A DNA stretch of 64,000 bases from Pedosphaera parvula Ellin514 (lineage in GTDB: Bacteria > Verrucomicrobiota > Verrucomicrobiia > Limisphaerales > Pedosphaeraceae): contig NZ_ABOX02000034.1 in assembly GCF_000172555.1 (NCBI RefSeq), forward strand, positions 1-64,000, written 5' to 3'. This document shows positions 1 through 64,000 of this stretch, in pieces (the stretch's first letter is position 1; the number at the start of each line of letters is the position of its first letter). The translations under genes and the position numbers were made by a program. Below the pieces are notes generated by a model that saw only the letters and a list, made by a program, of their open reading frames with translations, had not been told where the DNA came from and searched no databases.

Positions 1-84
1 ACATTGTTTAGCAAAAGCTCGTTTCAAGCGATTACAAAAAAGGTCGGACTTTACAGTCGCTTGCACTGCAGTGAATATCAGTTC

Positions 85-1560
85 ATGTCCAAGTGCCTTT
101 GCCACAGAGCCATCTGGCTCATTCTACTCTCTTTCGTTATCGCGTTGCAGGCAACCGGTCTGCCCGCCGAGACCTCCAGAACCACCGCGCCTGCGCCAAA
201 GAAACAGCTCCGTGCTGGCGCAGCAACCAGCAATATCACCCCGAAGCTGGGTGTCTCCATCAATGGCAACTTCCACGACACCAAGGCCACGCACGTCCAC
301 GATGAATTGCATGCCCGCTGCCTGGTATTGGATAATGGCGAAACCCGGCTTGCTTTTGTCGTTGTGGATAGCTGTCTCATCAAACGGGAAATCTTCGATC
401 AAGCCAAACGCCTTATCCATGAGCAAACGGGTTTGCCCGCCGACCATATCCTGATCTCCTCTACCCACAGCCATTCTGCTGCTGCCAGTGCCAGTATTTT
501 TCAGAGCGAAGCCGATCCTGAATACATTCACTTTTTGATCCCGCGCATTGCTGATGGTGTCCACCGGGCCATCAATAACCTCGCTCCCGCAAAAATCGCC
601 TGGGGCATCGCCAACGAAACCAATCAGGTTTTCAATCGACGTTGGAAGATGAAACCAGGTGCGGTCCTCGCCAATCCCTTCGGCGGAACGGATGAAGTAA
701 AAATGAACCCGCCAGTTGCGAATCCCAACCTCCTGGAACCTGCTGGGCCAACCGATCCCGGCATCACCTTCCTTTCAGTTCAATCACCCGAAGGCCGCCC
801 GATCGCTCTGCTGGCAAATTACTCTCTGCACTATGTTGGTGGTGTGCCGGACGGCGTTATCTCAGCGGATTATTATGGCGCTTTCGCCGAACGCATCACT
901 CAACTCATCAGCGCGGAACATCTTGATCCCGATTTCGTCGCCATCATGTCCAATGGCACCAGCGGCAACATCAACAACATCGATTTTCGCCATCCACACA
1001 AACAATTGCCACCCTTCGGCCAGATTCATCTCGTGGCTGATGCGGTCGCCAACGAGGTCTACAGCGTTTACAAAACCTTACAATACCAGGATTGGGTTCC
1101 GCTCCAGATGCTCCAGAGTGAAATTAACCTCGGCGTGCGCCATCCCAGCGAGGAAGAAATCGACCGTGCCAAAACCATTTTAACCAAGACAGGCGACATG
1201 AAAGATTTGAAAACACCTCAGGAAATCTACGCGCGCGAAACCATTTTGCTGAAGGATTATCCACAACACGTGCCTTTGATTCTTCAAACTATTAAAATTG
1301 GCGACCTCGCCATCGTCGGCATCCCATGTGAAGTCTTTGCCGAAACGGGCCTCGCCATTAAAGAGAAAAGCCCCTTCAAGCCCACCTTCACCATCTCGCT
1401 TGCGAACGGTTGGAACGGCTATCTCCCCACGCCGGAACAGCACAAGCTCGGTGGATACGAAACCTGGCGTGCCCGCTCCAGCTATCTCGAAGTGGATGCT
1501 TCCACTAAAATTTTTGACACTGTTATGACTTCTCTTTCCCACTTACAATCGGAACGCTAA
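85..1560 (+). CDS. Secreted neutral/alkaline ceramidase-like hydrolase
   Basis: The protein resembles the N-terminal domain of neutral/alkaline (non-lysosomal) ceramidases, zinc amidohydrolases that release fatty acids from ceramide; the substrate here is unproven. The ATG at 85 is preferred over the upstream TTG at 4 because it opens directly into a signal peptide with a hydrophobic core (WLILLSFVIALQA). Visible family features are the RAGAATSNITP opening of the mature domain, a metal-site STHSHS motif near residues 126-131, a later NYSLHYVGG histidine, and an SNGTSGNINN segment where ceramidases carry the nucleophile loop. The 491 residues lack the C-terminal immunoglobulin-like domain of full-length ceramidases. 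The 3' end overlaps the convergent ATE-like gene by 38 bp. The family call is good; the substrate is uncertain. Confidence 0.8.
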   Translation: MSKCLCHRAIWLILLSFVIALQATGLPAETSRTTAPAPKKQLRAGAATSNITPKLGVSINGNFHDTKATHVHDELHARCLVLDNGETRLAFVVVDSCLIKREIFDQAKRLIHEQTGLPADHILISSTHSHSAAASASIFQSEADPEYIHFLIPRIADGVHRAINNLAPAKIAWGIANETNQVFNRRWKMKPGAVLANPFGGTDEVKMNPPVANPNLLEPAGPTDPGITFLSVQSPEGRPIALLANYSLHYVGGVPDGVISADYYGAFAERITQLISAEHLDPDFVAIMSNGTSGNINNIDFRHPHKQLPPFGQIHLVADAVANEVYSVYKTLQYQDWVPLQMLQSEINLGVRHPSEEEIDRAKTILTKTGDMKDLKTPQEIYARETILLKDYPQHVPLILQTIKIGDLAIVGIPCEVFAETGLAIKEKSPFKPTFTISLANGWNGYLPTPEQHKLGGYETWRARSSYLEVDASTKIFDTVMTSLSHLQSER

Positions 1561-2344
1561 AACCACTTGCAACGACAAGTTTGTCCAATCCGCCCTCGTG
1601 GAAGAGTCGACGGTATTCTTCACTCTCAAGCAGATGCTGGGTCACCTCCTTCGTCTCTCTTTCGAGCAGGTATTTCAACTCTTTCAGGTCGCCGGACCAT
1701 CTCACCCCGTTGAAAAATTCCACACCGTCAAACTGCGTCTTGTAAAGAGAACTCTGCGAATAACAGGAGCCCAGATGAATGAACTCAAAACCATTATCCG
1801 CGAAATGATTTACCGCCGTGGTCATCATGTGCAGGCCCAGGCTTTTATTGAAGTAGTTCAAGTCGTAAAAAGCATAGGAATAAAACGCGAGTTTTTTTCC
1901 CTCCAGATAGAGTGTCACAATCCCAAGTTCCGCGCCCGTGCTGGCGTCGGTAAATAGCAGCACATGTGAGGTCACCTTGTTATTGAACAGTGAATCCAAT
2001 CGCTCATAGCCCATGACTTCCTTCCCAAATCGAGCATCGGCATACTGCTTGCAGAACTCCCGGCGCTTCGGCGTGTAATCAAACTTTTCCCGGGGAATAA
2101 GCTCAAAGATAATTCCTTCCCCTTTGCGCAGAACACGCCGGTTTTCAGAGGAAGGCGTGAACTTCCCCAGATTGACCCTCAATTGCCGGCAAAGATAAAA
2201 ACGGTCGAGGTTGCGGGACGAAGGAAGAAAACCTTGATTGAACAAATCAGCCGGAGTCTCTCCCGCTTCGGGAAAGGCCCAGATGGCATACGAATAGATA
2301 TAATGCCCGTGGTCGGCTTTGTGCTCGGAAAACAGCAGCTTCAT
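1523..2344 (-). CDS. Divergent arginyl-tRNA-protein transferase (ATE)-like protein
   Basis: 273 residues resembling ATE/Bpt aminoacyl-tRNA-protein transferases, which have a GNAT-like fold and move an amino acid from tRNA to a peptide N terminus. The N-terminal part keeps the ATE layout, a GF..S segment followed by F.PSSENRRVLRK, but the usual cysteine cluster between them is reduced to one Cys (YLCRQLRV). The C-terminal half keeps the counterpart of the ATE_C core: LAFYSYAFYD, KSLGLHMMTTAV, FIHLGSCYSQSSLYKTQF. It is the last gene of a three-gene minus-strand unit, 9 bp after the alanine racemase and convergent with the ceramidase-like gene. Because the cysteines are missing and the neighbours are metabolic, the acceptor may be a small peptide or metabolite rather than a degradation-targeted protein; that is inference. 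Confidence 0.6.
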   Translation of the reverse strand: MKLLFSEHKADHGHYIYSYAIWAFPEAGETPADLFNQGFLPSSRNLDRFYLCRQLRVNLGKFTPSSENRRVLRKGEGIIFELIPREKFDYTPKRREFCKQYADARFGKEVMGYERLDSLFNNKVTSHVLLFTDASTGAELGIVTLYLEGKKLAFYSYAFYDLNYFNKSLGLHMMTTAVNHFADNGFEFIHLGSCYSQSSLYKTQFDGVEFFNGVRWSGDLKELKYLLERETKEVTQHLLESEEYRRLFHEGGLDKLVVASGFSVPIVSGKEKS

Positions 2345-2353
2345 GCAGCGCTA

Positions 2354-3532
2354 CTATGACAGGTAAATCCGTGGCAGGCGAGCACGCCATCCAGTGAGAA
2401 TATCGTAGGACACTGAGTTCTTCCATCGGGCCACGTCATGCACGGAAATTTCCTCATCGCCTTGCCGCCCCATCAGCACGATCTCTTCCCAAAGTTGCGC
2501 TTCCGGAACGTCTGTCACATCCACCATGATGGCATCCATCGCCACTCCGCCCACCAGCGGCGCGCGTCGTCCTCGAATGAGCACATAACCTTCATTACGG
2601 ATGCGTGGATATCCGTCGCCATAGCCTATGGGAATCACACCGATCCGTCGCGGCGATGGGGCCTTGTATCGCATTCCATAGCCAACCACATCCTCAGCTT
2701 CGATGTTTTGGAAAGCCGCAATCCTGGCCTTCACCGACATTACCGGTGCAATGCCCGGGATACGTCGACATACCTGTGAAGGATAAACGCCGTACTGCAA
2801 CAGACCGATCCGCACCATATCGAAGTGAGCCTGCGGCAAATCGAGGAACCCGCCACTGTTGCAGATATGCCGATACTTCACATGGATGCTTTTATCTGCC
2901 AATTCCGCCAAAACCATCTTGAAACGCTCGAGTTGCAAATTGGCAAAGGTTTTGTCCAATTCATCCGACATGGCGAAGTGACTCAACACTCCTTCGAACT
3001 GGAGCGACTTCGTGGACAGAATGAATTCCACCAACGCCAAAGCTTCAGTCCAACGGACTCCGTAACGATTCATGCCGGTATTAATTTTCAGATGCACCGG
3101 AACGGGCCTGCCCACTTTCTCCGCCAGTTTCCCCAACTTAAGGACCACCTCCTGTGAATCCACACAACAGGTCAGGTTTTGGGCCACACACCATGGCAGT
3201 TCTTCATCCTGTCGTTCGCCGAGGAGCAGGATGCGGGTATCGATGCCGCCACCGCGCAGGGCCATGGCCTCATCCAGATTGCTCAACGACAGAAACTCCA
3301 CCCCGGCTTCGAGCGCTGCCTTCGCGACTTTCAACCCGCCATGCCCATAGGCCTCATCCTTGACGACCAAAAGAAGTTTTAGACCTTTCGTTTTCTCCCG
3401 GTTGATCACTTCGTAATTGCGTCGAAGCTGTTTTAGGTCAATTTCAATCCAGGCAGGCCGGCGCGGCCTGTCGATTGGCCGACCCGATTGCACTGTTTCT
3501 GAATGCGTTTCGTGAACTACGTTTGAACTCAT
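2354..3532 (-). CDS. alr: Alanine racemase, PLP-dependent
   Basis: Fold-type III PLP racemase converting L-alanine to D-alanine, normally for peptidoglycan. The PLP lysine is K58 in VVKDEAYGHG (the family usually reads VVKANAYGHG). The conserved arginine lies in INTGMNRYG near residue 156, the catalytic tyrosine in VVGYGMRY near 285, and GVIPIGYGDGYPR follows. At 392 residues it is slightly longer than usual because of an N-terminal extension of about 25 polar residues before the PAWIEIDL start of the barrel. It is the middle gene of a tight operon, 5 bp downstream of a PurD-like ATP-grasp gene and 9 bp upstream of the ATE-like gene. That context suggests it may feed a D-amino acid into a dedicated ligation pathway. 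Whether it is the cell's only Alr cannot be judged from this window. Confidence 0.93.
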   Translation of the reverse strand: MSSNVVHETHSETVQSGRPIDRPRRPAWIEIDLKQLRRNYEVINREKTKGLKLLLVVKDEAYGHGGLKVAKAALEAGVEFLSLSNLDEAMALRGGGIDTRILLLGERQDEELPWCVAQNLTCCVDSQEVVLKLGKLAEKVGRPVPVHLKINTGMNRYGVRWTEALALVEFILSTKSLQFEGVLSHFAMSDELDKTFANLQLERFKMVLAELADKSIHVKYRHICNSGGFLDLPQAHFDMVRIGLLQYGVYPSQVCRRIPGIAPVMSVKARIAAFQNIEAEDVVGYGMRYKAPSPRRIGVIPIGYGDGYPRIRNEGYVLIRGRRAPLVGGVAMDAIMVDVTDVPEAQLWEEIVLMGRQGDEEISVHDVARWKNSVSYDILTGWRARLPRIYLS

Positions 3533-3537
3533 TTCGT

Positions 3538-4818
3538 TTAAATATTACCGGGAGGCCAAAGGCTTTGCCCGATATCAGTCCGGAAATAGCTTCCCAGGCT
3601 TCGTATTTTTCGAATATTTGAGTACGCCTTCTGAACGGCCTCCTCCAAGGATGCACTCAGTGCGATCACATCGCAAATCCGATGACCCGCCGAAAAGAGC
3701 CTCCCTTCGTGATCACCGGTTACTTCGTTCCACCAGACATCACAATCAAATGGCCCTGCTCTCTCGATCGGCAATAATGGCCCGTTGACGTGTACATAGG
3801 GATAACCATAACCCGCCAACGTAATGGAACAGCCAAAGTTCAAATCGCGCTTAAACTGAATCTCCAGTTTTTTATTTTGTGCAGTCTTTAATAGCACCTC
3901 AAAGGGATTCTCCAGCATCCGTAAAATCATTGCACCGGAGGTCACCCCGATGCGGATGTTATATTCGATGACATGCCATTTATTATCCCGCCGCACGGCC
4001 GTAACTTGAATGGGACCGTGATAATCGACCTCACGCAACCACGGAAGCAAGGGACGAATGAGTTCGCGTGCGAGGCCGTATTTGTCATCCGGATCGCGCT
4101 CCACCAAACCTCCTAGCGGTGCACCTGCCACCACGCCCATGTTCCCGTTGAACGCTCGCTTGTATTCCTGGTTCGTGACGAGCGAATAAATTTCTCCATG
4201 GCTTATCAATGCGATATGCCCGGCTTCAGCCCGTCCCATGTACTCCTGCAAAAACACACCTTCTGCATAATCAACGTTTCTTAACCAGGAGCGCGTATCT
4301 TCGATCGTTTCGCACAGGATGGTGTGAATCGGACTCGTCGGTGAACAAAGCGGGTTCTTGATGACGTATGGATGCGGGTGTTTCTCCAGAATCGATTCCG
4401 CTTCCAACCGATTGGATGCGACATACGCCTTGGGAAATGGAATTTTGAATTGATGGCACAGCTTGCGGGCAAAATCGCGCTCCCGCTCAATTTTCATTCC
4501 ATCGCCGGTCGGACCAAAAATCAGTGCCTTGGAATCCATCAGCTCCTTTGCCCAGGGAGCCAGAGCCCAATCAATTGACATCGGCACAACGAGATGAATG
4601 CGCTTCTCCTGTATCAACTGGTTGGGATTGGGAAACTGTTCGCGAGAGTAGGCTGGCCCCGCGATGGACGGAGGGTAATGAGCATAGTTCCGCGTGAGAT
4701 AGGTGGAAACGTCTGCACCATCGTCCTTTAAAATCTGCGTTGCGCTGTAGGCAAATGCTCCGACCCCCAAGACCATCACCGAAGGTGAATTGATTGAAGA
4801 GGCGGATTTCTTTGTCAT
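3538..4818 (-). CDS. PurD-like ATP-grasp ligase
   Basis: 426 residues with the architecture of phosphoribosylamine-glycine ligase: an N-terminal Rossmann-like part (VMVLGVGAFAYSATQIL), a middle section GPTGDGMKIERERDFARKL, then an ATP-grasp domain with YVIKNPL, VFLQEYMGR, a TNQEYKRAFNGNMG stretch matching the QDHKR/DGD region of PurD, and VIEYNIRIG as the metal-binding strand. Several canonical PurD positions differ, for example there is no GPNTGGMG loop (it reads GNMGVVAG). A paralogue with another amine or amino-acid substrate is therefore as likely as true PurD. It is the first gene of an operon with an alanine racemase (5 bp away) and an ATE-like transferase. The 249-bp repeated hairpin element starts about 100 bp upstream of its ATG. 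Confidence 0.75.
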   Translation of the reverse strand: MTKKSASSINSPSVMVLGVGAFAYSATQILKDDGADVSTYLTRNYAHYPPSIAGPAYSREQFPNPNQLIQEKRIHLVVPMSIDWALAPWAKELMDSKALIFGPTGDGMKIERERDFARKLCHQFKIPFPKAYVASNRLEAESILEKHPHPYVIKNPLCSPTSPIHTILCETIEDTRSWLRNVDYAEGVFLQEYMGRAEAGHIALISHGEIYSLVTNQEYKRAFNGNMGVVAGAPLGGLVERDPDDKYGLARELIRPLLPWLREVDYHGPIQVTAVRRDNKWHVIEYNIRIGVTSGAMILRMLENPFEVLLKTAQNKKLEIQFKRDLNFGCSITLAGYGYPYVHVNGPLLPIERAGPFDCDVWWNEVTGDHEGRLFSAGHRICDVIALSASLEEAVQKAYSNIRKIRSLGSYFRTDIGQSLWPPGNI

Positions 4819-4919
4819 TCGGTGCGATTCTTTCTGGGCGGCACTCCGCCTCGACTATTAAACACTCTATTTTTGTTATTTTAACATAAAGGGAGTCAGC
4901 GCGATTACAAGGGAGGCCA

Positions 4920-5168
4920 GACGCATCTTAATGCCGCCGCAATCCGGCGAAAATCGCGAATTGCCGCAACTCCGAAAGCCTGCCACGGCTAATGCGTCAG
5001 CAATTGAAACGGCCCTGGACAAAATAATTAAACGAACTGGCGTGATGCACAAGAAAATACCCTTATTGAAATCGGGCAATAAGGGTATTTTAAAAGCAGT
5101 TATACCCCGTGTCGAGAGAAATGGTGCGGCGGCAAACATTCTGAAGGGAGAACGCATTTAGATGCGTC
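4920..5168. repeat. Dispersed hairpin element, copy 1
   Basis: This fills most of the gene-free stretch 4819-5272. The whole block is recognisably similar to 54588-54844. Copy 1 ends in perfect 9-bp inverted repeats, GACGCATCT at 4920-4928 and AGATGCGTC at 5160-5168. Its core is a perfect 15-bp stem with an 8-nt loop: arms AAAATACCCTTATTG (5054-5068) and CAATAAGGGTATTTT (5077-5091). A weaker stem, CGCCG/CGGCG, lies near 4935-4949. The second copy has the same hairpin with one exchanged base pair. The short ORF on the minus strand across the element is not credible as a gene. Possible readings are a miniature mobile element, or a structured leader RNA for the ATP-grasp/alr operon that begins about 100 bp to its left. 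Confidence 0.75.
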
Positions 5169-5219
5169 CGCCTTGATCACAAAGGAAGCCAATGAGATTG
5201 GTCCGGCACACAAAAGAAA

Positions 5220-5247
5220 AACGGGTCTTCCGTTCAGAAGACCCGTT
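5220..5247 (-). terminator. Rho-independent terminator of the Gfo/Idh oxidoreductase gene
   Basis: Perfect 11-bp stem, AACGGGTCTTC (5220-5230) and GAAGACCCGTT (5237-5247), with a 6-nt loop. On the minus strand it is followed by a T-rich tail (TTTTTCTTTT) and begins about 25 bp past the stop of the oxidoreductase. It should separate that transcript from the hairpin element and the ATP-grasp operon further left. Confidence 0.88.
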
Positions 5248-5272
5248 CCTTTAAGTTGAAGCTGGAGTTGGA

Positions 5273-6406
5273 TTATGCTCTTGCCAGTGAAACCACTTTC
5301 TTCTGAGTGTGCGACTCGAGTGCGGCAGCGAACAACTCATGACTGAGCACCGCTTCCTCCGGCGTCGCGCAACCAAACCGTGTTCCCAGTTCCCCTGCCC
5401 GTTCCGCCGCGTAAGCCGCCCACATTTGCAGGAAACAATCTGGAAAGCCAACTTCGAAGATGCCGCCAGTGATGGTTTGAAATGGCATCTGATATCCTAA
5501 ATCAATCTTTTGCCAAATCTGCTCCTTGCCACGCTCGAATATCCACAATGTCTTGGGGTCCTTGGTGCTGAAACGAACGCCGCCCTCCGTGCCCAATACC
5601 TCGATGAACCAGGTGTTCATTTCACCGGGAGCGAGGCGCTTCATCTCCAGACGCATGGGGACTTCCTCGTTATTGATCAAAACTTCCGTATGCAGCATCG
5701 CATTGTCCCAGGTGTCGCAGGGAGCCATGCCACCTTTGCCATCCGGACGTTGGGTGTAAACCTTCTGCAATTGCGCATACACGCGCAACGGTTTCCAACC
5801 CATGCGGAAGGGCACATGCACGACATGCATTCCCAAATCGCCCATGACGCCAATTTCGCCGTTGGTTTTGTTCTGGCGCTTCCAATTGACTGCTTTGTTC
5901 GGGTCCATGTCGCTGGCGTGCCAGAAACCGGAACGGATTTCCATGATGCGCCCGATCTTTCCAGAGTGCACATATTGCATGGCGCGTTGCGCTCCGGGCA
6001 GGAACGGAAATTCACTGCTGCACCGCACAAAACGACCAGACTTCCTGACCGCTTCATGAATTGTCTTCGACGCATTCAGGTCAATGCCAAACGGCTTCTC
6101 GGCCAGCAGATCTTTGCCGGAATTCAGCACATCGAGGTACAGCTTTTCATGCAAATTGTGCGGCACCGCCACATAGACCACATCGACATCGGGTGAGCGC
6201 AACAACTCCTGATGATCCTTGGTGAGCAACTTGACTGTCGGCACTTGCTTGAACCATTCCAGCAGTTTGTCCTGCAAATCGCAAACGGCCACGAGTTCCG
6301 CCTGCACTGGAAAATTCTCCAGCACAAACCAGCGACCGAACGCACTGGCAGCCTCGCGTCCCATCAAACCGCCACCGATAATTCCCAAACGCATCTTTTG
6401 TTTCAT
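5273..6406 (-). CDS. Gfo/Idh/MocA family NAD(P)-dependent oxidoreductase
   Basis: Likely a sugar or polyol dehydrogenase of the Gfo/Idh/MocA family. The ATG at 6406 is chosen because it starts just before the Rossmann strand RLGIIGGGLMG; the longer frame to 6481 adds a stretch with no family features. The characteristic EKP motif is present (LLAEKPFGIDL, lysine as catalytic base), followed by the C-terminal alpha/beta substrate domain with MGDLGMHVVHVPF (a conserved H after GDLG) and a typical ending. The length, 377 residues, is normal. The gene stands alone between its own terminator (5220-5247) and a divergent membrane-protein gene. The substrate cannot be read from the sequence. Confidence 0.88.
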   Translation of the reverse strand: MKQKMRLGIIGGGLMGREAASAFGRWFVLENFPVQAELVAVCDLQDKLLEWFKQVPTVKLLTKDHQELLRSPDVDVVYVAVPHNLHEKLYLDVLNSGKDLLAEKPFGIDLNASKTIHEAVRKSGRFVRCSSEFPFLPGAQRAMQYVHSGKIGRIMEIRSGFWHASDMDPNKAVNWKRQNKTNGEIGVMGDLGMHVVHVPFRMGWKPLRVYAQLQKVYTQRPDGKGGMAPCDTWDNAMLHTEVLINNEEVPMRLEMKRLAPGEMNTWFIEVLGTEGGVRFSTKDPKTLWIFERGKEQIWQKIDLGYQMPFQTITGGIFEVGFPDCFLQMWAAYAAERAGELGTRFGCATPEEAVLSHELFAAALESHTQKKVVSLARA

Positions 6407-6539
6407 AAATTCCAAAATGCTGAAAAGCCGAAGCATATGTTCAGTGCTCCCGTCGGGCAACATTTTTGGCTGAATTCCCAAGCCAGTAAAATATTAACCT
6501 GATTATGCTTGCCACCCGTTTTGCTGATATGTATGTTAT

Positions 6540-6555
6540 TTCTGTAACGACAGAA
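6540..6555. promoter_or_regulatory. 16-bp perfect inverted repeat in a divergent promoter region
   Basis: TTCTGT-AACG-ACAGAA is a perfect 6+6 palindrome around 4 nt. It lies 32 bp before the ATG at 6588 and about 134 bp from the oxidoreductase start on the other strand. A direct repeat of the type TCNGTAACGA overlaps it (6541-6550 and 6566-6575). It could be an operator for a dimeric repressor; the CTGT/ACAG spacing is too short for a classical LexA box. No regulator gene is adjacent. Confidence 0.35.
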
Positions 6556-6587
6556 CTTACTAAATTCAGTAACGAAAAAGGCAAACT

Positions 6588-7028
6588 ATGAAACCTATAT
6601 TGGCAACAATGGAAACGGCAGGAAATCCGCTTGCGACGGTCTGGACCTATCTGGCCTATCTCGCAATCAGCGTCGGCCTCACCGTCTGGGTGGCCAGGAC
6701 CTTGCACAAAAATGGCCGCATCTTTCTCGTCGACAGCTTTTTGGGCAACGAACCGTTGGCCGATTCTGTAAATCACCTGCTGGTGGTGGGATTTTATCTC
6801 ATCAATATTGGTTTTGTTACCCTGGCACTAAAATACGGCGATAAGGCCACCGACGCACAAACCGCCCTTGAAACGTTAAGCAGCAAGGTGGGCATGGTGC
6901 TGGTGGTGTTGGGGATCATGCACTTCTTCAATCTCTTTGCGTTCTCGAAGATGCGCCGCCGCGCGAATCTGCAAAGGCGAACACCCCCGGCGGTGCCACA
7001 AGGCTTCGTGAGACCAGTGCATGGGTGA
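6588..7028 (+). CDS. Conserved hypothetical integral membrane protein
   Basis: A 146-residue protein with three probable transmembrane segments: near 17-36 (TYLAYLAISVGLTVWVARTL), near 62-80 (HLLVVGFYLINIGFVTLAL) and near 101-117 (VGMVLVVLGIMHFFNLFAF), ending in a basic cytoplasmic tail. A loop reading FLVDSFLGNEPLADSVN between the first two looks conserved-type. I cannot assign a function. Its ATG lies 32 bp after a palindromic putative operator. Its stop is followed after 10 bp by a 13-bp-stem hairpin and then a small ORF with a strong ribosome binding site, so a two-gene transcript is possible. Confidence 0.7.
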   Translation: MKPILATMETAGNPLATVWTYLAYLAISVGLTVWVARTLHKNGRIFLVDSFLGNEPLADSVNHLLVVGFYLINIGFVTLALKYGDKATDAQTALETLSSKVGMVLVVLGIMHFFNLFAFSKMRRRANLQRRTPPAVPQGFVRPVHG

Positions 7029-7038
7029 GGGAAGCATG

Positions 7039-7079
7039 GAAGACGGTGAGCCGAATGGGGAATCCCGCTCACCGTCTTC
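7039..7079 (+). other. 13-bp-stem hairpin between the membrane-protein gene and a small ORF
   Basis: Arms GAAGACGGTGAGC (7039-7051) and GCTCACCGTCTTC (7067-7079) pair perfectly around a 15-nt loop. There is no T-run after the stem; instead the sequence continues into an AAAGGAGG Shine-Dalgarno at about 7084-7091. It is therefore more likely an attenuator or processing/stability hairpin than a simple terminator. Confidence 0.5.
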
Positions 7080-7095
7080 GCTTAAAGGAGGCAGC

Positions 7096-7209
7096 ATGAA
7101 AAAACTTTATGTCCTCTTTGATCAATGTCTCCGCCCCTCTCAAATTCTGCAATTAATCCGGCTCTTCAATGGCGTTGAAACTTATCCAACTATAAGCGAA
7201 CTCCTTTAA
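7096..7209 (+). CDS. Small ORF (37 aa) with a very strong ribosome binding site
   Basis: The ATG at 7096 follows a perfect AAAGGAGG at ideal spacing, which is the main reason to call it. The peptide starts MKKLYVLFDQCLRPSQILQL and ends ...YPTISELL. It resembles the start of a longer protein rather than a complete small one, and its last 20 bp overlap the 3' end of the convergent ORF6N gene. One reading is a gene truncated when the ORF6N gene arrived; another is a genuine small protein encoded after the membrane protein. I do not recognise a family. Confidence 0.35.
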   Translation: MKKLYVLFDQCLRPSQILQLIRLFNGVETYPTISELL

Positions 7210-7783
7210 CCTTTTTTAACGCCTTTCCGGTGGAGTCTTTTACGTGGAATCCAATTTCGCGCGGCTTCCCGTCTGTTTCATTTGGCAACTGCGCCAAATC
7301 CTTAATCTCTTCCAATATTTGAAGGATAGCCCTCTCATGGTCATCCAGGCGGTCTGTCAATTGGTGCTCCAGGGCTGAAAGCTTTTCGGCGAGCAATTTG
7401 TTATTCGTGAGCAGGTCCCGCATCTTGACAAATGCGCGAACCACAAAAACGCTCATGGCGACGGCCCTCTGGCTTTTTAAAATATTCGCCGCCATTAATG
7501 CACCATGCTCGGTAAACGCATAAGGCAAAGTTCGGCGTCCACCCCTTGTCGGCTTTGACATCGTATTTTGCGATGTCAAAGCTTCCTGCTCCTCCCGGGT
7601 GAGTTGGAAGAGGAAATCAGCCGGAAATCGGCTGCGATTTCTTTTTATCGCTTCGTTGAACCGGAAAGTAGGAACCCCATATACCTTTGCCAGGTCGGTA
7701 TCCAAAATGACGCGTTCCCCGCGAATGACCTGAATCATCGTTCCCAAATCACCATTTGCCAAAGTGAGTTTGTTCTTTTTCAC
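7190..7783 (-). CDS. ORF6N domain DNA-binding protein
   Basis: The N-terminal ~95 residues match the ORF6N domain, a DNA-binding module of phage and poxvirus-type proteins that is also common as a stand-alone bacterial gene: VIRGERVILDTDLAKVYGV, then RFNEAIKRNRSRFPADF, and YAFTEHGALMAANIL. The second half is a predicted coiled-coil region (NNKLLAEKLSALEHQL... DHERAILQILEEIKDL) followed by a basic tail. The length of 197 residues is typical. These proteins are often mobile cargo or phage remnants, but no other phage gene is adjacent. The ATG is close to the 3' side of the aldolase gene (44 bp), so it might be read from that transcript. Confidence 0.85.
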   Translation of the reverse strand: MKKNKLTLANGDLGTMIQVIRGERVILDTDLAKVYGVPTFRFNEAIKRNRSRFPADFLFQLTREEQEALTSQNTMSKPTRGGRRTLPYAFTEHGALMAANILKSQRAVAMSVFVVRAFVKMRDLLTNNKLLAEKLSALEHQLTDRLDDHERAILQILEEIKDLAQLPNETDGKPREIGFHVKDSTGKALKKVKGVRL

Positions 7784-7827
7784 GAGTTCGAGTTAATTTA
7801 CTTGGATTTAAAACCTCTAAACCAGAT

Positions 7828-8661
7828 TCAGCTCTTAATAAATTTAGCCGCTTCCGCCGCCTTCGCTCCATCATGCACGATAGCCATCAAGGCCCGTGTC
7901 ATGCCAGCGGGATCAGCGTGCTGGATGATATTGCGGCCATAAACAATGCCGGCAACACCCTGTTGGATAAGTTTTTCAGTGCGCTCAAGGATTTCCTTGT
8001 CAGGCGCCTTGCCACCGCCACGCACGAGGACTGGAATACGACCGGCAATCTCCACCACTTTATTATACAAACTCACGTCGTCGGTAGGATCGGCTTTGAT
8101 GATGTCCGCGCCGAGTTCCACAGCCTGCCTCACCAGCGGCAGAATTTTATCCAGATCGCCATCAACCATGTAGCCACCCGCCTTCTGGTTCGACTGGAAG
8201 ACCAGCGGCTCAATCATGAGGGGCATGCCGATGCGATCACACTCCGGTTTTATTTTAAGAATGTTCTGGATGCATTGGTCGCTTACCTCCGGTTGCTCGG
8301 GAATGCGGAACAGGTTCACAACCACACACGTTGCGTCCAAACGCAACGCCTGTTCCACCGGCTGCTCGATCATACGGCTGAAGAGCGTGCGGGGCAGTTG
8401 CGAGCCATACACGTTGGCGACGTCGGTGCGCAATACCAGGGCTGGCTTCTCCTTGCCGGGCAGTGATTGCAGGTAGTGAGCCTGGCCAACAGTAAGCTGG
8501 ATGGCGTCCGGCGCGGCGGCGACCAGGGTTTGCACAGACTTCTCGAGGTTCTCGATTCCCTGCAGAAACCCGAGTTCATTAAAGAAGCCGTGATCCACGG
8601 CGACGTCGAAGCAACGATTGGATTTGGCGTTGAAGAGACGATTCAGGCGGTAAATTTTCAT
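7828..8661 (-). CDS. Class I aldolase of the DeoC/FbaB/LacD family
   Basis: 277 residues of a Schiff-base TIM-barrel aldolase, related to class I fructose-bisphosphate aldolase (FbaB), LsrF and tagatose-bisphosphate aldolases. Features seen: CFDVAVDHGFFNE (substrate-binding DHG), the catalytic lysine context GADIIKADPTDD, PVLVRGGGKAPD and the phosphate-binding GIVYGRNIIQH near the C terminus. It could act in glycolysis/gluconeogenesis or in sugar catabolism; the exact phosphate sugar is not determinable. It is divergent from the C39-like peptidase gene by 115 bp and is followed on its own strand by the ORF6N gene. Confidence 0.87.
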   Translation of the reverse strand: MKIYRLNRLFNAKSNRCFDVAVDHGFFNELGFLQGIENLEKSVQTLVAAAPDAIQLTVGQAHYLQSLPGKEKPALVLRTDVANVYGSQLPRTLFSRMIEQPVEQALRLDATCVVVNLFRIPEQPEVSDQCIQNILKIKPECDRIGMPLMIEPLVFQSNQKAGGYMVDGDLDKILPLVRQAVELGADIIKADPTDDVSLYNKVVEIAGRIPVLVRGGGKAPDKEILERTEKLIQQGVAGIVYGRNIIQHADPAGMTRALMAIVHDGAKAAEAAKFIKS

Positions 8662-8776
8662 ATTCGTTCGTTAGAAGTCTCGTTCTGTTAATCATTTCCT
8701 TTGCGCGGCGTCCATGCTAATTTTTCCCTCCGTGAATTCAAAAGGCCGCGACCGCGTCAGAAAACATCATAATTTT

Positions 8777-9889
8777 ATGCAACTCCGCACGCTTATATTT
8801 GGGTTTTTGACACTCATTTTGCCAGCCAGTTTTTGCCTCGCAGACGCAGCAACCTCCACGGATGCGGCGCGCAACCGCTGCAGTTATATGGGACTGAAGG
8901 ACATCACAAAATTTACAAAATCCTCCGGAGCCAGCAATGAAGTGGTCCTGATCTCCCCGGAAATCAAGGCGCCCATTGATTGGGATGAACTGGTTGTTTC
9001 GTGGAATGTGCTCAAGGGAGTGCATCTGAAAATGGAGGCTCGCGCCATATGCCCGGACCACATCACCAAATACTACACCATGAGCCGGTGGTCGGACGAT
9101 ACCGACCATTTCCCACGCGAAAGTGTGAACAAGCAAGGCGACGCTGACGGCACGGTGAGCATCGACACCCTTATCCTGAAAAAGCCGGCCTCCAAAGTAC
9201 AAATCCGCATCACCATGGGCGGAGGAGACCCGACTGCCGCAGTCAAATACCTCGGTCTCTCCTTTTGCAACAGCCAGGTGCAGCCGGTCGCATTGAAACC
9301 AAACAAGTCTGCCTGGGGCAAGGTGGTGGAAGTCCCCGAGCGTCGGCAAAATGATTACGAAGGTGGCGATGGCTGGTGCAGCCCCACTTCACTTTCCATG
9401 GATCTGGCTTATTGGAGCGATAAATTAAATCGCCCCGAATTGAACCACACGGTTCCTGAAACAGCTCATGCCATATTTGACCAGGGCCTGGATGGCACTG
9501 GAAATTGGCCTTTTAATACCGCCTACGCGGGAAGCTATTCCGGCTTTCGCGCTTATGTGACACGTATGGATGACGTAGCCGAAGTGGAGGATTGGATTGC
9601 CGCTGGCATCCCAGTCATCGTCTCCGTTTCTTCTTATATCGTCAGCAATCGCACCATCGGTCCGGACAATGGCCATCTGATCGTTTGCGTGGGATTCGAT
9701 GAAAAGGGAGATGTGGTAGTGAACGATCCCGGGGTTTCAGTGAAGCGGAACCTGCGCGCCCGCCGTGTTTACACTCGTGAAAACTTTGTCAAAGCATGGA
9801 AGAAATCCAAGAATGCGGTCTACCTTGTCTATCCCGAAACTGCACAGATTCCGAAGGACCCATTCAATCATTGGGATCACAGCAACTGA
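8777..9889 (+). CDS. Secreted C39-like cysteine peptidase
   Basis: A secreted protein of about 370 residues. The ATG at 8777 starts a clean signal peptide (LRTLIFGFLTLILPASFCLA); the longer frame from 8714 adds an unlikely basic leader. An N-terminal domain of about 200 residues without recognised motifs is followed by a peptidase C39_2-type papain-like domain: the catalytic Cys in GDGWCSPTSLSMD, the His in DNGHLIVCVGF and a downstream Asp in GDVVVNDPGV. It lacks the ABC-transporter fusion of bacteriocin-processing C39 enzymes, so a free extracytoplasmic peptidase is likely. The Dabb-domain gene follows after 37 bp on the same strand. Confidence 0.82.
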   Translation: MQLRTLIFGFLTLILPASFCLADAATSTDAARNRCSYMGLKDITKFTKSSGASNEVVLISPEIKAPIDWDELVVSWNVLKGVHLKMEARAICPDHITKYYTMSRWSDDTDHFPRESVNKQGDADGTVSIDTLILKKPASKVQIRITMGGGDPTAAVKYLGLSFCNSQVQPVALKPNKSAWGKVVEVPERRQNDYEGGDGWCSPTSLSMDLAYWSDKLNRPELNHTVPETAHAIFDQGLDGTGNWPFNTAYAGSYSGFRAYVTRMDDVAEVEDWIAAGIPVIVSVSSYIVSNRTIGPDNGHLIVCVGFDEKGDVVVNDPGVSVKRNLRARRVYTRENFVKAWKKSKNAVYLVYPETAQIPKDPFNHWDHSN

Positions 9890-9926
9890 TCTTCACAACT
9901 TTTAAATCAAACCTTAATCAACCAAC

Positions 9927-10226
9927 ATGTTCTCACACGTCGTTATCTTTTGGACCGACCCTGCCAATCCCAAATCCACCGATGAATTGATTGCCGGCGC
10001 GAATAAATATCTGAAGCCCATCCCGGGTGTCCTGCAATTCCACATTGGCAAGATGGTCGGCAGTCATCGGCCGGTTGTAGATCAGACCTATCAAGTCGCA
10101 TTGAACCTGGTGTTTCCCGATAAGAAGACGCAGGATGATTACCAGGTGCATCCCTTGCACGTCGAATTCATCGAGAAAGCGTTCAAGCCCAACTGCAAGA
10201 AAGTCGTGGTTTACGACTTCGAATAA
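9927..10226 (+). CDS. Dabb (stress-responsive alpha/beta barrel) domain protein
   Basis: 99 residues with the pattern of the Dabb ferredoxin-like fold: an N-terminal MFSHVVIFW strand, PGVLQFHIGK, YQVALNLVFPDKKTQDDYQ with HPLHVEFIEKAF, and a final VVVYDFE strand. Such proteins form dimeric barrels; some are cyclases or heme-related, and most have unknown roles. It lies 37 bp after the secreted peptidase and ends 7 bp from the convergent Xer recombinase gene. Confidence 0.87.
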   Translation: MFSHVVIFWTDPANPKSTDELIAGANKYLKPIPGVLQFHIGKMVGSHRPVVDQTYQVALNLVFPDKKTQDDYQVHPLHVEFIEKAFKPNCKKVVVYDFE

Positions 10227-10233
10227 TCGACCG

Positions 10234-11154
10234 CTAGCCGCGAGGGTGAAATTTCCGGTGGACCTCGCGAAGACGGCTGCCGCTCACATGCGTGTAGATC
10301 TCGGTCGTGCTGATATTGGCATGGCCGAGTAATTCCTGAATCACGCGCAAATCCGCGCCATGCTCCAGCAAGTGCGTGGCAAAGCTGTGACGCAGCATAT
10401 GCGGCGTCACATTGCGCGCAACGCCCGAGCGCTTGACCCGGTCCTTGATCCGCTTCCAGAGTGTCACGGCGGCAAAGGGTGTTCCACGCATCGTCAGAAA
10501 CACATTTGCTGGTGAACGTGGAGTAACAAGCTTGGGGCGACCGGACTCAAGGTAGCGTTGCAAAGCCTGAACCGCCTTGCTGCCCACTGGCACAACACGC
10601 TCCTTATTGCCCTTGCCAATGACGTTGATGAACCCGACTTCCAAATGCAGTTGTTCCATGCGGATGTTGCGCAACTCGGCCAGGCGCAGGCCTGAAGCAT
10701 AAGCCAGCTCCAAAACAGCCTGATCGCCGAGCGTCCGGGGCGTTTCCGGAATCTCAAGCGTTAGCAATTGCGTAATTTCAAGGTCTGACAATGCCTTGGG
10801 CAATCGCTTCCACCGGCGCGGCAGGGAAAGGCTTTCTGCAATATTCAGCGGCAGAATCTTTTCGTTCTCGGCGAATTTGTAAAAGGCTCGAAGTGCTGCG
10901 ATTTCAAGGTAAACACTTTCCGAACTCAGCTTACGCGGACTCTGCCCTTCTTTCACCTCCACTAGCCGTTCGCGTTCGAACATCAGGAAGGCGGTGAGAT
11001 GCTTCAACTCCACCTCCTTCCAGTCCGTTAATTTCTGAATTTGCGCCCAGTTAAGAAATTTCCCCAGCAATGCCGCGTAGGTCTTCTGCGTGTGTTCGGA
11101 TTGTCCGCGCTCGTGACGCAGATATTGCAAAAAATCTTCGACCAGGGTTTGCAT
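10234..11154 (-). CDS. Tyrosine recombinase of the XerC/XerD type
   Basis: 306 residues, the normal size for chromosome-dimer-resolution recombinases. The N-terminal SAM-like domain (VEDFLQYLRHERGQSEHT) is followed by the catalytic domain with R in ASGLRLAELRNI, K in GKGNKERVVPVG, HMLRHSFATHLLEHGAD (H-x-x-R), LLGHANISTTEIYTHV (H/W position and nucleophile Tyr). The sequence is closer to XerD-like housekeeping enzymes than to phage integrases, and no excisionase or attachment site is adjacent. It probably acts at dif with FtsK, though the XerC versus XerD identity is unclear. Confidence 0.88.
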   Translation of the reverse strand: MQTLVEDFLQYLRHERGQSEHTQKTYAALLGKFLNWAQIQKLTDWKEVELKHLTAFLMFERERLVEVKEGQSPRKLSSESVYLEIAALRAFYKFAENEKILPLNIAESLSLPRRWKRLPKALSDLEITQLLTLEIPETPRTLGDQAVLELAYASGLRLAELRNIRMEQLHLEVGFINVIGKGNKERVVPVGSKAVQALQRYLESGRPKLVTPRSPANVFLTMRGTPFAAVTLWKRIKDRVKRSGVARNVTPHMLRHSFATHLLEHGADLRVIQELLGHANISTTEIYTHVSGSRLREVHRKFHPRG

Positions 11155-11231
11155 CAGTAATTAAAATCCAGATTAATTTTTCTTTGATTTATTGTCGGTG
11201 TTCACAGCTTTTTTGGGCAACATTTTCCAAC

Positions 11232-12074
11232 CTATTGCCAGCTCGCATCATCTCCAAAGCCCTTGAGCGCACGGGCAGCAGCTTTGCGCATTTTTGCATC
11301 CTTATCCTGCAGTTCAGCACTTAAGGCGGGAAGCGCCAGTTCTGGTTCCAAGCCAATGCGTCCGAGCGAGTAGATCGCTCCCTCCCGGACGTCAGGGTCA
11401 GGATCTTTTAAGGCTGCCACGAGTGAAGATACAATGGTTTTGGAGTTCATGAGGTAGCACTTCCATGGTTCCGCCGATTCCGTGCTTGGGGAAGCAATTG
11501 CCTTTGCGGCTTTCTTTTTGGCCGTCTGTGCTCCCCAGCCCAACTGAGCAGCAGCCATCGATCGCACCTCCCGGCTATCGTTGGTAAGAGCGTGTGTATA
11601 AGGAAGCACGACCATTTCAGTCCCAATCCCACTCATGGCGAGCATTGCATGCTTTCGAATGGAGTAATCTTCGTCATTCAATAATTCACTCAGTTCAGGC
11701 ACGGCATCCTTGGCCACGGGCCCTAACATACAGAATGCAGAGCCCGCATTCGCACGATAAAAATCTGCCGAATATAATCGAAACGGCGAATACTTTCGAA
11801 ATCGAAAGAGGGCTGGTTTCTCCGAAAGCATAATAAAACGCTTCTGGAGACCGGAATCTTTGCGGCGAAGCAAATTCAGGAGTGTGGGGATCCCGTTGGT
11901 GCCTATGGCCCGAATAGCGTCAGGACTGAAGTTCTCCAGCCATTCCGTAAGCGATTTTCCATTGTAAACAGGTTCAGGGGTACCGCCGCGGTGAAGAACA
12001 AGAAAAAACAAAACGAGGACTGCCAGAACAATAATAAAAACCAAACGGGCGGTTTTTCTATGAACGGGTGCCAT
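11232..12074 (-). CDS. Membrane-anchored HEAT-repeat protein
   Basis: The ATG at 12074 is preferred over an upstream TTG. The protein has one N-terminal membrane segment (RLVFIIVLAVLVLFFLVL), then an extracytoplasmic domain of HEAT-type repeats: AVPELSELLNDEDYSIRKHAMLA, SREVRSMAAAQLGWG, DPDPDVREGAIYSLGRIG, DKDAKMRKAAARALKGFG. Repeats of this class are protein-binding scaffolds. Proteins of this layout are frequent in Verrucomicrobia and Planctomycetes with no assigned role. The gene is not obviously part of an operon. Confidence 0.75.
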   Translation of the reverse strand: MAPVHRKTARLVFIIVLAVLVLFFLVLHRGGTPEPVYNGKSLTEWLENFSPDAIRAIGTNGIPTLLNLLRRKDSGLQKRFIMLSEKPALFRFRKYSPFRLYSADFYRANAGSAFCMLGPVAKDAVPELSELLNDEDYSIRKHAMLAMSGIGTEMVVLPYTHALTNDSREVRSMAAAQLGWGAQTAKKKAAKAIASPSTESAEPWKCYLMNSKTIVSSLVAALKDPDPDVREGAIYSLGRIGLEPELALPALSAELQDKDAKMRKAAARALKGFGDDASWQ

Positions 12075-12192
12075 AGTGGTTAAACTCTTGGGATTGCACA
12101 AAGTTCCGTCAAAAGTTTCATAGAAATTCGCCCACGCCCATCCGGGTAGTGACCAGCCTCAGCCTGGGTTCATATTCTGCAGCAATCGTAAT

Positions 12193-12432
12193 TTAGGTTG
12201 GCCATCTCAATTCCTCGCGGATTTGCGAAAAAATTTTATCTTCCGGAATTGCCTCCGTCATTCCCGCCTTAAAATGTTGATAGCGACGCTCAGCCTCGTT
12301 TACCCAAAGCTCATCCATCGAACTCAAGGGCGCGTCGTTCAGACTGCGCAAAAGATGATTCGCAAGCATTTCTCTCTCTTCTGGAGTTAGCTCAAGGGCT
12401 TGCCGTTTGATTGCTTTTAGCGAGGGAGACAT
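12193..12432 (-). CDS. Putative addiction-module component (orphan antitoxin-like)
   Basis: About 79 residues resembling the short 'putative addiction module component' family: ALELTPEEREMLANHLL, then a DELWVNEAERRYQHFKAG stretch and IPEDKIFSQIREELRW. Such proteins are antitoxin-like and usually sit just before a RelE/ParE toxin. The ATG at 12432 fits the family start better than the one at 12468. No toxin gene follows: 118 bp of non-coding sequence separates it from the HEAT protein gene. It is therefore an orphan or a decayed module. Confidence 0.7.
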   Translation of the reverse strand: MSPSLKAIKRQALELTPEEREMLANHLLRSLNDAPLSSMDELWVNEAERRYQHFKAGMTEAIPEDKIFSQIREELRWPT

Positions 12433-12494
12433 CAGTTTCAAACTTGTTACGATAGCCTTAAGAGTCAAATAATGGACGCTTCGACTTTATTTCT

Positions 12495-13388
12495 TTAGCC
12501 TAACAATTGTCCAGTCAGGCGATGGTATGCATCCAAATACTTCGCCTGCGATTTTTCCACCACCTCAGGCGGCAATTTGGGCGCAGGTGGTGTTTTGTCC
12601 CAATCCAACGTTTCGAGGTAATCACGCACGAATTGTTTATCAAAACTCGGCTGGCTGCGACCTGGCTGATATTGATCTGCGGGCCAGAAGCGGGAGGAAT
12701 CAGGGGTCAGCACTTCATCGATCAGCAGCAGTTCATCATCGAACAGGCCAAACTCGAATTTGGTATCAGCAATGATGATCCCGCGTTGCCGGGCATATTC
12801 GCGGGCGAACTTGTAAATCTTCATGCTCGCCGAGCGTGCCTTCTCAGCGATGTCGCTGCCGACCAATTTGGAGGCTTCTTCAAACGAAATATTCTCGTCG
12901 TGCCCGGATTCCGCCTTGGTGGCCGGCGTAAAAATCGGTTCAGGCAATTCTGACGATTCCTTCAAACCTGCCGGGAGTTTGATGCCGCACACGGTCTGCC
13001 GTTCCTGGTATTCCTTCCAGCCCGAGCCGGCGAGATAACCGCGCACCACGCATTCAATGGCGAGCGGTTGCGCTTTTTTCACGATCATGCAGCGGCCCGC
13101 CAATTGCGCAGCGTAAGGTTGCAACAGGATGGGCAGAGAATCATTCGGCTTGGAAAGCAAATGGTTCGGCTGAAACGATGCCATCTGATCGAACCAGAAA
13201 TAGGAAATTTGCGTCAGGACCTCGCCTTTGCGCGGGATGCCATTCGGCATGATGCAGTCAAAAGCGGAAATGCGGTCCGTGGCCACGAACAGCAGGCGGT
13301 CACCCAAATCAAATACTTCACGGACCTTGCCGCTTTTAAGTTTGCGGATGCCGGGCAAATCAAGTTGTAGAAGAGGCTCGTTCAACAC
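12495..13388 (-). CDS. purC: Phosphoribosylaminoimidazole-succinocarboxamide synthase
   Basis: SAICAR synthetase, which joins CAIR and aspartate with ATP in de novo purine synthesis. The signature segments are present: KSGKVREVFDLGDRLLFVATDRISAFD at the N terminus (ATP site), IECVVRGYLAGSGWKEYQ, GIIIADTKFEFG, LIDEVLTPDSSRFW and a final YHRLTGQ. The 297-residue length matches the longer bacterial/yeast-like form. The start is GTG at 13388. It is divergent from the epimerase gene across a repeat-rich spacer. Confidence 0.95.
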   Translation of the reverse strand: MLNEPLLQLDLPGIRKLKSGKVREVFDLGDRLLFVATDRISAFDCIMPNGIPRKGEVLTQISYFWFDQMASFQPNHLLSKPNDSLPILLQPYAAQLAGRCMIVKKAQPLAIECVVRGYLAGSGWKEYQERQTVCGIKLPAGLKESSELPEPIFTPATKAESGHDENISFEEASKLVGSDIAEKARSASMKIYKFAREYARQRGIIIADTKFEFGLFDDELLLIDEVLTPDSSRFWPADQYQPGRSQPSFDKQFVRDYLETLDWDKTPPAPKLPPEVVEKSQAKYLDAYHRLTGQLLG

Positions 13389-13411
13389 AGGGGAAATATA
13401 AGTTCAAGGTG

Positions 13412-13551
13412 GAAAGTTCAAAGTTTAAAGTTCACGGCGGGACGAGCAGGAAGGTTTCAGTGCCTCCAACCGATCCGAGCCATAACACGCAACACGCAAC
13501 ACGCAACACGCAACACGCAACACGTTAAGCAACTTTGAACCTTGAACTTTC
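13412..13551. repeat. Long imperfect inverted repeat in the purC/epimerase divergent spacer
   Basis: The 21-nt arms 13412-13432 and 13531-13551 are inverted copies matching at 19 of 21 positions (motif GAAAGTTCAA...AAAGTT). The 98-nt centre contains the heptamer tandem. It lies between the two divergent start codons and could form a large cruciform or transcript hairpin. Confidence 0.6.
13484..13525. repeat. Heptamer tandem repeat, six copies
   Basis: Five exact AACACGC units followed by AACACGT form a 42-bp perfect-period array. It lies inside the inverted repeat between purC and the epimerase gene. Slippage could vary its copy number. Confidence 0.9.
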
Positions 13552-13576
13552 GATCCTGCATATCATCATTATTACC

Positions 13577-14542
13577 ATGAATTTTTTAGTGACGGGTGGT
13601 GCGGGCTTCATCGGTTCGCATGTATGCGAGCGATTGTTGCAGTCCGGTCATTCCGTTTGGGCCTTGGACGATCTGAATCCATTCTACAGCCCGGCCGTAA
13701 AGGAGAGCAACCTGCGCGAAGTCGCCGCCCTTGGAAAACCATTCAAGTTCGTCTTGGGTGAACTGTCAGATGCCAGAATCGTTGGCAACGTTTTCAAGGA
13801 AGTGCAGTTTGACCAGGTGATTCATCTCGCCGCCCGCGCCGGCGTGAGGCCCAGCTTGGATGAACCGGAATTTTTCCAGCAGGTAAATGTCGAGGGCACT
13901 GTGAACATCCTGGAAGCCGCGCGTCGGCATGGGGTAAAAAAAGTGCTCATTGCCTCCTCCTCCTCTGTGTATGGAGTGAATAGGAAAATTCCTTTTGCGG
14001 AGAGCGACCCGGTCTTTTCCGTCATCTCACCCTATGCCGCCAGCAAGCTCGCCTGCGAAGCGCTTGGACATGTTTATCATCACGTTTATGGTATGGATGT
14101 TTCCATGCTCCGCTTTTTTACCGTCTATGGTCCGCGCCAACGCCCCGATCTGGCTATTCATAAGTTCGCGAAGCTGATCACAACTGGAAAACCGATCCCA
14201 GTTTATGGCGATGGTTCCACGGCACGTGATTATACCTACATCAGCGACATAGTGGATGGGGTGGTTGCGTGTACCGAGCGGAAGTTTACTTACGAAATTT
14301 TCAACCTGGGCGGTTCAGAAACGGTAAATTTGAGCCGACTGATTGAAGTGCTGGAGCAATCTTTGGGCAAAAAAGCGATTATCCAGCGCCACCCTGCCCA
14401 ACCCGGTGATGTTCCACTTACTTATGCGGATATCACTAAATCCCATCAACTTCTGAATTACGCTCCGAAAGTGAAAATTGAGCAAGGCATTCCACTTTTC
14501 GTAGATTGGTTCAGGCAGGCAACCGCAGGCAGAGAATTTTAA
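13577..14542 (+). CDS. NAD-dependent sugar-nucleotide epimerase/dehydratase
   Basis: Extended short-chain dehydrogenase, about 321 residues from the ATG at 13577, which places the Rossmann motif VTGGAGFIGSH at the N terminus. The catalytic Ser-Tyr-Lys set is visible in SSSSVYG and YAASKLACE, and MLRFFTVYGPRQRPD is the substrate-binding stretch typical of UDP-glucuronate 4-epimerases and UDP-glucose 4-epimerases. UDP-glucuronate epimerase is the best guess. It probably supplies sugar nucleotides for the surface polysaccharide genes (flippase, glycosyltransferase) 1.3-3.5 kb downstream. Confidence 0.88.
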   Translation: MNFLVTGGAGFIGSHVCERLLQSGHSVWALDDLNPFYSPAVKESNLREVAALGKPFKFVLGELSDARIVGNVFKEVQFDQVIHLAARAGVRPSLDEPEFFQQVNVEGTVNILEAARRHGVKKVLIASSSSVYGVNRKIPFAESDPVFSVISPYAASKLACEALGHVYHHVYGMDVSMLRFFTVYGPRQRPDLAIHKFAKLITTGKPIPVYGDGSTARDYTYISDIVDGVVACTERKFTYEIFNLGGSETVNLSRLIEVLEQSLGKKAIIQRHPAQPGDVPLTYADITKSHQLLNYAPKVKIEQGIPLFVDWFRQATAGREF

Positions 14543-14687
14543 CATTGCAAGTTGTTCGCTCGCAAAAGCTTGTAAGAATTCCGTCTCAGTTCGGGAACCT
14601 TTTCCTTTATTCCGTGTCAAATGACTTTCAGCTTTGAACTTACCTGATTGACGGTCATAGTTGGGTGGGTTTGGAGTTTTGGACCAC

Positions 14688-15818
14688 ATGACGCGGACAC
14701 AAAAGTTACTTGCAGAATTAATCGCGCTACCGAGCGTGAATCCTGCTTTTTTGCCAGCCGGACATCCTCGCTCTGGCGAACACCGCGTGGTTGATTTCCT
14801 GACCGCAACCGCTGCCAAGGCCGGTTTGGACGTGGACCAGCAGCAGGTGTTTCCGCAGAGATGCAATCTGATTGCGCAATTGTCCCCTACCGGAGAGGTT
14901 CGGCAACGCATCTTGCTGGCTCCGCATTTGGATACCGTCGATGTCGCTTCGGAAGATCAACTGGTTCCGGCTATCAAGAATGGCCGGCTTTACGGACGTG
15001 GAGCTTGCGATACCAAAGGCTCGGCAGCGGCCATGCTCACTGCTATCTTTGAATTGGCCGAAGGCAAAGTTCGGCCTGCACACACGGAAATCAATTTTTT
15101 GGGGTTGATCGACGAGGAAGCCGGTCAGGGCGGCTCGCACGCTTTTGCTGAAAAAGGCTTCAAGGCCGATCTCGCCATTGTCGGCGAACCCACCCTGTTA
15201 CAATTGGTCACTGCCCACAAAGGAAATCTTTGGCTTAAACTCGAAACCCATGGCAAAGCAGCCCACGGCTCATGCCCTGAGCTGGGCAAAAACGCTGTGC
15301 ATGCAATGGCCAGAATAGTGGATCTGCTGGAAACGAAATACGCCGCACAGCTGCGCAAACGTAAGCACCCACTGCTTGGCAATGCGACCATCAATGTCGG
15401 CACCATCCAAGGCGGTGTGCAGGCCAATATTGTTCCTTCCTACTGCTCCATCACTTTGGATCGCAGGACCTTGCCCGGCGAAACGGATGCAAGCGTATGG
15501 CGCGAAATTCAGGCGCTGCTCAAGCAGCACAACCTGATGGCAACGCTCGGCAATACGAAAGCTTCACCTTGTCTTCCCATGGAAACCAGCAGCAAACTCC
15601 CGCTGGTACAACAATTTCTACGGGTCCTCGGTCAAAGGAAGCCTCAAGGAGTCGATTACTTCTGTGATGCCTCGGTTCTGGCACATGGGGGAATTCCGAG
15701 TATCGTATTTGGACCGGGCGACATCGCCCAAGCCCATACGGCGGATGAATGGATTTCCCTGCAATCACTCGAGCGCGGCAAGGATTTGATGGTTAAGTTT
15801 CTTAAATCACTGCCTTGA
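14688..15818 (+). CDS. M20 family deacylase (ArgE/DapE type)
   Basis: 376 residues from the ATG at 14688; the longer frame only adds nine residues. Di-zinc ligands are visible in order: APHLDTVD, GRGACDTKGS, LIDEEAGQGG (catalytic Glu and ligand), VGEPT, and a C-terminal QAHTADEWI histidine. The dimerisation domain between them includes THGKAAHGSCPELGKNAVH. The family covers acetylornithine deacetylase, succinyl-diaminopimelate desuccinylase and relatives; the exact substrate is not resolved. The flippase gene follows by 33 bp, with no obvious functional link. Confidence 0.85.
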   Translation: MTRTQKLLAELIALPSVNPAFLPAGHPRSGEHRVVDFLTATAAKAGLDVDQQQVFPQRCNLIAQLSPTGEVRQRILLAPHLDTVDVASEDQLVPAIKNGRLYGRGACDTKGSAAAMLTAIFELAEGKVRPAHTEINFLGLIDEEAGQGGSHAFAEKGFKADLAIVGEPTLLQLVTAHKGNLWLKLETHGKAAHGSCPELGKNAVHAMARIVDLLETKYAAQLRKRKHPLLGNATINVGTIQGGVQANIVPSYCSITLDRRTLPGETDASVWREIQALLKQHNLMATLGNTKASPCLPMETSSKLPLVQQFLRVLGQRKPQGVDYFCDASVLAHGGIPSIVFGPGDIAQAHTADEWISLQSLERGKDLMVKFLKSLP

Positions 15819-15851
15819 AACAGACTCCTTATCAATTAAACTCCCCTCTTC

Positions 15852-17144
15852 ATGCTTGCTGAACAAACAGTAGATTCGCCGCCGATGACCGAAGCTTTCC
15901 ATAAATCGACCTTCTTCCGGCAAAGCGGCTGGATGATGATTGCCACCGTGATGAGCGGGGTGTTCATGGCTCTGATTCACGGGTTTGCCAAAGTACTTCC
16001 CAAACAGGAATACAGTGCGATGGGAGTCCTGTTCCAGGTTCTGGTCTGGATGCAAATTCCCGGTATCGGTTTGCAGATGGTATTTGCCCAGCAAGCTTCA
16101 GCCGTGGTGAATCCAGAACAAAGAAGACAGTTGGTTGGCACCGTGCGGGCTGTGCTGCTCTGGACTTTTGTTATCTGGCTGGCCATGGCAGTGGTTGCCG
16201 TATTGGGACACCGTACTTTTATTGCCGCCCTGAAACTCTCCAACCCCGCAGCCTTTTGGCTGACCGTTGTGATTGGCCTGGCTGCAGTATGGTTTCCAAT
16301 ATTTCAAGGATTGTTACAGGGGCGACAAAATTTTCTTTGGCTGGGCTGGACCGCCATCTTTAACGGCGTCGGGAGATTTGGGATCGTGGTGGTTGTTGTT
16401 ACCCTGCTCCACGGTTTGGCGGCTGGAATTATGGCCGGCGTTCTTATCGGATTTATAGCTGCGGTATCCACCGGGGCCTGGCAAAATCTTGATCTAATAT
16501 GGAAAGAAACCAGCGCCCCATTTCAGGCCGGTGCCTGGTTGCGGCGGGTTTTGCCTTTGACACTTGGCTGCGGAGCTTTCCAATTTCTGTTTAGCGCGGA
16601 TGCCATTGTCGTCCAGAATTATTTGGGCGCCGATGGTCAGGCAGCGCCTTATGTTTTCGGAGGCACGATGGCAAGAGCGATCATTCTTCTCATCGCCCCT
16701 TTGGCTGCCGTTATGTTTCCGAAGCTGGTGCATAGCGCTGCGCGGTCGCAAAAGACCAACTTGTTGGGAATGACTCTGCTTGGAACCATAATAATAGGGA
16801 TCCTCTCTGTGATTGGACTCTCCATTGTAGGCCCTCTGCTTATCAAGCGCTTTTTTCCTGATTTTGTCTCGATCATCCCGCTTATTCCACTTTTTGGCGC
16901 TTGCATGATTCCTTTGGCCGTGGCGAACGTTCTGCTCAACAACCTCATGGCCCACTCACGTTTCAAGGTTGCTCCTTTTTTGGTCGCCACTGCTGTCGGC
17001 TATTGGATCGCCCTGCAACATTATCATGCCGACTTCAAACAGGTGATCCAGACGTTTGGCATTTTCAGCCTGATTTTTCTCGCTATTTGCGCCCTGTTTA
17101 CCTGGGTGCCGAAGGATAGGTCAAAGATCGCAGCAGCTGAATAG
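15852..17144 (+). CDS. Oligosaccharide flippase-like membrane protein (PST/MATE type)
   Basis: 430 residues with about twelve hydrophobic segments in the pattern of polysaccharide-exporter flippases of the MOP superfamily, for example MIATVMSGVFMALIHGF, FVIWLAMAVVAVLG, GIVVVVVTLLHGLAAGIMAG and ILLIAPLAAVMFPKLV. The segment SADAIVVQNYLGADGQAAPY is characteristic of the middle of these proteins. It likely moves a lipid-linked sugar across the inner membrane. The glycosyltransferase gene is convergent, 58 bp away. Confidence 0.82.
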   Translation: MLAEQTVDSPPMTEAFHKSTFFRQSGWMMIATVMSGVFMALIHGFAKVLPKQEYSAMGVLFQVLVWMQIPGIGLQMVFAQQASAVVNPEQRRQLVGTVRAVLLWTFVIWLAMAVVAVLGHRTFIAALKLSNPAAFWLTVVIGLAAVWFPIFQGLLQGRQNFLWLGWTAIFNGVGRFGIVVVVVTLLHGLAAGIMAGVLIGFIAAVSTGAWQNLDLIWKETSAPFQAGAWLRRVLPLTLGCGAFQFLFSADAIVVQNYLGADGQAAPYVFGGTMARAIILLIAPLAAVMFPKLVHSAARSQKTNLLGMTLLGTIIIGILSVIGLSIVGPLLIKRFFPDFVSIIPLIPLFGACMIPLAVANVLLNNLMAHSRFKVAPFLVATAVGYWIALQHYHADFKQVIQTFGIFSLIFLAICALFTWVPKDRSKIAAAE

Positions 17145-17202
17145 CGGTTCGACCCAACGAAATGCGTCGCGTGCCTCTGAAGTAATCAACGAAGCGGCCC
17201 AA

Positions 17203-18033
17203 TCAAAGTTCGCGTTTGCCGTCCCTCGGTCCGGGCAATGGTCTGGGTGCTCTCAGCTTTTTATAAACCCATGCTTCCAATGGACTGAATGGACGCAACA
17301 ATTTATAAAATGGCGAGTAAAACAACCGCAATCGGATAACCGACAACAGCATGGTAAGCGAGGTCTTGCCCAAGGTCACTTTCGAACCAATTTTATCTGT
17401 CCATTCCGTTGGCACCTCAAGAATGGTGAAACCAGCCCGCTTCAGGCTGTAAAGCAGATTGATGTCGAAAGCCATGTCGGCGATGCGCAACGAGGGATGA
17501 ACCGTCTCGACTGCCGTACGACGCATCACCTTGGCACCACATTGCGTGTCGCGAATGTTCATCCAGAAAAATGATTGCACGATGAGGTGGAACACTCGGC
17601 TGGCGAACTGCCGCCGGCCTGATTGAGATTGATGAAGCACAGCCCCGGGCAACCAGCGTGAACCAATGACACATTGCGCCTCCGGCCACCGCTTCACCAG
17701 ATCGTGAAAAGCCTTCGGACCAGTCGCTCCATCCGCATCAACGTAGCCGATCAAGTCGGCCAGTGGCGCGAGCTTGAGACCTTCAATCAAGGCGCCACCC
17801 TTGCCAATCGGTTCGGCAAACTCCAGGGCGCTGACTGAGGGATACTTTTCCCTGACCCTTTGCACCACCCCCAATGTATTGTCGCGACATCCATTTAAAA
17901 CCACTACGAGTTGGAATGGGCCGGGATAATTCTTCTGGAAGTATTCAGCAAACTGCACAAGCACCGGTTCGATCCGGTGCTCTTCGTTGTAAGCTGGAAT
18001 CAGCAATAACAGGCTGGGCGCTTGCTCGGGCAC
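17203..18033 (-). CDS. Family 2 glycosyltransferase (dolichyl-phosphate glucosyltransferase-like)
   Basis: 276 residues with a GT-A fold. LLIPAYNEEHRIEPVL opens the domain, VVVLNGCRDNT is the nucleotide-binding region, and IGYVDADGATGP carries the DxD metal site; VIGSRW and NIRDTQCGAKVMRR match dolichyl-phosphate beta-glucosyltransferases and bacterial polyprenyl-phosphate sugar transferases. There is no C-terminal membrane pair. The start codon is GTG at 18033. It probably transfers a sugar to a lipid carrier and fits with the convergent flippase. Confidence 0.87.
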   Translation of the reverse strand: MPEQAPSLLLLIPAYNEEHRIEPVLVQFAEYFQKNYPGPFQLVVVLNGCRDNTLGVVQRVREKYPSVSALEFAEPIGKGGALIEGLKLAPLADLIGYVDADGATGPKAFHDLVKRWPEAQCVIGSRWLPGAVLHQSQSGRRQFASRVFHLIVQSFFWMNIRDTQCGAKVMRRTAVETVHPSLRIADMAFDINLLYSLKRAGFTILEVPTEWTDKIGSKVTLGKTSLTMLLSVIRLRLFYSPFYKLLRPFSPLEAWVYKKLRAPRPLPGPRDGKREL

Positions 18034-18106
18034 GCGATTCGTTTAACAGAGAACTCCGTAAATGCAAAGGACAAGCATCTTGAATTTTTTATCCTGCCAA
18101 ATCCGG

Positions 18107-19564
18107 CTAAACGATGTTGAGTTCCTTCCTGATACCGAATTTTTCCACTCGCTTGCGGAGCGTCGCACGCGTAATCCCAAGCAGTTTTGAGGCATGCACC
18201 TGGTTCCCCTTGGTTTCCTGCAATGCATGGATGATCAACTCGCGTTCCACCGCGGGAATAATCTTCAATTTGGGATCCTTTTTGGCCCAACGAAAGAGCA
18301 TCCTGGCCACGGACCCCATCTCAGTGAGTCCTTCCTCCCCACCGGCTGCCGGGGTGGTGCCGGGTGAAGGAACCACGGTGGTGGCGGCAGAACCGGGATC
18401 GTTTATCTCAGGTGGCAGGTCAGCCGGCAAAATGACGTCGCCTTTGGCCACAACCACGGCCCGTTGAATGGCATTCTCCAATTCGCGCACATTGCCAGGC
18501 CAATGATATTTTTCGAGGATCTTCAGGGCTCCTCCGGCAATCGACTTCGGCTGACCCTGTTGGTCGTGCGCAAATTTTTTGAGGAAATAATTTACCAACA
18601 GGCGGATATCCTCAGGACGCTCACGCAGTGCCGGCAATTGGATTCGAACGACGTTCAACCGATAAAAGAGGTCTTCGCGAAATTGTCGTGCCGCCACCGC
18701 CTGTTCCAGCGGCTTGTTGGTGGCTGCGATGACCCGCACATCCACATGAATGGGTTGATTGCCGCCGACACGCTCGAAGGTGCCAGATTGCAGGACGCGC
18801 AAAATCTTCGTTTGGGTGGCCGGCGTCATGTCACCGATTTCATCTAGAAAAATGGTGCCTTGATGGCACTGTTCAAACCGACCAATTCGCTGGTTGTTGG
18901 CACTCGTGAAAGCACCCTTTTCATGACCAAACAATTCACTCTCGAGCAGTTGCTCGGGAATAGCTGCGCAGTTGATCGCCAGGAACGGTTTTGCCGCCCG
19001 CTCACTGTGATGATAAATCGCTCTTGCCACCAATTCTTTTCCGGTCCCGCTTTCCCCGGTAATCAAGGCAGTGGCGTCAGAAGCCGCAAGTTGACCGATC
19101 AACTTGAAAACCTTCTGCATCGGCTCGCTTCGGCCCACGATGCCCAGCTCGTAATCCTCTGTTTCCAGCAACGGCTGATAGGAAACCACCTGCCGCATAT
19201 CGCGTGCGGTCTTTAACGCGCCCTGAACGATTTCCTTAAGCTTGGGAACGTCGAACGGTTTGAGCAAATAATCGTAGGCACCCAGCTTCATGGCTTCGAT
19301 GGCCGTCTGAGTGGTGCCATAAGCAGTCATAAGGATGACCAACACTTTGGTATCAATCTGGCGAATGCGCCGCAACGTTTCCAGACCGGTGATGCCACCC
19401 ATGCGGATGTCCATTATCACAAGATCGGGTTTGACCCTCGGGAGCAGTTTCAAACCTTCTTCACCACTGGCAGCCGTGGTGAGTTCTATTTCGGGGGAAT
19501 CAAAGATTCGGCGAAAGGAATATTGCACATCCGCTTCGTCATCGATTAACAACAGTTTAGCCAT
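18107..19564 (-). CDS. Sigma-54-dependent response regulator (NtrC family)
   Basis: 485 residues: a receiver domain (acidic pair D8/D9, phospho-acceptor D52 in LVIMDIRMGG, K102), an AAA+ domain with Walker A GESGTGKE (170-177), a sigma-54 contact loop that reads GAFTSA (217-222) in place of GAFTGA, Walker B TIFLDEIGD, and a C-terminal Fis-type helix-turn-helix (HASKLLGITRATLRKRVEKF). It activates RNA polymerase with sigma-54 after phosphorylation. No partner kinase is adjacent; the only hybrid kinase in the window is nearly 37 kb away. The linker near residues 390-420 is rich in Gly, Ala and Pro. Confidence 0.93.
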   Translation of the reverse strand: MAKLLLIDDEADVQYSFRRIFDSPEIELTTAASGEEGLKLLPRVKPDLVIMDIRMGGITGLETLRRIRQIDTKVLVILMTAYGTTQTAIEAMKLGAYDYLLKPFDVPKLKEIVQGALKTARDMRQVVSYQPLLETEDYELGIVGRSEPMQKVFKLIGQLAASDATALITGESGTGKELVARAIYHHSERAAKPFLAINCAAIPEQLLESELFGHEKGAFTSANNQRIGRFEQCHQGTIFLDEIGDMTPATQTKILRVLQSGTFERVGGNQPIHVDVRVIAATNKPLEQAVAARQFREDLFYRLNVVRIQLPALRERPEDIRLLVNYFLKKFAHDQQGQPKSIAGGALKILEKYHWPGNVRELENAIQRAVVVAKGDVILPADLPPEINDPGSAATTVVPSPGTTPAAGGEEGLTEMGSVARMLFRWAKKDPKLKIIPAVERELIIHALQETKGNQVHASKLLGITRATLRKRVEKFGIRKELNIV

Positions 19565-19858
19565 GCTGAATCGGAATGTTTACTAAGTTTGTGAGAAAGT
19601 CGAATGAAAACTAGCCGCTCTGAATTGTATTTAATTAACCACCAAGGATAGTTATGACCACTTTTTTCCACATTCTGACGGTTGGGAGGCGAGGAACTGG
19701 GGAAATTGTCTATTCCTCATCCGATTCTCACAAAGTGTTGCTGTAGTTTTTTAACCACTTGAGATCAAAAAAATTTTGCCTTCCAAGGGTCGCCCAAGTC
19801 CGTTTTCGAACCCACCTGCGCCAGACCAAAATCTGAACTAGACTTTTTTCAAGAGTGA

Positions 19859-20428
19859 ATGATTTCTAGAACTGAACAAAAACAGGAACCATATCCATCC
19901 GAAATGGCCCAGGTGGTCCAACGCAACATTCGCGCCCTATTGGCTCGAAGACAGGCGGAAGAACGGCGCAAAGGATGGCAGGACTGGCTTGCGGACACCA
20001 TTACAAGATTCACAGGCAGCATGCTTTTCGTTTATATTCACCTGGTCATTTATGGCTTGTGGATCGTCATCAATCTTGGGTGGATACCTTTTATCCCGAA
20101 ATTCGATCCCACGTTTGTGATCCTTGCCATGGTGGCTTCAGTGGAAGCCATTTTTCTATCCACCTTTGTTCTCATCACCCAAAATCGCATGGCAGCCATC
20201 GCTGACAAGCGAGCCGACCTGGACTTGCAGACCAGCTTGCTGGCAGAACACGAAGTCACGCGACTTATTCAACTGGTCACCGCCATGGCCAAACAAATGG
20301 GAATTGAGGAATCACATAATCCTGAGCTGAACGAACTGGCCCGGGATGTGAAGCCGGAAAAGGTCCTCGATACCATTGATGAAAATCAGAAACGATTTGA
20401 GTTCGAAGAGCGAAGTTCCCGGGAATAA
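19859..20428 (+). CDS. DUF1003 family membrane protein
   Basis: 189 residues with the DUF1003 core: a basic amphipathic stretch (RRQAEERRKGWQDWLAD), then two membrane segments joined by a short loop (FVYIHLVIYGLWIVINLG and FVILAMVASVEAIFLSTFVL), and ITQNRMAAIADKRADLDLQ, the most conserved part of the family. A cytoplasmic C-terminal helix follows. The function is unknown. The gene is divergent from the sigma-54 regulator by 294 bp in which I see no other feature, and convergent with the CCA-adding enzyme. Confidence 0.88.
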   Translation: MISRTEQKQEPYPSEMAQVVQRNIRALLARRQAEERRKGWQDWLADTITRFTGSMLFVYIHLVIYGLWIVINLGWIPFIPKFDPTFVILAMVASVEAIFLSTFVLITQNRMAAIADKRADLDLQTSLLAEHEVTRLIQLVTAMAKQMGIEESHNPELNELARDVKPEKVLDTIDENQKRFEFEERSSRE

Positions 20429-20439
20429 AGCACCTATGG

Positions 20440-21762
20440 TTAAGGCTTCGTTTTCAGCTTTTCCAAAACCCACTCGCGTGCTTCGTCGCTCGTTTTCAAC
20501 TCCTCCTGCAACTGTTTATCGCGCAATTCCGTGAGCAATTCACCCATGGCTGGACCAGGTTGCATACCAAGTGCCATTAGATCGTTGCCATTCAGCAACG
20601 GCGGCAAAATTTCGGGCTTCTTCTCCAGTTCCCGCTCCTGTTCCACCATGAAATCATAGTGATCCAACATCCGGTGTGAGCCGAGGCAATCCAAACGGTG
20701 CAGCGCCAGTTCCAGCGGAAAAGTTTCCCGCATGATCATGCGACGCAACGTCGACTTCCGCATGTTCGGCACATCCTTGAACTGCATGTGATAGAGCACG
20801 GCGGCCACAATTTCATCCGTCTCCTTGCGCGGAAACTTCAGGCGTTGCAGCAGCACTTCGGCCATTTCAGCGCCCACCTTTTCGTGGCCATAAAAATGGA
20901 TGCTTCCCGTTTCGGGATCTCGGGATGCCGTCACCGGCTTGGCTACATCGTGCAACAAAACTGCCCACGGCAATTCCGGTGAAGCATCCTCCGGCAACTG
21001 GGACAGCATCAAACGAACATGATTATAAACGCTTCCTTCCGGATGATAATCCGGCGTTTGCTCGCAGGTAATGGTCGCGGCAATTTCAGGCAGCACCTGT
21101 TCGAGCAAGCCGCTTTCACGCAACAGGTCCAATCCGCGTGCTGCGTGCGGCGGACGAAACACCTTCATCAACTCTTCGCGAATGCGTTCGGCGCTGATGG
21201 TTTTGATCTTGGGCGCATTGGCCACCATGGCCGCAAAGGTTTTTGCTTCGATTTGGAAATTAAGTTGCGCGGCAAAACGCACCGCCCGGAGTAAACGCAG
21301 ATGATCTTCGGCAAAACGTTCGGCTGGCTCTCCAATGGTGCGCAAGACTTTTGCTTTCAGATCAACTTCCCCCCCCACCCAATCGTGCAGCACATCATTG
21401 ACTGGATCGTAAAAAAGACCGTTGATCGTGAAATCACGACGGCTGGCATCGGCTTTCGGGTCGCCAAAAGTGACCTGCTCGGGATGACGGCCATCCTGGT
21501 AATCGGATTCCGCGCGGAAGGTGGCTATCTGAAACTCAAAACCCTTTTCGAGAACGATCAATACCCCAAACTTCCGGCCTACGGGAATGGTGCGTTGAAA
21601 GATTCTCTCGACCTGCTCCGGTACCGCGTTCGTGGCAACGTCAAAATCCTTCGGCTCGCGTCCGAGAAAGTAATCGCGCACACACCCGCCCACCCAGTAC
21701 GCGTCAAAGCCCGCCGTCTGTAAACGGCGCACCAATTCTGTAGCTGTTTCACGTAATGTCAT
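20440..21762 (-). CDS. CCA tRNA nucleotidyltransferase / poly(A) polymerase family
   Basis: 440 residues of a class II nucleotidyltransferase. The head domain has AYWVGGCVRDYFLGREPKDFD with the two catalytic aspartates, then GTIPVGRKFGVLIV-type strands (here RTIPVGRKFG) and DFTINGLFYDP. RAVRFAAQLNF and the neck ERIREELMKVF follow, and an HD domain carries LLHDVAKP. It adds or repairs the 3' CCA of tRNAs; family members can instead be poly(A) polymerases, and the HD domain favours a CCA enzyme with phosphatase activity. Confidence 0.9.
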   Translation of the reverse strand: MTLRETATELVRRLQTAGFDAYWVGGCVRDYFLGREPKDFDVATNAVPEQVERIFQRTIPVGRKFGVLIVLEKGFEFQIATFRAESDYQDGRHPEQVTFGDPKADASRRDFTINGLFYDPVNDVLHDWVGGEVDLKAKVLRTIGEPAERFAEDHLRLLRAVRFAAQLNFQIEAKTFAAMVANAPKIKTISAERIREELMKVFRPPHAARGLDLLRESGLLEQVLPEIAATITCEQTPDYHPEGSVYNHVRLMLSQLPEDASPELPWAVLLHDVAKPVTASRDPETGSIHFYGHEKVGAEMAEVLLQRLKFPRKETDEIVAAVLYHMQFKDVPNMRKSTLRRMIMRETFPLELALHRLDCLGSHRMLDHYDFMVEQERELEKKPEILPPLLNGNDLMALGMQPGPAMGELLTELRDKQLQEELKTSDEAREWVLEKLKTKP

Positions 21763-21857
21763 ACAAACAGTGAACTATCTCCTTGGAAAAGGACCCGGCT
21801 CTCTCAGCGCAGGAGTTACTCTTACCAAATGGCCGGAGCAAAAGCAACTCCCCTCTC

Positions 21858-22772
21858 TTATTCCGTCCCCCAAATATTCTTCACGTGCACGACGCCGCGT
21901 TTGACTTCCTCCACGGTCAGGCCGGGGCTGAATTCAAAAACCTTGATGTGCTCGGGTTTCACCAGCGGCTTAAGCGCTTTGAAATCGACGGTGCCAGTGC
22001 CGGGCTCGCAGTGGTCGCGACCGGGAAATTGCACGTCATGAATATGGAAACCAAAGAGGCGCTCGCGTTGCGATTCCAAATGCATGAGGTGATGGATGAA
22101 CCCGAGGTTCTCCTTGATTTGCGCATGGCCGGTATCGTGCCAGTAAACGATGTTCGGGCTGGTGAATTCCTTGAACAAAAAATGATAATCGTGCTCGAGC
22201 GGCAATTCTTCGACGGCTTCGCGATTTTCGATGCCTAACTTCACGCCAAGATTCTCCGCCTCGGGCAAAAGCTTGTGCAGAACTTCATTGGCCCGTTCGA
22301 TAAATTCCTCCTTGATGCCCTCACGCTTGCGCATGACTTCGTCGCATAGCTTTTGATATTTGGAGGTTTCCTTGTCGCCACGACCGACCATCTCGATCAA
22401 TTTGTCGGTGTAATCCTTCATCTCGATGGCGCCGTAATGCAGCACGACGAGAGGAGCTTTGAGTTTCGCTGCCATCTCGATGGTTTTGCGCGTGTAACGA
22501 AGCGCATTTTCGCGCTCCATCGGTTTGTATGCGGAAAATTTAAATAAATTAGGCGCCGAATGATTTATCCCAATGGGCAGCGGACAAAAATTGTGGAGAC
22601 TGGAAATCTTAATCTCGCCCGCTTCCACCGCTTCGATGGCGCCGGGCAAAAGGCTGATGCGTGTGCCGTGGCTGAGTTCCGCATACTCAAAACCAAGGTC
22701 GCGAATTTCGCGCAACATCACGCGGCCATCGGTGTGTCGATGAGAATTCCAACAGCTGGAAAGCGAATACAT
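21858..22772 (-). CDS. Sugar phosphate isomerase/epimerase (AP endonuclease 2-type TIM barrel)
   Basis: 304 residues from the ATG at 22772 (a TTG at 22784 would add four). The xylose isomerase-like TIM barrel is indicated by RDLGFEYAELSHG, LVVLHYGAIEMKDY, LGVKLGIENREAVEELP (metal Glu), IVYWHDTGHAQI (metal His/Asp) and FGFHIHDVQFPGRDHCEPGTG. The substrate is unknown; many relatives in this phylum are annotated only as isomerase/epimerase. It starts just below the rpsU terminator, so its promoter must overlap that region or it relies on read-through. Confidence 0.83.
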   Translation of the reverse strand: MYSLSSCWNSHRHTDGRVMLREIRDLGFEYAELSHGTRISLLPGAIEAVEAGEIKISSLHNFCPLPIGINHSAPNLFKFSAYKPMERENALRYTRKTIEMAAKLKAPLVVLHYGAIEMKDYTDKLIEMVGRGDKETSKYQKLCDEVMRKREGIKEEFIERANEVLHKLLPEAENLGVKLGIENREAVEELPLEHDYHFLFKEFTSPNIVYWHDTGHAQIKENLGFIHHLMHLESQRERLFGFHIHDVQFPGRDHCEPGTGTVDFKALKPLVKPEHIKVFEFSPGLTVEEVKRGVVHVKNIWGTE

Positions 22773-22787
22773 AGGTAAAAACAAAAA

Positions 22788-22819
22788 CCGAATGCGATCA
22801 TTTCTTTGACCGCATCCGG
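22788..22819 (-). terminator. Rho-independent terminator downstream of rpsU
   Basis: On the minus strand a 13-bp stem with two G-U pairs (CCGGATGCGGTCA and TGATCGCATTCGG, 6-nt loop) is followed by TTTTTGTTTTT. It lies about 20 bp past the rpsU stop and immediately before the isomerase start. Confidence 0.88.
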
Positions 22820-22838
22820 CTATGACAATTCAAAACGA

Positions 22839-23036
22839 TTACAAGTCCGCGTAACGGGCGCTCAGCATGGCGGAGAACCGGGCGGCTTTCATCTTACGGC
22901 GTTTGCGTTCGCTCGGCTTTTCAAAATGCCGATGGTTGCGTACAACCTTAAGGGTGCCTTCGCGATCGATTTTCTTCTTCAATCGACGCAGGGCCTTTTC
23001 AACGGGTTCGCCTTTTTTCAGTCTAATCTCTGTCAA
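22839..23036 (-). CDS. rpsU: 30S ribosomal protein S21
   Basis: 65 residues matching S21: the N-terminal RLKKGEPVEKALRRLKKKI, then the conserved NHRHFEKPSERKRRK basic helix. S21 joins the 30S platform and assists initiation. The frame begins with TTG at 23036, a rare initiator for a ribosomal protein; no in-frame ATG is available near the family start. The gene has its own terminator (22788-22819) and a small hairpin 33-54 bp upstream of the start, so it is probably a single-gene transcript. Confidence 0.93.
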   Translation of the reverse strand: MTEIRLKKGEPVEKALRRLKKKIDREGTLKVVRNHRHFEKPSERKRRKMKAARFSAMLSARYADL

Positions 23037-23068
23037 CTCAACTCACATCCTCTCTGGAGACCTTGGGT

Positions 23069-23090
23069 ACGTCCACCAAATGGCGGACGT
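23069..23090 (-). promoter_or_regulatory. Short hairpin upstream of rpsU
   Basis: ACGTCC (23069-23074) and GGACGT (23085-23090) form a 6-bp stem around 10 nt, 33-54 bp upstream of the rpsU TTG. It may be part of the leader. The stem is short, so the call is weak. Confidence 0.25.
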
Positions 23091-23313
23091 TCCTCTTAAG
23101 TCAGGCTGAGCAGGTTATTTTCATGCGGCCCATGTGTCAACCGGCAAAAACCATTATTTTACACATTTGTTGGCATTTTCACACGGTGCCTGCTTCCTAC
23201 CTATCCTACATCATCGTAGTAAAGCGGCTTGCCTTCCACCCCTTTTATGCACATCGTGGTGGATGCGTTTGCCCAGTGAGCCGATAACATTTTCTGTACA
23301 GCAAGTCGAAGAG

Positions 23314-23517
23314 ATGAATCAGAAGCTTTCAATCCTGAAACACGATATCAATAACCATCTTTCCTTGATGATGGCAGCAACTGAACTCATTCGGCATAAA
23401 CCACATATGGCGGAAAGAATGATGGTCACGCTCTGCGAGCAACCGCCCAAAATCACGGCTGCCCTGAATAAGTTCACCACCGAATTCGAAAACGCATTTA
23501 AAATTACCCGCGGCTAA
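23314..23517 (+). CDS. Small protein resembling a histidine-kinase dimerisation helix
   Basis: A 67-residue ORF from the ATG at 23314; the frame is open further upstream, but that part looks non-coding. The segment LSILKHDINNHLSLMMAATELI resembles the H-box helix of histidine kinases (H-D/E-x-x-N), followed by a second helix (HMAERMMVTLCEQPPKITAALNKFTTEF) as in a DHp hairpin. No ATPase domain follows. It might be a stand-alone phosphotransfer or dimerisation protein, or a remnant. The ribosome binding site is weak. The call rests on this resemblance only. Confidence 0.5.
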   Translation: MNQKLSILKHDINNHLSLMMAATELIRHKPHMAERMMVTLCEQPPKITAALNKFTTEFENAFKITRG

Positions 23518-23768
23518 AACCCCACATTTTTCGCCTCAGATTTTCATTTAAAATATTTGCATTGAGCAACTTGCAACTTAAACAGGCTTGAAAACGGTCC
23601 TCTTTTCAAATCTCATGGTAACTTGCCGCAAATTATCTTCGTCTATTCGTTTATGTGAGCGGGCTAACTAACCTTTTCATTGAGTTCAAAAGCCACCGCC
23701 TCTGTTTTCATCCTCCGGCTTTTGTCTTTAGTCTTCAGCAACTCTTTGCAATAGTCCGTGCTTAACAA

Positions 23769-24344
23769 ATGGAATCGACCGATGCGGAACTCATCGCCGC
23801 AGTGCTGAAGGGTGATGCCGCAAGCTTTGAGCCTCTGATCAAAAAGTATTCGCCGCGCGTTTTCGCCACCGCCCGGCGTTACGCCCGACGGGAAAGCGAA
23901 ATTGAGGACATCGTCCAGGAGGTCTGGCTCAAATCGTTCCAGAAACTCAGCAGTTTTCGCGGCGATGCCCCTTTTGAACATTGGCTCATGCGCCTGACGG
24001 TGCGCACCTGTTACGATTTCCTGCGCGGGCACAAGCGCAACCGCGAAATGGCTTTTTCTGAGCTGACCGAGCCGGAGGAAAACTGGCTGGATCATTTTGT
24101 CGCTGAACCGGAAAAAGCCGAAGAAAACGCCGCGGCAGCGAAGGCCCTGGTCGCACGCGTGCTGGAACAACTTTCTCCCCCCGCGCGGCTTATCATTACT
24201 CTTTTGGAGATTGAAGAAAAGTCGGTCAAAGAAATTGCCGTGCTGACCGGCTGGTCAGTGCCATTGGTAAAAGTCCGTGCCTTTCGCGCCCGGGCTGAGA
24301 TGAAAAAGTGTCTGGCAAAACTCGTAAAAGATAAGTATCTGTAA
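23769..24344 (+). CDS. ECF-type RNA polymerase sigma factor
   Basis: 191 residues: region 2 in the first ~90 (SFEPLIKKYSPRVFATARRY, EDIVQEVWLKSFQKL for -10 recognition, HWLMRLTVRTCYDFLR) and region 4 near 130-185 (LSPPARLIITLLEIEEKSVKEIA, then a helix-turn-helix VPLVKVRAFRARAEMKK). A small hairpin (ACGCCG/CGGCGT, 24350-24365) separates it from the next gene, a short membrane protein likely to be its anti-sigma factor. A Spy/CnrX-like protein follows. The arrangement suggests a metal- or envelope-stress sigma system. Confidence 0.92.
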   Translation: MESTDAELIAAVLKGDAASFEPLIKKYSPRVFATARRYARRESEIEDIVQEVWLKSFQKLSSFRGDAPFEHWLMRLTVRTCYDFLRGHKRNREMAFSELTEPEENWLDHFVAEPEKAEENAAAAKALVARVLEQLSPPARLIITLLEIEEKSVKEIAVLTGWSVPLVKVRAFRARAEMKKCLAKLVKDKYL

Positions 24345-24383
24345 CCCACACGCCGCTGACGGCGTCTGATTAAGAGCAGGCCT

Positions 24384-24698
24384 ATGAATCTTTCAGAACT
24401 TAACCGCAAATTGATTGCCGCCGCCCGCGCTGACCAGCCGGGCGACCATGTGCCTTATGCTTTTGAACAGCGTATCATGGCCCACTTGACGGGCCATGCG
24501 GCAGCCGATCCCTGGAGCTTTTGGTCACGCGCGCTGGTCCGCTCGGCCATGCTTTGCGTGGCGTTCATGCTCATCATCACCGCCTTGTCCTTTTACGCCC
24601 CTTCGAATAACCAGGACAGCCTCTCTCAGGACGTCGAAAAGACGCTCTTTGCAGCAGTCGATAACCCGTCGGCTGATCAGGCTGGAGAAACTTGGTGA
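24384..24698 (+). CDS. Small single-pass membrane protein, probable anti-sigma factor
   Basis: 104 residues: a cytoplasmic N-terminal part (NLSELNRKLIAAARADQPG... YAFEQRIMAHL), one membrane segment near residues 51-70 (ALVRSAMLCVAFMLIITALS) and a short acidic periplasmic tail. The size, topology and position between an ECF sigma gene and a periplasmic sensor-like gene fit a CnrY-like or similar minimal anti-sigma factor. There is no zinc-binding HxxxCxxC motif. The stop codon overlaps the start of the next gene (GTGA at 24695-24698), indicating translational coupling. The function is inferred from position. Confidence 0.65.
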   Translation: MNLSELNRKLIAAARADQPGDHVPYAFEQRIMAHLTGHAAADPWSFWSRALVRSAMLCVAFMLIITALSFYAPSNNQDSLSQDVEKTLFAAVDNPSADQAGETW

Positions 24699-25168
24699 AA
24701 ATCTGGAAGGTCATTCTCGCCACTCTGGTTATTTTTGGAGCGGGCGTGGTTACCGGTGGTTTGCTGGTGAACCACGTCGTTCGCATCAAGGACCAGAAAA
24801 AGATCAAACCCCTTTCCGTGCAGGCAGTCACACCCTGGCAGCAGCATAATCGCGAGCTGCTGCATCGCATGGATCGCGAGTTGAACCTCACCCCCGAGCA
24901 ACACGATCGTCTCGAGAAAATCATCATCGATGGTCAGGAGCGCACGAAAGCGTTATGGAAACCAATTGCTCCGCAGATGAACAAGGAATCGCAACGGGTG
25001 CGCAGCGAACTGCGCGACGAGCTCACGCCGGAACAGCGCAAGAAGTTCGATGAACTTGTCAAACCCCACCCTAAAAAGCAGGATGACAAACAGCATCATC
25101 CTGGCACCAATACTGCAGAGATTTCAACGAACTCGCCTGCAACGAACAGCGCTGTTACCAATCAGTAA
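24695..25168 (+). CDS. Spy/CpxP/CnrX-like periplasmic sensor protein
   Basis: 157 residues from the GTG at 24695 (a TTG at 24692 is the alternative). An N-terminal membrane anchor (VILATLVIFGAGVVTGGLLV) precedes a helical periplasmic domain with two LTPEQ-type motifs, ELNLTPEQHDRLEKI and RDELTPEQRKKFDELV, typical of Spy/CpxP/ZraP/CnrX proteins. The tail is rich in Lys, His and Asp (HPKKQDDKQHHPG), which could bind metal, and ends in a Thr/Asn-rich stretch. With the sigma and membrane-protein genes it forms a CnrHYX-like set, convergent with a copper ATPase. Confidence 0.75.
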   Translation: MKIWKVILATLVIFGAGVVTGGLLVNHVVRIKDQKKIKPLSVQAVTPWQQHNRELLHRMDRELNLTPEQHDRLEKIIIDGQERTKALWKPIAPQMNKESQRVRSELRDELTPEQRKKFDELVKPHPKKQDDKQHHPGTNTAEISTNSPATNSAVTNQ

Positions 25169-25207
25169 TTCCTCAGCCCCCCAGCAACGCCATCTTTCAG
25201 GCTCAAA

Positions 25208-27580
25208 TTAATTTCCACCGACTCGCCAGCCGCTATTCGTCATCGTTAATATCCAGGTCCGAAGCGATTCGCCGACGCAGTTTTGCCAGAGAAACGCATC
25301 CCAGCGTAGCAAGCGCAACGCATTGCCGATGACCACCATGTCCGACAGTCCCATCGCCAGCGCGCACAATACCGGGCTGAGAAAGCCAAGCGCGGCCAGC
25401 GGTATGCCGATGATGTTGTAAAAGAATGCCCAAAATAAATTCTGTTTGATTGTCTTCAACGTCGCACGCGCCAGCCCCAACGCCTCCGGCACCGCGTGAA
25501 TTTCCGATTTCAGCAAAATAATATCCGCCGCCTCGCGCGCCACATCGCTCGCCCGGCTGACCGCGATGCCTATATCCGCTGCCTCCAACGCCGGCGCATC
25601 ATTAATCCCATCGCCGATGAACGCCACGCGCTCCCCCTTCTTTTGCAACACCTGGATGAACCCGGCCTTGTCCTCCGGCAGCACTTCCGCGAACACATGG
25701 CCGCTGGGAATTCCCACTTCCCGCGCAATCGCCTGCGCGGTCAGCGGATTATCGCCGGTTAACAAATAGGTTTTGAATCCCCGCCTGTGCAATTTGCCAA
25801 TCACCTCCTGCGCACCTTCCTTCAACGTGTCCTGCACCGCCACGATGCCCATGAGCGATTGATCGATTGAAATCCCCAGCAACGTCGCCCCCTGCTCCGA
25901 CCATTGCTGCTCGAAATTCTTGCCTCGCGTCAGGTCCACGCCCGACGCCCGCAACCAGCGCAACGAACCCAACCGCACCAGCACCGGCGCACTTTGAAAA
26001 TTATCCATGCGCAACTTCGCCTGCACACCGGAGCCGCGAATTTCCACCCATTCTTGAAACGGATAATCGTCGTTATACAACTTCGCCACGCTCTGGCTGA
26101 TCGGATGATTCGACCGCCGCGCCAACGCCGCCGCGAGTTTCATCTCGTGCACAATCGGCCGGCGCCCGCCGGAACCATATTTCTCCTCGCTCACCACCAC
26201 CGGCTTGCCTTGCGTGATCGTGCCCGTCTTATCGAAGACCACCGCCGTGATTTTTCCCGCCCGCTCCAACGCAATCCCATCGCGAATCAAAATCCCGCGT
26301 CGCGCCGCCGCGTTCGTTCCCGCCATGATGGCAATCGGCGTCGCCAATCCCATCGCACACGGACACGCGATGATCAGCACCCCCGCCGCACAGATGACCG
26401 CTGCCGTCAGGTTGCTCTCCGGCACCGAAGGCGCCCACAAATACTGCGTCAATAACGCGCTCCAATGCCTCGCCGACTCCGGCGCCATGCCCCACAACAA
26501 ACCGGTCCCCAACGCCGCCAGCACCACCAGCGGCACGAACACACTGCTCACCCGATCCCCGAGTCGCTGGATGCCCGCGCGACTGTTCTGCGCCCGTTGC
26601 ACCGCGGCAATGATATGCGCCAACGCCGTCCCTTCACCTGTGGCCGTCACCCGCACGAACAAACTCCCATTCAAATTCGCCGTCCCCGCAAACACCTTCG
26701 CCCCGATCTCCTTCTCCACCGGAATCGATTCCCCGGTCAACATCGATTCATCGATCGTCGAATCGCCAAACACCACCTCGCCATCCGTCGGCACCTGATC
26801 GCCCGGCTTGAGAATAATCGTCTCCTCCAACTGCAGTTCCTTCACCGGCACGAGCGTCGCGGAATTGTCCGAGTTTCTCCGTCTCGCCATTTGCGGCGCC
26901 AGGTGCAGCAACGCCTGCAACGAACTCTCCGCCCGCGCACTCGTCCGCGCCTCAAACCAATGTCCCAGGCTGATCAACGTAATGATCGCCGCCGATTCCA
27001 TGAAATAGAGATGCCCGTGACTCCCCGTGAACAACGCCCAGACGCTGTAAAGAAATGCCGTCGTGGAACCGAGCGACACCAACGTGTCCATGTTCGAACT
27101 CCCCACCTTGAGCTGCCGCCACGCCCCCACGTAAAATCGTGCCCCGCAAAAAATCTGGACCGGCAACGCCAGCAGAAACGCCACCCACCGAAACCACGGC
27201 TGCATCCCCCAGCCAAAACCCCATTCCGCGATGATCAACGGCAACGTGCAGGCCAAGCCCACCACCACATTGAATTGCCAACCCGCCAACGGCGACCATT
27301 TCCGCGCCGTCTCCGTGCCCGCCTCGCCCTCCAACACATTCGGCTCATAACCCGCCGCCTTCACCGCCGCCAACACCGCTGGCACATCCGGCGACCCCTT
27401 CCAACGCACCGTCGCCCGCCCCTGCTCCAGCTCCACCGACGCCCCGGCAACCCCCGGCACACCTTGAATCGCCTCCGTCACATGCCGCGCGCAATTGCTG
27501 CAAGTCATGCCATTGACCGCCAATTCCGTCGCCCCCGACGTCCCCGGCGCAATTGTTTCAGATGTAGATCCCGCACCCAT
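25208..27580 (-). CDS. copA: Copper-translocating P1B-type ATPase
   Basis: About 790 residues from the ATG at 27580; the upstream frame to 27730 lacks family features. It has one N-terminal heavy-metal-associated domain (GMTCSNCARHV, Cys27 and Cys30), membrane helices with the transport motif IIACPCAMGLATP, the phosphorylation site VFDKTGTITQGKP, SNHPISQSV (the HP motif), and GDGINDAPALEAADIGIA. The NALRLLRW segment in the last membrane helix supports a Cu(I) exporter. It pumps copper out of the cytoplasm. It is convergent with the ECF/Spy-like operon, 39 bp apart. No copper repressor is adjacent. The complement is unusually free of stops, so long antisense frames are artefacts. Confidence 0.93.
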   Translation of the reverse strand: MGAGSTSETIAPGTSGATELAVNGMTCSNCARHVTEAIQGVPGVAGASVELEQGRATVRWKGSPDVPAVLAAVKAAGYEPNVLEGEAGTETARKWSPLAGWQFNVVVGLACTLPLIIAEWGFGWGMQPWFRWVAFLLALPVQIFCGARFYVGAWRQLKVGSSNMDTLVSLGSTTAFLYSVWALFTGSHGHLYFMESAAIITLISLGHWFEARTSARAESSLQALLHLAPQMARRRNSDNSATLVPVKELQLEETIILKPGDQVPTDGEVVFGDSTIDESMLTGESIPVEKEIGAKVFAGTANLNGSLFVRVTATGEGTALAHIIAAVQRAQNSRAGIQRLGDRVSSVFVPLVVLAALGTGLLWGMAPESARHWSALLTQYLWAPSVPESNLTAAVICAAGVLIIACPCAMGLATPIAIMAGTNAAARRGILIRDGIALERAGKITAVVFDKTGTITQGKPVVVSEEKYGSGGRRPIVHEMKLAAALARRSNHPISQSVAKLYNDDYPFQEWVEIRGSGVQAKLRMDNFQSAPVLVRLGSLRWLRASGVDLTRGKNFEQQWSEQGATLLGISIDQSLMGIVAVQDTLKEGAQEVIGKLHRRGFKTYLLTGDNPLTAQAIAREVGIPSGHVFAEVLPEDKAGFIQVLQKKGERVAFIGDGINDAPALEAADIGIAVSRASDVAREAADIILLKSEIHAVPEALGLARATLKTIKQNLFWAFFYNIIGIPLAALGFLSPVLCALAMGLSDMVVIGNALRLLRWDAFLWQNCVGESLRTWILTMTNSGWRVGGN

Positions 27581-27730
27581 AATTCTTCTGATACCGCGAG
27601 TGTAATGGACGCTGGGCCTTACGTCTAACCCGCAATTGAACCGCCTCCCGGGAACAGCATGATGCCACGAGAACACAGCAGCGAGGATGGAAGATGGCGA
27701 AACGTCCAACACGCAACATCGCACGCCCAA

Positions 27731-27780
27731 ACCACGACGCAGATTTACGCAGAAGAGCGTGAAGCAACGCAGGGTTACGG
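27731..27780. repeat. Decamer-period tract (AGnnnnACGC type)
   Basis: Five consecutive 10-bp units each end in ACGC or a close variant (accacgACGC, agatttACGC, agaagaGCGT, gaagcaACGC, agggttACGG). The tract lies at the 3' end of the next gene and runs into its stop codon. It shows the same 10-bp period as tracts at 30521, 30991, 40581, 40711, 41801 and 41941. Confidence 0.7.
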
Positions 27781-29352
27781 CACTTGCAGGGTGTAGAAGT
27801 GCCGCGCGCTGGTTGATCCAACGGGGTTCGTGAACGAGAAGTTTCCGCTTCCATCAAAACTCCCGCTCGTCAAAATCGTCCAGTTGGTCCTCTGCACTGA
27901 CAGATCGGTCGAGGTCAAGACGTGATAAGTGCCGCCGAGTCCGCTGTTATTGGTCCCGCTCATGACGAAGTTCCCGGCGTTCAAGGTGACATGCTGGATC
28001 GTCGGTGGCGGGGCGGTAAAGGTAAACTTGTCTGCCGCGGTTAGGGCCGAGGTTCCATAACCGAAAATAGGTGCGGTGACATTGCCGGCGCTAGTTTGTT
28101 TGACTCCCGATTGAACCGTCACATCCACGGTCCCGGAACCGCTCGGGACGGTGACGGAGATCTGTGTATCGCTGAGCATGTTGACCGAACTGGCGGCGTT
28201 GGTTCCAAAGAACACCGATAGGCGCCCTGCTGCACCTGAGAAATTCTGACCAGTGATGTTGAGATTACTGCCGGGCCAACCCTGTGTAGCGCTCAAGCTG
28301 GTCACCATGGGTGCGAGGTTGAGAACCTCGAAGTCATTAGCGGTGAGCCCCTTCAGTTTCATGACATCCGTCATATCCCAGGTAGCACTGAGATTGTTAC
28401 TGGCGTTGACCGAGCCAGGAGCGCCGCTGACATTTATCGCTGCCGCCAAGCCGCCGGTGTCCGCGACAATGAGGCCATATTGCTGCATGGCACGGGCAAG
28501 AACCTGGGATTGAGACCCCATCAAGCTAATCGAATTGTTCACGGCTGGCGTGTTCTTCAAGCGCAACCGGCTGCCGAGGGGAATGGTGTTGGTGGAGACT
28601 GCCGTGGAAGAGCCCTTGTGTGAAGCAGGGTAAATATATCGCGAGTCAATAACGCGGTTCGGCAGCGTCACGCGCACGGCATGGTTGATCACACCCTGGC
28701 CTCCCTGCGCTACTGGCAACGCTTCATCGGGCCGGGCCAGGCCGGGAAGTATCGGCAATCCTGCACCGTCGCCGGACATCCATCCGAGGGGACGAAAACT
28801 GTTCGTGCCAAAGCCCCAAAATGATTCTATGGCCGCATGCCACTTGCCGTCGGAGTTCTCCGAAGGCCGGCTGGCGTACCACAGTTCATAACCGACGTTG
28901 TTATCCTCATCCCAGACGATTAGGTGAGAGTCACCGCGATTACCGACGCCGGGATTGGGTCCGTTTTGAAAATCACCTTCCAGCACGGCGTTTGCCGGAA
29001 TCGGCACCGGGATGAGGTCGCTCTCGTCGGGATAATTGTCGATGACGACATTCACCTTGGCGGTGCTGTTGCCATGGACGACATTGTAAGGAATGCCATA
29101 CAAGGCGCTGGCTCCATTGGCAGGATTATCCACACCCCAACCGGGCGTGACGAGAGCCGAGGTGCCGATGTTGGCGATGATGGCCGCTGAGTTCGTCGCG
29201 ACCGGTGCGTTGGTGATGATCTGATTCCAGGGATTGTTCGCGGGAAAGAGCTGGTTGCCGAGCAATGAAGCCAGCGCGGAGCCAACCGGCGTTAACACTG
29301 TCCCTGCCGCCAATACCGCCAAGCGTTTTCTACGTCGTCTTAGTTTTCGCAT
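27775..29352 (-). CDS. Secreted protein with an IPT/TIG domain and a C-terminal verrucomicrobial tail domain
   Basis: 525 residues with a strongly basic N terminus (RKLRRRRKRL) and a hydrophobic core ending in an Ala-rich cleavage site. The N-terminal ~320 residues form a domain I cannot name (NNPWNQIITNAPVA, IVWDEDNNVGYELWYAS, GWMSGDGAGLPILPGL). An IPT/TIG immunoglobulin-like domain follows near 345-440 (APMVTSLSATQGWPGSNLNI, TQISVTVPSGSGTVDVTV). The end (STDLSVQRTNWTILT...HFYTLQVP) is the short terminal domain seen on many exported proteins of this phylum. It is probably exported; the function is unknown. Confidence 0.7.
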   Translation of the reverse strand: MRKLRRRRKRLAVLAAGTVLTPVGSALASLLGNQLFPANNPWNQIITNAPVATNSAAIIANIGTSALVTPGWGVDNPANGASALYGIPYNVVHGNSTAKVNVVIDNYPDESDLIPVPIPANAVLEGDFQNGPNPGVGNRGDSHLIVWDEDNNVGYELWYASRPSENSDGKWHAAIESFWGFGTNSFRPLGWMSGDGAGLPILPGLARPDEALPVAQGGQGVINHAVRVTLPNRVIDSRYIYPASHKGSSTAVSTNTIPLGSRLRLKNTPAVNNSISLMGSQSQVLARAMQQYGLIVADTGGLAAAINVSGAPGSVNASNNLSATWDMTDVMKLKGLTANDFEVLNLAPMVTSLSATQGWPGSNLNITGQNFSGAAGRLSVFFGTNAASSVNMLSDTQISVTVPSGSGTVDVTVQSGVKQTSAGNVTAPIFGYGTSALTAADKFTFTAPPPTIQHVTLNAGNFVMSGTNNSGLGGTYHVLTSTDLSVQRTNWTILTSGSFDGSGNFSFTNPVGSTSARHFYTLQVP

Positions 29353-29418
29353 CTGAACAACCTTTGCGTCAGCATTGATACTCCCAATTCACCCGAAGGC
29401 AAGCAGGAAAGGATCGCA

Positions 29419-30474
29419 CTAAGCCGAGCCGGGCGGGATGGTCCAAAGCGGCTGACCGACATCCTTCTCGGCTGCCGGACCGGAAATGTAAGGCGAGACA
29501 ATCCCCGGCAATACTTGAACGTCGAAAATCTCTTCGATGCCCGTGCAAAATTCCAGATGCCCTGCGATGGCACCGGTCCGCAAATCAACCACCCAAAGCC
29601 CACAACGCAGTTTGTCGCGATCAGCCATGATGGGGAGTCCTTCCAACGATGGACGGGCTTTGGAGAGACCGACGAACGCGTAACCACCGTGAATGGCCAG
29701 ACCACGCGAAACGCCCGGCACGTGAGCCACGGAAGTGACCTGGCCACTTTGGGAATCAGCCACCGCCAACTCGCCCTGGCCGGAGTGGAGAAAGAAAATC
29801 TGATTACCTTCCACCCGCGGCGAATGCGGGAGGGAGAGACCACGAGTCAGCATGCGGCCGCTGGGGACTTCCATGAGAAAGCCGCCATTCTGTTTGACGC
29901 CGCGCCAACCAGAGGGCGTGTCCGTTTCTCCCAAGGCCGTGACGTAACGGGGTGCGCCGTTGACGACGGCCAGCCCGTTGAGATGACAGCGGTCTTCGGG
30001 ACGCAGAGTGGATATGAACGGCGGCTTCCAGCGTGGGGCAAAACTGTAATGTGGATGCAGGGCGGAGAGGCAGGAGAAGAGTGTGTTGACGGTCCAGAAT
30101 TCGCTTCCTCCCGAAGGCGCCGCGACCCAGGCGGCTTCGTGCGCTCGGATGTCATCGGTGAAATGGGAGGTGCGGGCCAGGAAACAGGCGTCATGATGTC
30201 CCTTGAGCTTGGCGGCGATGTCCGGGGCGTTGCGGAGGAACCAGACTTCCTTGCGCGTGCAAACGGCGATCGTCCCGGACTTGACCGCGATGCCCATGGC
30301 CCGCTCGAATTGATTAAACGTCAGCGTGAGCCGGCCTTCCCGTGCCGACACCACGACGAGGTGGCCGGTCTGGTAAGTGGAGATGAGCACCGACAAACGC
30401 AATTGCGCGAGGAGCGCGGGCAAACTGTCCGAGTGGGCGCAGCGGATGTCGCGGTATTCCATGGGCGAATTCAT
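29419..30474 (-). CDS. TIGR03032-type conserved hypothetical protein
   Basis: About 351 residues from the ATG at 30474 (frame open to 30549). It resembles the TIGR03032 family of propeller-like proteins: SVLISTYQTGHLVVV, GIAVKSGTIAVCTRKEVW, EFWTVNTLFSCLSALH, the conserved RCHLNGLAVVNGAPRYVTALGETD split over the middle, SPRVEGNQIFFLHSGQGEL and ...GLWVVDLRTG. There is no signal peptide. The role is unknown; homologues often sit near glycan or tetratricopeptide genes. A decamer-period tract (30521-30590) lies just upstream of its start. Confidence 0.78.
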   Translation of the reverse strand: MNSPMEYRDIRCAHSDSLPALLAQLRLSVLISTYQTGHLVVVSAREGRLTLTFNQFERAMGIAVKSGTIAVCTRKEVWFLRNAPDIAAKLKGHHDACFLARTSHFTDDIRAHEAAWVAAPSGGSEFWTVNTLFSCLSALHPHYSFAPRWKPPFISTLRPEDRCHLNGLAVVNGAPRYVTALGETDTPSGWRGVKQNGGFLMEVPSGRMLTRGLSLPHSPRVEGNQIFFLHSGQGELAVADSQSGQVTSVAHVPGVSRGLAIHGGYAFVGLSKARPSLEGLPIMADRDKLRCGLWVVDLRTGAIAGHLEFCTGIEEIFDVQVLPGIVSPYISGPAAEKDVGQPLWTIPPGSA

Positions 30475-30520
30475 GGGCAAGCGAGTAGAGCAGTGCGTTG
30501 AATGCGCATCAATGATTTTT

Positions 30521-30590
30521 GAACGGCCACGAAAAAGCACAAGGGACACAAAAACACCTGCCCGCAGAACACGCCGATTTACGCAGAAAG
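30521..30590. repeat. Degenerate decamer-period tract
   Basis: The 10-bp period is seen as CCAC/GCAC boxes at 30527 and 30537 and as ACGC(A/C)G boxes at 30571 and 30581. It is intergenic, between the TIGR03032 gene and a small membrane-protein gene, and belongs with the other decamer tracts by period rather than exact sequence. Confidence 0.5.
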
Positions 30591-30612
30591 GAGAATTGAA
30601 CTCTTTTGGGGG

Positions 30613-30921
30613 TTATTTTGGCACTCCGTGAAAAAAGGTTGGGAACCAGTCGGGCAGTTGATAATACGCCAGCCAATAGCTGCCAAAGGCCATCAGCAGC
30701 AACAGCATCGCCTTCTCGCCGGCCCAGCGACCGTCCACGGGGTCGCGATAATCAATGGTGGGATGTTGGTCGAAGCCGTCGGGTTTTCGGAACATAATTT
30801 TAAACCAGAGGAAACCGATGGTGCCGGCAATGGCGAGCGAGCAATACTCGAGCCTGGTTGCGTGCCGAAAGAATTCGACCCAGATCAGGAAAAATTCTTT
30901 GAGGCATTGGAACGTGTTCAC
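30613..30921 (-). CDS. Small hypothetical membrane protein
   Basis: Taken from the GTG at 30921 this is about 102 residues; the frame stays open to 31038, but the extra part reads like non-coding repeat sequence. There are two hydrophobic segments, LEYCSLAIAGTIGFLWFKIM and AMLLLLMAFGSYWLAYYQL, joined by a charged loop (RKPDGFDQHPTIDYRDPVDG). The start is uncertain and no family is recognised. Decamer-like tracts lie on both sides. Confidence 0.5.
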   Translation of the reverse strand: MNTFQCLKEFFLIWVEFFRHATRLEYCSLAIAGTIGFLWFKIMFRKPDGFDQHPTIDYRDPVDGRWAGEKAMLLLLMAFGSYWLAYYQLPDWFPTFFHGVPK

Positions 30922-30990
30922 AGCGTCACCTACGGGTGAAGACTGGTGGAGGTGGGGTGAAAATGTCAAACATGAATGAAAAGGAAGCCT

Positions 30991-31046
30991 AACCACGGAT
31001 GCACACGGACAAAGATATGAATAGCCACGAGGAGGCACAAAGGAGA
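30991..31046. repeat. Degenerate decamer-period tract (CACGGA type)
   Basis: CACGGA at 30994 and 31004, then CCACGA at 31025 and GCACAA at 31035, show a 10-bp period. It lies in the spacer upstream of the small membrane-protein gene and downstream of the beta-rich exported protein. Confidence 0.5.
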
Positions 31047-31092
31047 GGTGCCCAGGATAGAGAATGGTTCTGGAACCATCCGGACCTACTGT

Positions 31093-32955
31093 TCAACGTA
31101 AGCGGAAAAACTGGCTGGGTGTTACTCCAGTGGCATTGGTGTATGGGCTCGTGGCTGCAGGAATGTCCACGTATGGACCGACGACGTTGGTAGCTGATTG
31201 CAATACAGACGTGTCTGGCCAGCTTAACACAAAATTGGAGCCGCTCCTGCCAACTAGAAGCGTGGGATGGGGAGCCGGCACAATCTCACCAGAGGCAAGA
31301 ACCTGGCCACGATATGTCCCGGAAGCGAGCCCGACCGGATTAATGAAACGCACCTTGGAGAGTTCGGCTGTGGGAAGTTGTGGATTGCTGACGACGATTT
31401 GACTGGCTCCGCCGCCGGTGGTGGAACCATTCCAGTTTTGGATCGACAAGATTCCGGTTCCAATGCCGAGAGAGTTTTGAAAAAGAAACTTGCTGCCCAT
31501 CGCACTCAGGGAACTGCCGCCAATCATGGCTGCACCGTTCACGGTGAGCTGCCTGCCATTGCCATAAATCGAGCTGTTGAAATTCACCGAACCGGTCACC
31601 GTGACGTTCATGCCGAGCGACAAGGGGGAAGTAAAATTGACTGTGCTGGTGGATGAAACATTGTTGTTCAATGTGCAGGCAGCGCCTCCCAGCGTCACGC
31701 TTCCGCCGGAAGTCAAGGCACCCGCCACGAATATCGTACCGGAGGAATTGGCAGTAAACGAGCCGGTCGTTGCGATTGTATTTAAAGTGAGCCCCTCATA
31801 GCTGTATAACGAAACGTTTCTCGCTGCCGGGATGGTGATTCCTGTGAAACGATTGCCTGAAGTCAGCACAATATCCTTGGATGTTCCCGCGCTTAATGTC
31901 GTGGCACCAGTCACGTTCAAAGCCCAGCTTTGAACAATGTTTCCCTGAGCCGAGACCGAGAGTGTTCCCCCGATGGTGGAGCTGCCTAGGGTGAGTCCAT
32001 TGATGTCCACCAGGGTAACATCTTTGGCGGAAGCGATGCTGACCGTCGCAAAATCATTTCCGGGATTGCTCAGTATAATATTATTTCCCGAGCCGGCATA
32101 GAAGAAGGCTGATGAGCCGGCACCATTAACGGAAAGAGCGCCAAACTGAGTGATGGCTCCAGAGGTGTTTACCCACAGATTTCCCGAAATGGTGGAAGCC
32201 CCAAAATTGAGGCTGTTGATATCGCTGATCGTAACGTCTTTGCCGGAAGTGATGACCACGGTCGGGAAGTCGTTGGCAACCTGATTCAACACGATGTTGT
32301 TCGCGGACCCAGCAGAGAAAGTGGCGGTCCTGCTCAGAGCTACCCGGAGAGCGCCCGACTGCGTGATGGCTCCGGCTGTGGTCACAGTGAGATTACCGGT
32401 AATCATCGAATTGCCGAAATTGAGCGCAGAACTGGTGGCCAGGGTGACATTGTTGGCAGCGGTGATGGTGGCTGTGGAAAAATTATTTGCAACGTTGTTA
32501 AGGGTGACATCGCCAGCGGGTGATAGAATGGTGACTGCTCCCGTGGCCACGATAATCTCCGCCCCCTGGGTGATGCTACCGCCATTGGCGGCAGAAAGAG
32601 AGAGGTCGCCCGTTGGCATGTTGATGGAGCCGTTGATGGCAATGCTGGAATTGGCGGTGAGTTCCAGCGAGGCGGGATTCGAAACCGACTTCACGATCGC
32701 CGAATCCACGGTGATGTTTCCCTGTGCTGAAAATGCACTGGTGGTAACGATGAGGATAGGTGTCCCGTTATCCAGCAAATTTGCTATGTCGGTGACGGAA
32801 ATGGTTGCCTTGTCCGCCGTGGGCGTAAAATAGCCCCAGGACCAGGAACCGCCTGAGGTGGGAGCCGAACCGATGGTGATGTCCGAATTCGCCCTGACCT
32901 GGATCGCGGAAAGCAAAAGAAGGCCGGAAAAAAGCGCGAAACAACGATGGCTCAT
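31093..32955 (-). CDS. Exported beta-repeat (filamentous haemagglutinin-like) protein
   Basis: 620 residues from the ATG at 32955, which opens a signal peptide (CFALFSGLLLLSAIQVRA). The upstream frame to 33294 is antisense to the GNAT gene and is discarded. The body is composed of degenerate ~60-residue repeats, for example NNIVLNQVANDFPTVVIT / KDVTISDINSLNFGAST and NNIILSNPGNDFATVSIA / KDVTLVDINGLTLGSST, rich in N, T, S, G and V. This suggests a right-handed beta-helix as in surface adhesins. The C terminus has a short FVLSWPDTSVLQSATN...FFRLR domain. No autotransporter barrel is present. It is likely exported, with a possible adhesin role. Confidence 0.72.
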   Translation of the reverse strand: MSHRCFALFSGLLLLSAIQVRANSDITIGSAPTSGGSWSWGYFTPTADKATISVTDIANLLDNGTPILIVTTSAFSAQGNITVDSAIVKSVSNPASLELTANSSIAINGSINMPTGDLSLSAANGGSITQGAEIIVATGAVTILSPAGDVTLNNVANNFSTATITAANNVTLATSSALNFGNSMITGNLTVTTAGAITQSGALRVALSRTATFSAGSANNIVLNQVANDFPTVVITSGKDVTISDINSLNFGASTISGNLWVNTSGAITQFGALSVNGAGSSAFFYAGSGNNIILSNPGNDFATVSIASAKDVTLVDINGLTLGSSTIGGTLSVSAQGNIVQSWALNVTGATTLSAGTSKDIVLTSGNRFTGITIPAARNVSLYSYEGLTLNTIATTGSFTANSSGTIFVAGALTSGGSVTLGGAACTLNNNVSSTSTVNFTSPLSLGMNVTVTGSVNFNSSIYGNGRQLTVNGAAMIGGSSLSAMGSKFLFQNSLGIGTGILSIQNWNGSTTGGGASQIVVSNPQLPTAELSKVRFINPVGLASGTYRGQVLASGEIVPAPHPTLLVGRSGSNFVLSWPDTSVLQSATNVVGPYVDIPAATSPYTNATGVTPSQFFRLR

Positions 32956-33058
32956 AGGTAAAAGTCTTATCTGATAATTTTGTCTCTCTTGAACGACAGA
33001 TATCATTCCAATCCCAGTGGAATTGTCTACATAATTAGACGGGTAGAAGGCGGTCCTG

Positions 33059-33472
33059 TCAGCAGTGGTCGGTGGCTTGTTTTTCGGTGCGGGGGACGAT
33101 GTAGGCGGTTTGTTGTTTGCGGAAGCCCAGGGTTTCGTAAAACGAGGCTTTGTCGGGAGCGGCGGTGAGGGTGCAAAACAGATAATCTCTGGTCTGCTGT
33201 TTGAGGTGGTCGATGATGTGGGTGCCGATGCCGCGTCGCTGATGCGTGGGAGCGACGATGACATCGACAATGAGGCAGTAATATTTTCCGTCATCGACGG
33301 TGCGGCCGCAGCCGACGAGTTGGTTCTGGTCGTAGGCGAAGATGAGGTGGGTGCTTTTGGAAAAGGCGTCCTGGAGTTCAGAGGCGCTTCGTGGTCCCCA
33401 GCCGACGGATTGGAAGAGGGTGGACAAGTTTTCCCAGGAAAGGTTTTCGGTGGTGTGCTGGTAGTGGATCAT
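33059..33472 (-). CDS. GNAT family N-acetyltransferase
   Basis: 137 residues of a GCN5-related acetyltransferase: an N-terminal strand-helix region (SWENLSTLFQSVGWG), HLIFAYDQNQLVGCGRTV, a central strand DVIVAPTHQRRGIGTHII (the acetyl-CoA Q/RxxGxG/A loop is QRRGIG), and a final KASFYETLGFRKQQTAY. The length is complete. The substrate is unknown. It is encoded just left of the restriction island and reads away from it. Confidence 0.88.
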   Translation of the reverse strand: MIHYQHTTENLSWENLSTLFQSVGWGPRSASELQDAFSKSTHLIFAYDQNQLVGCGRTVDDGKYYCLIVDVIVAPTHQRRGIGTHIIDHLKQQTRDYLFCTLTAAPDKASFYETLGFRKQQTAYIVPRTEKQATDHC

Positions 33473-33501
33473 GGATGGCCTTTGGTTGGCGGCGAGAATA
33501 A

Positions 33502-33651
33502 GGGATTAGACAGGAATGGAAAAGTTTTTCAGCAAAATTCAGCGGCTATCGATACGAGGGCATGAAATTTGGGGAGCCCTTCGCCTATCCTGCGGATATC
33601 CTCACCAAGTATGAGCGTGGCGAGGAGGTTACAGCCGGCCTCAATGTTTAA
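33502..33651 (+). pseudogene. C-terminal gene remnant at the island edge
   Basis: The frame from 33502 to a TAA at 33649-33651 encodes about 49 residues that read like the true end of a protein (FSGYRYEGMKFGEPF, then YPADILTKYERGEEV, ending AGLNV). It has no credible start codon or ribosome binding site, and an in-frame stop lies just upstream. Its stop codon overlaps the stop of the convergent DUF4917 gene (TTAA). It looks like the tail of a gene whose 5' part has been lost. The family is not recognised. Confidence 0.35.
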
Positions 33652-34718
33652 TTGGATGCAGTGGACGTCCCCGTGTTAGCTAACCTGCTGGGCGCCCAAA
33701 CTGACGCAGAGCCGGCATCGAAAAACTTTACCTCTAAGGGTTTGCCCTTCCGAAGTCCGGAGAGTGCTGATGCCCGGCTAATTTTTTCCTGATTTGCAGA
33801 AGAGCTTGGATCTCCGAACAGACTGATATACAAGCGGTTTGTTTTACCATGGCGGCCAATACGATCTGTGAAGATATGGTCGTCGCACTCGTCCAAGGAA
33901 TGTCCGAATACGACGAGCGATCCCTGAATTTCCGTAAACGAACGATACATTTTACAGAGGTAATCGTTATGGCGGATGCGTTCTACCTTTTCAGCGCTTG
34001 TGCCTTCCGAGACGAAAACGGGGTAAAACCCTTGTTGTAATGCGGCACGGATTTGATCAATGAGAGGGATTTGGGTGTTGACCCAAGTAAACTTTTTCAT
34101 CTCGCTCCCGGTATCGTAAAGGTGTAAAGCACCGTGAAGATACCGTACACTTTGGGTCTTCGAATTATCTGGATCCCACGAAACGTAATCGGCATCGGGA
34201 TCGTCGGCAGGCTTACGGAAACCATCATCAGAAGTAATCGGCTCATCCTCAAGTTCGTCTTGCATTAGAGACCAATAGAGCAGCAAGTCATAATTCAATG
34301 TATTGATACTCTTGTAGCCACGGAGAAACTTTCGGCAGATTGAGTATTCTTCTCTTTTTATATCGTGCGGACGATCTGGATGGGAACCGGCTACAGCGCT
34401 GACAAGTACCTCTCTGAGTGAATTAGCGTCTTCTGCGGCTCTGTTTTTTGCATCCGCATCGCCCGGGAAGTAGATCGTGGCAATTACAGAGAAGCTCCGC
34501 AATGCCCTCATGACTGCTTCGAAGTTTGTTGTTCCGAGCGCATCAAACGCCTGGCGTGCTCGCTCTGCTTGTGAAAAATCTGCCCGGTCGAAAAGTTTGT
34601 CGTATTTAAACAGGTCAGGTCTGCATGCGATGCTGAAACCGTTTCCCAACAGAAGGTGCCGACGTACGTCAGTTTCGGCGAGCACATCGGCATATGAAAG
34701 AATTGGCGGTGTTGACAT
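33648..34718 (-). CDS. DUF4917 protein with SIR2-like motifs, third gene of a type I restriction operon
   Basis: 356 residues. I recognise the DUF4917 pattern and, within it, SIR2-superfamily-like NAD-site motifs in the right order: LLLGNGFSIA near 22-31, SINTLNYDLLLYW near 137-149, VRYLHGALHLYD near 190-201, and VVFGHSLDECDDHIF near 270 (as in GYSxxD of SIR2-like proteins). Known SIR2-like defence proteins cleave NAD+ to abort phage infection; that activity here is inference. The gene starts 26 bp after the fused hsdM-hsdS gene on the same strand, so it is probably part of the restriction transcript. No membrane segment is seen. Confidence 0.7.
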   Translation of the reverse strand: MSTPPILSYADVLAETDVRRHLLLGNGFSIACRPDLFKYDKLFDRADFSQAERARQAFDALGTTNFEAVMRALRSFSVIATIYFPGDADAKNRAAEDANSLREVLVSAVAGSHPDRPHDIKREEYSICRKFLRGYKSINTLNYDLLLYWSLMQDELEDEPITSDDGFRKPADDPDADYVSWDPDNSKTQSVRYLHGALHLYDTGSEMKKFTWVNTQIPLIDQIRAALQQGFYPVFVSEGTSAEKVERIRHNDYLCKMYRSFTEIQGSLVVFGHSLDECDDHIFTDRIGRHGKTNRLYISLFGDPSSSANQEKISRASALSGLRKGKPLEVKFFDAGSASVWAPSRLANTGTSTASN

Positions 34719-34744
34719 GACGATGTGTAGGTTAGGTGGTGGAA

Positions 34745-37180
34745 TTAATGCGTTTCGATAGTGTTATCACCCTCACCCCAGATGCGGGCGAGGGTGGCTT
34801 GGATTTTTTTCTCGAAGCGGGTGATTAGTTCGCGGTTGGCGGCGACCAGTGCTTGCTCGGCTTCGATCTCGGACACGATGGCTTGCTGCGTGGCGAGGGG
34901 TGGGAGAGGGATTTCAAATGTTTTGAGGTATGTGAGATTCAAATGCGAAATGTGACCATCAATGCCGTGTTTCCTTAAGCGGTCGTATTGTCCGAGAAAG
35001 TACAAATAGAGGTAGAGTGGTTCAACGCACTCGTTCGGGGTGATTGCCGCCGCGTTCTGAGTCGTGCAGGCGGGCACGTTGAGGTATGCGACTTGGCCCC
35101 GCGTTTTGCCTTGGCCGTACATGGCCATCAAGACAGTCCCTTTTGGAAAAACAGTGAGACCGTAATCTCTCACGGCCTCCCTACTGATATGGGTAACGGA
35201 ACTGTTGATGATGCAGTTGTTGATCTCGCTGGTCTTCACGAAGTTCACATCGCCGACATAGTAGTCACCCCGAGTTGTATCGGGCGTTGTGCCACTGCGT
35301 AGAGATGCGACATCATCCAGGCAACATATCGGCCAGTCAGGGTGGATGGTGATGTGGGGGCGATAGTGGTCGAGGACGGCGCGGGCGCCGTTGATGACTT
35401 TCTGGTAGCCCTCGATCTCCAGCACGATCTCCTTCTGCGTAGCAAGGGATGGCAGGGGGATTTGGAATTCGGCCAAGTCCTCAACTTTCATGCTGACATT
35501 GGCAGCGCCCTTCATGAGTTCCGCCACCTTGTCCTTCTGGAGGTCGAGAACGAGATAGAGGAATCTAGTGATTAAAACGTCGGCATCTTTCGGCTGAAGC
35601 ACAGCCAAGAGGTTCGCTACAGCGAACTTCCCTGAAGCGAAGTGAATTCGGCTGAGGGTTGCCCGACCATGGCCCGTGGATGAAATCATCGGAACGCAGA
35701 CTGCCTCACCATCTATTTCGTAATCGGAAGAACTGAGCGGTTCCTTAGCCGTCACGATGAGTGGATAGGGTCCCCTTTGTGTCTTGGTGCTGGAATGCGT
35801 ACCTTTAGTTAGCGAGCACACGTCCTTCAGCCTGACGACACGAGTCCCAGCTCGGGCTTCAACCGGTCGATAGCGTTCTGCGCTGAAAATGTAGTCGTTG
35901 GCGGCAATCGCGTTTCGCTCAACGAGGAAGGAGTGCCGCGATAATTCCGTACCTTCGTGGTAAGCCGCGTAATCCTGGACCACGAATGGCAGATCGTTTC
36001 GCTCGGTAACCGTGCGTTTGACGCCGAGGCTTACACCGATAGCGCGAATGTCGGAGAAGAGAACATGAGGCCTGCTCTTGGCGACTCGCTTATCGAGAAT
36101 CAGGATCGAGGTTTTCACGCCCGAGTAAGGCTGGAAGACCCCCGACGGGAGCGAGATGATCCCAATCAGGGATTCCTTCAAAAGAACTTCACGGAGTCGT
36201 CGGTATGCGGTGCCGCTTTGAAAAATAATTCCTTCGGGAACAATGATGCCAGCCCGGCCGTGGGCGGTCAGATGTTCCAGCATGTAATCCACGAATAGGA
36301 CTTCGCTGCGATTGCTTGGAACGGAGAAACGCTTGTGGGGCTTGATGCCGCCTTTCGGAGACATGAATGGAGGGTTGGCGAGGATGACATCGGCGAACTC
36401 ATTCCAGCGTTCCTCGGAGGTGAGTGTGTCGTATTCGTAGATGTGTGGATCAGTAAAACCGTGGAGATAGAGGTTCACCAATGAAAGGCGCACCATGTCA
36501 GGGGAGATATCGTAACCTTTGAAGTTCTTCGCGAGGCGCCCACGGTCGTCGGGGGTGAGCTTGCTGTTCCCTCTGGCGTCGGTATTCGCACGAAGGATAT
36601 GTTTGTAGGAGGAAATTAGAAATCCGGCGGTGCCACAAGCAGGGTCGAGGACTGTCTCGTTTTTTTTCGGATCTACAACCGAGACGATAAAATCAATGAT
36701 GTGACGTGGTGTGCGAAATTGCCCGGCATCGCCTTGGGAGCCAAGGACGGAGAGGAGATACTCGAAGGCATCACCAAGCCGCTCGGAGTGGTCGTACGTA
36801 AACTCATCGATGATTTTTAGAAAGGCTTTAAGCGTTTCAGGATCGCGATAGGGAAGATAAGCATTCTTGAAAATTTCACGGAACAGGAGTGGGATGCCGG
36901 GATTCTGGGGCATCTTGGCAATGCCTTCGCCATAGAGGCCGAGTAGTTCATGGCCGCCAAGACCGGAACGCATGAGCCTGGCCCAGCCGTATCGGGCGAA
37001 ATCCTTCGTGAAAAACTTACGCTTGCCGCCCAGCTCCTCAGACTCAGCGTCCATGTCGTCCATGAACTTATAGATGAGTGCAATAGTGATTTGTTCTACC
37101 TGGGATTTTGGGTCGGGAACTTTGCCAACGAGGATGTTGCGAGCGGTATCGATGCGGCGTTTTGTGTCAGAGTCTAGCAT
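34745..37180 (-). CDS. Type I restriction-modification fused methyltransferase-specificity protein (HsdM-HsdS)
   Basis: 811 residues. Residues 1 to about 440 are an N6-adenine methyltransferase: helical HsdM N-terminal domain, AdoMet motif I VLDPACGTAGFL (177-188) and the catalytic NPPF (269-272). From about 445 there are two target-recognition domains in HsdS style: VVRLKDVCSLTKGTHSS...PLPSLATQKEIVLEIEGYQ, and ICCLDDVASLRSGTTPD...PLPPLATQQAIVSEIEAEQ. Each ends in the conserved LPPLATQ-type coiled-coil spacer. Normal systems split M and S; here one chain carries both. It lies 9 bp after hsdR and 26 bp before the DUF4917 gene. Confidence 0.93.
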   Translation of the reverse strand: MLDSDTKRRIDTARNILVGKVPDPKSQVEQITIALIYKFMDDMDAESEELGGKRKFFTKDFARYGWARLMRSGLGGHELLGLYGEGIAKMPQNPGIPLLFREIFKNAYLPYRDPETLKAFLKIIDEFTYDHSERLGDAFEYLLSVLGSQGDAGQFRTPRHIIDFIVSVVDPKKNETVLDPACGTAGFLISSYKHILRANTDARGNSKLTPDDRGRLAKNFKGYDISPDMVRLSLVNLYLHGFTDPHIYEYDTLTSEERWNEFADVILANPPFMSPKGGIKPHKRFSVPSNRSEVLFVDYMLEHLTAHGRAGIIVPEGIIFQSGTAYRRLREVLLKESLIGIISLPSGVFQPYSGVKTSILILDKRVAKSRPHVLFSDIRAIGVSLGVKRTVTERNDLPFVVQDYAAYHEGTELSRHSFLVERNAIAANDYIFSAERYRPVEARAGTRVVRLKDVCSLTKGTHSSTKTQRGPYPLIVTAKEPLSSSDYEIDGEAVCVPMISSTGHGRATLSRIHFASGKFAVANLLAVLQPKDADVLITRFLYLVLDLQKDKVAELMKGAANVSMKVEDLAEFQIPLPSLATQKEIVLEIEGYQKVINGARAVLDHYRPHITIHPDWPICCLDDVASLRSGTTPDTTRGDYYVGDVNFVKTSEINNCIINSSVTHISREAVRDYGLTVFPKGTVLMAMYGQGKTRGQVAYLNVPACTTQNAAAITPNECVEPLYLYLYFLGQYDRLRKHGIDGHISHLNLTYLKTFEIPLPPLATQQAIVSEIEAEQALVAANRELITRFEKKIQATLARIWGEGDNTIETH

Positions 37181-37189
37181 GTAGTTTTC

Positions 37190-39730
37190 CTAAGCAGCGA
37201 ATTGGTTCAAGGAAACATAATCCTTGATGTATTCCGGAATCAACGTCCGGTATTTCGAAGGCACAGCCTTGAAGTCACGTGTGGAGAATACGGGATTCGT
37301 GGCGAGGTCGGTCAAGTGGCCTGATTCGATGATATAACGAATCTGATCGCTGGTGACGTAGGCCTTGAAATAGGTTTTGAGTGCCGGGATAGCTTCGGCC
37401 TCTTCGGGTTTGTAGTCGGCCACGAACTTGGAGAACTCTTCCTCCAACAGTTCATCTTTGGACTTGAAGCGCGGAATAAGGCCGAAGATTTTTTCGAGAA
37501 TTTCCCGAAGCGTGATCCGCCGGTCCACGTCCGCCGCTTTGCGCAGCTTCTCCAGCGAATAAAACTCAGCGGATTTGCCGAAGATTTCCCGGTTCACATA
37601 GTCGATGACCCGGTCCCATTGGTTTGCCTCAATACTGGCCACGATGAAATCATTTTCCCGGATGGTGGTCTCGAATTTCTGATAAAGCATGCGGTCGATC
37701 TTCATGCCTTCAGAGCCGATGACCTCCTCTCTCATCGTGGCAAGGATATCCTCACCAAGATGCTCATAGCTTTTCGCTATGCCTCCGATGCCATCGCCCT
37801 CGTTATCCTCCTTTTCACCACCCTTGCCCTTCGGCTTAGGAAGTTTGATGATCTGATCGTAGTTGTATTCCTTCTCGAAATATTCGCAGTTGGCGAAGAA
37901 GTCGAAGAGCTTGAAAGCGGTTTTCTTTGGTTGCTTGACGTTCTCCTTGATCGCCTCGTCAAAGAGCTGTTCGCGGAAATCGTGTTTGCGCGTGCCGCGC
38001 CCTTTCATCTGCACGAAATCCGTAGGCGAGAAGATCGGGCGCAAGAGCCCGAGATTAAGAATGTCCGGGCAATCGTAGCCAGTCGTCATCATGCCGACGG
38101 TTACACAAATGCGGGCTTTGCTGGTCTTGTATGTAGGGATGAAATTCGCCGAGCCGAGCAGGTTGTTATTGGTAAAATTGATCGTGAGTTGTTGCGCCCC
38201 ATCCACGTGAGACGTGACCTGGACGGCGAAATCGGATTGATATTTGCCTGGGAACATGCGGTCGGCCATTTCGTTGAGAATCTGAGCGAGTTTCGCCGCA
38301 TGGTTTTGGCTCACCGCGAAGACGATGGATTTGCCAATCTCGCCGCTAATAGGATCTCGAAGCGCATTTTCCAGGAAAATTTTGCAGAAGAGCTGATTCG
38401 TGGCTTTGGAGAAGAACCGTTTCTCGAACTCACGTTGTTTGTAGCTCTCCTTTTGGTCTTCCCCACCCTCGTCTTTGAACTCCACGACGAAGCCATTATC
38501 AGAAAGTAACTGGGTCGTGACCTCGCTACGAGCGTCAACGACGGTGGGATTGATCAAGTAGCCTTCTTTTACTCCATCAAGCAATGAGTAACGGAACGTG
38601 GGCTGGCCATCGTCGCAGCCGAAGGTGCGATAGGTATCCAGCAACAGGCGGCGCTCAAATTCACGCGGGTCTTTTGTAGTCGCGTTTTTCTTGTCGAGTT
38701 TCTTCAGGTAATCGCGCGGTGTGGCGGTGAGGCCCAACTTGTAGCCAACGAAGAAGTCAAAGACCGAGCGCGCATTGCCACCAATCGAGCGGTGCGCTTC
38801 GTCGGAGATTACCAGATCGAAATCCGTGGGTGAAAAGAGCTGTTGATATTTGTTATTGAACAACAGCGATTGAACGGTCGTTACGATAATCTCTGCATGA
38901 CGCCAGTCATCCCGATTTTCCTTGTAGATGACGGCTTTATAGTCATTGGCGAGAGCTTTCTTGAATGCTTTTAGAGCCTGGTCTTCGAGCTCAAGGCGGT
39001 CGACGAGGAAGAGCACGCGCCGCGCATTGCCGGTGCGAAGGAAGAGTTTGATGACTGCCGCGGCAGTGAGCGTTTTTCCTGTACCCGTGGCCATCTCGAA
39101 CAAGAATCGGTCCTTGCCAGCCTTTACCGCGGCCTGGAGCGCAGCAATGGCTTTCTTCTGATACGGGCGAAGGAACCTGAGAGCATTGACTTCAATGAAG
39201 CGTGGACGCTCCTGTTCGCTTTTCCAGGACGCTTCTGCGGCATACCCGGGGCGCTGTGTGAGCACGACGTAATCATCTTCAACATACTCTTCGATCAGCC
39301 GCTTCGGATCGGGCAAGGTTTTCTGATAGCCGATGACTGACCCAGGAGTAGGGAAAGAGGTGATGACATACGGGTTGCCTCGCTCAAGGTCCCAGAAGTA
39401 ATGCAGATTTCCGTTAGAGAGGATGACGAACCGACAGTTCTGCGAGCGGGCGTATTTGCGGGCCTGCTCTTTGGCTACCAATGGATTTTTATCCTCCGCC
39501 TTTGCTTCGAGGACGATAAACGGGAAGCCCTTCTCGTTGAGAAGGAGGAAGTCGATAAAGCCTTTTTGAGCTTTTTCAAAATTTTCCCCGAGAGCATCAA
39601 GGTCGTGTGGCTTGAGCGTAACGCTGGGTTCGAGTTGAATGTTAGCCGGACCTTTATCGTCCGCAAAAAACCGCCAACCGGCTGCTTCGAGCAGCTTGTT
39701 GATTTTTATGCGGGCGGCGGCTTCTTTCAT
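37190..39730 (-). CDS. hsdR: Type I restriction enzyme R subunit
   Basis: 846 residues. The N-terminal PD-(D/E)xK nuclease is seen as GFIDFLLLNEKG ... FIVLEAKAED (D60, E75, K77). The SF2 helicase motor follows: RPYQKKAIAAL, Walker A FEMATGTGKT (to 220), DLVISDEAHRS (DEAH 310-313), LGLTATPRDYL, and MTTGYDCPDILNLGLLRP with QMKGRGTRK (motif VI). A C-terminal domain of about 200 residues ends in YIKDYVSLNQFAA. It cuts unmodified DNA after translocation, with the HsdM-HsdS product 9 bp downstream. It is the first gene of the operon; the promoter must lie right of 39730, next to the T-arm-like sequence. Confidence 0.95.
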   Translation of the reverse strand: MKEAAARIKINKLLEAAGWRFFADDKGPANIQLEPSVTLKPHDLDALGENFEKAQKGFIDFLLLNEKGFPFIVLEAKAEDKNPLVAKEQARKYARSQNCRFVILSNGNLHYFWDLERGNPYVITSFPTPGSVIGYQKTLPDPKRLIEEYVEDDYVVLTQRPGYAAEASWKSEQERPRFIEVNALRFLRPYQKKAIAALQAAVKAGKDRFLFEMATGTGKTLTAAAVIKLFLRTGNARRVLFLVDRLELEDQALKAFKKALANDYKAVIYKENRDDWRHAEIIVTTVQSLLFNNKYQQLFSPTDFDLVISDEAHRSIGGNARSVFDFFVGYKLGLTATPRDYLKKLDKKNATTKDPREFERRLLLDTYRTFGCDDGQPTFRYSLLDGVKEGYLINPTVVDARSEVTTQLLSDNGFVVEFKDEGGEDQKESYKQREFEKRFFSKATNQLFCKIFLENALRDPISGEIGKSIVFAVSQNHAAKLAQILNEMADRMFPGKYQSDFAVQVTSHVDGAQQLTINFTNNNLLGSANFIPTYKTSKARICVTVGMMTTGYDCPDILNLGLLRPIFSPTDFVQMKGRGTRKHDFREQLFDEAIKENVKQPKKTAFKLFDFFANCEYFEKEYNYDQIIKLPKPKGKGGEKEDNEGDGIGGIAKSYEHLGEDILATMREEVIGSEGMKIDRMLYQKFETTIRENDFIVASIEANQWDRVIDYVNREIFGKSAEFYSLEKLRKAADVDRRITLREILEKIFGLIPRFKSKDELLEEEFSKFVADYKPEEAEAIPALKTYFKAYVTSDQIRYIIESGHLTDLATNPVFSTRDFKAVPSKYRTLIPEYIKDYVSLNQFAA

Positions 39731-39782
39731 TCCATCAAAGCGATTTAAGGGGGCAACACAAAGCTTATTTGCACCCTAAGAG

Positions 39783-39799
39783 GTGGGTTCGAATCCCAC
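39783..39799 (+). other. tRNA T-arm-like sequence
   Basis: GTGGG-TTCGAAT-CCCAC is a perfect T-psi-C arm with a canonical loop, 53 bp upstream of the hsdR start codon. What follows (GTGGGGGC) does not match a 5' acceptor strand at the expected distance, so no complete tRNA can be drawn. It may be the 3' fragment of a tRNA left by integration of the restriction island, or chance. Confidence 0.4.
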
Positions 39800-40580
39800 G
39801 TGGGGGCGAAGGATTTATTGTGGGCGTTTTTGGACATCGTGGCGGTCGGGTCCTTTTGAGGATGAGGATAGGTACGTGGCGGGGAGGAAGCAAGATGGGA
39901 TTGTTGGATGGGGCTAGTGAAGAACGGTTAAAGTTTTTTGGAAATGCTTGCTCAAGGCAACCGCTGGGGTCTTTCCGGACTGGCACCTTATTCAACCCGC
40001 TTTGGGGTTGGTCAGTCAGGCTTCGCTATTGAAGGAGCGAGCGGAGGGAATAAAGAATTTTAACCACGAAAGTCCTTCCGGACGGGGCCACTACGCGAAA
40101 GGGGGACGTGGGCGAGGATGGAAGGATGGAAAGCGGGGTGTTTTATGGTCTGCTGTCACGAGGGGTGCGAGGGAGTTGCCTTTGCAGCATAAGGTTTGCC
40201 AAGATATTCACATTTATTGTTAACAGTGTGAAACAAATGTTAAAATACATATTGACATAGTATGTATTTTTTAGTATGTATGCCTCACAATTAAATTAAG
40301 GGTTGAGGCCAGCAGGTCTCGGTGGACCCACAAAAATCAAGGACCCATGGAAATTTCGAATGGCGAATTTCGAGTTTCGAATGCAGAGCCGGGATAAAAC
40401 CAAACATTAACCAACAAACTAATGGAGGAATTTTATGGCAAGACGGGGGAGGACTAATAGAGAATGGATAATTGACAATGGACAATTAGGGAACTCAAAC
40501 ATTCGGAACAACACGGCGGAGTCCGTGGTTCGAGTCTGCTGCCCAGGGTTTGGTCTGAATTTGAGGGGGGTCGCGAAGGG

Positions 40581-40630
40581 TTCTAACGCCTTATAACGGT
40601 AGATAACGCCAGATAACGGTACATAACGGG
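40581..40630. repeat. Decamer tandem, five units (nnATAACGSY type)
   Basis: Five consecutive units share TAACG in the same register: ttcTAACGcc, ttaTAACGgt, agaTAACGcc, agaTAACGgt, acaTAACGgg. The 10-bp period is exact. Confidence 0.85.
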
Positions 40631-40912
40631 TAAAAAAAATTTGCGGCAATGGAAAATGGACAATTGATAATGGATAACGCAGCGGGAAAAAAGGAAGGCC
40701 AGCGGAAGTTTTCGGTCGGTGATGGTCGGTGAAAATTTAATACGTGTATGGGGGTTCGGTCGGTATCGGACGGTAATAGTCGCCAAAGGTCGGTAATGGT
40801 CGGTTAAAAAAATTTTGTGGTAGGAGTCGGAATGAAAACAGAGAGGATCAAGTTTCCGGAATTGGAATCGATGCGGAATGATTTTGGCGGGCTGGATTGT
40901 TCCGGGCGCAAT

Positions 40913-40952
40913 GCCGATTGCAAATCGGCGATACAGCAGACTGCAAGTCTGC
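40913..40952. repeat. Paired palindrome (REP/BIME-like), copy A
   Basis: Two 7-bp stems with 3-nt loops in a row: GCCGATT-GCA-AATCGGC (40913-40929) and GCAGACT-GCA-AGTCTGC (40936-40952), joined by six bases. The two palindromes share the same loop. Confidence 0.88.
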
Positions 40953-41260
40953 GCTACCAGAGTGGCAGTTCGGTCGGTTGTGGTCGGTGAAAATTTAATA
41001 CGTGTATGGGGGTTCGGACAGTATCGGACGGTAATAGACGCCAACGGACGGTAATGGTCGGCGTGGAAAATTTCGAATGGCGAATTTCGAGTTTCAAATT
41101 GTCAGATTTTCAAATTATCAAATCAAACAGAGAGCTCTAACGCCAAATAGCGGGTAAAATTTTTTTGACAGGAGTCGGAATGAAAACAGAGAGGATCAAG
41201 TTTCCGGAATTGGAATCGATGCGGAATGATTTTGGCGGGCTGGATTGTTCCGGGCGCAAT

Positions 41261-41300
41261 GCCGATTGCAAATCGGCGATACAGCAGACTGCAAGTCTGC
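41261..41300. repeat. Paired palindrome (REP/BIME-like), copy B
   Basis: Identical to copy A, 348 bp further right: stems at 41261-41277 and 41284-41300. Confidence 0.88.
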
Positions 41301-41608
41301 GCTACCAGAGTGGCAGTTCGGTCGGTGATGGTCGGTTAAAATTTAATACGTGTATGGGGGTTCGGTCGGTATCGGACGGTAATAGTCGCCAATGGTCGGT
41401 AATGGTCGGCGTGGAAAATTTCGAATGGCGAATTTCGAGTTTCAAATTGTCAGATTTTCAAATTATCAAATCAAACAGAGAGCTCTAACGCCAAATAGCG
41501 GATAAAATTTTTTTGACAGGAGTCAGAATGAAAACAAGGAGGATTAAGTTTGCGGAGTTGAAATCGAAGCGAAAGCGTTTTGGCGGGCTGGATTGTTCCG
41601 GGCGCAAG

Positions 41609-41648
41609 GCCGATTGCAAATCGGCGATACGGCAGACTGCAAGTCTGC
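41609..41648. repeat. Paired palindrome (REP/BIME-like), copy C
   Basis: Stems at 41609-41625 and 41632-41648. Both stems are preserved exactly, and the linker differs by one base (gatacg for gataca), although the surrounding unit is diverged. This suggests the hairpins themselves are maintained. Confidence 0.88.
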
Positions 41649-41733
41649 GCTACGTGGCTGGCAGTTCGGTCGGGATCGGAAGGAGGAATCCAGTCGTCCC
41701 GATGGGACTGGGGACATTTTTGGAACGTGTTTT

Positions 41734-41753
41734 CCCGGCACTCAAGTGCCGGG
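41734..41753. repeat. 8-bp-stem palindrome
   Basis: CCCGGCAC (41734-41741) and GTGCCGGG (41746-41753) with a TCAA loop. It is a third palindrome type next to the 348-bp array. Confidence 0.7.
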
Positions 41754-41800
41754 CTATTGTCATCGCCTCCCTCTGGGAGGAGGATGAAGACAAGGACCGT

Positions 41801-41840
41801 GAGTTAACGGGAGTTAACGTGAGCTATCGGGAGTTAACGG
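41801..41840. repeat. Decamer tandem, four units (GAGTTAACGG)
   Basis: Units GAGTTAACGG, GAGTTAACGT, GAGCTATCGG, GAGTTAACGG in exact 10-bp register. Confidence 0.9.
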
Positions 41841-41940
41841 GACATCTTTTTAATTTCAAATTACGAATTTCGAGTTTCAAATGAGAGCTGAAATTGCATT
41901 GGTTGAAATTGTGGAGGGCGATTGTTCCAGCCTTGCTCAA

Positions 41941-41970
41941 TCCGCGTTCATTGGCGTTCATCCGCGGTTG
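41941..41970. repeat. Decamer tandem, three units
   Basis: TCCGCGTTCA, TTGGCGTTCA, TCCGCGGTTG in exact 10-bp register, 61 bp before the start of the propeller dehydrogenase gene. Confidence 0.7.
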
Positions 41971-42030
41971 AAAATCAGGCTAAGGGTTTTGCCCCAATGC
42001 CTCCCCTGCTCTGGGGCATTAAATTCGCGG

Positions 42031-43272
42031 ATGCGCGCGAACATAATTTTGGGGCTGACCTCTCTCTTTTGCCTGGCCATGGCGAACACCCTTCTCGCCG
42101 ATACCGCCACGGCGGAGGGGAAACCGCAGGAAAACGTCAGTCACGTATTCCAGCCGGAGCGACGCGACTTCACGCCGGAACGGCTGAAGCAATTGAAGTT
42201 GCCGCCCGGCTTCAAGGTCAACGTGTTCGCCCAGGGGCTCGGCAATCCGCGCATGATTGCCGTGGGAGATGACAACACGGTTTATGTCACCTGCCTTGCT
42301 CAAGGCTCGGTGGTGGCGTTGCGCGATAAACAGGATCGGGGCATCGCGGATGAACAGTTGACCATCGTTTCGGATTTAAAGGGTGTTCATGGCATTGCGA
42401 TTCACGAGGGTGATATGTATCTCGGCACGGTTCGCAAAATTTACAAGGCGCATCTCCTCGGCGGCGGCAAGGTGGAGAAGCCGGAGCCATTGAAAGGTCC
42501 CGATCTGCCTGAAATGGGAATGCATTGGAAACGGACGCTCGGCTTCGGGCCGGATGGGATGCTCTACATTTCGATGGGAAGCACCTGTAATAGTTGCGAG
42601 GAGAGCAATCCGGAGAATGCCGCGATTCTCCGCGCCAAGCCGGATGGGACGGAACGAAAAGTTTTTGCCAGCGGTTTGCGCAATACGCTCGGGTTCGACT
42701 GGCATCCGGAGACGCATGAACTCTGGGGTGTCGATAATGGTTCAGATGATCGCGGCGACCAGGTGCCGCCGGAGGAGTTGAACCTGCTCGTGGAAGGCGG
42801 CTTTTACGGCTGGCCCTATTGCTTCGGCGATAAACAGGTGGATGCCCTGGCCCCGCAACCGAAGGGCAAAACCAAGGAGCAAATTTGCGCGACTTCGATT
42901 GCCCCGGTGCTCACTTATACCGCCCACGCCGCGCCGATCGCGATGACTTTTTATACGGGCAAACAATTTCCGCCGGCATACACGAACGATGCGTTCGTGG
43001 TCTGGCGCGGTTCATGGAACAGGTTGCCACCCAGTGGTTACTGCGTCACGCGCGTGCATTTTGAGGATAATAAGCCGGTGAAGTTCGAGGATTTTTTGAC
43101 CGGGTTCCTGATTGAAGATGGCAAGGCCCAGTTCGCGCGCATCGCTGGCATCGCGATGACCCGGGATGGCTCTTTGCTTGTTTCCGATGACGAGAATGGT
43201 ATCATTTACCGCGTCTCCTACGGCAACGGCAAAGTCCCTGCCGAGAGTGCTCATGGCAGTGAAGCGAAATAG
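42031..43272 (+). CDS. Secreted PQQ-dependent sugar (sorbosone) dehydrogenase-like propeller protein
   Basis: 413 residues from the ATG at 42031, chosen because it starts the signal peptide ([19 protein letters not shown]); the frame to 41881 runs into repeat sequence. The mature part opens with [20 protein letters not shown] and has repeated propeller strands: [74 protein letters not shown], and a final [20 protein letters not shown]. These match glucose/sorbosone dehydrogenase-like beta-propellers, periplasmic oxidases of sugars using PQQ; cofactor use is inferred. The 3' end overlaps the pseudopilin gene by 20 bp. Confidence 0.83.
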
Positions 43273-43990
43273 AAAAATATGTGCGCCGGCGTTCACGCTC
43301 ATCGAGCTGCTCGTGGTCATTGCCATCATCGCCATCCTCGCGTCGTTGCTGCTGCCCACGCTCGCGCGGGCGAAGAGCAAGGCGCGGCAGGCGAGTTGTT
43401 TTTCCAACCTGCGACAAATTGGACTCGCCTTCGCGCTTTACCTCGGGGATCACGAGGATCGCTTTCCGGACCGTCGCGATTTGAAGAGCAGTTTGCCCGG
43501 CGGCTTTCATCCTTGGACGAGTTGGCCGCCCTCCGATCCGCGTGGCGGCTGGGCGGCAGTAGTGTTGCACACTGAAATTGCCAATTACAACATCTGGTCC
43601 TGCCCGTCCGTGGCAGCGTCGCCGATTGGCACCGCCATCCAGGCCGTGCAATCGCTCGACACCACCAACGATGCGCCGGTCAGCCGCTATTGGCTCTGGC
43701 GCTTTGATCACATCGATGACGTGATACCGTCCGATAATTTTTGGAACAAGACGCAACTCCAATGCGTGAATGATTTGAAAGACACCACGAACAACACGAC
43801 GCTCGGCGTGATCAATGGCACGTCCGATGTGGAATTGGTGGTCGATCCTTATTTTCCATCGACGATCCCGACCGTGGCGCCGGAGTTGAAAGGCCAGACC
43901 GTCCATCCCGGCGGCCGCAACCGCCTGTTCCTCGACGGCCACGCCGAGTTCAATAAAGACGCCCGCCTCAGCGGTGTGCGAGCTTATTGA
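43253..43990 (+). CDS. Type II secretion/type IV pilin-like pseudopilin (DUF1559 group)
   Basis: 245 residues from the ATG at 43253. The prepilin signal is textbook: a short basic leader, then [20 protein letters not shown] with Glu at +5. [19 protein letters not shown] marks the DUF1559/G-type region typical of Verrucomicrobia and Planctomycetes, and [16 protein letters not shown] is the conserved C-terminal H-x-G...DGH segment. It is processed by prepilin peptidase. It overlaps the dehydrogenase gene by 20 bp, so translation is probably coupled; it is convergent with the Ppx/GppA gene (7-bp overlap). Confidence 0.9.
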
Positions 43991-44952
43991 GTCATCAACG
44001 CCGCAAACCGCAGTCCGCGCGTGCTTATCCGCAATTCCTTGAAACCAAAAGTTTCCATGATGCCCTCATATATCACCACTCCCGGCAGGATGACATCCGC
44101 ACGTTTCTTCGGCAGTCCAACGATATTTTTGCGCTCTGCCAGTGAGAGCGCCCAAAGCTTTTCCGCATGCGCCTGCACCTGCTCCAGCGAAAGCCGCGTG
44201 GCCTCAATGCGCTCGCGATCGTACGAATTGAGTCGCGCCTCCATTCGTGCGAGAATCGTCGTCGTGCCACCCGTGCCGACCAGTTGCACGGCTCGGTGTT
44301 CCGTATCCATCTTGGTTTCCTTCTTCAACGCCGGTCCGAGCTTGGGCACCACGGTCGATTCCAAAAATGTTTTCACCTTCTCGCGACAGGCAGCAAGTTC
44401 CCTGGCGGTGGGCGGATCGCTCACGGTAAGTTTTTCGAGCAGCCGCACCGTGCCCAATTGAAAACTCTCTCGAAAATGTTTGCTCTCCCCCTGCCCCAAA
44501 ATAAACTCCGCGCTGCCGCCGCCCACATCCAGCAGCAGCAACGGTTGCTGCGCCAATTCCGGATCGCTCGTCACCCCTTGAAACGCCCAGTCCGCCTCCT
44601 GCTCGCCCGAAATGATTTCGACCTTCAAGCCGGAAGACTTTTCAATCGCCGAGGTCAGTTCGTGGGAGTTTTTGGCATCGCGTGCCGCACTCGTGGCGAT
44701 GACTCGTGTCGAAATCGCCTTCAACTCGCGCGCCTTGTCTGCAAAGGCAGCGACCGCCGTGGCCGTCTGGGCAATTGCCTGGGGCTTCAATTCATGCGTC
44801 TCATAAAATCCCGCGCCCAACCGCGTCTGCTCGCTATCCTCCAACACCGGATCAACCTGGCCATCCGCGACATCGCCCACGAGCAACTTGATGGAATTCG
44901 TGCCAATATCAATCACGGCCCGACGAACTTGGTTGGTTGCAACGCTGGACAT
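43984..44952 (-). CDS. Ppx/GppA family phosphatase (exopolyphosphatase)
   Basis: 322 residues with the actin-like ASKHA fold: phosphate-1 motif [29 protein letters not shown], the catalytic Glu region [14 protein letters not shown], and [15 protein letters not shown]. The length corresponds to the short form without the C-terminal HD-like domain. It hydrolyses polyphosphate or pppGpp. It is the last gene of a minus-strand series (two thymidylate-kinase-like genes, ROK kinase, this), 5 bp after the ROK gene, and the polyphosphate kinase is divergent from the head of that series. That supports a polyphosphate role. Confidence 0.9.
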
Positions 44953-44957
44953 TTGGA

Positions 44958-45941
44958 TTACTTCGTTTCCTTGCGAGCCAACACCGCGCCACCCGTGATG
45001 CCCGCATCGTCACCCAGCTTCGAAGCCAATATTTTCACACCCTTGTCCGAACCGGGAAAGGCATGTTCCCGCGCACATTCTATGATCACGGAAAGCATTT
45101 CATTCTCCAGCGCATCCATGAGCCCGCCGCCGATCACCACCACTTCCGGGCTCAAAACATTAATTAAATTCGCCACGGCAATGCCGGTATATTTGGCGGC
45201 TTCCTCAACGATGTGCTCGACGAACTTGTCACCTTGTTTAATGGCCTTGCGCAAATCACCGCTCCGCAAATCCTTCAAGTCGCTGCCCAGCATTTCGGTG
45301 AGCACTGTTTTCTGGCCATCCTTCACCGCTTCCAAAATCTGCCGAAATAAAGCCGAGCGACTGGACAACGCCTCCCAACAACCACGATTGCCGCAGGTGC
45401 ACTTCGGCCCATTCACTTCCAGCACCATGTGGCCCACCTCACCCGCTGTCCTATTGAATCCCGAGAAAGGCTTTCCTTCAATAATCAGGCCGCCACCAAT
45501 GCCGGTGCCGAGAAAGATACCCACCATATTGCGCGGCTTGGATTCCAGCTCCACCTCGTGCACCCCGAGAGTGCAAACATTGCAATCGTTGCCCAGAAAA
45601 ACTGGCACTTCCAACTGCTTCTCCAGCTCCTTCTTGAGCGAAACATCCTTCCACCCGAGATTGCCGGCGAACATCACCTTGCCGCTTTCGGGATCCACCG
45701 CGCCGGGCGAACCAATGCCCACACCCCGCACTTGTTTCAAATCCAGGTCGCATTCGTCCACCGCATCCTGCACACAGCGCGCCACCCGCTCAATCACCGT
45801 CGACGTGCCGCGCTCGGGCTTGGTGCTCATCTTCGAGCGACCGACAATTTTCAGGGATGGCGTGAAAACACCCGCCAGAATCTTGGTGCCACCCAGATCC
45901 ACCCCGACCAAATACTCCGCTTTGCTGTTTGCTTCCGCCAT
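44958..45941 (-). CDS. ROK family sugar kinase (glucokinase-like)
   Basis: 327 residues from the ATG at 45941. Phosphate motif YLVGVDLGGTKILAGVF, ROK signature area GIGSPGAVDPESG, catalytic VFLGNDCNVCTLG, GIFLGTGIGGGLI, and the zinc site GPKCTCGNRGCWEAL. The zinc motif is the ATP-dependent ROK glucokinase pattern; polyphosphate glucokinases are also ROK proteins but usually lack it, so ATP use is more likely despite the polyphosphate neighbours. It lies 5 bp from the Ppx gene and about 70 bp after the nearer thymidylate-kinase-like gene. Confidence 0.9.
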   Translation of the reverse strand: MAEANSKAEYLVGVDLGGTKILAGVFTPSLKIVGRSKMSTKPERGTSTVIERVARCVQDAVDECDLDLKQVRGVGIGSPGAVDPESGKVMFAGNLGWKDVSLKKELEKQLEVPVFLGNDCNVCTLGVHEVELESKPRNMVGIFLGTGIGGGLIIEGKPFSGFNRTAGEVGHMVLEVNGPKCTCGNRGCWEALSSRSALFRQILEAVKDGQKTVLTEMLGSDLKDLRSGDLRKAIKQGDKFVEHIVEEAAKYTGIAVANLINVLSPEVVVIGGGLMDALENEMLSVIIECAREHAFPGSDKGVKILASKLGDDAGITGGAVLARKETK

Positions 45942-46011
45942 AACATTACTTCGTTTGTTTAATTCCAGGCGCACGGGTGCTTTGGCAGCACTCACAACGC
46001 GGACAATTGAA

Positions 46012-46764
46012 CTATCTACCAGCCAGGTTGGCTTCGATTTTGCGTCTCAAATCCGCGTTAATTTCATCCGGCAGACGGTTGCCATCCACGATGTTGAATC
46101 CATAAATGGATTGCAGGCGCCTGAACTCATTCGCCATCAAACCCTGGTACTTGAGAAAGCTGTCGAACATTTCCCGCGAAAGACCGAGATCCATGCCGCT
46201 CTCCCAATAATCCAGCGAATGGTTTTTTGCAAAATTGCGCTGCACCAGTTGTTCCGGCGATACATTCAAATAAAACACCGCGTCAGGAACGAGAGCGATG
46301 CTGTAAAGATTCTTAAGCCAGGCTTCGTCCATGCCGCGCACCAGGTCTCGCGCCATCAAAGTATAAATATAACGATCCGCCAGCACCATGAAACCCGCCT
46401 TGAGCGCGGGCAGGATCATGTTCTCCAACTGGTCCGCAAAGTCAGTTGCATAGAAAAGACTCAACGTGGTATGGCTGAGAATGTTGCCGTGTTGAGCCTG
46501 ATTCAACTCCTCGCTTACCAACGTCGAGCGCTTGAGTCCCACCTGCACAGTAGCATGACCACACCCTTCAAGCCATTCCACCAGCCGGGCAATTTGGGTC
46601 GACCGGCCTGAACCATCAGCACCTTCCACAACAATCAATTTCCCCGCGAGGCGGTTGACATCGACATTCGGAATCCCGTGCCCGTAGAAGCGGCGAGTCG
46701 ACGGGCGCGGCACCACAATCTTTTGGACAGGCATTTTCTCGCGTCTGGCGGATTTTCTTTTCAT
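46012..46764 (-). CDS. Thymidylate-kinase-like P-loop protein, paralogue 1
   Basis: 250 residues. After about 33 basic residues comes KLIVVEGADGSGRSTQIARL (Walker A GADGSGRS, with Arg where Lys is usual), STLVSEELNQ, LFYATDFADQLENMILPAL, the DR-Y lid-side motif VLADRYIYTLMARDLVRG, and a helical C terminus. The Walker lysine replacement (GSGRS for GSGKS) should weaken ATP binding. It lies 3 bp after paralogue 2 and looks like a duplicated, possibly regulatory, partner. Normal dTMP kinases are about 210 residues; the C-terminal 60 residues here (SREMFDSFLKYQGLMANEF) are shared by both paralogues. Confidence 0.82.
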   Translation of the reverse strand: MKRKSARREKMPVQKIVVPRPSTRRFYGHGIPNVDVNRLAGKLIVVEGADGSGRSTQIARLVEWLEGCGHATVQVGLKRSTLVSEELNQAQHGNILSHTTLSLFYATDFADQLENMILPALKAGFMVLADRYIYTLMARDLVRGMDEAWLKNLYSIALVPDAVFYLNVSPEQLVQRNFAKNHSLDYWESGMDLGLSREMFDSFLKYQGLMANEFRRLQSIYGFNIVDGNRLPDEINADLRRKIEANLAGR

Positions 46765-46767
46765 TGA

Positions 46768-47457
46768 TTACTTAACATGGTTGGCCGCAAACGAGGGCAG
46801 ATCTATCTTGGCAGCCACCAACTCGCGAACCAGAGTTTGCTGCACTTCGACCGGCTGATTGGCATCCAGGACCGAGAAATTAAACTCGGTGCTCATGGCC
46901 AGGTATTGTTCCAGAATGCGGCCTTGAAAAATCCGGAAGCTCTCATAAGGGTCGCTGGAAAGGCGCATGTCCATGCCGGCCTCAAAATATTTGAGCTGCG
47001 GGCGTCCATCCAGGATGCGTTGCAGCGAGACCTCCAATTGTGCCTTAAAGAAAAAGGTCAGATCGGGATGGGCGGCAAAGTTATAAAGACCCCGCACCCA
47101 CTCGGGCGGGCAGCCACGAACGGTGTCACGCGCAAAAGCAGTAAAAATGTAACGATCACACAAGACAAGATAACCGGCGCGCAACAACGGAACCAGTTGT
47201 CGTTCATAGCGATCAGCAAAATCGGTGGCGTGAATCAGGCTGAAAGTTGTGGGCGTGAGCAATTCACGCTTCTTCCCTTTGCTGGTGGCACTTTTGACCA
47301 GTTGCGAGGAATTCCATTCGCTAAAGAAGACCTTGAAGCCCTGCAATTCAAGCCAACGCTTGAGCAGATAAATCTGGGTGGATTTGCCTGAGCCATCCAA
47401 TCCTTCCACCGCGATCAGGCGCCCAGGAAAACCGAGTTCAGCAAAAGTCTTCGTCAT
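46768..47457 (-). CDS. Thymidylate-kinase-like P-loop protein, paralogue 2
   Basis: 229 residues from the ATG at 47457. It has an intact Walker A (LIAVEGLDGSGKSTQIYLL), FFSEWNSSQLVKSATSKGK, SLIHATDFADRYERQLVPLL, and VLCDRYIFTAFARDTVRG. It resembles dTMP kinase, but the SEWNSS segment replaces the usual TREPGGT substrate loop, so the phosphate acceptor may differ from dTMP. It heads a minus-strand series with its paralogue, a ROK kinase and a Ppx phosphatase. The 115-bp spacer to the divergent polyphosphate kinase gene must hold both promoters. Confidence 0.85.
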   Translation of the reverse strand: MTKTFAELGFPGRLIAVEGLDGSGKSTQIYLLKRWLELQGFKVFFSEWNSSQLVKSATSKGKKRELLTPTTFSLIHATDFADRYERQLVPLLRAGYLVLCDRYIFTAFARDTVRGCPPEWVRGLYNFAAHPDLTFFFKAQLEVSLQRILDGRPQLKYFEAGMDMRLSSDPYESFRIFQGRILEQYLAMSTEFNFSVLDANQPVEVQQTLVRELVAAKIDLPSFAANHVK

Positions 47458-47572
47458 GTCCGAAAAGGAAAATAAACCACCTTGGGATGATGACAATGTT
47501 TTTCGCGGCGGGCCGTAACACAGATGTAACTCGCCTTTCACCAAAAAGTTGCTATTATTAACAGACGTAACT

Positions 47573-49729
47573 ATGGGAAGTGCTCCGAAAAAGTATGAAA
47601 CCGCTCAATTCATTAACCGTGAGCTGAGCTGGCTCGAGTTCAACCAACGCGTGCTGGACGAGGCGTTGGATGCCAAGAATCCACTGCTCGAACGGGTGAA
47701 GTTCTTTTGCATTACCAGCTCCAATCTGGACGAATTTTTTGAAGTTCGAGTTGCAGGAGTAAAGCAGCAGATTGAAAGCGATGTGGTGGAACGGAGTGTG
47801 GATGGGCTGACGGCCACCGAGACTTTTAAAGCAATTACCCGCCGGGTCCGGCGCATGGTGGACCAGCAATATACCTGCTGGAATAACGAACTCCGCCCGG
47901 CTCTGGAGAAAAACGGCATCCATTTTCTTTCTTTCGATCAGCTCAGCAAGGAGGACCTGGCGTGGGTGGAGGAATATTATCGCGCGCAGGTGCGTCCCGT
48001 GGTAACGCCCCTCGCCCTGGATCCGGCCCATCCCTTTCCCCAATTACTCAATAAATCGCTCAACATTATCGTGCGATTGGAAATGATGCAGGCGGGACAA
48101 ATGTTGCGACACCTGGCCGTAGTGCAGGTGCCACGCGTGTTGCCGCGACTGGTAAAACTGCCGCGTGAAAATGGGCGTCAGGATTACATTTTCCTGGGTA
48201 ACCTGATTGGCCATTACCTGGCCGACCTTTTCCCCGGCACACAGATTCTGGGCTATTGGCACTTCCGCGTCACGCGCAACAGCGAGTTGTATATCGATGA
48301 GGAAGAAGCCGCCAATCTGCTGAAAGCGGTGGAAAACGAGTTGCACAACCGTCGCAAAGGAGATGCTGTCCGCCTGGAAGTGGAACGGGACTGCCCGTTT
48401 GACCTCCGCAACGCTCTCCTCGGTACCCTCAAACTCACCGAGGACGACCTTTACATCATTGATGGACCACTGAACCCCACGCGGCTGATGGCCGTTTATG
48501 AAGGGGACCATTCGCCGGAACTGCGTGACCCGCCGTTCGTGGCGCCCGTTGCCGCTGCGCTAGCGGATCAAAGCGATTTATTTGCCGCGATCCGGGAGCG
48601 GGACATACTGTTGCATCATCCGTATGAGACGTTCGATACCGTAGTCAAATTTTTGCAGCAAGCCGCCGAGGATCCCAAGGTGCTGGCCATCAAGCAAACC
48701 ATGTATCGCACGGGCGGCGATCAACGCATCGTTGGTGCCTTGATGAATGCCGTGAGAAACGGCAAGCAGGTCACGGCGGTGGTGGAGTTGCGGGCGCGGT
48801 TTGACGAAGCCAATAACATTCAATGGGCGCGGCAGTTGGAAGAAGCCGGTGTGCACGTGGTTTATGGACTCGTGGGCTACAAAATCCACGCGAAGATGTG
48901 CCTCGTGGTGCGGCGTGATGAGGACATCATCCGCCGTTATGTGCATGTGGCGACAGGCAATTATAATCCGACCACCGCGCGGCTTTATACTGATATCGGC
49001 TTGCTCACCTGCCGGCCAGCCTTCGGTGAAGATGCCACCAATCTTTTCAACCTGCTCACCGGCATTTGCCAGTTTCAAGGCACGCAAAAGCTGTTGGTCG
49101 CACCGTTTGAACTGCATGACCGCATGGTGGAACTCATTCAACGCGAAACCGAAAATGCGCGCAAAGGTTTGCCCGCCTGTATCATTGCCAAGATGAACGC
49201 CCTGGTGGACCAGAAGATGATTGAGGCGCTTTACGAGGCCTCCAAGGCGGGCGTGAAGATCGACCTGATTGTGCGTGGCATCTGCTGTCTCCGGCCAAAC
49301 GTCAAAGGCCTCAGCGAGAACATCACGGTGCGCAGCATCGTGGACCGGTTTCTCGAGCATAGCCGGATATTTTACTTTGAGAATGCGTGTCAGCCCGAAT
49401 TATTTGTGGGCAGTGCGGATTGGATGCCACGCAATTTCTTTCGCCGCATTGAAGTCGTTTTCCCGGTCGAAGACGGCAACCTGCGCGAGCGCATTATCAG
49501 CGAGATACTGGCCCTGCAATTGAAGGATAATGTTAAAGCGCGAATCATGCGGCCGGATGGAAGTTATGCGCGCGCGGTAATAAAGCGCGGGGAAACAGCA
49601 CACCGAAGCCAGACGGAATTTGTTAAACTCACATTGAATGGCCGGGGCAGTGGAGAACGGGGCAAAAAAGACCGAACCAGATTCCCACGGGTAAAACTGG
49701 TGCCCCGCCCATTAGCGCTCAAGAAGTGA
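47573..49729 (+). CDS. ppk1: Polyphosphate kinase 1
   Basis: 718 residues from the ATG at 47573 (a TTG at 47549 would add eight). N-terminal domain FINRELSWLEFNQRVLDEA and ITSSNLDEFFEVRVAG, the middle PHP-like part, and two phospholipase-D-like C domains. The autophosphorylated histidine lies in GLVGYKIHAKMCLVV, with VHVATGNYNPTTARLY; the second histidine is in VDRFLEHSRIFYFEN, and LFVGSADWMPRNFFRRIEV follows. It makes polyphosphate from ATP. It is divergent from the tandem kinase/Ppx genes. The C-terminal tail is basic and low-complexity (about 30 residues). Confidence 0.96.
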   Translation: MGSAPKKYETAQFINRELSWLEFNQRVLDEALDAKNPLLERVKFFCITSSNLDEFFEVRVAGVKQQIESDVVERSVDGLTATETFKAITRRVRRMVDQQYTCWNNELRPALEKNGIHFLSFDQLSKEDLAWVEEYYRAQVRPVVTPLALDPAHPFPQLLNKSLNIIVRLEMMQAGQMLRHLAVVQVPRVLPRLVKLPRENGRQDYIFLGNLIGHYLADLFPGTQILGYWHFRVTRNSELYIDEEEAANLLKAVENELHNRRKGDAVRLEVERDCPFDLRNALLGTLKLTEDDLYIIDGPLNPTRLMAVYEGDHSPELRDPPFVAPVAAALADQSDLFAAIRERDILLHHPYETFDTVVKFLQQAAEDPKVLAIKQTMYRTGGDQRIVGALMNAVRNGKQVTAVVELRARFDEANNIQWARQLEEAGVHVVYGLVGYKIHAKMCLVVRRDEDIIRRYVHVATGNYNPTTARLYTDIGLLTCRPAFGEDATNLFNLLTGICQFQGTQKLLVAPFELHDRMVELIQRETENARKGLPACIIAKMNALVDQKMIEALYEASKAGVKIDLIVRGICCLRPNVKGLSENITVRSIVDRFLEHSRIFYFENACQPELFVGSADWMPRNFFRRIEVVFPVEDGNLRERIISEILALQLKDNVKARIMRPDGSYARAVIKRGETAHRSQTEFVKLTLNGRGSGERGKKDRTRFPRVKLVPRPLALKK

Positions 49730-49957
49730 TCCCTCGTCACTTGAAAAGACAAGGAATGGTTGCTGCACCGCGGGTAAATGGTTAGCGAGCCGATTTCCGC
49801 ACTCATGAAACAGGACCATGACCGCTACAATTCACCCGCGTGAATCGCCTGGAGACTGGTCGATTTATACAGCCCGCTCCCTTCCACCCCCCACGGCCCG
49901 ATAACTCCGACAGGCGGCAGCGCAATGTTTTTGGATATAGTGCAGCCTGAAGGTTCC

Positions 49958-51748
49958 CTACTGCGTGAGCACGCGGTAGTAATGGAAAGGATCGTCTGGC
50001 GACTGCTCATGCAGGTAGGTGAAATTCCCTTCACCATCGGAGTTTGCGGTTCCGAGCGTAGTCCAGTTCACCAGATCCGTTGAGGTTGAAATGTAGTAAA
50101 GTCTGGCCTCATCACCAGAGAATCGCAGCTGTGCCTGGCTATTGACATATTGCACGCTTAGATCTGTCACTGGCTTCGTGGGATAAAGATCCCGAATCCG
50201 ATTGGCGCGGTAGCAGGCATATCCTTTGTAGGTTGAGCTGGTATTGCCATAATCAAACACGGCAAAATCAAACACCACCTCGGGAACCGCGTCGTGCGTT
50301 ACTTCCTGAATGCGGGCCATGTGCGCATTGGTCGAGTACTGACTGCAGGGCAGGTTATTCACATAAGCGGTATCAGCATACGTAATCAATACATTGCCGC
50401 TCTGATTCATCCATTCCGTATCGCCTCTTGAGACCGAGTAAATCGGTGTCGCCGGGCTCGCGCCATATTCCCATACCTGGGACACTTCCATGCGTTCCTC
50501 ATCAATCTGGTATTCCACTGCGCGGCTGTAATTTTGCGAGTCAGGCAGGGGGGGAGTGGCGAAAGGGCTGCCCCGGAAATTTCCATCATCAAAAAGCAGC
50601 AATGTTCCTTGAGGCGTGATCTTGGTGGCATGCTGCCCGTATTGCCACTCAAATGGCTCACCTACCGGAGTGAGCAGGTAAGGTTGAAACTCTGGCCCCC
50701 AGTTATCGTGCGTACCAAGAATCCATTTAAGCTGGCCCGTCGCCCGTGAAAATTTGACCACTGCGTTCTGATGCCGCAGGGATACGATCAGTGAGTTGTC
50801 CCGAGGATCTTCAGTAATTGCATTCGCATGCATCCAGTCCACCCCGTAGGCACTGGCAGGGCTGCTGAACGTGAGATAGCTGATTCTTCGGGGATCGAGG
50901 ATGTCGATTGGCTGCCATATATTGGCCAGGGCTGCATTGGTTGCCCAAAGTTCAATAACCGGCTGGTGCCAAACATTCGTGGTTTTTGTGAGCGCGTTGG
51001 TAATTGTCGCGCTGGTTGGGAAGCTGGTTACCACCCGGGTGGCATCGCTCAAATAAAGAATTGTTCCATGATCCGTTAGGTAGGATTCATGGTTGTACGG
51101 CTTGCCTGCCGGCAATGTCCATGTTTTGACCGTCTGTCCCAGCATGTTGATCTCGTTAATGCTGGTTAGCAGGGGAACCCAAAGATCGCCGTTGGAAAGC
51201 TGCCTCACGTCCAGGCTGGAAGTAGCGCCACTATACCAGACCACCTCAGCGGCACTGTTCACAATCGTGAGATAACCTTTGCTATCGTTGTTATTCACTG
51301 GCCGGAACAAAGTATATCCAGGCTCCATCTTCTCCGGGTTGCTTTGCAACAAGTTAATCGTCGGAAAGTCACTCGGTAATGGAGCGGTGATGAAGGTCAA
51401 TGGATTCGCAGCCGTTGCTTCGTTCCCGAGCCTGTCCTTCACGGTGACCGTGATTACATTGGTTCGATTCGCCTTGAATCCCAGCAACGGCATCGAATGC
51501 ACAGTGCTGTAATCGTAGAAATTTTTCGTCCAGGTGTTTGTCCCCTCATTTACAGACACACTGATCCTTGAAGGCTGATCGGTGGTGAGTTGAAGGGTCC
51601 CGGCCAGCGGCGCATTCACCGCACTGGTGAATGATGGCGGGGAGACAATTGTTAATGCCTGCAAACTGGTGGAAACAGTTAAAATCGCAGACCAGACACA
51701 CAAAGGCATTAATCCACGCCTTAAAGAACGGCACGACCTGACTTTCAT
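49958..51748 (-). CDS. Secreted arylsulfotransferase (ASST)-like protein
   Basis: 596 residues with a signal peptide (GLMPLCVWSAILTVSTSLQA). An N-terminal immunoglobulin-like domain of about 90 residues is followed by a beta-propeller of the arylsulfotransferase type: DSKGYLTIVNSAAEVVWYSG, WMHANAITEDPRDNSLIVSL, RHQNAVVKFSRATGQLKWIL and HATKITPQGTLLLFDDGN. The histidines in MHANAI and RHQN match the ASST pattern. The C terminus is the short export-type domain ending HYYRVLTQ. PAPS-independent sulfotransfer is the family activity; the substrate is unknown. Confidence 0.8.
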   Translation of the reverse strand: MKVRSCRSLRRGLMPLCVWSAILTVSTSLQALTIVSPPSFTSAVNAPLAGTLQLTTDQPSRISVSVNEGTNTWTKNFYDYSTVHSMPLLGFKANRTNVITVTVKDRLGNEATAANPLTFITAPLPSDFPTINLLQSNPEKMEPGYTLFRPVNNNDSKGYLTIVNSAAEVVWYSGATSSLDVRQLSNGDLWVPLLTSINEINMLGQTVKTWTLPAGKPYNHESYLTDHGTILYLSDATRVVTSFPTSATITNALTKTTNVWHQPVIELWATNAALANIWQPIDILDPRRISYLTFSSPASAYGVDWMHANAITEDPRDNSLIVSLRHQNAVVKFSRATGQLKWILGTHDNWGPEFQPYLLTPVGEPFEWQYGQHATKITPQGTLLLFDDGNFRGSPFATPPLPDSQNYSRAVEYQIDEERMEVSQVWEYGASPATPIYSVSRGDTEWMNQSGNVLITYADTAYVNNLPCSQYSTNAHMARIQEVTHDAVPEVVFDFAVFDYGNTSSTYKGYACYRANRIRDLYPTKPVTDLSVQYVNSQAQLRFSGDEARLYYISTSTDLVNWTTLGTANSDGEGNFTYLHEQSPDDPFHYYRVLTQ

Positions 51749-52058
51749 ATAAATATAATGCGCACGAGCCTAAATATTTTGTCGGCAGTGTCAACATGTC
51801 TTATGTCAGACATTAGCCAACCGATGCTGGATCGAATGAGCCGGCATCAGGGCTTAAGACGCAAACGGAGAAGAAAGGTTTCAGGAAATAATTGGCGTCA
51901 GTTCCATGTTGGTCATGGCGCTCTCGTGGAAAGCAAATCAGAATGGCATCACCTACATCCGTCATTGATTTGAAACCAATGCTGCCATCGCGACGGTTCA
52001 TCCATCGTGCATGATCTGAACTTAGGCCGATGGAAGGAGAAACTTTAGCGACCGGAGT
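51749..52058. other. Gene-free spacer
   Basis: 310 bp between the ASST-like gene and trpE (both minus strand). I see no open frame with a ribosome binding site, hairpin or repeat that stands out. It must contain the ASST-like gene promoter. Confidence 0.6.
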
Positions 52059-53582
52059 TTACTTTTGTGTAAAACTCTCGGCCAAGGCCACGGCCTTCAG
52101 CATGGCTTTGGATTTGTTCACGGTCTCGTCGAATTCCCCTTCCGGCGTTGAATCATTCACCCAACCGCCACCCGCCTGAACATAGGCCTTCCCATCCTTG
52201 ATGAGTGCAGTGCGAATGGTAATGCAGCAATCGAGATTGCCGTTGAAGGAGAAGTAGCCTACACAGCCGCCGTAAGTGCCGCGCTGGGTTTGTTCGAGTT
52301 CTGAAATGATTTGCATGGCTCGCACCTTCGGCGCGCCGCTCAGAGTGCCGGCAGGAAACGTCGCGCGCATCAAATCGTAAGGGGTTTTGCTCGCGGAGAG
52401 ATTGCCTTCCACCTGCGATACGATGTGCATCACGTGACTGTACCGCTCGATGACCATGAGATCTTTGACCTGCACCGTGCCGTAATCGCAAACGCGCCCG
52501 AGATCGTTGCGCGCTAGATCGACCAGCATGACATGTTCGGCGCGTTCCTTGGGATCGGCGAGCAAATCCTTTTCGTTCTTTAAATCCTGTTCATCCGTCT
52601 TGCCACGGGGACGGGTGCCGGCGATGGGCCGGATTTCGACCTTATGGTCTTCGCAGCGAACATGCAACTCGGGTGAAGCGCCAACGAGCGAGAAACCGTC
52701 GAGTTCCAGGAGGAACATGTACGGCGAAGGATTGATGGATCGGGCAGCGCGATAAATATCGATTGGAGCGGCTTTGACGGGCGTGGAAAAGCGTTGCGAC
52801 CCGACTACTTGAATGATGTCCCCCGCCCGGATGTATTCCTTGGCCTTGAGCACGTTGGCCATGAATTTTTCCTTCGTGACATTCGATTCGAACGGCAGGG
52901 AGGGAACATCAGTGGGCACGGTCACCGGCTTGTAATTGCTGGGTTGCTCCAAAAGGGAAACGAGGCGATCCACTTCAGCCACGGCGTTTTCATAGGAATC
53001 TGCCGGAGTCACACCTTCCTCGAGAATGGCGTTGACGAGAATGGTCACCGTTTGGGCGACGCGATCAAAGATCAGCAATTCATCCGCGATCAGGAAATAC
53101 ATCGTGGGGGTCTTGAGTTCATCCTTGGCGGGACGCGGCACGACCGGCTCAACATCGTGAATGAATTCATAGCCGATGAAGCCGACGGCACCTCCGGTAA
53201 AACGCGGCAGACCGGGAATGGAAACAGCGCGGTAACGCTTCATGATCCGCTCAACCACTTCAAGCCCGTCGTGGACGCATTGTGAGCAGTCGGGGCGGGC
53301 CTCGCGGATGGCGAATTTCTCAATGACTTTGCCATTCTCGATCACTTCCACGCGGTCGCCGGTCTGGCGGATGATGGCGCGGGGATTGCAACCGACAAAG
53401 GAGTAGCGGCCAAGATGTTCGCCGCCTTCGACGGATTCAAAGAGGAACGATTCTCCTTGTCCGCGGATTTTGTGATAGGCAGAAAGTGGTGTTTCGAAAT
53501 CGGCAAGAATGCGGCGGGTGACCGGGATGAGGTTCCCCTGCTTTGCCAATTCCGTAAATGATTCAAGCGTTGGTGAATACAT
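52059..53582 (-). CDS. trpE: Anthranilate synthase component I
   Basis: 507 residues, full length. Feedback-site region LLFESVEGGEHLGRYSF (the LLES motif appears as FLFESVEGG), then the chorismate-binding domain with SPYMFLLELDGFSLVGASPE, IRPIAGTRPRGKT, VDLARNDLGRV, VMHIVSQVEG, TFPAGTLSGAPKVRAM and VQAGGGWVNDSTPEGE (catalytic loop). It converts chorismate with glutamine or ammonia to anthranilate. No trpG or other trp gene follows; upstream on the same strand are a membrane protein, hisI and then hisF, a mixed his-trp arrangement. Confidence 0.95.
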   Translation of the reverse strand: MYSPTLESFTELAKQGNLIPVTRRILADFETPLSAYHKIRGQGESFLFESVEGGEHLGRYSFVGCNPRAIIRQTGDRVEVIENGKVIEKFAIREARPDCSQCVHDGLEVVERIMKRYRAVSIPGLPRFTGGAVGFIGYEFIHDVEPVVPRPAKDELKTPTMYFLIADELLIFDRVAQTVTILVNAILEEGVTPADSYENAVAEVDRLVSLLEQPSNYKPVTVPTDVPSLPFESNVTKEKFMANVLKAKEYIRAGDIIQVVGSQRFSTPVKAAPIDIYRAARSINPSPYMFLLELDGFSLVGASPELHVRCEDHKVEIRPIAGTRPRGKTDEQDLKNEKDLLADPKERAEHVMLVDLARNDLGRVCDYGTVQVKDLMVIERYSHVMHIVSQVEGNLSASKTPYDLMRATFPAGTLSGAPKVRAMQIISELEQTQRGTYGGCVGYFSFNGNLDCCITIRTALIKDGKAYVQAGGGWVNDSTPEGEFDETVNKSKAMLKAVALAESFTQK

Positions 53583-53606
53583 GGCGTATCCTGACTGGGT
53601 TGAATG

Positions 53607-54131
53607 TTAACTCATCACCCGGCGCAGACGCCAGACAGAAAGCAGTGTGTAGAACGCCACGGCGACTGCGTACGAAACAATGCCCAAGCCAATGGCCACG
53701 GGAATCAGGGAAAGATCACCAAAATACATCAAGGCGCCGCCAACGGCCGCCGTGAGCGTCGTCTGGGCGAATAGACAGAAAAGATAGAGCGAAATGCGTG
53801 TTTCCCGAACCCGTTCCACATGCCAATGGCGATAGGTTTCCTCTCCAAGAGATCGCATCAGCCAGGCTTGTTGGAAATTCCGTGCGGCTACGAGCACGCT
53901 GGAGGTGCTAATGACGATGGCGGATAGCGGCCAGGCAGCCAGGGAAAGGCACATGACCAGGTTCAACAACATGCCCCACCTCCAGCCGAGTTTCTTGGCG
54001 AGGGGGTTACCTTCGAGCATTAAAGTGGGCGTGGCGACCCAGGTGCTCAGGAAATCCATGGCCCGGGAAAAGGCCAATAAACTGAGCATGATGAAGTAAT
54101 CCGGGCTGCCAAATGGAACTGTTCCATCCAT
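53607..54131 (-). CDS. Hypothetical membrane protein between hisI and trpE
   Basis: About 174 residues with four or five hydrophobic segments: YFIMLSLLAFSRAMDFLSTWVA, MLLNLVMCLSLAAWPLSAIVI, LYLFCLFAQTTLTAAVGGAL and LIPVAIGLGIVSYAVAVAFY. The ATG at 54131 overlaps the hisI stop as TGATG, so it is translationally coupled to hisI; a GTG three bases upstream is possible. The trpE start lies 25 bp downstream. No known transporter family is recognised. Confidence 0.75.
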   Translation of the reverse strand: MDGTVPFGSPDYFIMLSLLAFSRAMDFLSTWVATPTLMLEGNPLAKKLGWRWGMLLNLVMCLSLAAWPLSAIVISTSSVLVAARNFQQAWLMRSLGEETYRHWHVERVRETRISLYLFCLFAQTTLTAAVGGALMYFGDLSLIPVAIGLGIVSYAVAVAFYTLLSVWRLRRVMS

Positions 54132-54520
54132 CACTTCTTGCCGTAAATCTGTTCCGGCGTCTCCAACTGCGGCTCAGTCGTCTTAAAACCGTCGCCACTC
54201 TCCTCAACCGAACGGAAGAAGCAGGATTTGTAGCCTTCGTGACAAGCCGCACCGATTTGCTCCACCTGGATCAAGAGCGTGTCGCCATCGCAATCAAATG
54301 CGATGTCCTTGACGGTCTGAGTATGGCCGCTGCTTTCGCCTTTCATCCAGAATTTTTGGCGGGAGCGACTCCAAAAGTGGGTCTTGCCAGTCGCGATGGT
54401 GGTTTCAATGGAGGCACGGTTCATCCAGGCCATCATGACAACACGGCCAGTGGATTGCTCTTGGATGATGGCAGGAATCAGTCCGTCCGAATTAAACTTT
54501 AATTTGTCGTAAAAGCTCAT
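54131..54520 (-). CDS. hisI: Phosphoribosyl-AMP cyclohydrolase
   Basis: 129 residues of the stand-alone HisI. KFNSDGLIPAIIQEQSTGRV opens the fold, VMMAWMNRASIETTIATG and THFWSRSRQKFWMKGESSG are signature stretches, and the metal-binding CDGD... and GAACHEGYKSCFFR cysteines are intact. It opens the ring of phosphoribosyl-AMP in histidine synthesis. There is no HisE fusion. The repeated hairpin element (54588-54844) ends about 70 bp upstream of the ATG. Confidence 0.95.
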   Translation of the reverse strand: MSFYDKLKFNSDGLIPAIIQEQSTGRVVMMAWMNRASIETTIATGKTHFWSRSRQKFWMKGESSGHTQTVKDIAFDCDGDTLLIQVEQIGAACHEGYKSCFFRSVEESGDGFKTTEPQLETPEQIYGKK

Positions 54521-54587
54521 TTGCAGTGATCAAATTAGCATATTTAAACGTTTGTAGGAAAGGACTAACGGGATCAACTGCTGGGCA

Positions 54588-54844
54588 GATGTATCTTAAT
54601 GCCGCCACAATCCGGTGGAAAAACACTTGGTTTTGCGAATTGGCGCAACTCCGAAATCCCACCACGGCTAATGCATCACCAATAGAACCCGCCCTGAGCC
54701 AAATATTTAAACGAACTGGCCTGACGCAAAATAAACTATAAAATACCCTCATTGAGTTCGGGCAATGAGGGTATTTTAAAAACGGTTGGACCCCGTGTCG
54801 AGAGAAATGGTGTGGCGGCAAACTTTCTGAGGGGAGAATGCGTC
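54588..54844. repeat. Dispersed hairpin element, copy 2
   Basis: Homologous over its length to 4920-5168 (shared blocks such as CTTAATGCCGCC, CACGGCTAATGC, TTTAAACGAACTGGC-like, CCCCGTGTCGAGAGAAATGG). The hairpin arms are AAAATACCCTCATTG (54740-54754) and CAATGAGGGTATTTT (54763-54777). Relative to copy 1 the pair T5064-A5081 is C54750-G54767, so the stem is kept by a paired change. The end repeats are less perfect than in copy 1. It fills the spacer between the DUF486 gene and hisI (54521-54882) and has the same orientation relative to hisI as copy 1 has to the ATP-grasp gene. Minus-strand ORFs across it are not credible. Confidence 0.75.
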
Positions 54845-54882
54845 CACCCGGGGATCAACTCACCCGCGAGCTCTCGGCCCTG

Positions 54883-55248
54883 TTAGTTTTTCGGGACGAC
54901 GGCAAAGGCGACGGCAGCCAGGACGCAGATGAAGGCAGCGACGTAGTTCCAGCGAATCCGGTCGCCCAGATATAGCATGGCGAAAACGCAGAAGACACAG
55001 AGGGTGATGACTTCCTGGATGATTTTAAGTTGCGGGGCGCTGTAGACCGAATTGCCATAGCGATTTGCCGGCACCTGCAGCACGTATTCAAAGAAAGCGA
55101 TACCCCAGCTCACAATGATGACTTTCCATAAAGCCGAACCTTTGTGCTTCAAATGACCGTACCAGGCGATGGTCATGAAAACGTTTGAGAAAACCAACAG
55201 AACGATGGGAAACCAACGGGATTGTAGAACAGCTGGCGGAAGACTCAT
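54883..55248 (-). CDS. DUF486 (DMT-superfamily-like) membrane protein
   Basis: 121 residues with four membrane segments: [54 protein letters not shown] and [19 protein letters not shown]. The QVPANRYG and [11 protein letters not shown] segments mark the DUF486 family, small EamA-like proteins of unknown transport role. Its ATG overlaps the hisF stop by 4 bp (ATGA), so it is co-translated with hisF. Confidence 0.9.
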
Positions 55249-56018
55249 AAACGAACGGGAATGTTTTGTTTCGCTAGAAATTGTTTTACGTCGGCGACAG
55301 TGTATTCGCCGTAATGAAAAATACTGGCCGCGAGAACGGCATCGGCTTTGCCTTCCAGCAACACCGCGGCCATGTGTTCCAATGAACCAGCACCGCCGCT
55401 CGCAACGACTGGCACGCCGACCGACTCGCTGACTCGACTGGTGATGACGAGGTCGAAACCGGCCTTGGTGCCGTCGGCATCGATGCTGTTGAGGACGATC
55501 TCACCGGAGCCTAGTGAAACGGCTTTTTTGGCCCATTCGACAGCGTCGAGGCCGGTGGATTTGCGGCCGCCATGCGAAAAAACTTCCCAACGGTCAGGCG
55601 CAACTTTCTTAGCGTCGATGGAGACAACGATGCATTGACTGCCAAACTTTTCAGCCCCGGCGCGGATGAGATCGGGATTGGCAAGGGCGGAGGAATTGAT
55701 GCTGATTTTATCCGCCCCTGCGCGGAGCATGGTATACATGTCATCCACGGTGCGGATGCCGCCCCCGACAGTGAGAGGCATAAAACATTGCTCGGCAGCA
55801 CGTTCAATGACGCTGACCATGGAAGCACGACCCTGGGCACTGGCGGTGATATCGAAGAAAACCATTTCGTCAGCACCCTGCTCATTATAGCGAAGAGCGA
55901 GTTCCACCGGATCGCCAACGTTGCGCAATTCGCCAGCTTCGGCTTTGCCAAATTGGACGCCGCGGGTGACGTGGCCATCATGGACATCGAGACAAGGAAT
56001 AACGCGTCGGGCGAGCAT
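55245..56018 (-). CDS. hisF: Imidazole glycerol phosphate synthase cyclase subunit
   Basis: 257 residues, a complete HisF TIM barrel. The catalytic aspartates are in [14 protein letters not shown] (D11) and VVSIDAKK (near D130). The phosphate sites are [15 protein letters not shown] and [14 protein letters not shown]. It forms IGP and AICAR with HisH, which is not encoded next to it. It is the first gene of the minus-strand series hisF-DUF486-[element]-hisI-membrane protein-trpE. Confidence 0.96.
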
Positions 56019-56182
56019 GATTCTAATTATTACGTTTTAAATTGGTACACTATAATGGGCTGAAGCGGGCTCGTGGCCATATCAGCCGACACGAGGAGAA
56101 ACATAGCGGGAAAGCGGCTTTGCGCCAAAGAATTTCGGCCTAACCGTTGATTCAGGCGAATAAATGCAGGAGACGAAAGCCT

Positions 56183-56374
56183 CTACGGCTTTGGTTTTTC
56201 CTGTAGGACCAGATCGGAAGGAGGCTCGGGCACGGGAATAATGGCCACCTTGCCATCCCGCCAGACGGCAATGGGGCGACCGGCACGGCGGTGTTCCTCC
56301 AAGGCCTGTGCGACAGCGGCTTTGATGCCGCGATCTATTTTTTGCCGCAACTCGATTTTACGTTCCGTAGTCAT
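56183..56374 (-). CDS. Small conserved hypothetical protein coupled to a histidine kinase gene
   Basis: 63 residues: KIDRGIKAAVAQALEEHRRA forms a helix and GRPIAVWRDGKVAIIPVP a strand pair; this type of short protein is common but uncharacterised. Its start overlaps the stop of the hybrid kinase gene by 4 bp (ATGA), so the two are co-translated. It might modulate the kinase or be unrelated. Confidence 0.75.
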   Translation of the reverse strand: MTTERKIELRQKIDRGIKAAVAQALEEHRRAGRPIAVWRDGKVAIIPVPEPPSDLVLQEKPKP

Positions 56375-57966
56375 TCTGTTTGTAACTTTTCGCCTTTGTT
56401 GCCCAAGGTGAAGTAAAACGTAGCTCCTTTGTCCACTGCCGCTTCGGCCCAGATTTGGCCGCCATGACGCTGAATGATGCGCTGGACTGTGGCGAGGCCA
56501 ATACCGTTTCCGGCAAATTCCCTGTCGGAGTGCAGTCGATTAAAGGGTTGAAAGAGTTTTTTGGCATTCACCATATTGAAACCAGCGCCATTGTCGCGCA
56601 CGTAATAAACGCAAGGCTGGCCTTGTTGTTCTGTCGAGCCGACTTCGATGCAGGGCTGCGCAGTTTTGGAGGTGTATTTCCAGGCGTTGGAAAGGAGATT
56701 TTCCAGGGCGGCCTTCAGCAAGCCGCGATCGCCATCGACGATGAGGTCGCACGTAATGTTGACATCCACCTGCCGGGCGGGAAAGGAGGAGAATCCAGCA
56801 ACGATATCGCGCGCCAATTGGCTTAAATCCACCTGCTCGAGTTTCAACTCGGCGCGAACCACTTGCGACAATCGGAGCAGGTCATCGATCAACTGGCCCA
56901 TGCAATCACCAGCGTTCCGGATCTTTTGGACCCAGAGATTCTCATCCTTGTCCAGCTTGGCGGTGGACTTTTGAAGCAGGAGACCGGAAAAACCCTGTAT
57001 GCTGCGCAGAGGTGCGCCGAGGTCGTGGGAAACAGCGTAGGAGAAGGCTTCAAGTTCGTGATTGGCGGCTTCCAACTGGGCCGTGCGGCTTTTGACGCGC
57101 TGTTCGAGTTCGTCATGGATCTGGATATTTTCCATGGCAACGGCGGTGGTGTTGGCGAGGGTCTGGAGCAACTCGACTTCCTCGGTGGTGGGCAAATGGC
57201 CTTGCGCCCAATAGTTGCCGATGGCACCGAGAGGACAATCAGGGCGGATGGGTACCATGGCCAGGCTTTTGACGAAGGTGGGGCGGTAGGCATCGGCAGG
57301 GATGCGAGGATCCTTATAAATATCCTCAATCACTGCTGGCTCGCGGTTGAGCATGACCCAACCGCTGATGCAACTGCTGAGAGGAAAGCGTTGCCCCTTC
57401 CAGAGGGGACTGATGGCATCTTCATCGGCATAATGGCAACACTCGCCTTCGCGCAGGACGAAGGTGGCGCCATCGGCACCGGTGAGTTCCCGGGCGGCGT
57501 GGCGGACGATGGCCATGACGGTTGGGAGATCGCGCGCGAGGGAAAGTTCCTGAACGGCGGAGACGAGGCACTTCATGGCGCGGTTGCGCCGTGTCAATTG
57601 CCGGTTTTGGTAATAACGTTCAATGATGACAGCGAGCTGCCGCAGGTTGTCCTTGTGAACACAATCGCTGGCACCAGCGGCGAAACTGGCCTGGATTTGT
57701 TTGCGATCAGAATTCCCGGAGAGGCAAATGATCGGGGTTTCAGGGAGCTTTTTGCGGGCCATTTCGAGCGCCTGGAGACCAGTGAAGCCAGGCATCGCGT
57801 GATCGGCCAGAATGAGATCGTAGGGCTCGGATTCAAGTGCAGTGGCAAAGGCGGCGTGACCGTGCACCTGGTTTATGCTGGCGGGGATACCAAGGTCACT
57901 CAAAGCTTGCTCAACAAAGAAGGCATCATCCGGGTGATCTTCAAGATGCAAAATACGTAACAACAT
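56371..57966 (-). CDS. Hybrid sensor: receiver-GAF-histidine kinase
   Basis: 531 residues: an N-terminal receiver domain (acidic residues in LHLEDHPDD, phospho-acceptor D55 in LILADHAMPG, K105), a GAF domain near 140-285 (LSLARDLPTVMAIVRHAARE, GECCHYADEDAISP), a coiled coil, a DHp helix with H314 (FSYAVSHDLGAPLRSIQGFS) and an HATPase domain (LENLLSNAWKYT, VRDNGAGFN, GNGIGLATVQRI). The receiver at the N terminus may gate the kinase. There is no membrane segment. It resembles phytochrome-like and HWE-unrelated soluble hybrid kinases with a cofactor-capable GAF, though no chromophore Cys is obvious. The small gene after it is translationally coupled. Confidence 0.9.
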   Translation of the reverse strand: MLLRILHLEDHPDDAFFVEQALSDLGIPASINQVHGHAAFATALESEPYDLILADHAMPGFTGLQALEMARKKLPETPIICLSGNSDRKQIQASFAAGASDCVHKDNLRQLAVIIERYYQNRQLTRRNRAMKCLVSAVQELSLARDLPTVMAIVRHAARELTGADGATFVLREGECCHYADEDAISPLWKGQRFPLSSCISGWVMLNREPAVIEDIYKDPRIPADAYRPTFVKSLAMVPIRPDCPLGAIGNYWAQGHLPTTEEVELLQTLANTTAVAMENIQIHDELEQRVKSRTAQLEAANHELEAFSYAVSHDLGAPLRSIQGFSGLLLQKSTAKLDKDENLWVQKIRNAGDCMGQLIDDLLRLSQVVRAELKLEQVDLSQLARDIVAGFSSFPARQVDVNITCDLIVDGDRGLLKAALENLLSNAWKYTSKTAQPCIEVGSTEQQGQPCVYYVRDNGAGFNMVNAKKLFQPFNRLHSDREFAGNGIGLATVQRIIQRHGGQIWAEAAVDKGATFYFTLGNKGEKLQTE

Positions 57967-58094
57967 AGATTAAGCCACAGGTTGCCATAATAAATACCCG
58001 ATTGGTCATTTTTGCAAGAATTGCGGAGGTAACAGCCTGAACTGGAAAGGACCGAATGCCGGCAATGGACTCCGATCCGGTCCGCCAAACATAA

Positions 58095-59543
58095 TCAATT
58101 CTCCCGGTAACGCGTCGATTTCGTGCGATCTTTTTCCATCTCCGCTCGCACCAGGGCAATCTTGGCCCGGATCAACTCGCGATTTTCCTCTTTGGCCACC
58201 TTGAGTTCCTCGGTCAATTCATCGATTCGTTGTTCGTAAATTTCATTGCGCTGCTGGATCTGGGATTCAATTTTTGCCAATCGCTCATCGATGGCCAAAG
58301 CCCGGAGTGCGGCCGCCTGCTGCGTTTCCATCAACTCGGCCCGTTGCGACAGAAGTTTTCGGACCAGCTTCTCCTTCAACCAGTGACTTAAGTGCGGCAA
58401 CAAACCTTCCCTCATCACGGCATTCGCCTCGTCAGCACGCCTTTCGGCCAACAGGGCACGCTGCTGCCAGGTTTGCAGGTCATTGGCGCCCTCCGGAATC
58501 ATGGGCACGACGTTTGAATTCGCCTTCCTGCGGGAAAGCATGGCCAGATTCCAAATGATGATCACCACCAGAAACAAGACGATCGCTGCGCCGCCCCACA
58601 ACCATCGGAAATCGATTTGACCCACTGCTTTCGGCACCGGCTCCGCTAGGACCACCGGTGTTTCTGCCTGCTGGGTCTCGGTGGTTTCAACTTTGGCCGG
58701 CAGAGGCTCGGGCCGGACAGTTTCAGCAACCATGATTTTCGCCGGGTCCAATTCCAGATCGTAGGTGATCAACTGGCGGCTGGATAATACATCGGATGAA
58801 ATCTGCCGCTCATTCGCAAACCCGGCGTTCTTTAGAAAAAGGTAATCGCCAGCCGGTTTCCTGCCGGCATTCTGAGCTATCTCGGCGGCCCGGCCAACCA
58901 AACCAGCTTCTTCCAGAATCCTCGGGCCATTCGTATGCGCCGGTTTTGGAGAGTCAACGAAATTTCCGGCGATGACCATCGCTTCAGCCCGATTGGCGGT
59001 CCAGTTGCGAAAGGAATCGATTTGGCCAAGCAACTGCTTCGCTGAAGCGGCATCACCTTGTTGAATCGTAAAGAAGCCCACATTTTTATTGCCGAGACGA
59101 ATGGCGGCGAAAGCGAACCCGCCCGCAGTTACAGATTGGCTCCTATTTTTCCACGGTTCCGACCAGGCAATCAGCGCTGGGTTTCGCGATAAGATGGCCA
59201 CCTGCTGCGCGCCGCCTGCTGACTTGAAGGAGGAACAGGTCAGCACGCGGTAAGTCTCCGGCTTCAGATATTGAGCCAGTTTTTTGCAGCTATTCCAATC
59301 GGTCACTTGCTGAAGCAGAATGACGTCCGGATGCAGGTTTTTAAGCATCACTGCTGCTTCCTGCAGGCGGATTTCGGTAACCTGCTGCGGCGACACATTG
59401 GTTGCCCCCACCAATACCGGGGCAAAATTCCAGGTGGTCAGGCGTATGGTATCGGCTTGGACATTCAGAAGGCAGAAGCAGAAGGCCAGACATGCCAGCC
59501 AGCAACCGCGCGCGTAAAATGTTAGAGGCGCGTTCTTGTTCAT
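58095..59543 (-). CDS. Membrane protein with a degenerate endonuclease/exonuclease/phosphatase-like domain and coiled coil
   Basis: 482 residues: a signal/anchor near the start (GCWLACLAFCFCLLNVQA), then an EEP-fold-like domain (RLTTWNFAPVL, LHPDVILLQQVTDWNSC, VMVIAGNF-like NFVDSPKPAHTNGPRI). Key catalytic positions are changed: the LQE glutamate is Gln (LLQQ) and GDxN is GNFVD. A membrane segment (WLWGGAAIVLFLVVIIIWNLAML) near residue 330 and a ~130-residue charged coiled coil (LAKIESQIQQRNEIYEQRID) follow. It is co-translated with the preceding gene (4-bp overlap). Likely non-enzymatic; the role is unknown. Confidence 0.65.
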   Translation of the reverse strand: MNKNAPLTFYARGCWLACLAFCFCLLNVQADTIRLTTWNFAPVLVGATNVSPQQVTEIRLQEAAVMLKNLHPDVILLQQVTDWNSCKKLAQYLKPETYRVLTCSSFKSAGGAQQVAILSRNPALIAWSEPWKNRSQSVTAGGFAFAAIRLGNKNVGFFTIQQGDAASAKQLLGQIDSFRNWTANRAEAMVIAGNFVDSPKPAHTNGPRILEEAGLVGRAAEIAQNAGRKPAGDYLFLKNAGFANERQISSDVLSSRQLITYDLELDPAKIMVAETVRPEPLPAKVETTETQQAETPVVLAEPVPKAVGQIDFRWLWGGAAIVLFLVVIIIWNLAMLSRRKANSNVVPMIPEGANDLQTWQQRALLAERRADEANAVMREGLLPHLSHWLKEKLVRKLLSQRAELMETQQAAALRALAIDERLAKIESQIQQRNEIYEQRIDELTEELKVAKEENRELIRAKIALVRAEMEKDRTKSTRYREN

Positions 59544-60760
59544 TCTGCAGTGATGCCAATGAGAAATGGCGCTGGCCCCGCCATGCTTGATACGAAATCG
59601 ACGCTTTGAACTTCCACGTCCGGCGCCGGATTGATCCAGGTGGTCTCAAACAGCCGGATCTTCATATTTTTGTCTTTGCTTACTTCGTTGCTCCCGGTCC
59701 AGGCGACGACCAGATCCTCCGGCGCTGGCGGTTCGCCCGGCAGGACATGCCAGTTGCGAACATCGTGGCCGTAGATGATGGGAACTTCCAGTTGTTTGTT
59801 GCTGGTGGCGAGATGGATTATATAAGTGCCAATTTGCGTCCCTTCGTCGCTCGCAGCGCCAAAGCCTGCCGCATGCAGGAAGTGCAGGCGCTGACATTTT
59901 TGATGCACCTGGATGTCCTTCGCCTGTTCGGGAAACTTTTTGGAGGAAGGCGATTTGCCAGCGAGCTGGACGACGCCGCGGATGTCCCAGTCCACCCAAC
60001 CGAGCGTTTGCAAGCCGCTGGGAAGTTCCGCCAGACTGTGGCCCGCGCTGCCAAGCCACGATTCGGTCAACGAGGTGTTGTAAAATTTGCCGAGATCCAA
60101 CTGCCCGGGCTTGGCCTGCCGATCACGTGCGGGAAAACGCGCTGGCGCAGATTTGGCAGTCGCTGGAGCTTTCCTCTTCTCTGCGGCAAAGATGCGCTCG
60201 GGCTTCAACTCGGCAATGTCCATGCGATTGGTCAGCAAGGTTTCCCACGAGGTTCCGCTATCATAAATCCTGCCGTCATAAGCGAGGTTCAACAGCGGGG
60301 TATGATGCCGGCAACGAACAATGGGAACCACCGAGCCCGCCAGCCCCATCTGCTGGCGCTTCCATTCACGCCTCGTTTTGGTGACCTGTAGGGATTTAAT
60401 GGTCATCAACGCAGTGCTGAATTCATAAACATAGGAAGTCGCAATTTGAGGATCGGCCAGTCCCCGGGCTTCCGTCTGGCCCGTCCGCTTGCAGACCGGG
60501 CAAAGGAGGACGTTGACATCGGTCACATATTGCGGCACCAGGTCGGACAACCAGTTCGGAATATCCTTTTTGTCGGCCTGATAAGCTTGAATCGCTTCGT
60601 AGATCACTTTCAGATTCTTGATGCAGGCTTCCTTTTCCTGCGCAGCCAGCGTGGTCTTATCATCGGCAGACTTGCCTGGCTCCTCGGGTGCAGCGAAGAC
60701 CGCCGAAGCGGAAGCCCAAATCAGCAATACGAGACAGAACCACGCGATGCGGCTTTTCAT
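59540..60760 (-). CDS. Exported hypothetical protein resembling pseudopilin-related proteins
   Basis: 406 residues from the ATG at 60760, which opens a signal peptide (IAWFCLVLLIWASASAVFA). After it, CIKNLKVIYEAIQAYQADKK and NWLSDLVPQYVTDVNVLLCP resemble the N-terminal helix and loop of G-type pseudopilins, but the prepilin cleavage motif is absent. The C-terminal half (LGWVDWDIRGVVQLAG, GFGAASDEGTQIGTYIIHL, FETTWINPAPDVEVQSVDF) looks like a carbohydrate- or galactose-binding beta-sandwich. Its stop overlaps the start of the degenerate nuclease-fold gene by 4 bp, so the two proteins probably act together. Confidence 0.6.
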   Translation of the reverse strand: MKSRIAWFCLVLLIWASASAVFAAPEEPGKSADDKTTLAAQEKEACIKNLKVIYEAIQAYQADKKDIPNWLSDLVPQYVTDVNVLLCPVCKRTGQTEARGLADPQIATSYVYEFSTALMTIKSLQVTKTRREWKRQQMGLAGSVVPIVRCRHHTPLLNLAYDGRIYDSGTSWETLLTNRMDIAELKPERIFAAEKRKAPATAKSAPARFPARDRQAKPGQLDLGKFYNTSLTESWLGSAGHSLAELPSGLQTLGWVDWDIRGVVQLAGKSPSSKKFPEQAKDIQVHQKCQRLHFLHAAGFGAASDEGTQIGTYIIHLATSNKQLEVPIIYGHDVRNWHVLPGEPPAPEDLVVAWTGSNEVSKDKNMKIRLFETTWINPAPDVEVQSVDFVSSMAGPAPFLIGITAE

Positions 60761-60951
60761 AAAACTGGATTCCCAACATTGGTCCGGCCAGCGTTCATAG
60801 TATTTTGAGGTTATCTCAACCGGCAACGATGCAGGTGTCAATGCGAAATGGCTGAAAAGGGAGGACTTCAAGTTGCGGATTAGGACGTTGTCCGGTTGGA
60901 AATGGTATTCTGTTGGTAGCGGCGCGGACCGACTGATGTCATAATGGCGCA

Positions 60952-61371
60952 ATGAACAAAGTTCCGAAAAGCGCCTACGAGAAAGTTAATGGCCTGGTTT
61001 ATTTTGCGCGGATGCTGGATAAAATCCGTCTGCATGCGCGTGGCGAGTTGAGGGCTGATTTCCATGCCAATCTGGGCAAAGGGGGCGATGGCCGGTGCAC
61101 AGATTTTCTAAGGGTGGCGTATGCAGACTTGCGCGAACGTGTGCTCCAGGGTGGTTCGGATGAGGAAATCCTGGAGTGGTGTTTTCAGCAGGGACGCCGA
61201 TTGAATGACGGTGATGTCACGATTTGGAATCAATTTGCCACGAAGCTGGGCTGGAACGATCCGGCAACGGCAGTGCTGCAGCGCTTTAAAATGGAAAGCG
61301 GTTTAAGCCAACGTGAGGACATTTTCACCCTTTTCGAATATTTCGAGGTGGATGAGGGACGGAAGAAGTAG
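60952..61371 (+). CDS. DUF5069 domain protein
   Basis: 139 residues matching DUF5069: KVNGLVYFARMLDKIRLHAR, LRADFHANLGKGGDGRCTDF, RVAYADLRERVLQGGSDEEI, LEWCFQQGRRLNDGDVTIWN, FATKLGWNDPATAVLQRFK. The family is common in Verrucomicrobia and Planctomycetes and has no known function. The gene is divergent from the exported-protein/nuclease-fold pair. Confidence 0.9.
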   Translation: MNKVPKSAYEKVNGLVYFARMLDKIRLHARGELRADFHANLGKGGDGRCTDFLRVAYADLRERVLQGGSDEEILEWCFQQGRRLNDGDVTIWNQFATKLGWNDPATAVLQRFKMESGLSQREDIFTLFEYFEVDEGRKK

Positions 61372-61430
61372 GTCGCTCTGGAAGACGTTGTTACTGCCAA
61401 TCCCGCTCCGTGGCACTGGCAGCATTCAGG

Positions 61431-61745
61431 TTAAGTGCCGGGCTGTTTGACTGTCTTATACGTCTCCTCCAGCAGCAGCACCTCAGTCCCGACGGGAACG
61501 TCGTCCTTCATGATGTCGTGCGGAAGCAAGACAGGAGCTGCAAACTTCTGCGGTCGCTTTCGATACGAAATCAGCTCAAGCTCCTTGACGAACGTGTCTA
61601 TCTCTCTTCCGGTGGGCGTCCGCAACCGAATACGCGCTCCGCGATGTACGATGGGGTCTCCCGGCTCGCAGGGAAGGCCAGGAACAAGCACACAGCCCCT
61701 GCCCGCAATCTGAAACCGGTCTGCAACTATGAAGAGACGCAACAT
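61431..61745 (-). CDS. Small protein with an EF-Tu domain 2-like barrel pattern
   Basis: 104 residues. FIVADRFQIAGRGCVLVPGL, then GDPIVHRGARIRLRTPTGRE and LLPHDIMKDDVPVGTEVLLL, recall the beta-barrel of translation GTPase domain 2 (V-x-G-R-G...G-x-V/GD.I), without a GTPase domain. Such small proteins are found as stand-alone genes of unknown role. The family assignment is weak. Confidence 0.5.
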   Translation of the reverse strand: MLRLFIVADRFQIAGRGCVLVPGLPCEPGDPIVHRGARIRLRTPTGREIDTFVKELELISYRKRPQKFAAPVLLPHDIMKDDVPVGTEVLLLEETYKTVKQPGT

Positions 61746-62101
61746 CGCAAGGAATTGTAAGGACCAAACTCAAGTACGGCCACAGGAAACCGCGCACGAA
61801 GGAAGTCCAGGAGCAGCGAATCTCGCACACCGTCCAATACTGAAGGCGCAGCGGCTGTTGATTGCAATTTGTTACACCGCTTTCTTCCGAATTTGTCCAG
61901 CCAATCTCTCTCCTTCTGAGAGTCTCCTGGGTGACGCCACGAACTTACGCGCCTCACTGACGGTATCTGGATACCGACCAACGGACGACCAAAATGTAAA
62001 AGCACCGCGAACCAAAATCTCGACTTTGCGCCACTGCTCAACATCCTAGTGGCGTGGCGCAGGTGTGGGCCAAGCTGTGACAACAAAGGCGCAACCGGCA
62101 T
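61746..62101. other. Gene-free stretch
   Basis: About 350 bp. A minus-strand frame of 124 codons spans it but lacks a ribosome binding site and family features, so it is treated as non-coding. No strong hairpin or tandem repeat was seen. Confidence 0.5.
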
Positions 62102-62962
62102 TTAGTAAATTAAATTCCCGCCGAAATCAGGAATTCTTCCCGCCTCCACCTCCTTCTTCCACTCATCCAGTTTCGCATTTTCGCCCCAGAACTTCCGGCA
62201 CAACTCGAAATACTCCAGCACCGTCGCCGGTTCGCCGTGCTCCAGGAGATCTTTGGCCAAACCCATGTTCGGACCAAAGCTGCCTAGGACCGGCGAGCCC
62301 GTGTTGTGGCCGGCCGCGAGCAAATGCCGCTTCGCATCTTCCAGCCGGCCTTCTTCCACCGCAATGCGTCCGAGCACCAGGTTCGCGTCATGCACGACGT
62401 CCCCGCTCGCCTTCTCCGGCGAGCCGTGGCTGTACTTTTCATTCAACGTCATAGCGTCCTCGGCGAAACGCCGGGCTTCCTCCGTGCGTCCCATGGCCAG
62501 GCTCGTCTTCGCAGCGGTGTGCAATGACAGAAATCGCACATACTCATTCGTCCCGTTGTTTACGCCACGCATTGCCTGCGCATACGTGTTCGTCAAGTTC
62601 TTCTCCAAGCCCTTATACTCGGGCCGGAGGTGCAGCGGCGGAGTTGCATGTGACGACAGCAGCGAACGGATCAGCCCCTTGAAGCCGGTTGGTTGCTGCG
62701 CCCGCGCTTCGGCCAGCCTCTCCCGCAAATCCCGCGTCTCATGCCGCAACTTGATCAGCTCCAGCCGTTCCCGCTGTGCCTGCTCCGCCGCAGATGTTGG
62801 TGTCTTGTCCAACGCAACCGCCAGTGTGCTCCGCAAATCCTCCCGCAATGCAGCCTCCTCCGTGCGCAAGTTGCGGATGGTCCGTGCCTGCCAGACCATC
62901 GCTACAAGGGCGAAAACAACCGCCGCGCCAAGGATGATGATGAGCAGGCGGAAGGATTTCAT
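62102..62962 (-). CDS. Membrane-anchored coiled-coil/helical-repeat protein
   Basis: 286 residues. One N-terminal membrane segment (LLIIILGAAVVFALVAMVW) is followed by a coiled coil (LRTEEAALREDLRSTLAVAL, ERLELIKLRHETRDLRERL) and a TPR-like helical half (HTAAKTSLAMGRTEEARRFA, LVLGRIAVEEGRLEDAKRHL, LAKDLLEHGEPATVLEYFEL). The repeats suggest a protein-interaction scaffold outside the cytoplasm. The specific role is unknown. Confidence 0.75.
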   Translation of the reverse strand: MKSFRLLIIILGAAVVFALVAMVWQARTIRNLRTEEAALREDLRSTLAVALDKTPTSAAEQAQRERLELIKLRHETRDLRERLAEARAQQPTGFKGLIRSLLSSHATPPLHLRPEYKGLEKNLTNTYAQAMRGVNNGTNEYVRFLSLHTAAKTSLAMGRTEEARRFAEDAMTLNEKYSHGSPEKASGDVVHDANLVLGRIAVEEGRLEDAKRHLLAAGHNTGSPVLGSFGPNMGLAKDLLEHGEPATVLEYFELCRKFWGENAKLDEWKKEVEAGRIPDFGGNLIY

Positions 62963-63191
62963 GATTGACCTGGGTAATGCAGCAATTGTTTGGTAAATTT
63001 GAATTGCATGATGCTGCCTGTATTAAAAGCACTTCCTTTTCATTGCGCCCCACGACAATCTCGCTGGTAGCACACAAAATCAAGCAATGAATGGCATTTG
63101 CGCTCTTTGGTGGAAAAGTCAACGAGGCGATGCTGTAGAAGCTGGCTTTGTCCCTTCGGGTCGGTGGTGGATGGTGTGGGCTGAATAGGGG

Positions 63192-63440
63192 TTAGGCCAC
63201 GGTCTTGCCAGGCTGATGTCTCTTCACAAATACCTGAGCAATCTTCAAGAAAGGGAGCAAAATGATCCCCCAATAAAGAAGAACCTTCTCCATCACATCC
63301 AAGGTGTCGGTCGAGGCTCCTCCATCGGGCGAGAACAGGGGAAAAATGAAAAGCGTAGAAGCGATCGCCAAAATAATCAGGACGCCGAGGGACAGATAGA
63401 CCCATATCAAACCTTTGAGCAATCGAATTGGAATCTTCAT
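63192..63440 (-). CDS. Small hypothetical membrane protein
   Basis: About 82 residues from the ATG at 63440 (frame open to 63512). There are two hydrophobic stretches: LIWVYLSLGVLIILAIASTLFIF and VLLYWGIILLPFLKIAQVFV, with a short acidic loop between and a basic C terminus. No family is recognised. Confidence 0.55.
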   Translation of the reverse strand: MKIPIRLLKGLIWVYLSLGVLIILAIASTLFIFPLFSPDGGASTDTLDVMEKVLLYWGIILLPFLKIAQVFVKRHQPGKTVA

Positions 63441-63558
63441 GACATGCGAAGTCACATACGACCCAAGCTCAGCGACCCGGCCCACGGGACGCGTGGATTG
63501 CAAAGACAGCACAATGGCCGGGCTCGCTGGGGCGCATGGTCAGGCGGCAAGGTCAACT

Positions 63559-63936
63559 TCATGGGGTTGGAATCGTTTTTAACGTCAACCCATAGGGAAA
63601 GGAAATACCGGCCCGCTTCATGTCGTTGAAAGTATTTTCAACATTGGTCAATTGTGTCTTGTTCGTTGTCGAAAACCAGGAGTTACGTACTGCCATTGTG
63701 GCCTTGCCTCCAAAAGCTGCTACAGTTCCAAAAGCCGATTTTTGTAGATTCGTATTAGCCAGCGAGACACCACAGAAAACGCGGCTTTCCATTGGTGCCC
63801 ATCTGAAAACATCGGCCCGGGAGTCCAGAAGGAAATCAAAACGCGATAAAGGCTCTGATGCGCAAACCACCAGACCGATTCTAATCAGGCTTCGATAACT
63901 TGTTGGTTTGCGTTCCACCATATTTCCTAAATGCAC
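63559..63936 (-). CDS. Uncertain ORF at the window edge
   Basis: A minus-strand frame of up to 125 codons overlaps a comparable plus-strand frame (63620-63898); neither shows a convincing ribosome binding site or family. The minus-strand one reads slightly more protein-like near its end (TQLTNVENTFNDMKRAGISF). The remainder of 63513-64000 shows nothing else I can support. Confidence 0.2.
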   Translation of the reverse strand: MHLGNMVERKPTSYRSLIRIGLVVCASEPLSRFDFLLDSRADVFRWAPMESRVFCGVSLANTNLQKSAFGTVAAFGGKATMAVRNSWFSTTNKTQLTNVENTFNDMKRAGISFPYGLTLKTIPTP

Positions 63937-64000
63937 GAATGCCGTCCAACGTAGAAAGTTGAGCCACCACCGACTCGCGACAGCGGAACGGCCAGCGCCA

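Follow-up and report, generated by a model that had tools for sequence, protein, structure and literature searches.

What kind of sequence lies twice within the 64,000-nucleotide stretch of the Pedosphaera parvula Ellin514 genome analysed here (hereafter the window), with a perfect hairpin in each copy, and what does it do there? A sequence-only reading had placed two similar blocks at 4920-5168 and 54588-54844 and had suggested that they represent either a structured RNA family or a small non-autonomous mobile element. Both blocks were present in these spots on re-examination, with real extents slightly longer than that reading had given (4913-5175 and 54580-54850), and the perfect 15-bp stem with an 8-nt loop that it had described was found in each. 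Each half of the suggestion held in part. The block is, with near certainty, a MITE that has target duplications and an autonomous partner of the ISAs1 type, and its hairpin is separately conserved, and covaries, in related genomes. The element appears to fit the description of a mobile transcription-control module more closely than that of an RNA gene.

A MITE sharing its ends with an ISAs1-family insertion sequence

The MITE is short and repeated, about 270 bp long (~260–290 bp) when uninterrupted, and carries terminal inverted repeats with neither a transposase gene nor other coding capacity. Its inverted ends are CAGGGCRGACGCATC, its target duplications are 10 bp in length, and its end sequences across copies follow the form CAGGGCRGACGCATCTNAATG. 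Copy 1 (4913..5175; no strand assigned, as for copy 2) has terminal inverted repeats GACGCATCTTAATGC and GCATTTAGATGCGTC that are 93% alike and is flanked by an imperfect target duplication, GATTACAAGG (4903-4912) and ATCACAAAGG (5176-5185). The 9-bp perfect end repeat described for this copy by the sequence-only reading, GACGCATCT/AGATGCGTC (4920-4928 and 5160-5168), is real and extends to 14/15 bp. Copy 2 (54580..54850), the right end of which is slightly deleted, lies between perfect 10-bp direct repeats, GGGATCAACT (54570-54579 and 54851-54860), a target duplication that had been overlooked.

The genome containing the window (G000; 7.41 Mb in 102 contigs), for which genome-wide statistics were derived from searches, was searched at the DNA level with the block. 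This search yielded 19 matching stretches that correspond to 16–17 copies, some interrupted or truncated, with a best non-self match of E 9e-78; the recurrence of the block in G000 is far beyond chance. The hairpin pattern, allowing up to three mismatches, identified exactly 16 hairpins in the same genome, all within MITE copies and 15 of them without mismatch, and the reversed-pattern control identified 0. The DNA search with the MITE block gave 0 matches in 57 relatives.

In 9 of the 14 MITE copies with both ends defined, the two flanking 10-mers match at no fewer than 7 positions, compared with 0 of 240 mismatched-pair controls. A search of G000 for the MITE ends also identified two identical 1231-bp insertion sequences (C8:44598-45828 and C17:28878-30108), with ends CAGGGCAGACGCATC and perfect 10-bp duplications, GGATTTTCTG and ATGCACTATG, and their protein of ~380 aa contains PF13808 and PF01609 domains, which is the make-up of the ISAs1 family. 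Because these insertion sequences have the same ends and the same duplication length as the MITE, they are the likely source of the transposase that would move it in trans. The interior of the MITE, by contrast, is unrelated to that of the insertion sequence; it contains a conserved module of promoter and hairpin that, in a sister species, has persisted longer than the ends of the element. REP/REPIN sequences (RAYT-associated hairpins, characterised by a foot of the GTAG type and a gene for the RAYT, a Y1 transposase) were considered as well; the G000 copies show IS-type ends and duplications instead. Integron attC hairpins and HUH-transposon end hairpins were also considered and dropped, since terminal inverted repeats and 10-bp duplications mark the copies in G000; in the former case, moreover, a GTTRRRY end of the attC type was not seen.

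Covariation of the hairpin

In copy 1, the hairpin (5054..5091, minus strand) is a 15-bp perfect stem of AAAATACCCTTATTG (5054-5068) and CAATAAGGGTATTTT (5077-5091), and in copy 2 (54739..54778, minus strand) it is a 16-bp perfect stem of TAAAATACCCTCATTG (54739-54754) and CAATGAGGGTATTTTA (54763-54778), each closing an 8-nt loop and each supported by covariation over copies. The single paired exchange that had been reported between the two stems, T5064-A5081 to C54750-G54767, was confirmed, and both blocks fold more stably than shuffled sequences (z -3.6 and -2.7). Between-copy identity within the MITE is 88% in the arms and 93% in the TGTCGAGAG motif (TGTCGAG), against 69% in the remainder; the hairpin and this motif, 23 nt beyond it, are the most constrained part of the element.

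Compensatory stem changes exceed chance across copies and species. An unfitted alignment of 22 sequences contained 30 double-change cells, compared with 8.8 in shuffled alignments. In 38 copies, 53 such cells were counted compared with 9.1, and 96.8% of cells were paired compared with 33–44% when slid; this alignment was fitted to the model, and its later copies call for caution, since the covariance model that found them favours paired sequences. The 16 MITE hairpins, for their part, lie in copies found by sequence, and in the first six foreign copies the varying positions were free in the search pattern. Stem length changes of one base occur on both arms together and are thus compensated. 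Unpaired stem changes in further copies, which the sequence-only reading had named as a finding that would speak against it, are rare: the changes are almost all paired.

A coding frame across the hairpin with a protein-like translation (..LLKAGNKGILK..GLRVERNGVAANIL) was rejected, as it is broken in other copies by indels and stem length changes. An Rfam search gave nothing at the gathering threshold in the window, and a search of 14 loci gave only sub-threshold chance matches. Just outside copy 1, near the stop codon of the neighbouring gene, the window contains a perfect 11-bp hairpin with a 6-nt loop (5220-5247; AACGGGTCTTC/GAAGACCCGTT), which looks like an ordinary terminator.

A promoter-like sequence overlapping the hairpin

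The module containing the hairpin is ~75 bp in length and is read on the reverse strand, opposite to that of the sequence-only reading, as ATTTCTC-TCGACA-N16-18-TAAA(C/A)T followed by the remainder of the stem, the loop and a T-rich tract. The inverted repeat of 15–16 bp, with its 8-nt loop, starts within the -10 hexamer or immediately after it, and the T-rich tract follows the 3′ arm. Copy 1 contains an exact match to CTCGACA-N17-TAAAAT at 5087-5116 on the minus strand, with a -35-like hexamer, TCGACA, at 5110..5115 and a -10-like hexamer, TAAAAT, at 5087..5092 that overlaps the foot of the hairpin 5′ arm. Copy 2 contains an exact match at 54773-54802, also on the minus strand, with TCGACA at 54796..54801 and TAAAAT at 54773..54778, within the foot of the 5′ arm.

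The two hexamers are 16–18 bp apart, as in sigma70 promoters, with a best-scoring spacer of 16 or 17 in 42 of 45 copies, and a good -35 is paired with a stem-foot -10 on one strand only; one copy (L207) has a perfect TTGACA. Single-copy promoter scores are modestly better than those of shuffled sequences (median p 0.01 in MITEs and 0.05 elsewhere). In seven copies (L174, L180, L181, L193, L195, L203 and L206) the stem is displaced past the -10 and the hexamers keep their spacing outside it, which argues that the promoter motif is more than a consequence of the stem. The unit is thus likely to be a sigma70-like promoter with a predicted start within the 5′ arm of the hairpin.

An inverted repeat that sits over a start site could alternatively be a DNA operator, to which a repressor dimer would bind at about +8 to +13, like the lac repressor, so that the element would spread a regulated promoter. 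The inner CATTG-N8-CAATG, nearly invariant over several families, is consistent with such a site. A protein site, however, needs no match between its arms, whereas the arms observed here change together in ~97% of cells, the one-base length changes included, and the half-sites would be unusually long; an operator is therefore considered quite unlikely.

An exact search for CTCGACA-N16-18-TAAAMT in four genomes identified mostly promoter-hairpin modules; among the few additional sites, five lie in G007. The reversed-pattern control gave 0–1. Four of the five G007 sites (L221-L224) read CTCGACA-N17-TAAACT, share extra bases (TTAC in the spacer and CAAC after the -10) and have no comparable hairpin, and perhaps form a promoter class of their own in the group; the hairpin-free promoters of L221 and L224 lie directly before lipoprotein-like ORFs.

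Distribution in related genomes

Eight related genomes also contain the hairpin with its motif, and covariation among the copies is strong. Further copies in relatives, on whose existence the sequence-only reading had staked its proposal, were found by covariance-model search: a first model identified 16 copies in G001, a genome of the same genus, and a small number in two sister-genus genomes, and a second identified copies in G002, G152, G217, G245 and G263, all of the same order. A scan for the hairpin plus TGTCGAG in one genome per species (84,980 species) identified six places, all in Pedosphaera metagenome-assembled genomes, and the viral contigs searched with the core pattern gave no match. 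Weak model matches in G006 and G028, and one in G005 (L183-L185), were judged to be ordinary terminators.

Outside the module, the MITE is decayed or unrecognisable in the genus sister G001, whose copies have little else in common. The MITE profile extends through its left half in three of them (L160, L175 and L172), and for this reason at least these three look like decayed members of the same MITE family. The G001 sites before GlcF, Rex and LOG have orthologues in G000 with much shorter intergenic spaces; as the module is absent upstream of these orthologues, a chromosomal regulator fixed at certain genes was ruled out. In another family of the order, the module was observed within other repeat families with shared flanks (L193-L199 in G245 and L203-L205 in G263).

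Orientation towards neighbouring genes

Gene starts were assigned from reading frames instead of annotation, by taking the closest plausible frame on the side to which the promoter points. On this basis, the promoter points at a gene start in 12 of 14 MITE copies and in 14 of 19 scorable copies outside MITEs; the sum, 26 of 33, gives a two-sided p of 0.0013. The bias outside MITEs is weak alone (p 0.06), and the remaining 7 of the 33 point the wrong way. The faced genes are unrelated to one another and include those for Rex, a flavin reductase, a CcmC-like protein, an ECF sigma factor, an Mfd-like fragment (domain match at residues 172-256), a NuoA-like protein and LOG, among others. Within the window, the promoter of copy 1 faces a gene for a GARS/ATP-grasp-type protein of 426 aa (3538..4818, minus strand; assigned from ORF, Pfam and context), and that of copy 2 faces a hisI-like gene for a phosphoribosyl-AMP cyclohydrolase of 129 aa (54131..54520, minus strand; ORF, Pfam PRA-CH E 8e-36 and context).

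It might be supposed that the element is a plain MITE, its palindrome kept perfect by replication template-switching, with no host function and an incidental likeness to a promoter. The MITE itself is real, and template switching can produce paired changes in inverted repeats. The copies are not young, however, differing by ~30% outside the stem, and the stem length, loop length, promoter motif and spacings persist in several families of the order although the flanks are lost; the orientation bias towards genes also speaks against this explanation, which is regarded as distinctly improbable.

A possible insulated mobile promoter

The reading that we favour, with moderate confidence, is that of an ISAs1-moved MITE carrying a mobile promoter and an overlapping terminator-like hairpin that would shield it from read-through. 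Since most copies point at a downstream gene, the MITE would carry its promoter in front of host genes and thereby act as a mobile promoter. Transcription would start inside the 5′ arm of the hairpin; RNA arriving from an upstream gene would contain the whole hairpin and a U-tract and would terminate, whereas RNA begun at the embedded promoter would be without much of the 5′ arm, would form a weaker hairpin and could run into the gene. The module would in this way swap the transcription of its upstream neighbour for its own. The sequence itself establishes the MITE, its sharing of ends and duplications with the insertion sequence, the covariation of the stem, the anatomy of the promoter and the bias in orientation; from these features we infer the promoter activity, the termination and the insulator logic alike.

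The loop lies 9–18 nt past the -10 and a canonical start 5–9 nt past it, so the transcript cannot hold the full 15-bp 5′ arm; mean predicted stability is -21/-24 kcal/mol for the full stem compared with -6/-9 for RNA from the predicted start. Because the embedded promoter cannot fully transcribe the paired stem, the simplest account is that the stem is used as a terminator by upstream read-through RNA, and the role of the hairpin is probably to insulate the promoter from such transcription. The stem, at -21 to -24 kcal/mol, is accompanied by a T-rich tail with 5–6 T in 10, a stretch that is interrupted in many copies. A more extensive version is put forward tentatively: a self-insulating mobile promoter, its start buried in the terminator 5′ arm such that only foreign read-through is stopped, may have been distributed through an order of Verrucomicrobia by two or more MITE-like repeat families and kept by selection after the remainder of the transposon had decayed.

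Where the stem is displaced (L174, L180, L193 and others), a folding energy of -11 to -16 kcal/mol persists in RNA from the predicted start, which might therefore terminate itself. On a rival reading, the promoter makes a short transcript ending at the hairpin, either a ~40-nt RNA or a leader of the downstream gene that is stopped conditionally. The order of promoter, hairpin and T-rich tract is right for this, the 8–9 bp of stem left after the predicted start in the displaced-stem copies would make attenuation possible there, and a CCCGATTT-like part of the loop recurs among G001 copies. Such a role is nevertheless unlikely, because in the common form, with the -10 within the 5′ arm and the loop 9–18 nt from it, the 15-bp stem is not transcribable as a whole, yet its outer pairs covary.

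The favoured reading of an insulated mobile promoter has partial counterparts among known systems. Native transcription of IS10 and IS50 starts within an inverted repeat, and the full hairpin, which hides the ribosome-binding site of the transposase, can form only in RNA that enters from outside. The proposed logic is similar, but in the module a T-rich tract comes after the hairpin, which suggests termination, and it is a neighbouring gene that is served. As in Rho-independent terminators, the stem has an ACCCGC/GCGGGT core and is followed by T-rich DNA; it differs from them in its 15-bp length, in the TAG or similar sequence that separates the Ts from the GC core, in the fixed 8-nt loop and in its fixed position over a promoter. 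Putative mobile promoters, as represented where the original work is cited, are repeated promoter-bearing sequences upstream of unrelated genes (Matus-Garcia, Nijveen and van Passel, 2012; cited in PMC9208149 and PMC4596501). The promoter-like sequence described here is likewise repeated upstream of unrelated genes; as far as those citations describe the class, the difference is that the promoter is here fused to a covarying terminator-like hairpin and carried by a defined MITE. In the literature searched, which covered few subscription journals, the combination of an ISAs1-type MITE, a promoter and a covarying terminator-like hairpin was not found, nor was anything specific on the element or on overlapping terminator-promoters. 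If the favoured reading is correct, a natural part of ~75 bp stops an incoming transcript, starts a new one and is distributed by transposition; a selfish element could rewire operons without harm, and a regulatory piece would outlive the transposon that brought it. As the unit is short and occurs in many copies with compensatory changes in several related genomes, it is simple to test.

Interrupted copies

Four MITE copies of G000 (L063, L065, L068 and L069; C16, C8, C30 and C42, respectively) contain unrelated inserts of <200 to ~840 bp at nearly one common site, just behind the hairpin on its promoter side. The copy in L065 (131-1186; G000:C8, about 103980-105035) is ~1056 bp long and contains a 154-aa lipoprotein-like ORF (MKRFFTLVFLLGIFSSSLIGCAH...) on the promoter strand, ~130 nt past the hairpin, for which a Pfam search gave no match; the promoter-hairpin module may serve this ORF as a passenger gene. 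In L070 (170-352 and onward; G000:C1:241819-242001), the hairpin loop of a MITE copy is split by what appears by eye to be an IS66-type insertion. Nested within the MITE copy of L066 (G000:C18, about 81830-81935) is a further small element, also palindromic; its ends are GGGTGTAATTAAAAGTG and CACTTTTAATTACACCC, and it has a duplicated flank of ~9 bp (CAGAATGTT/CAGAACGTT).
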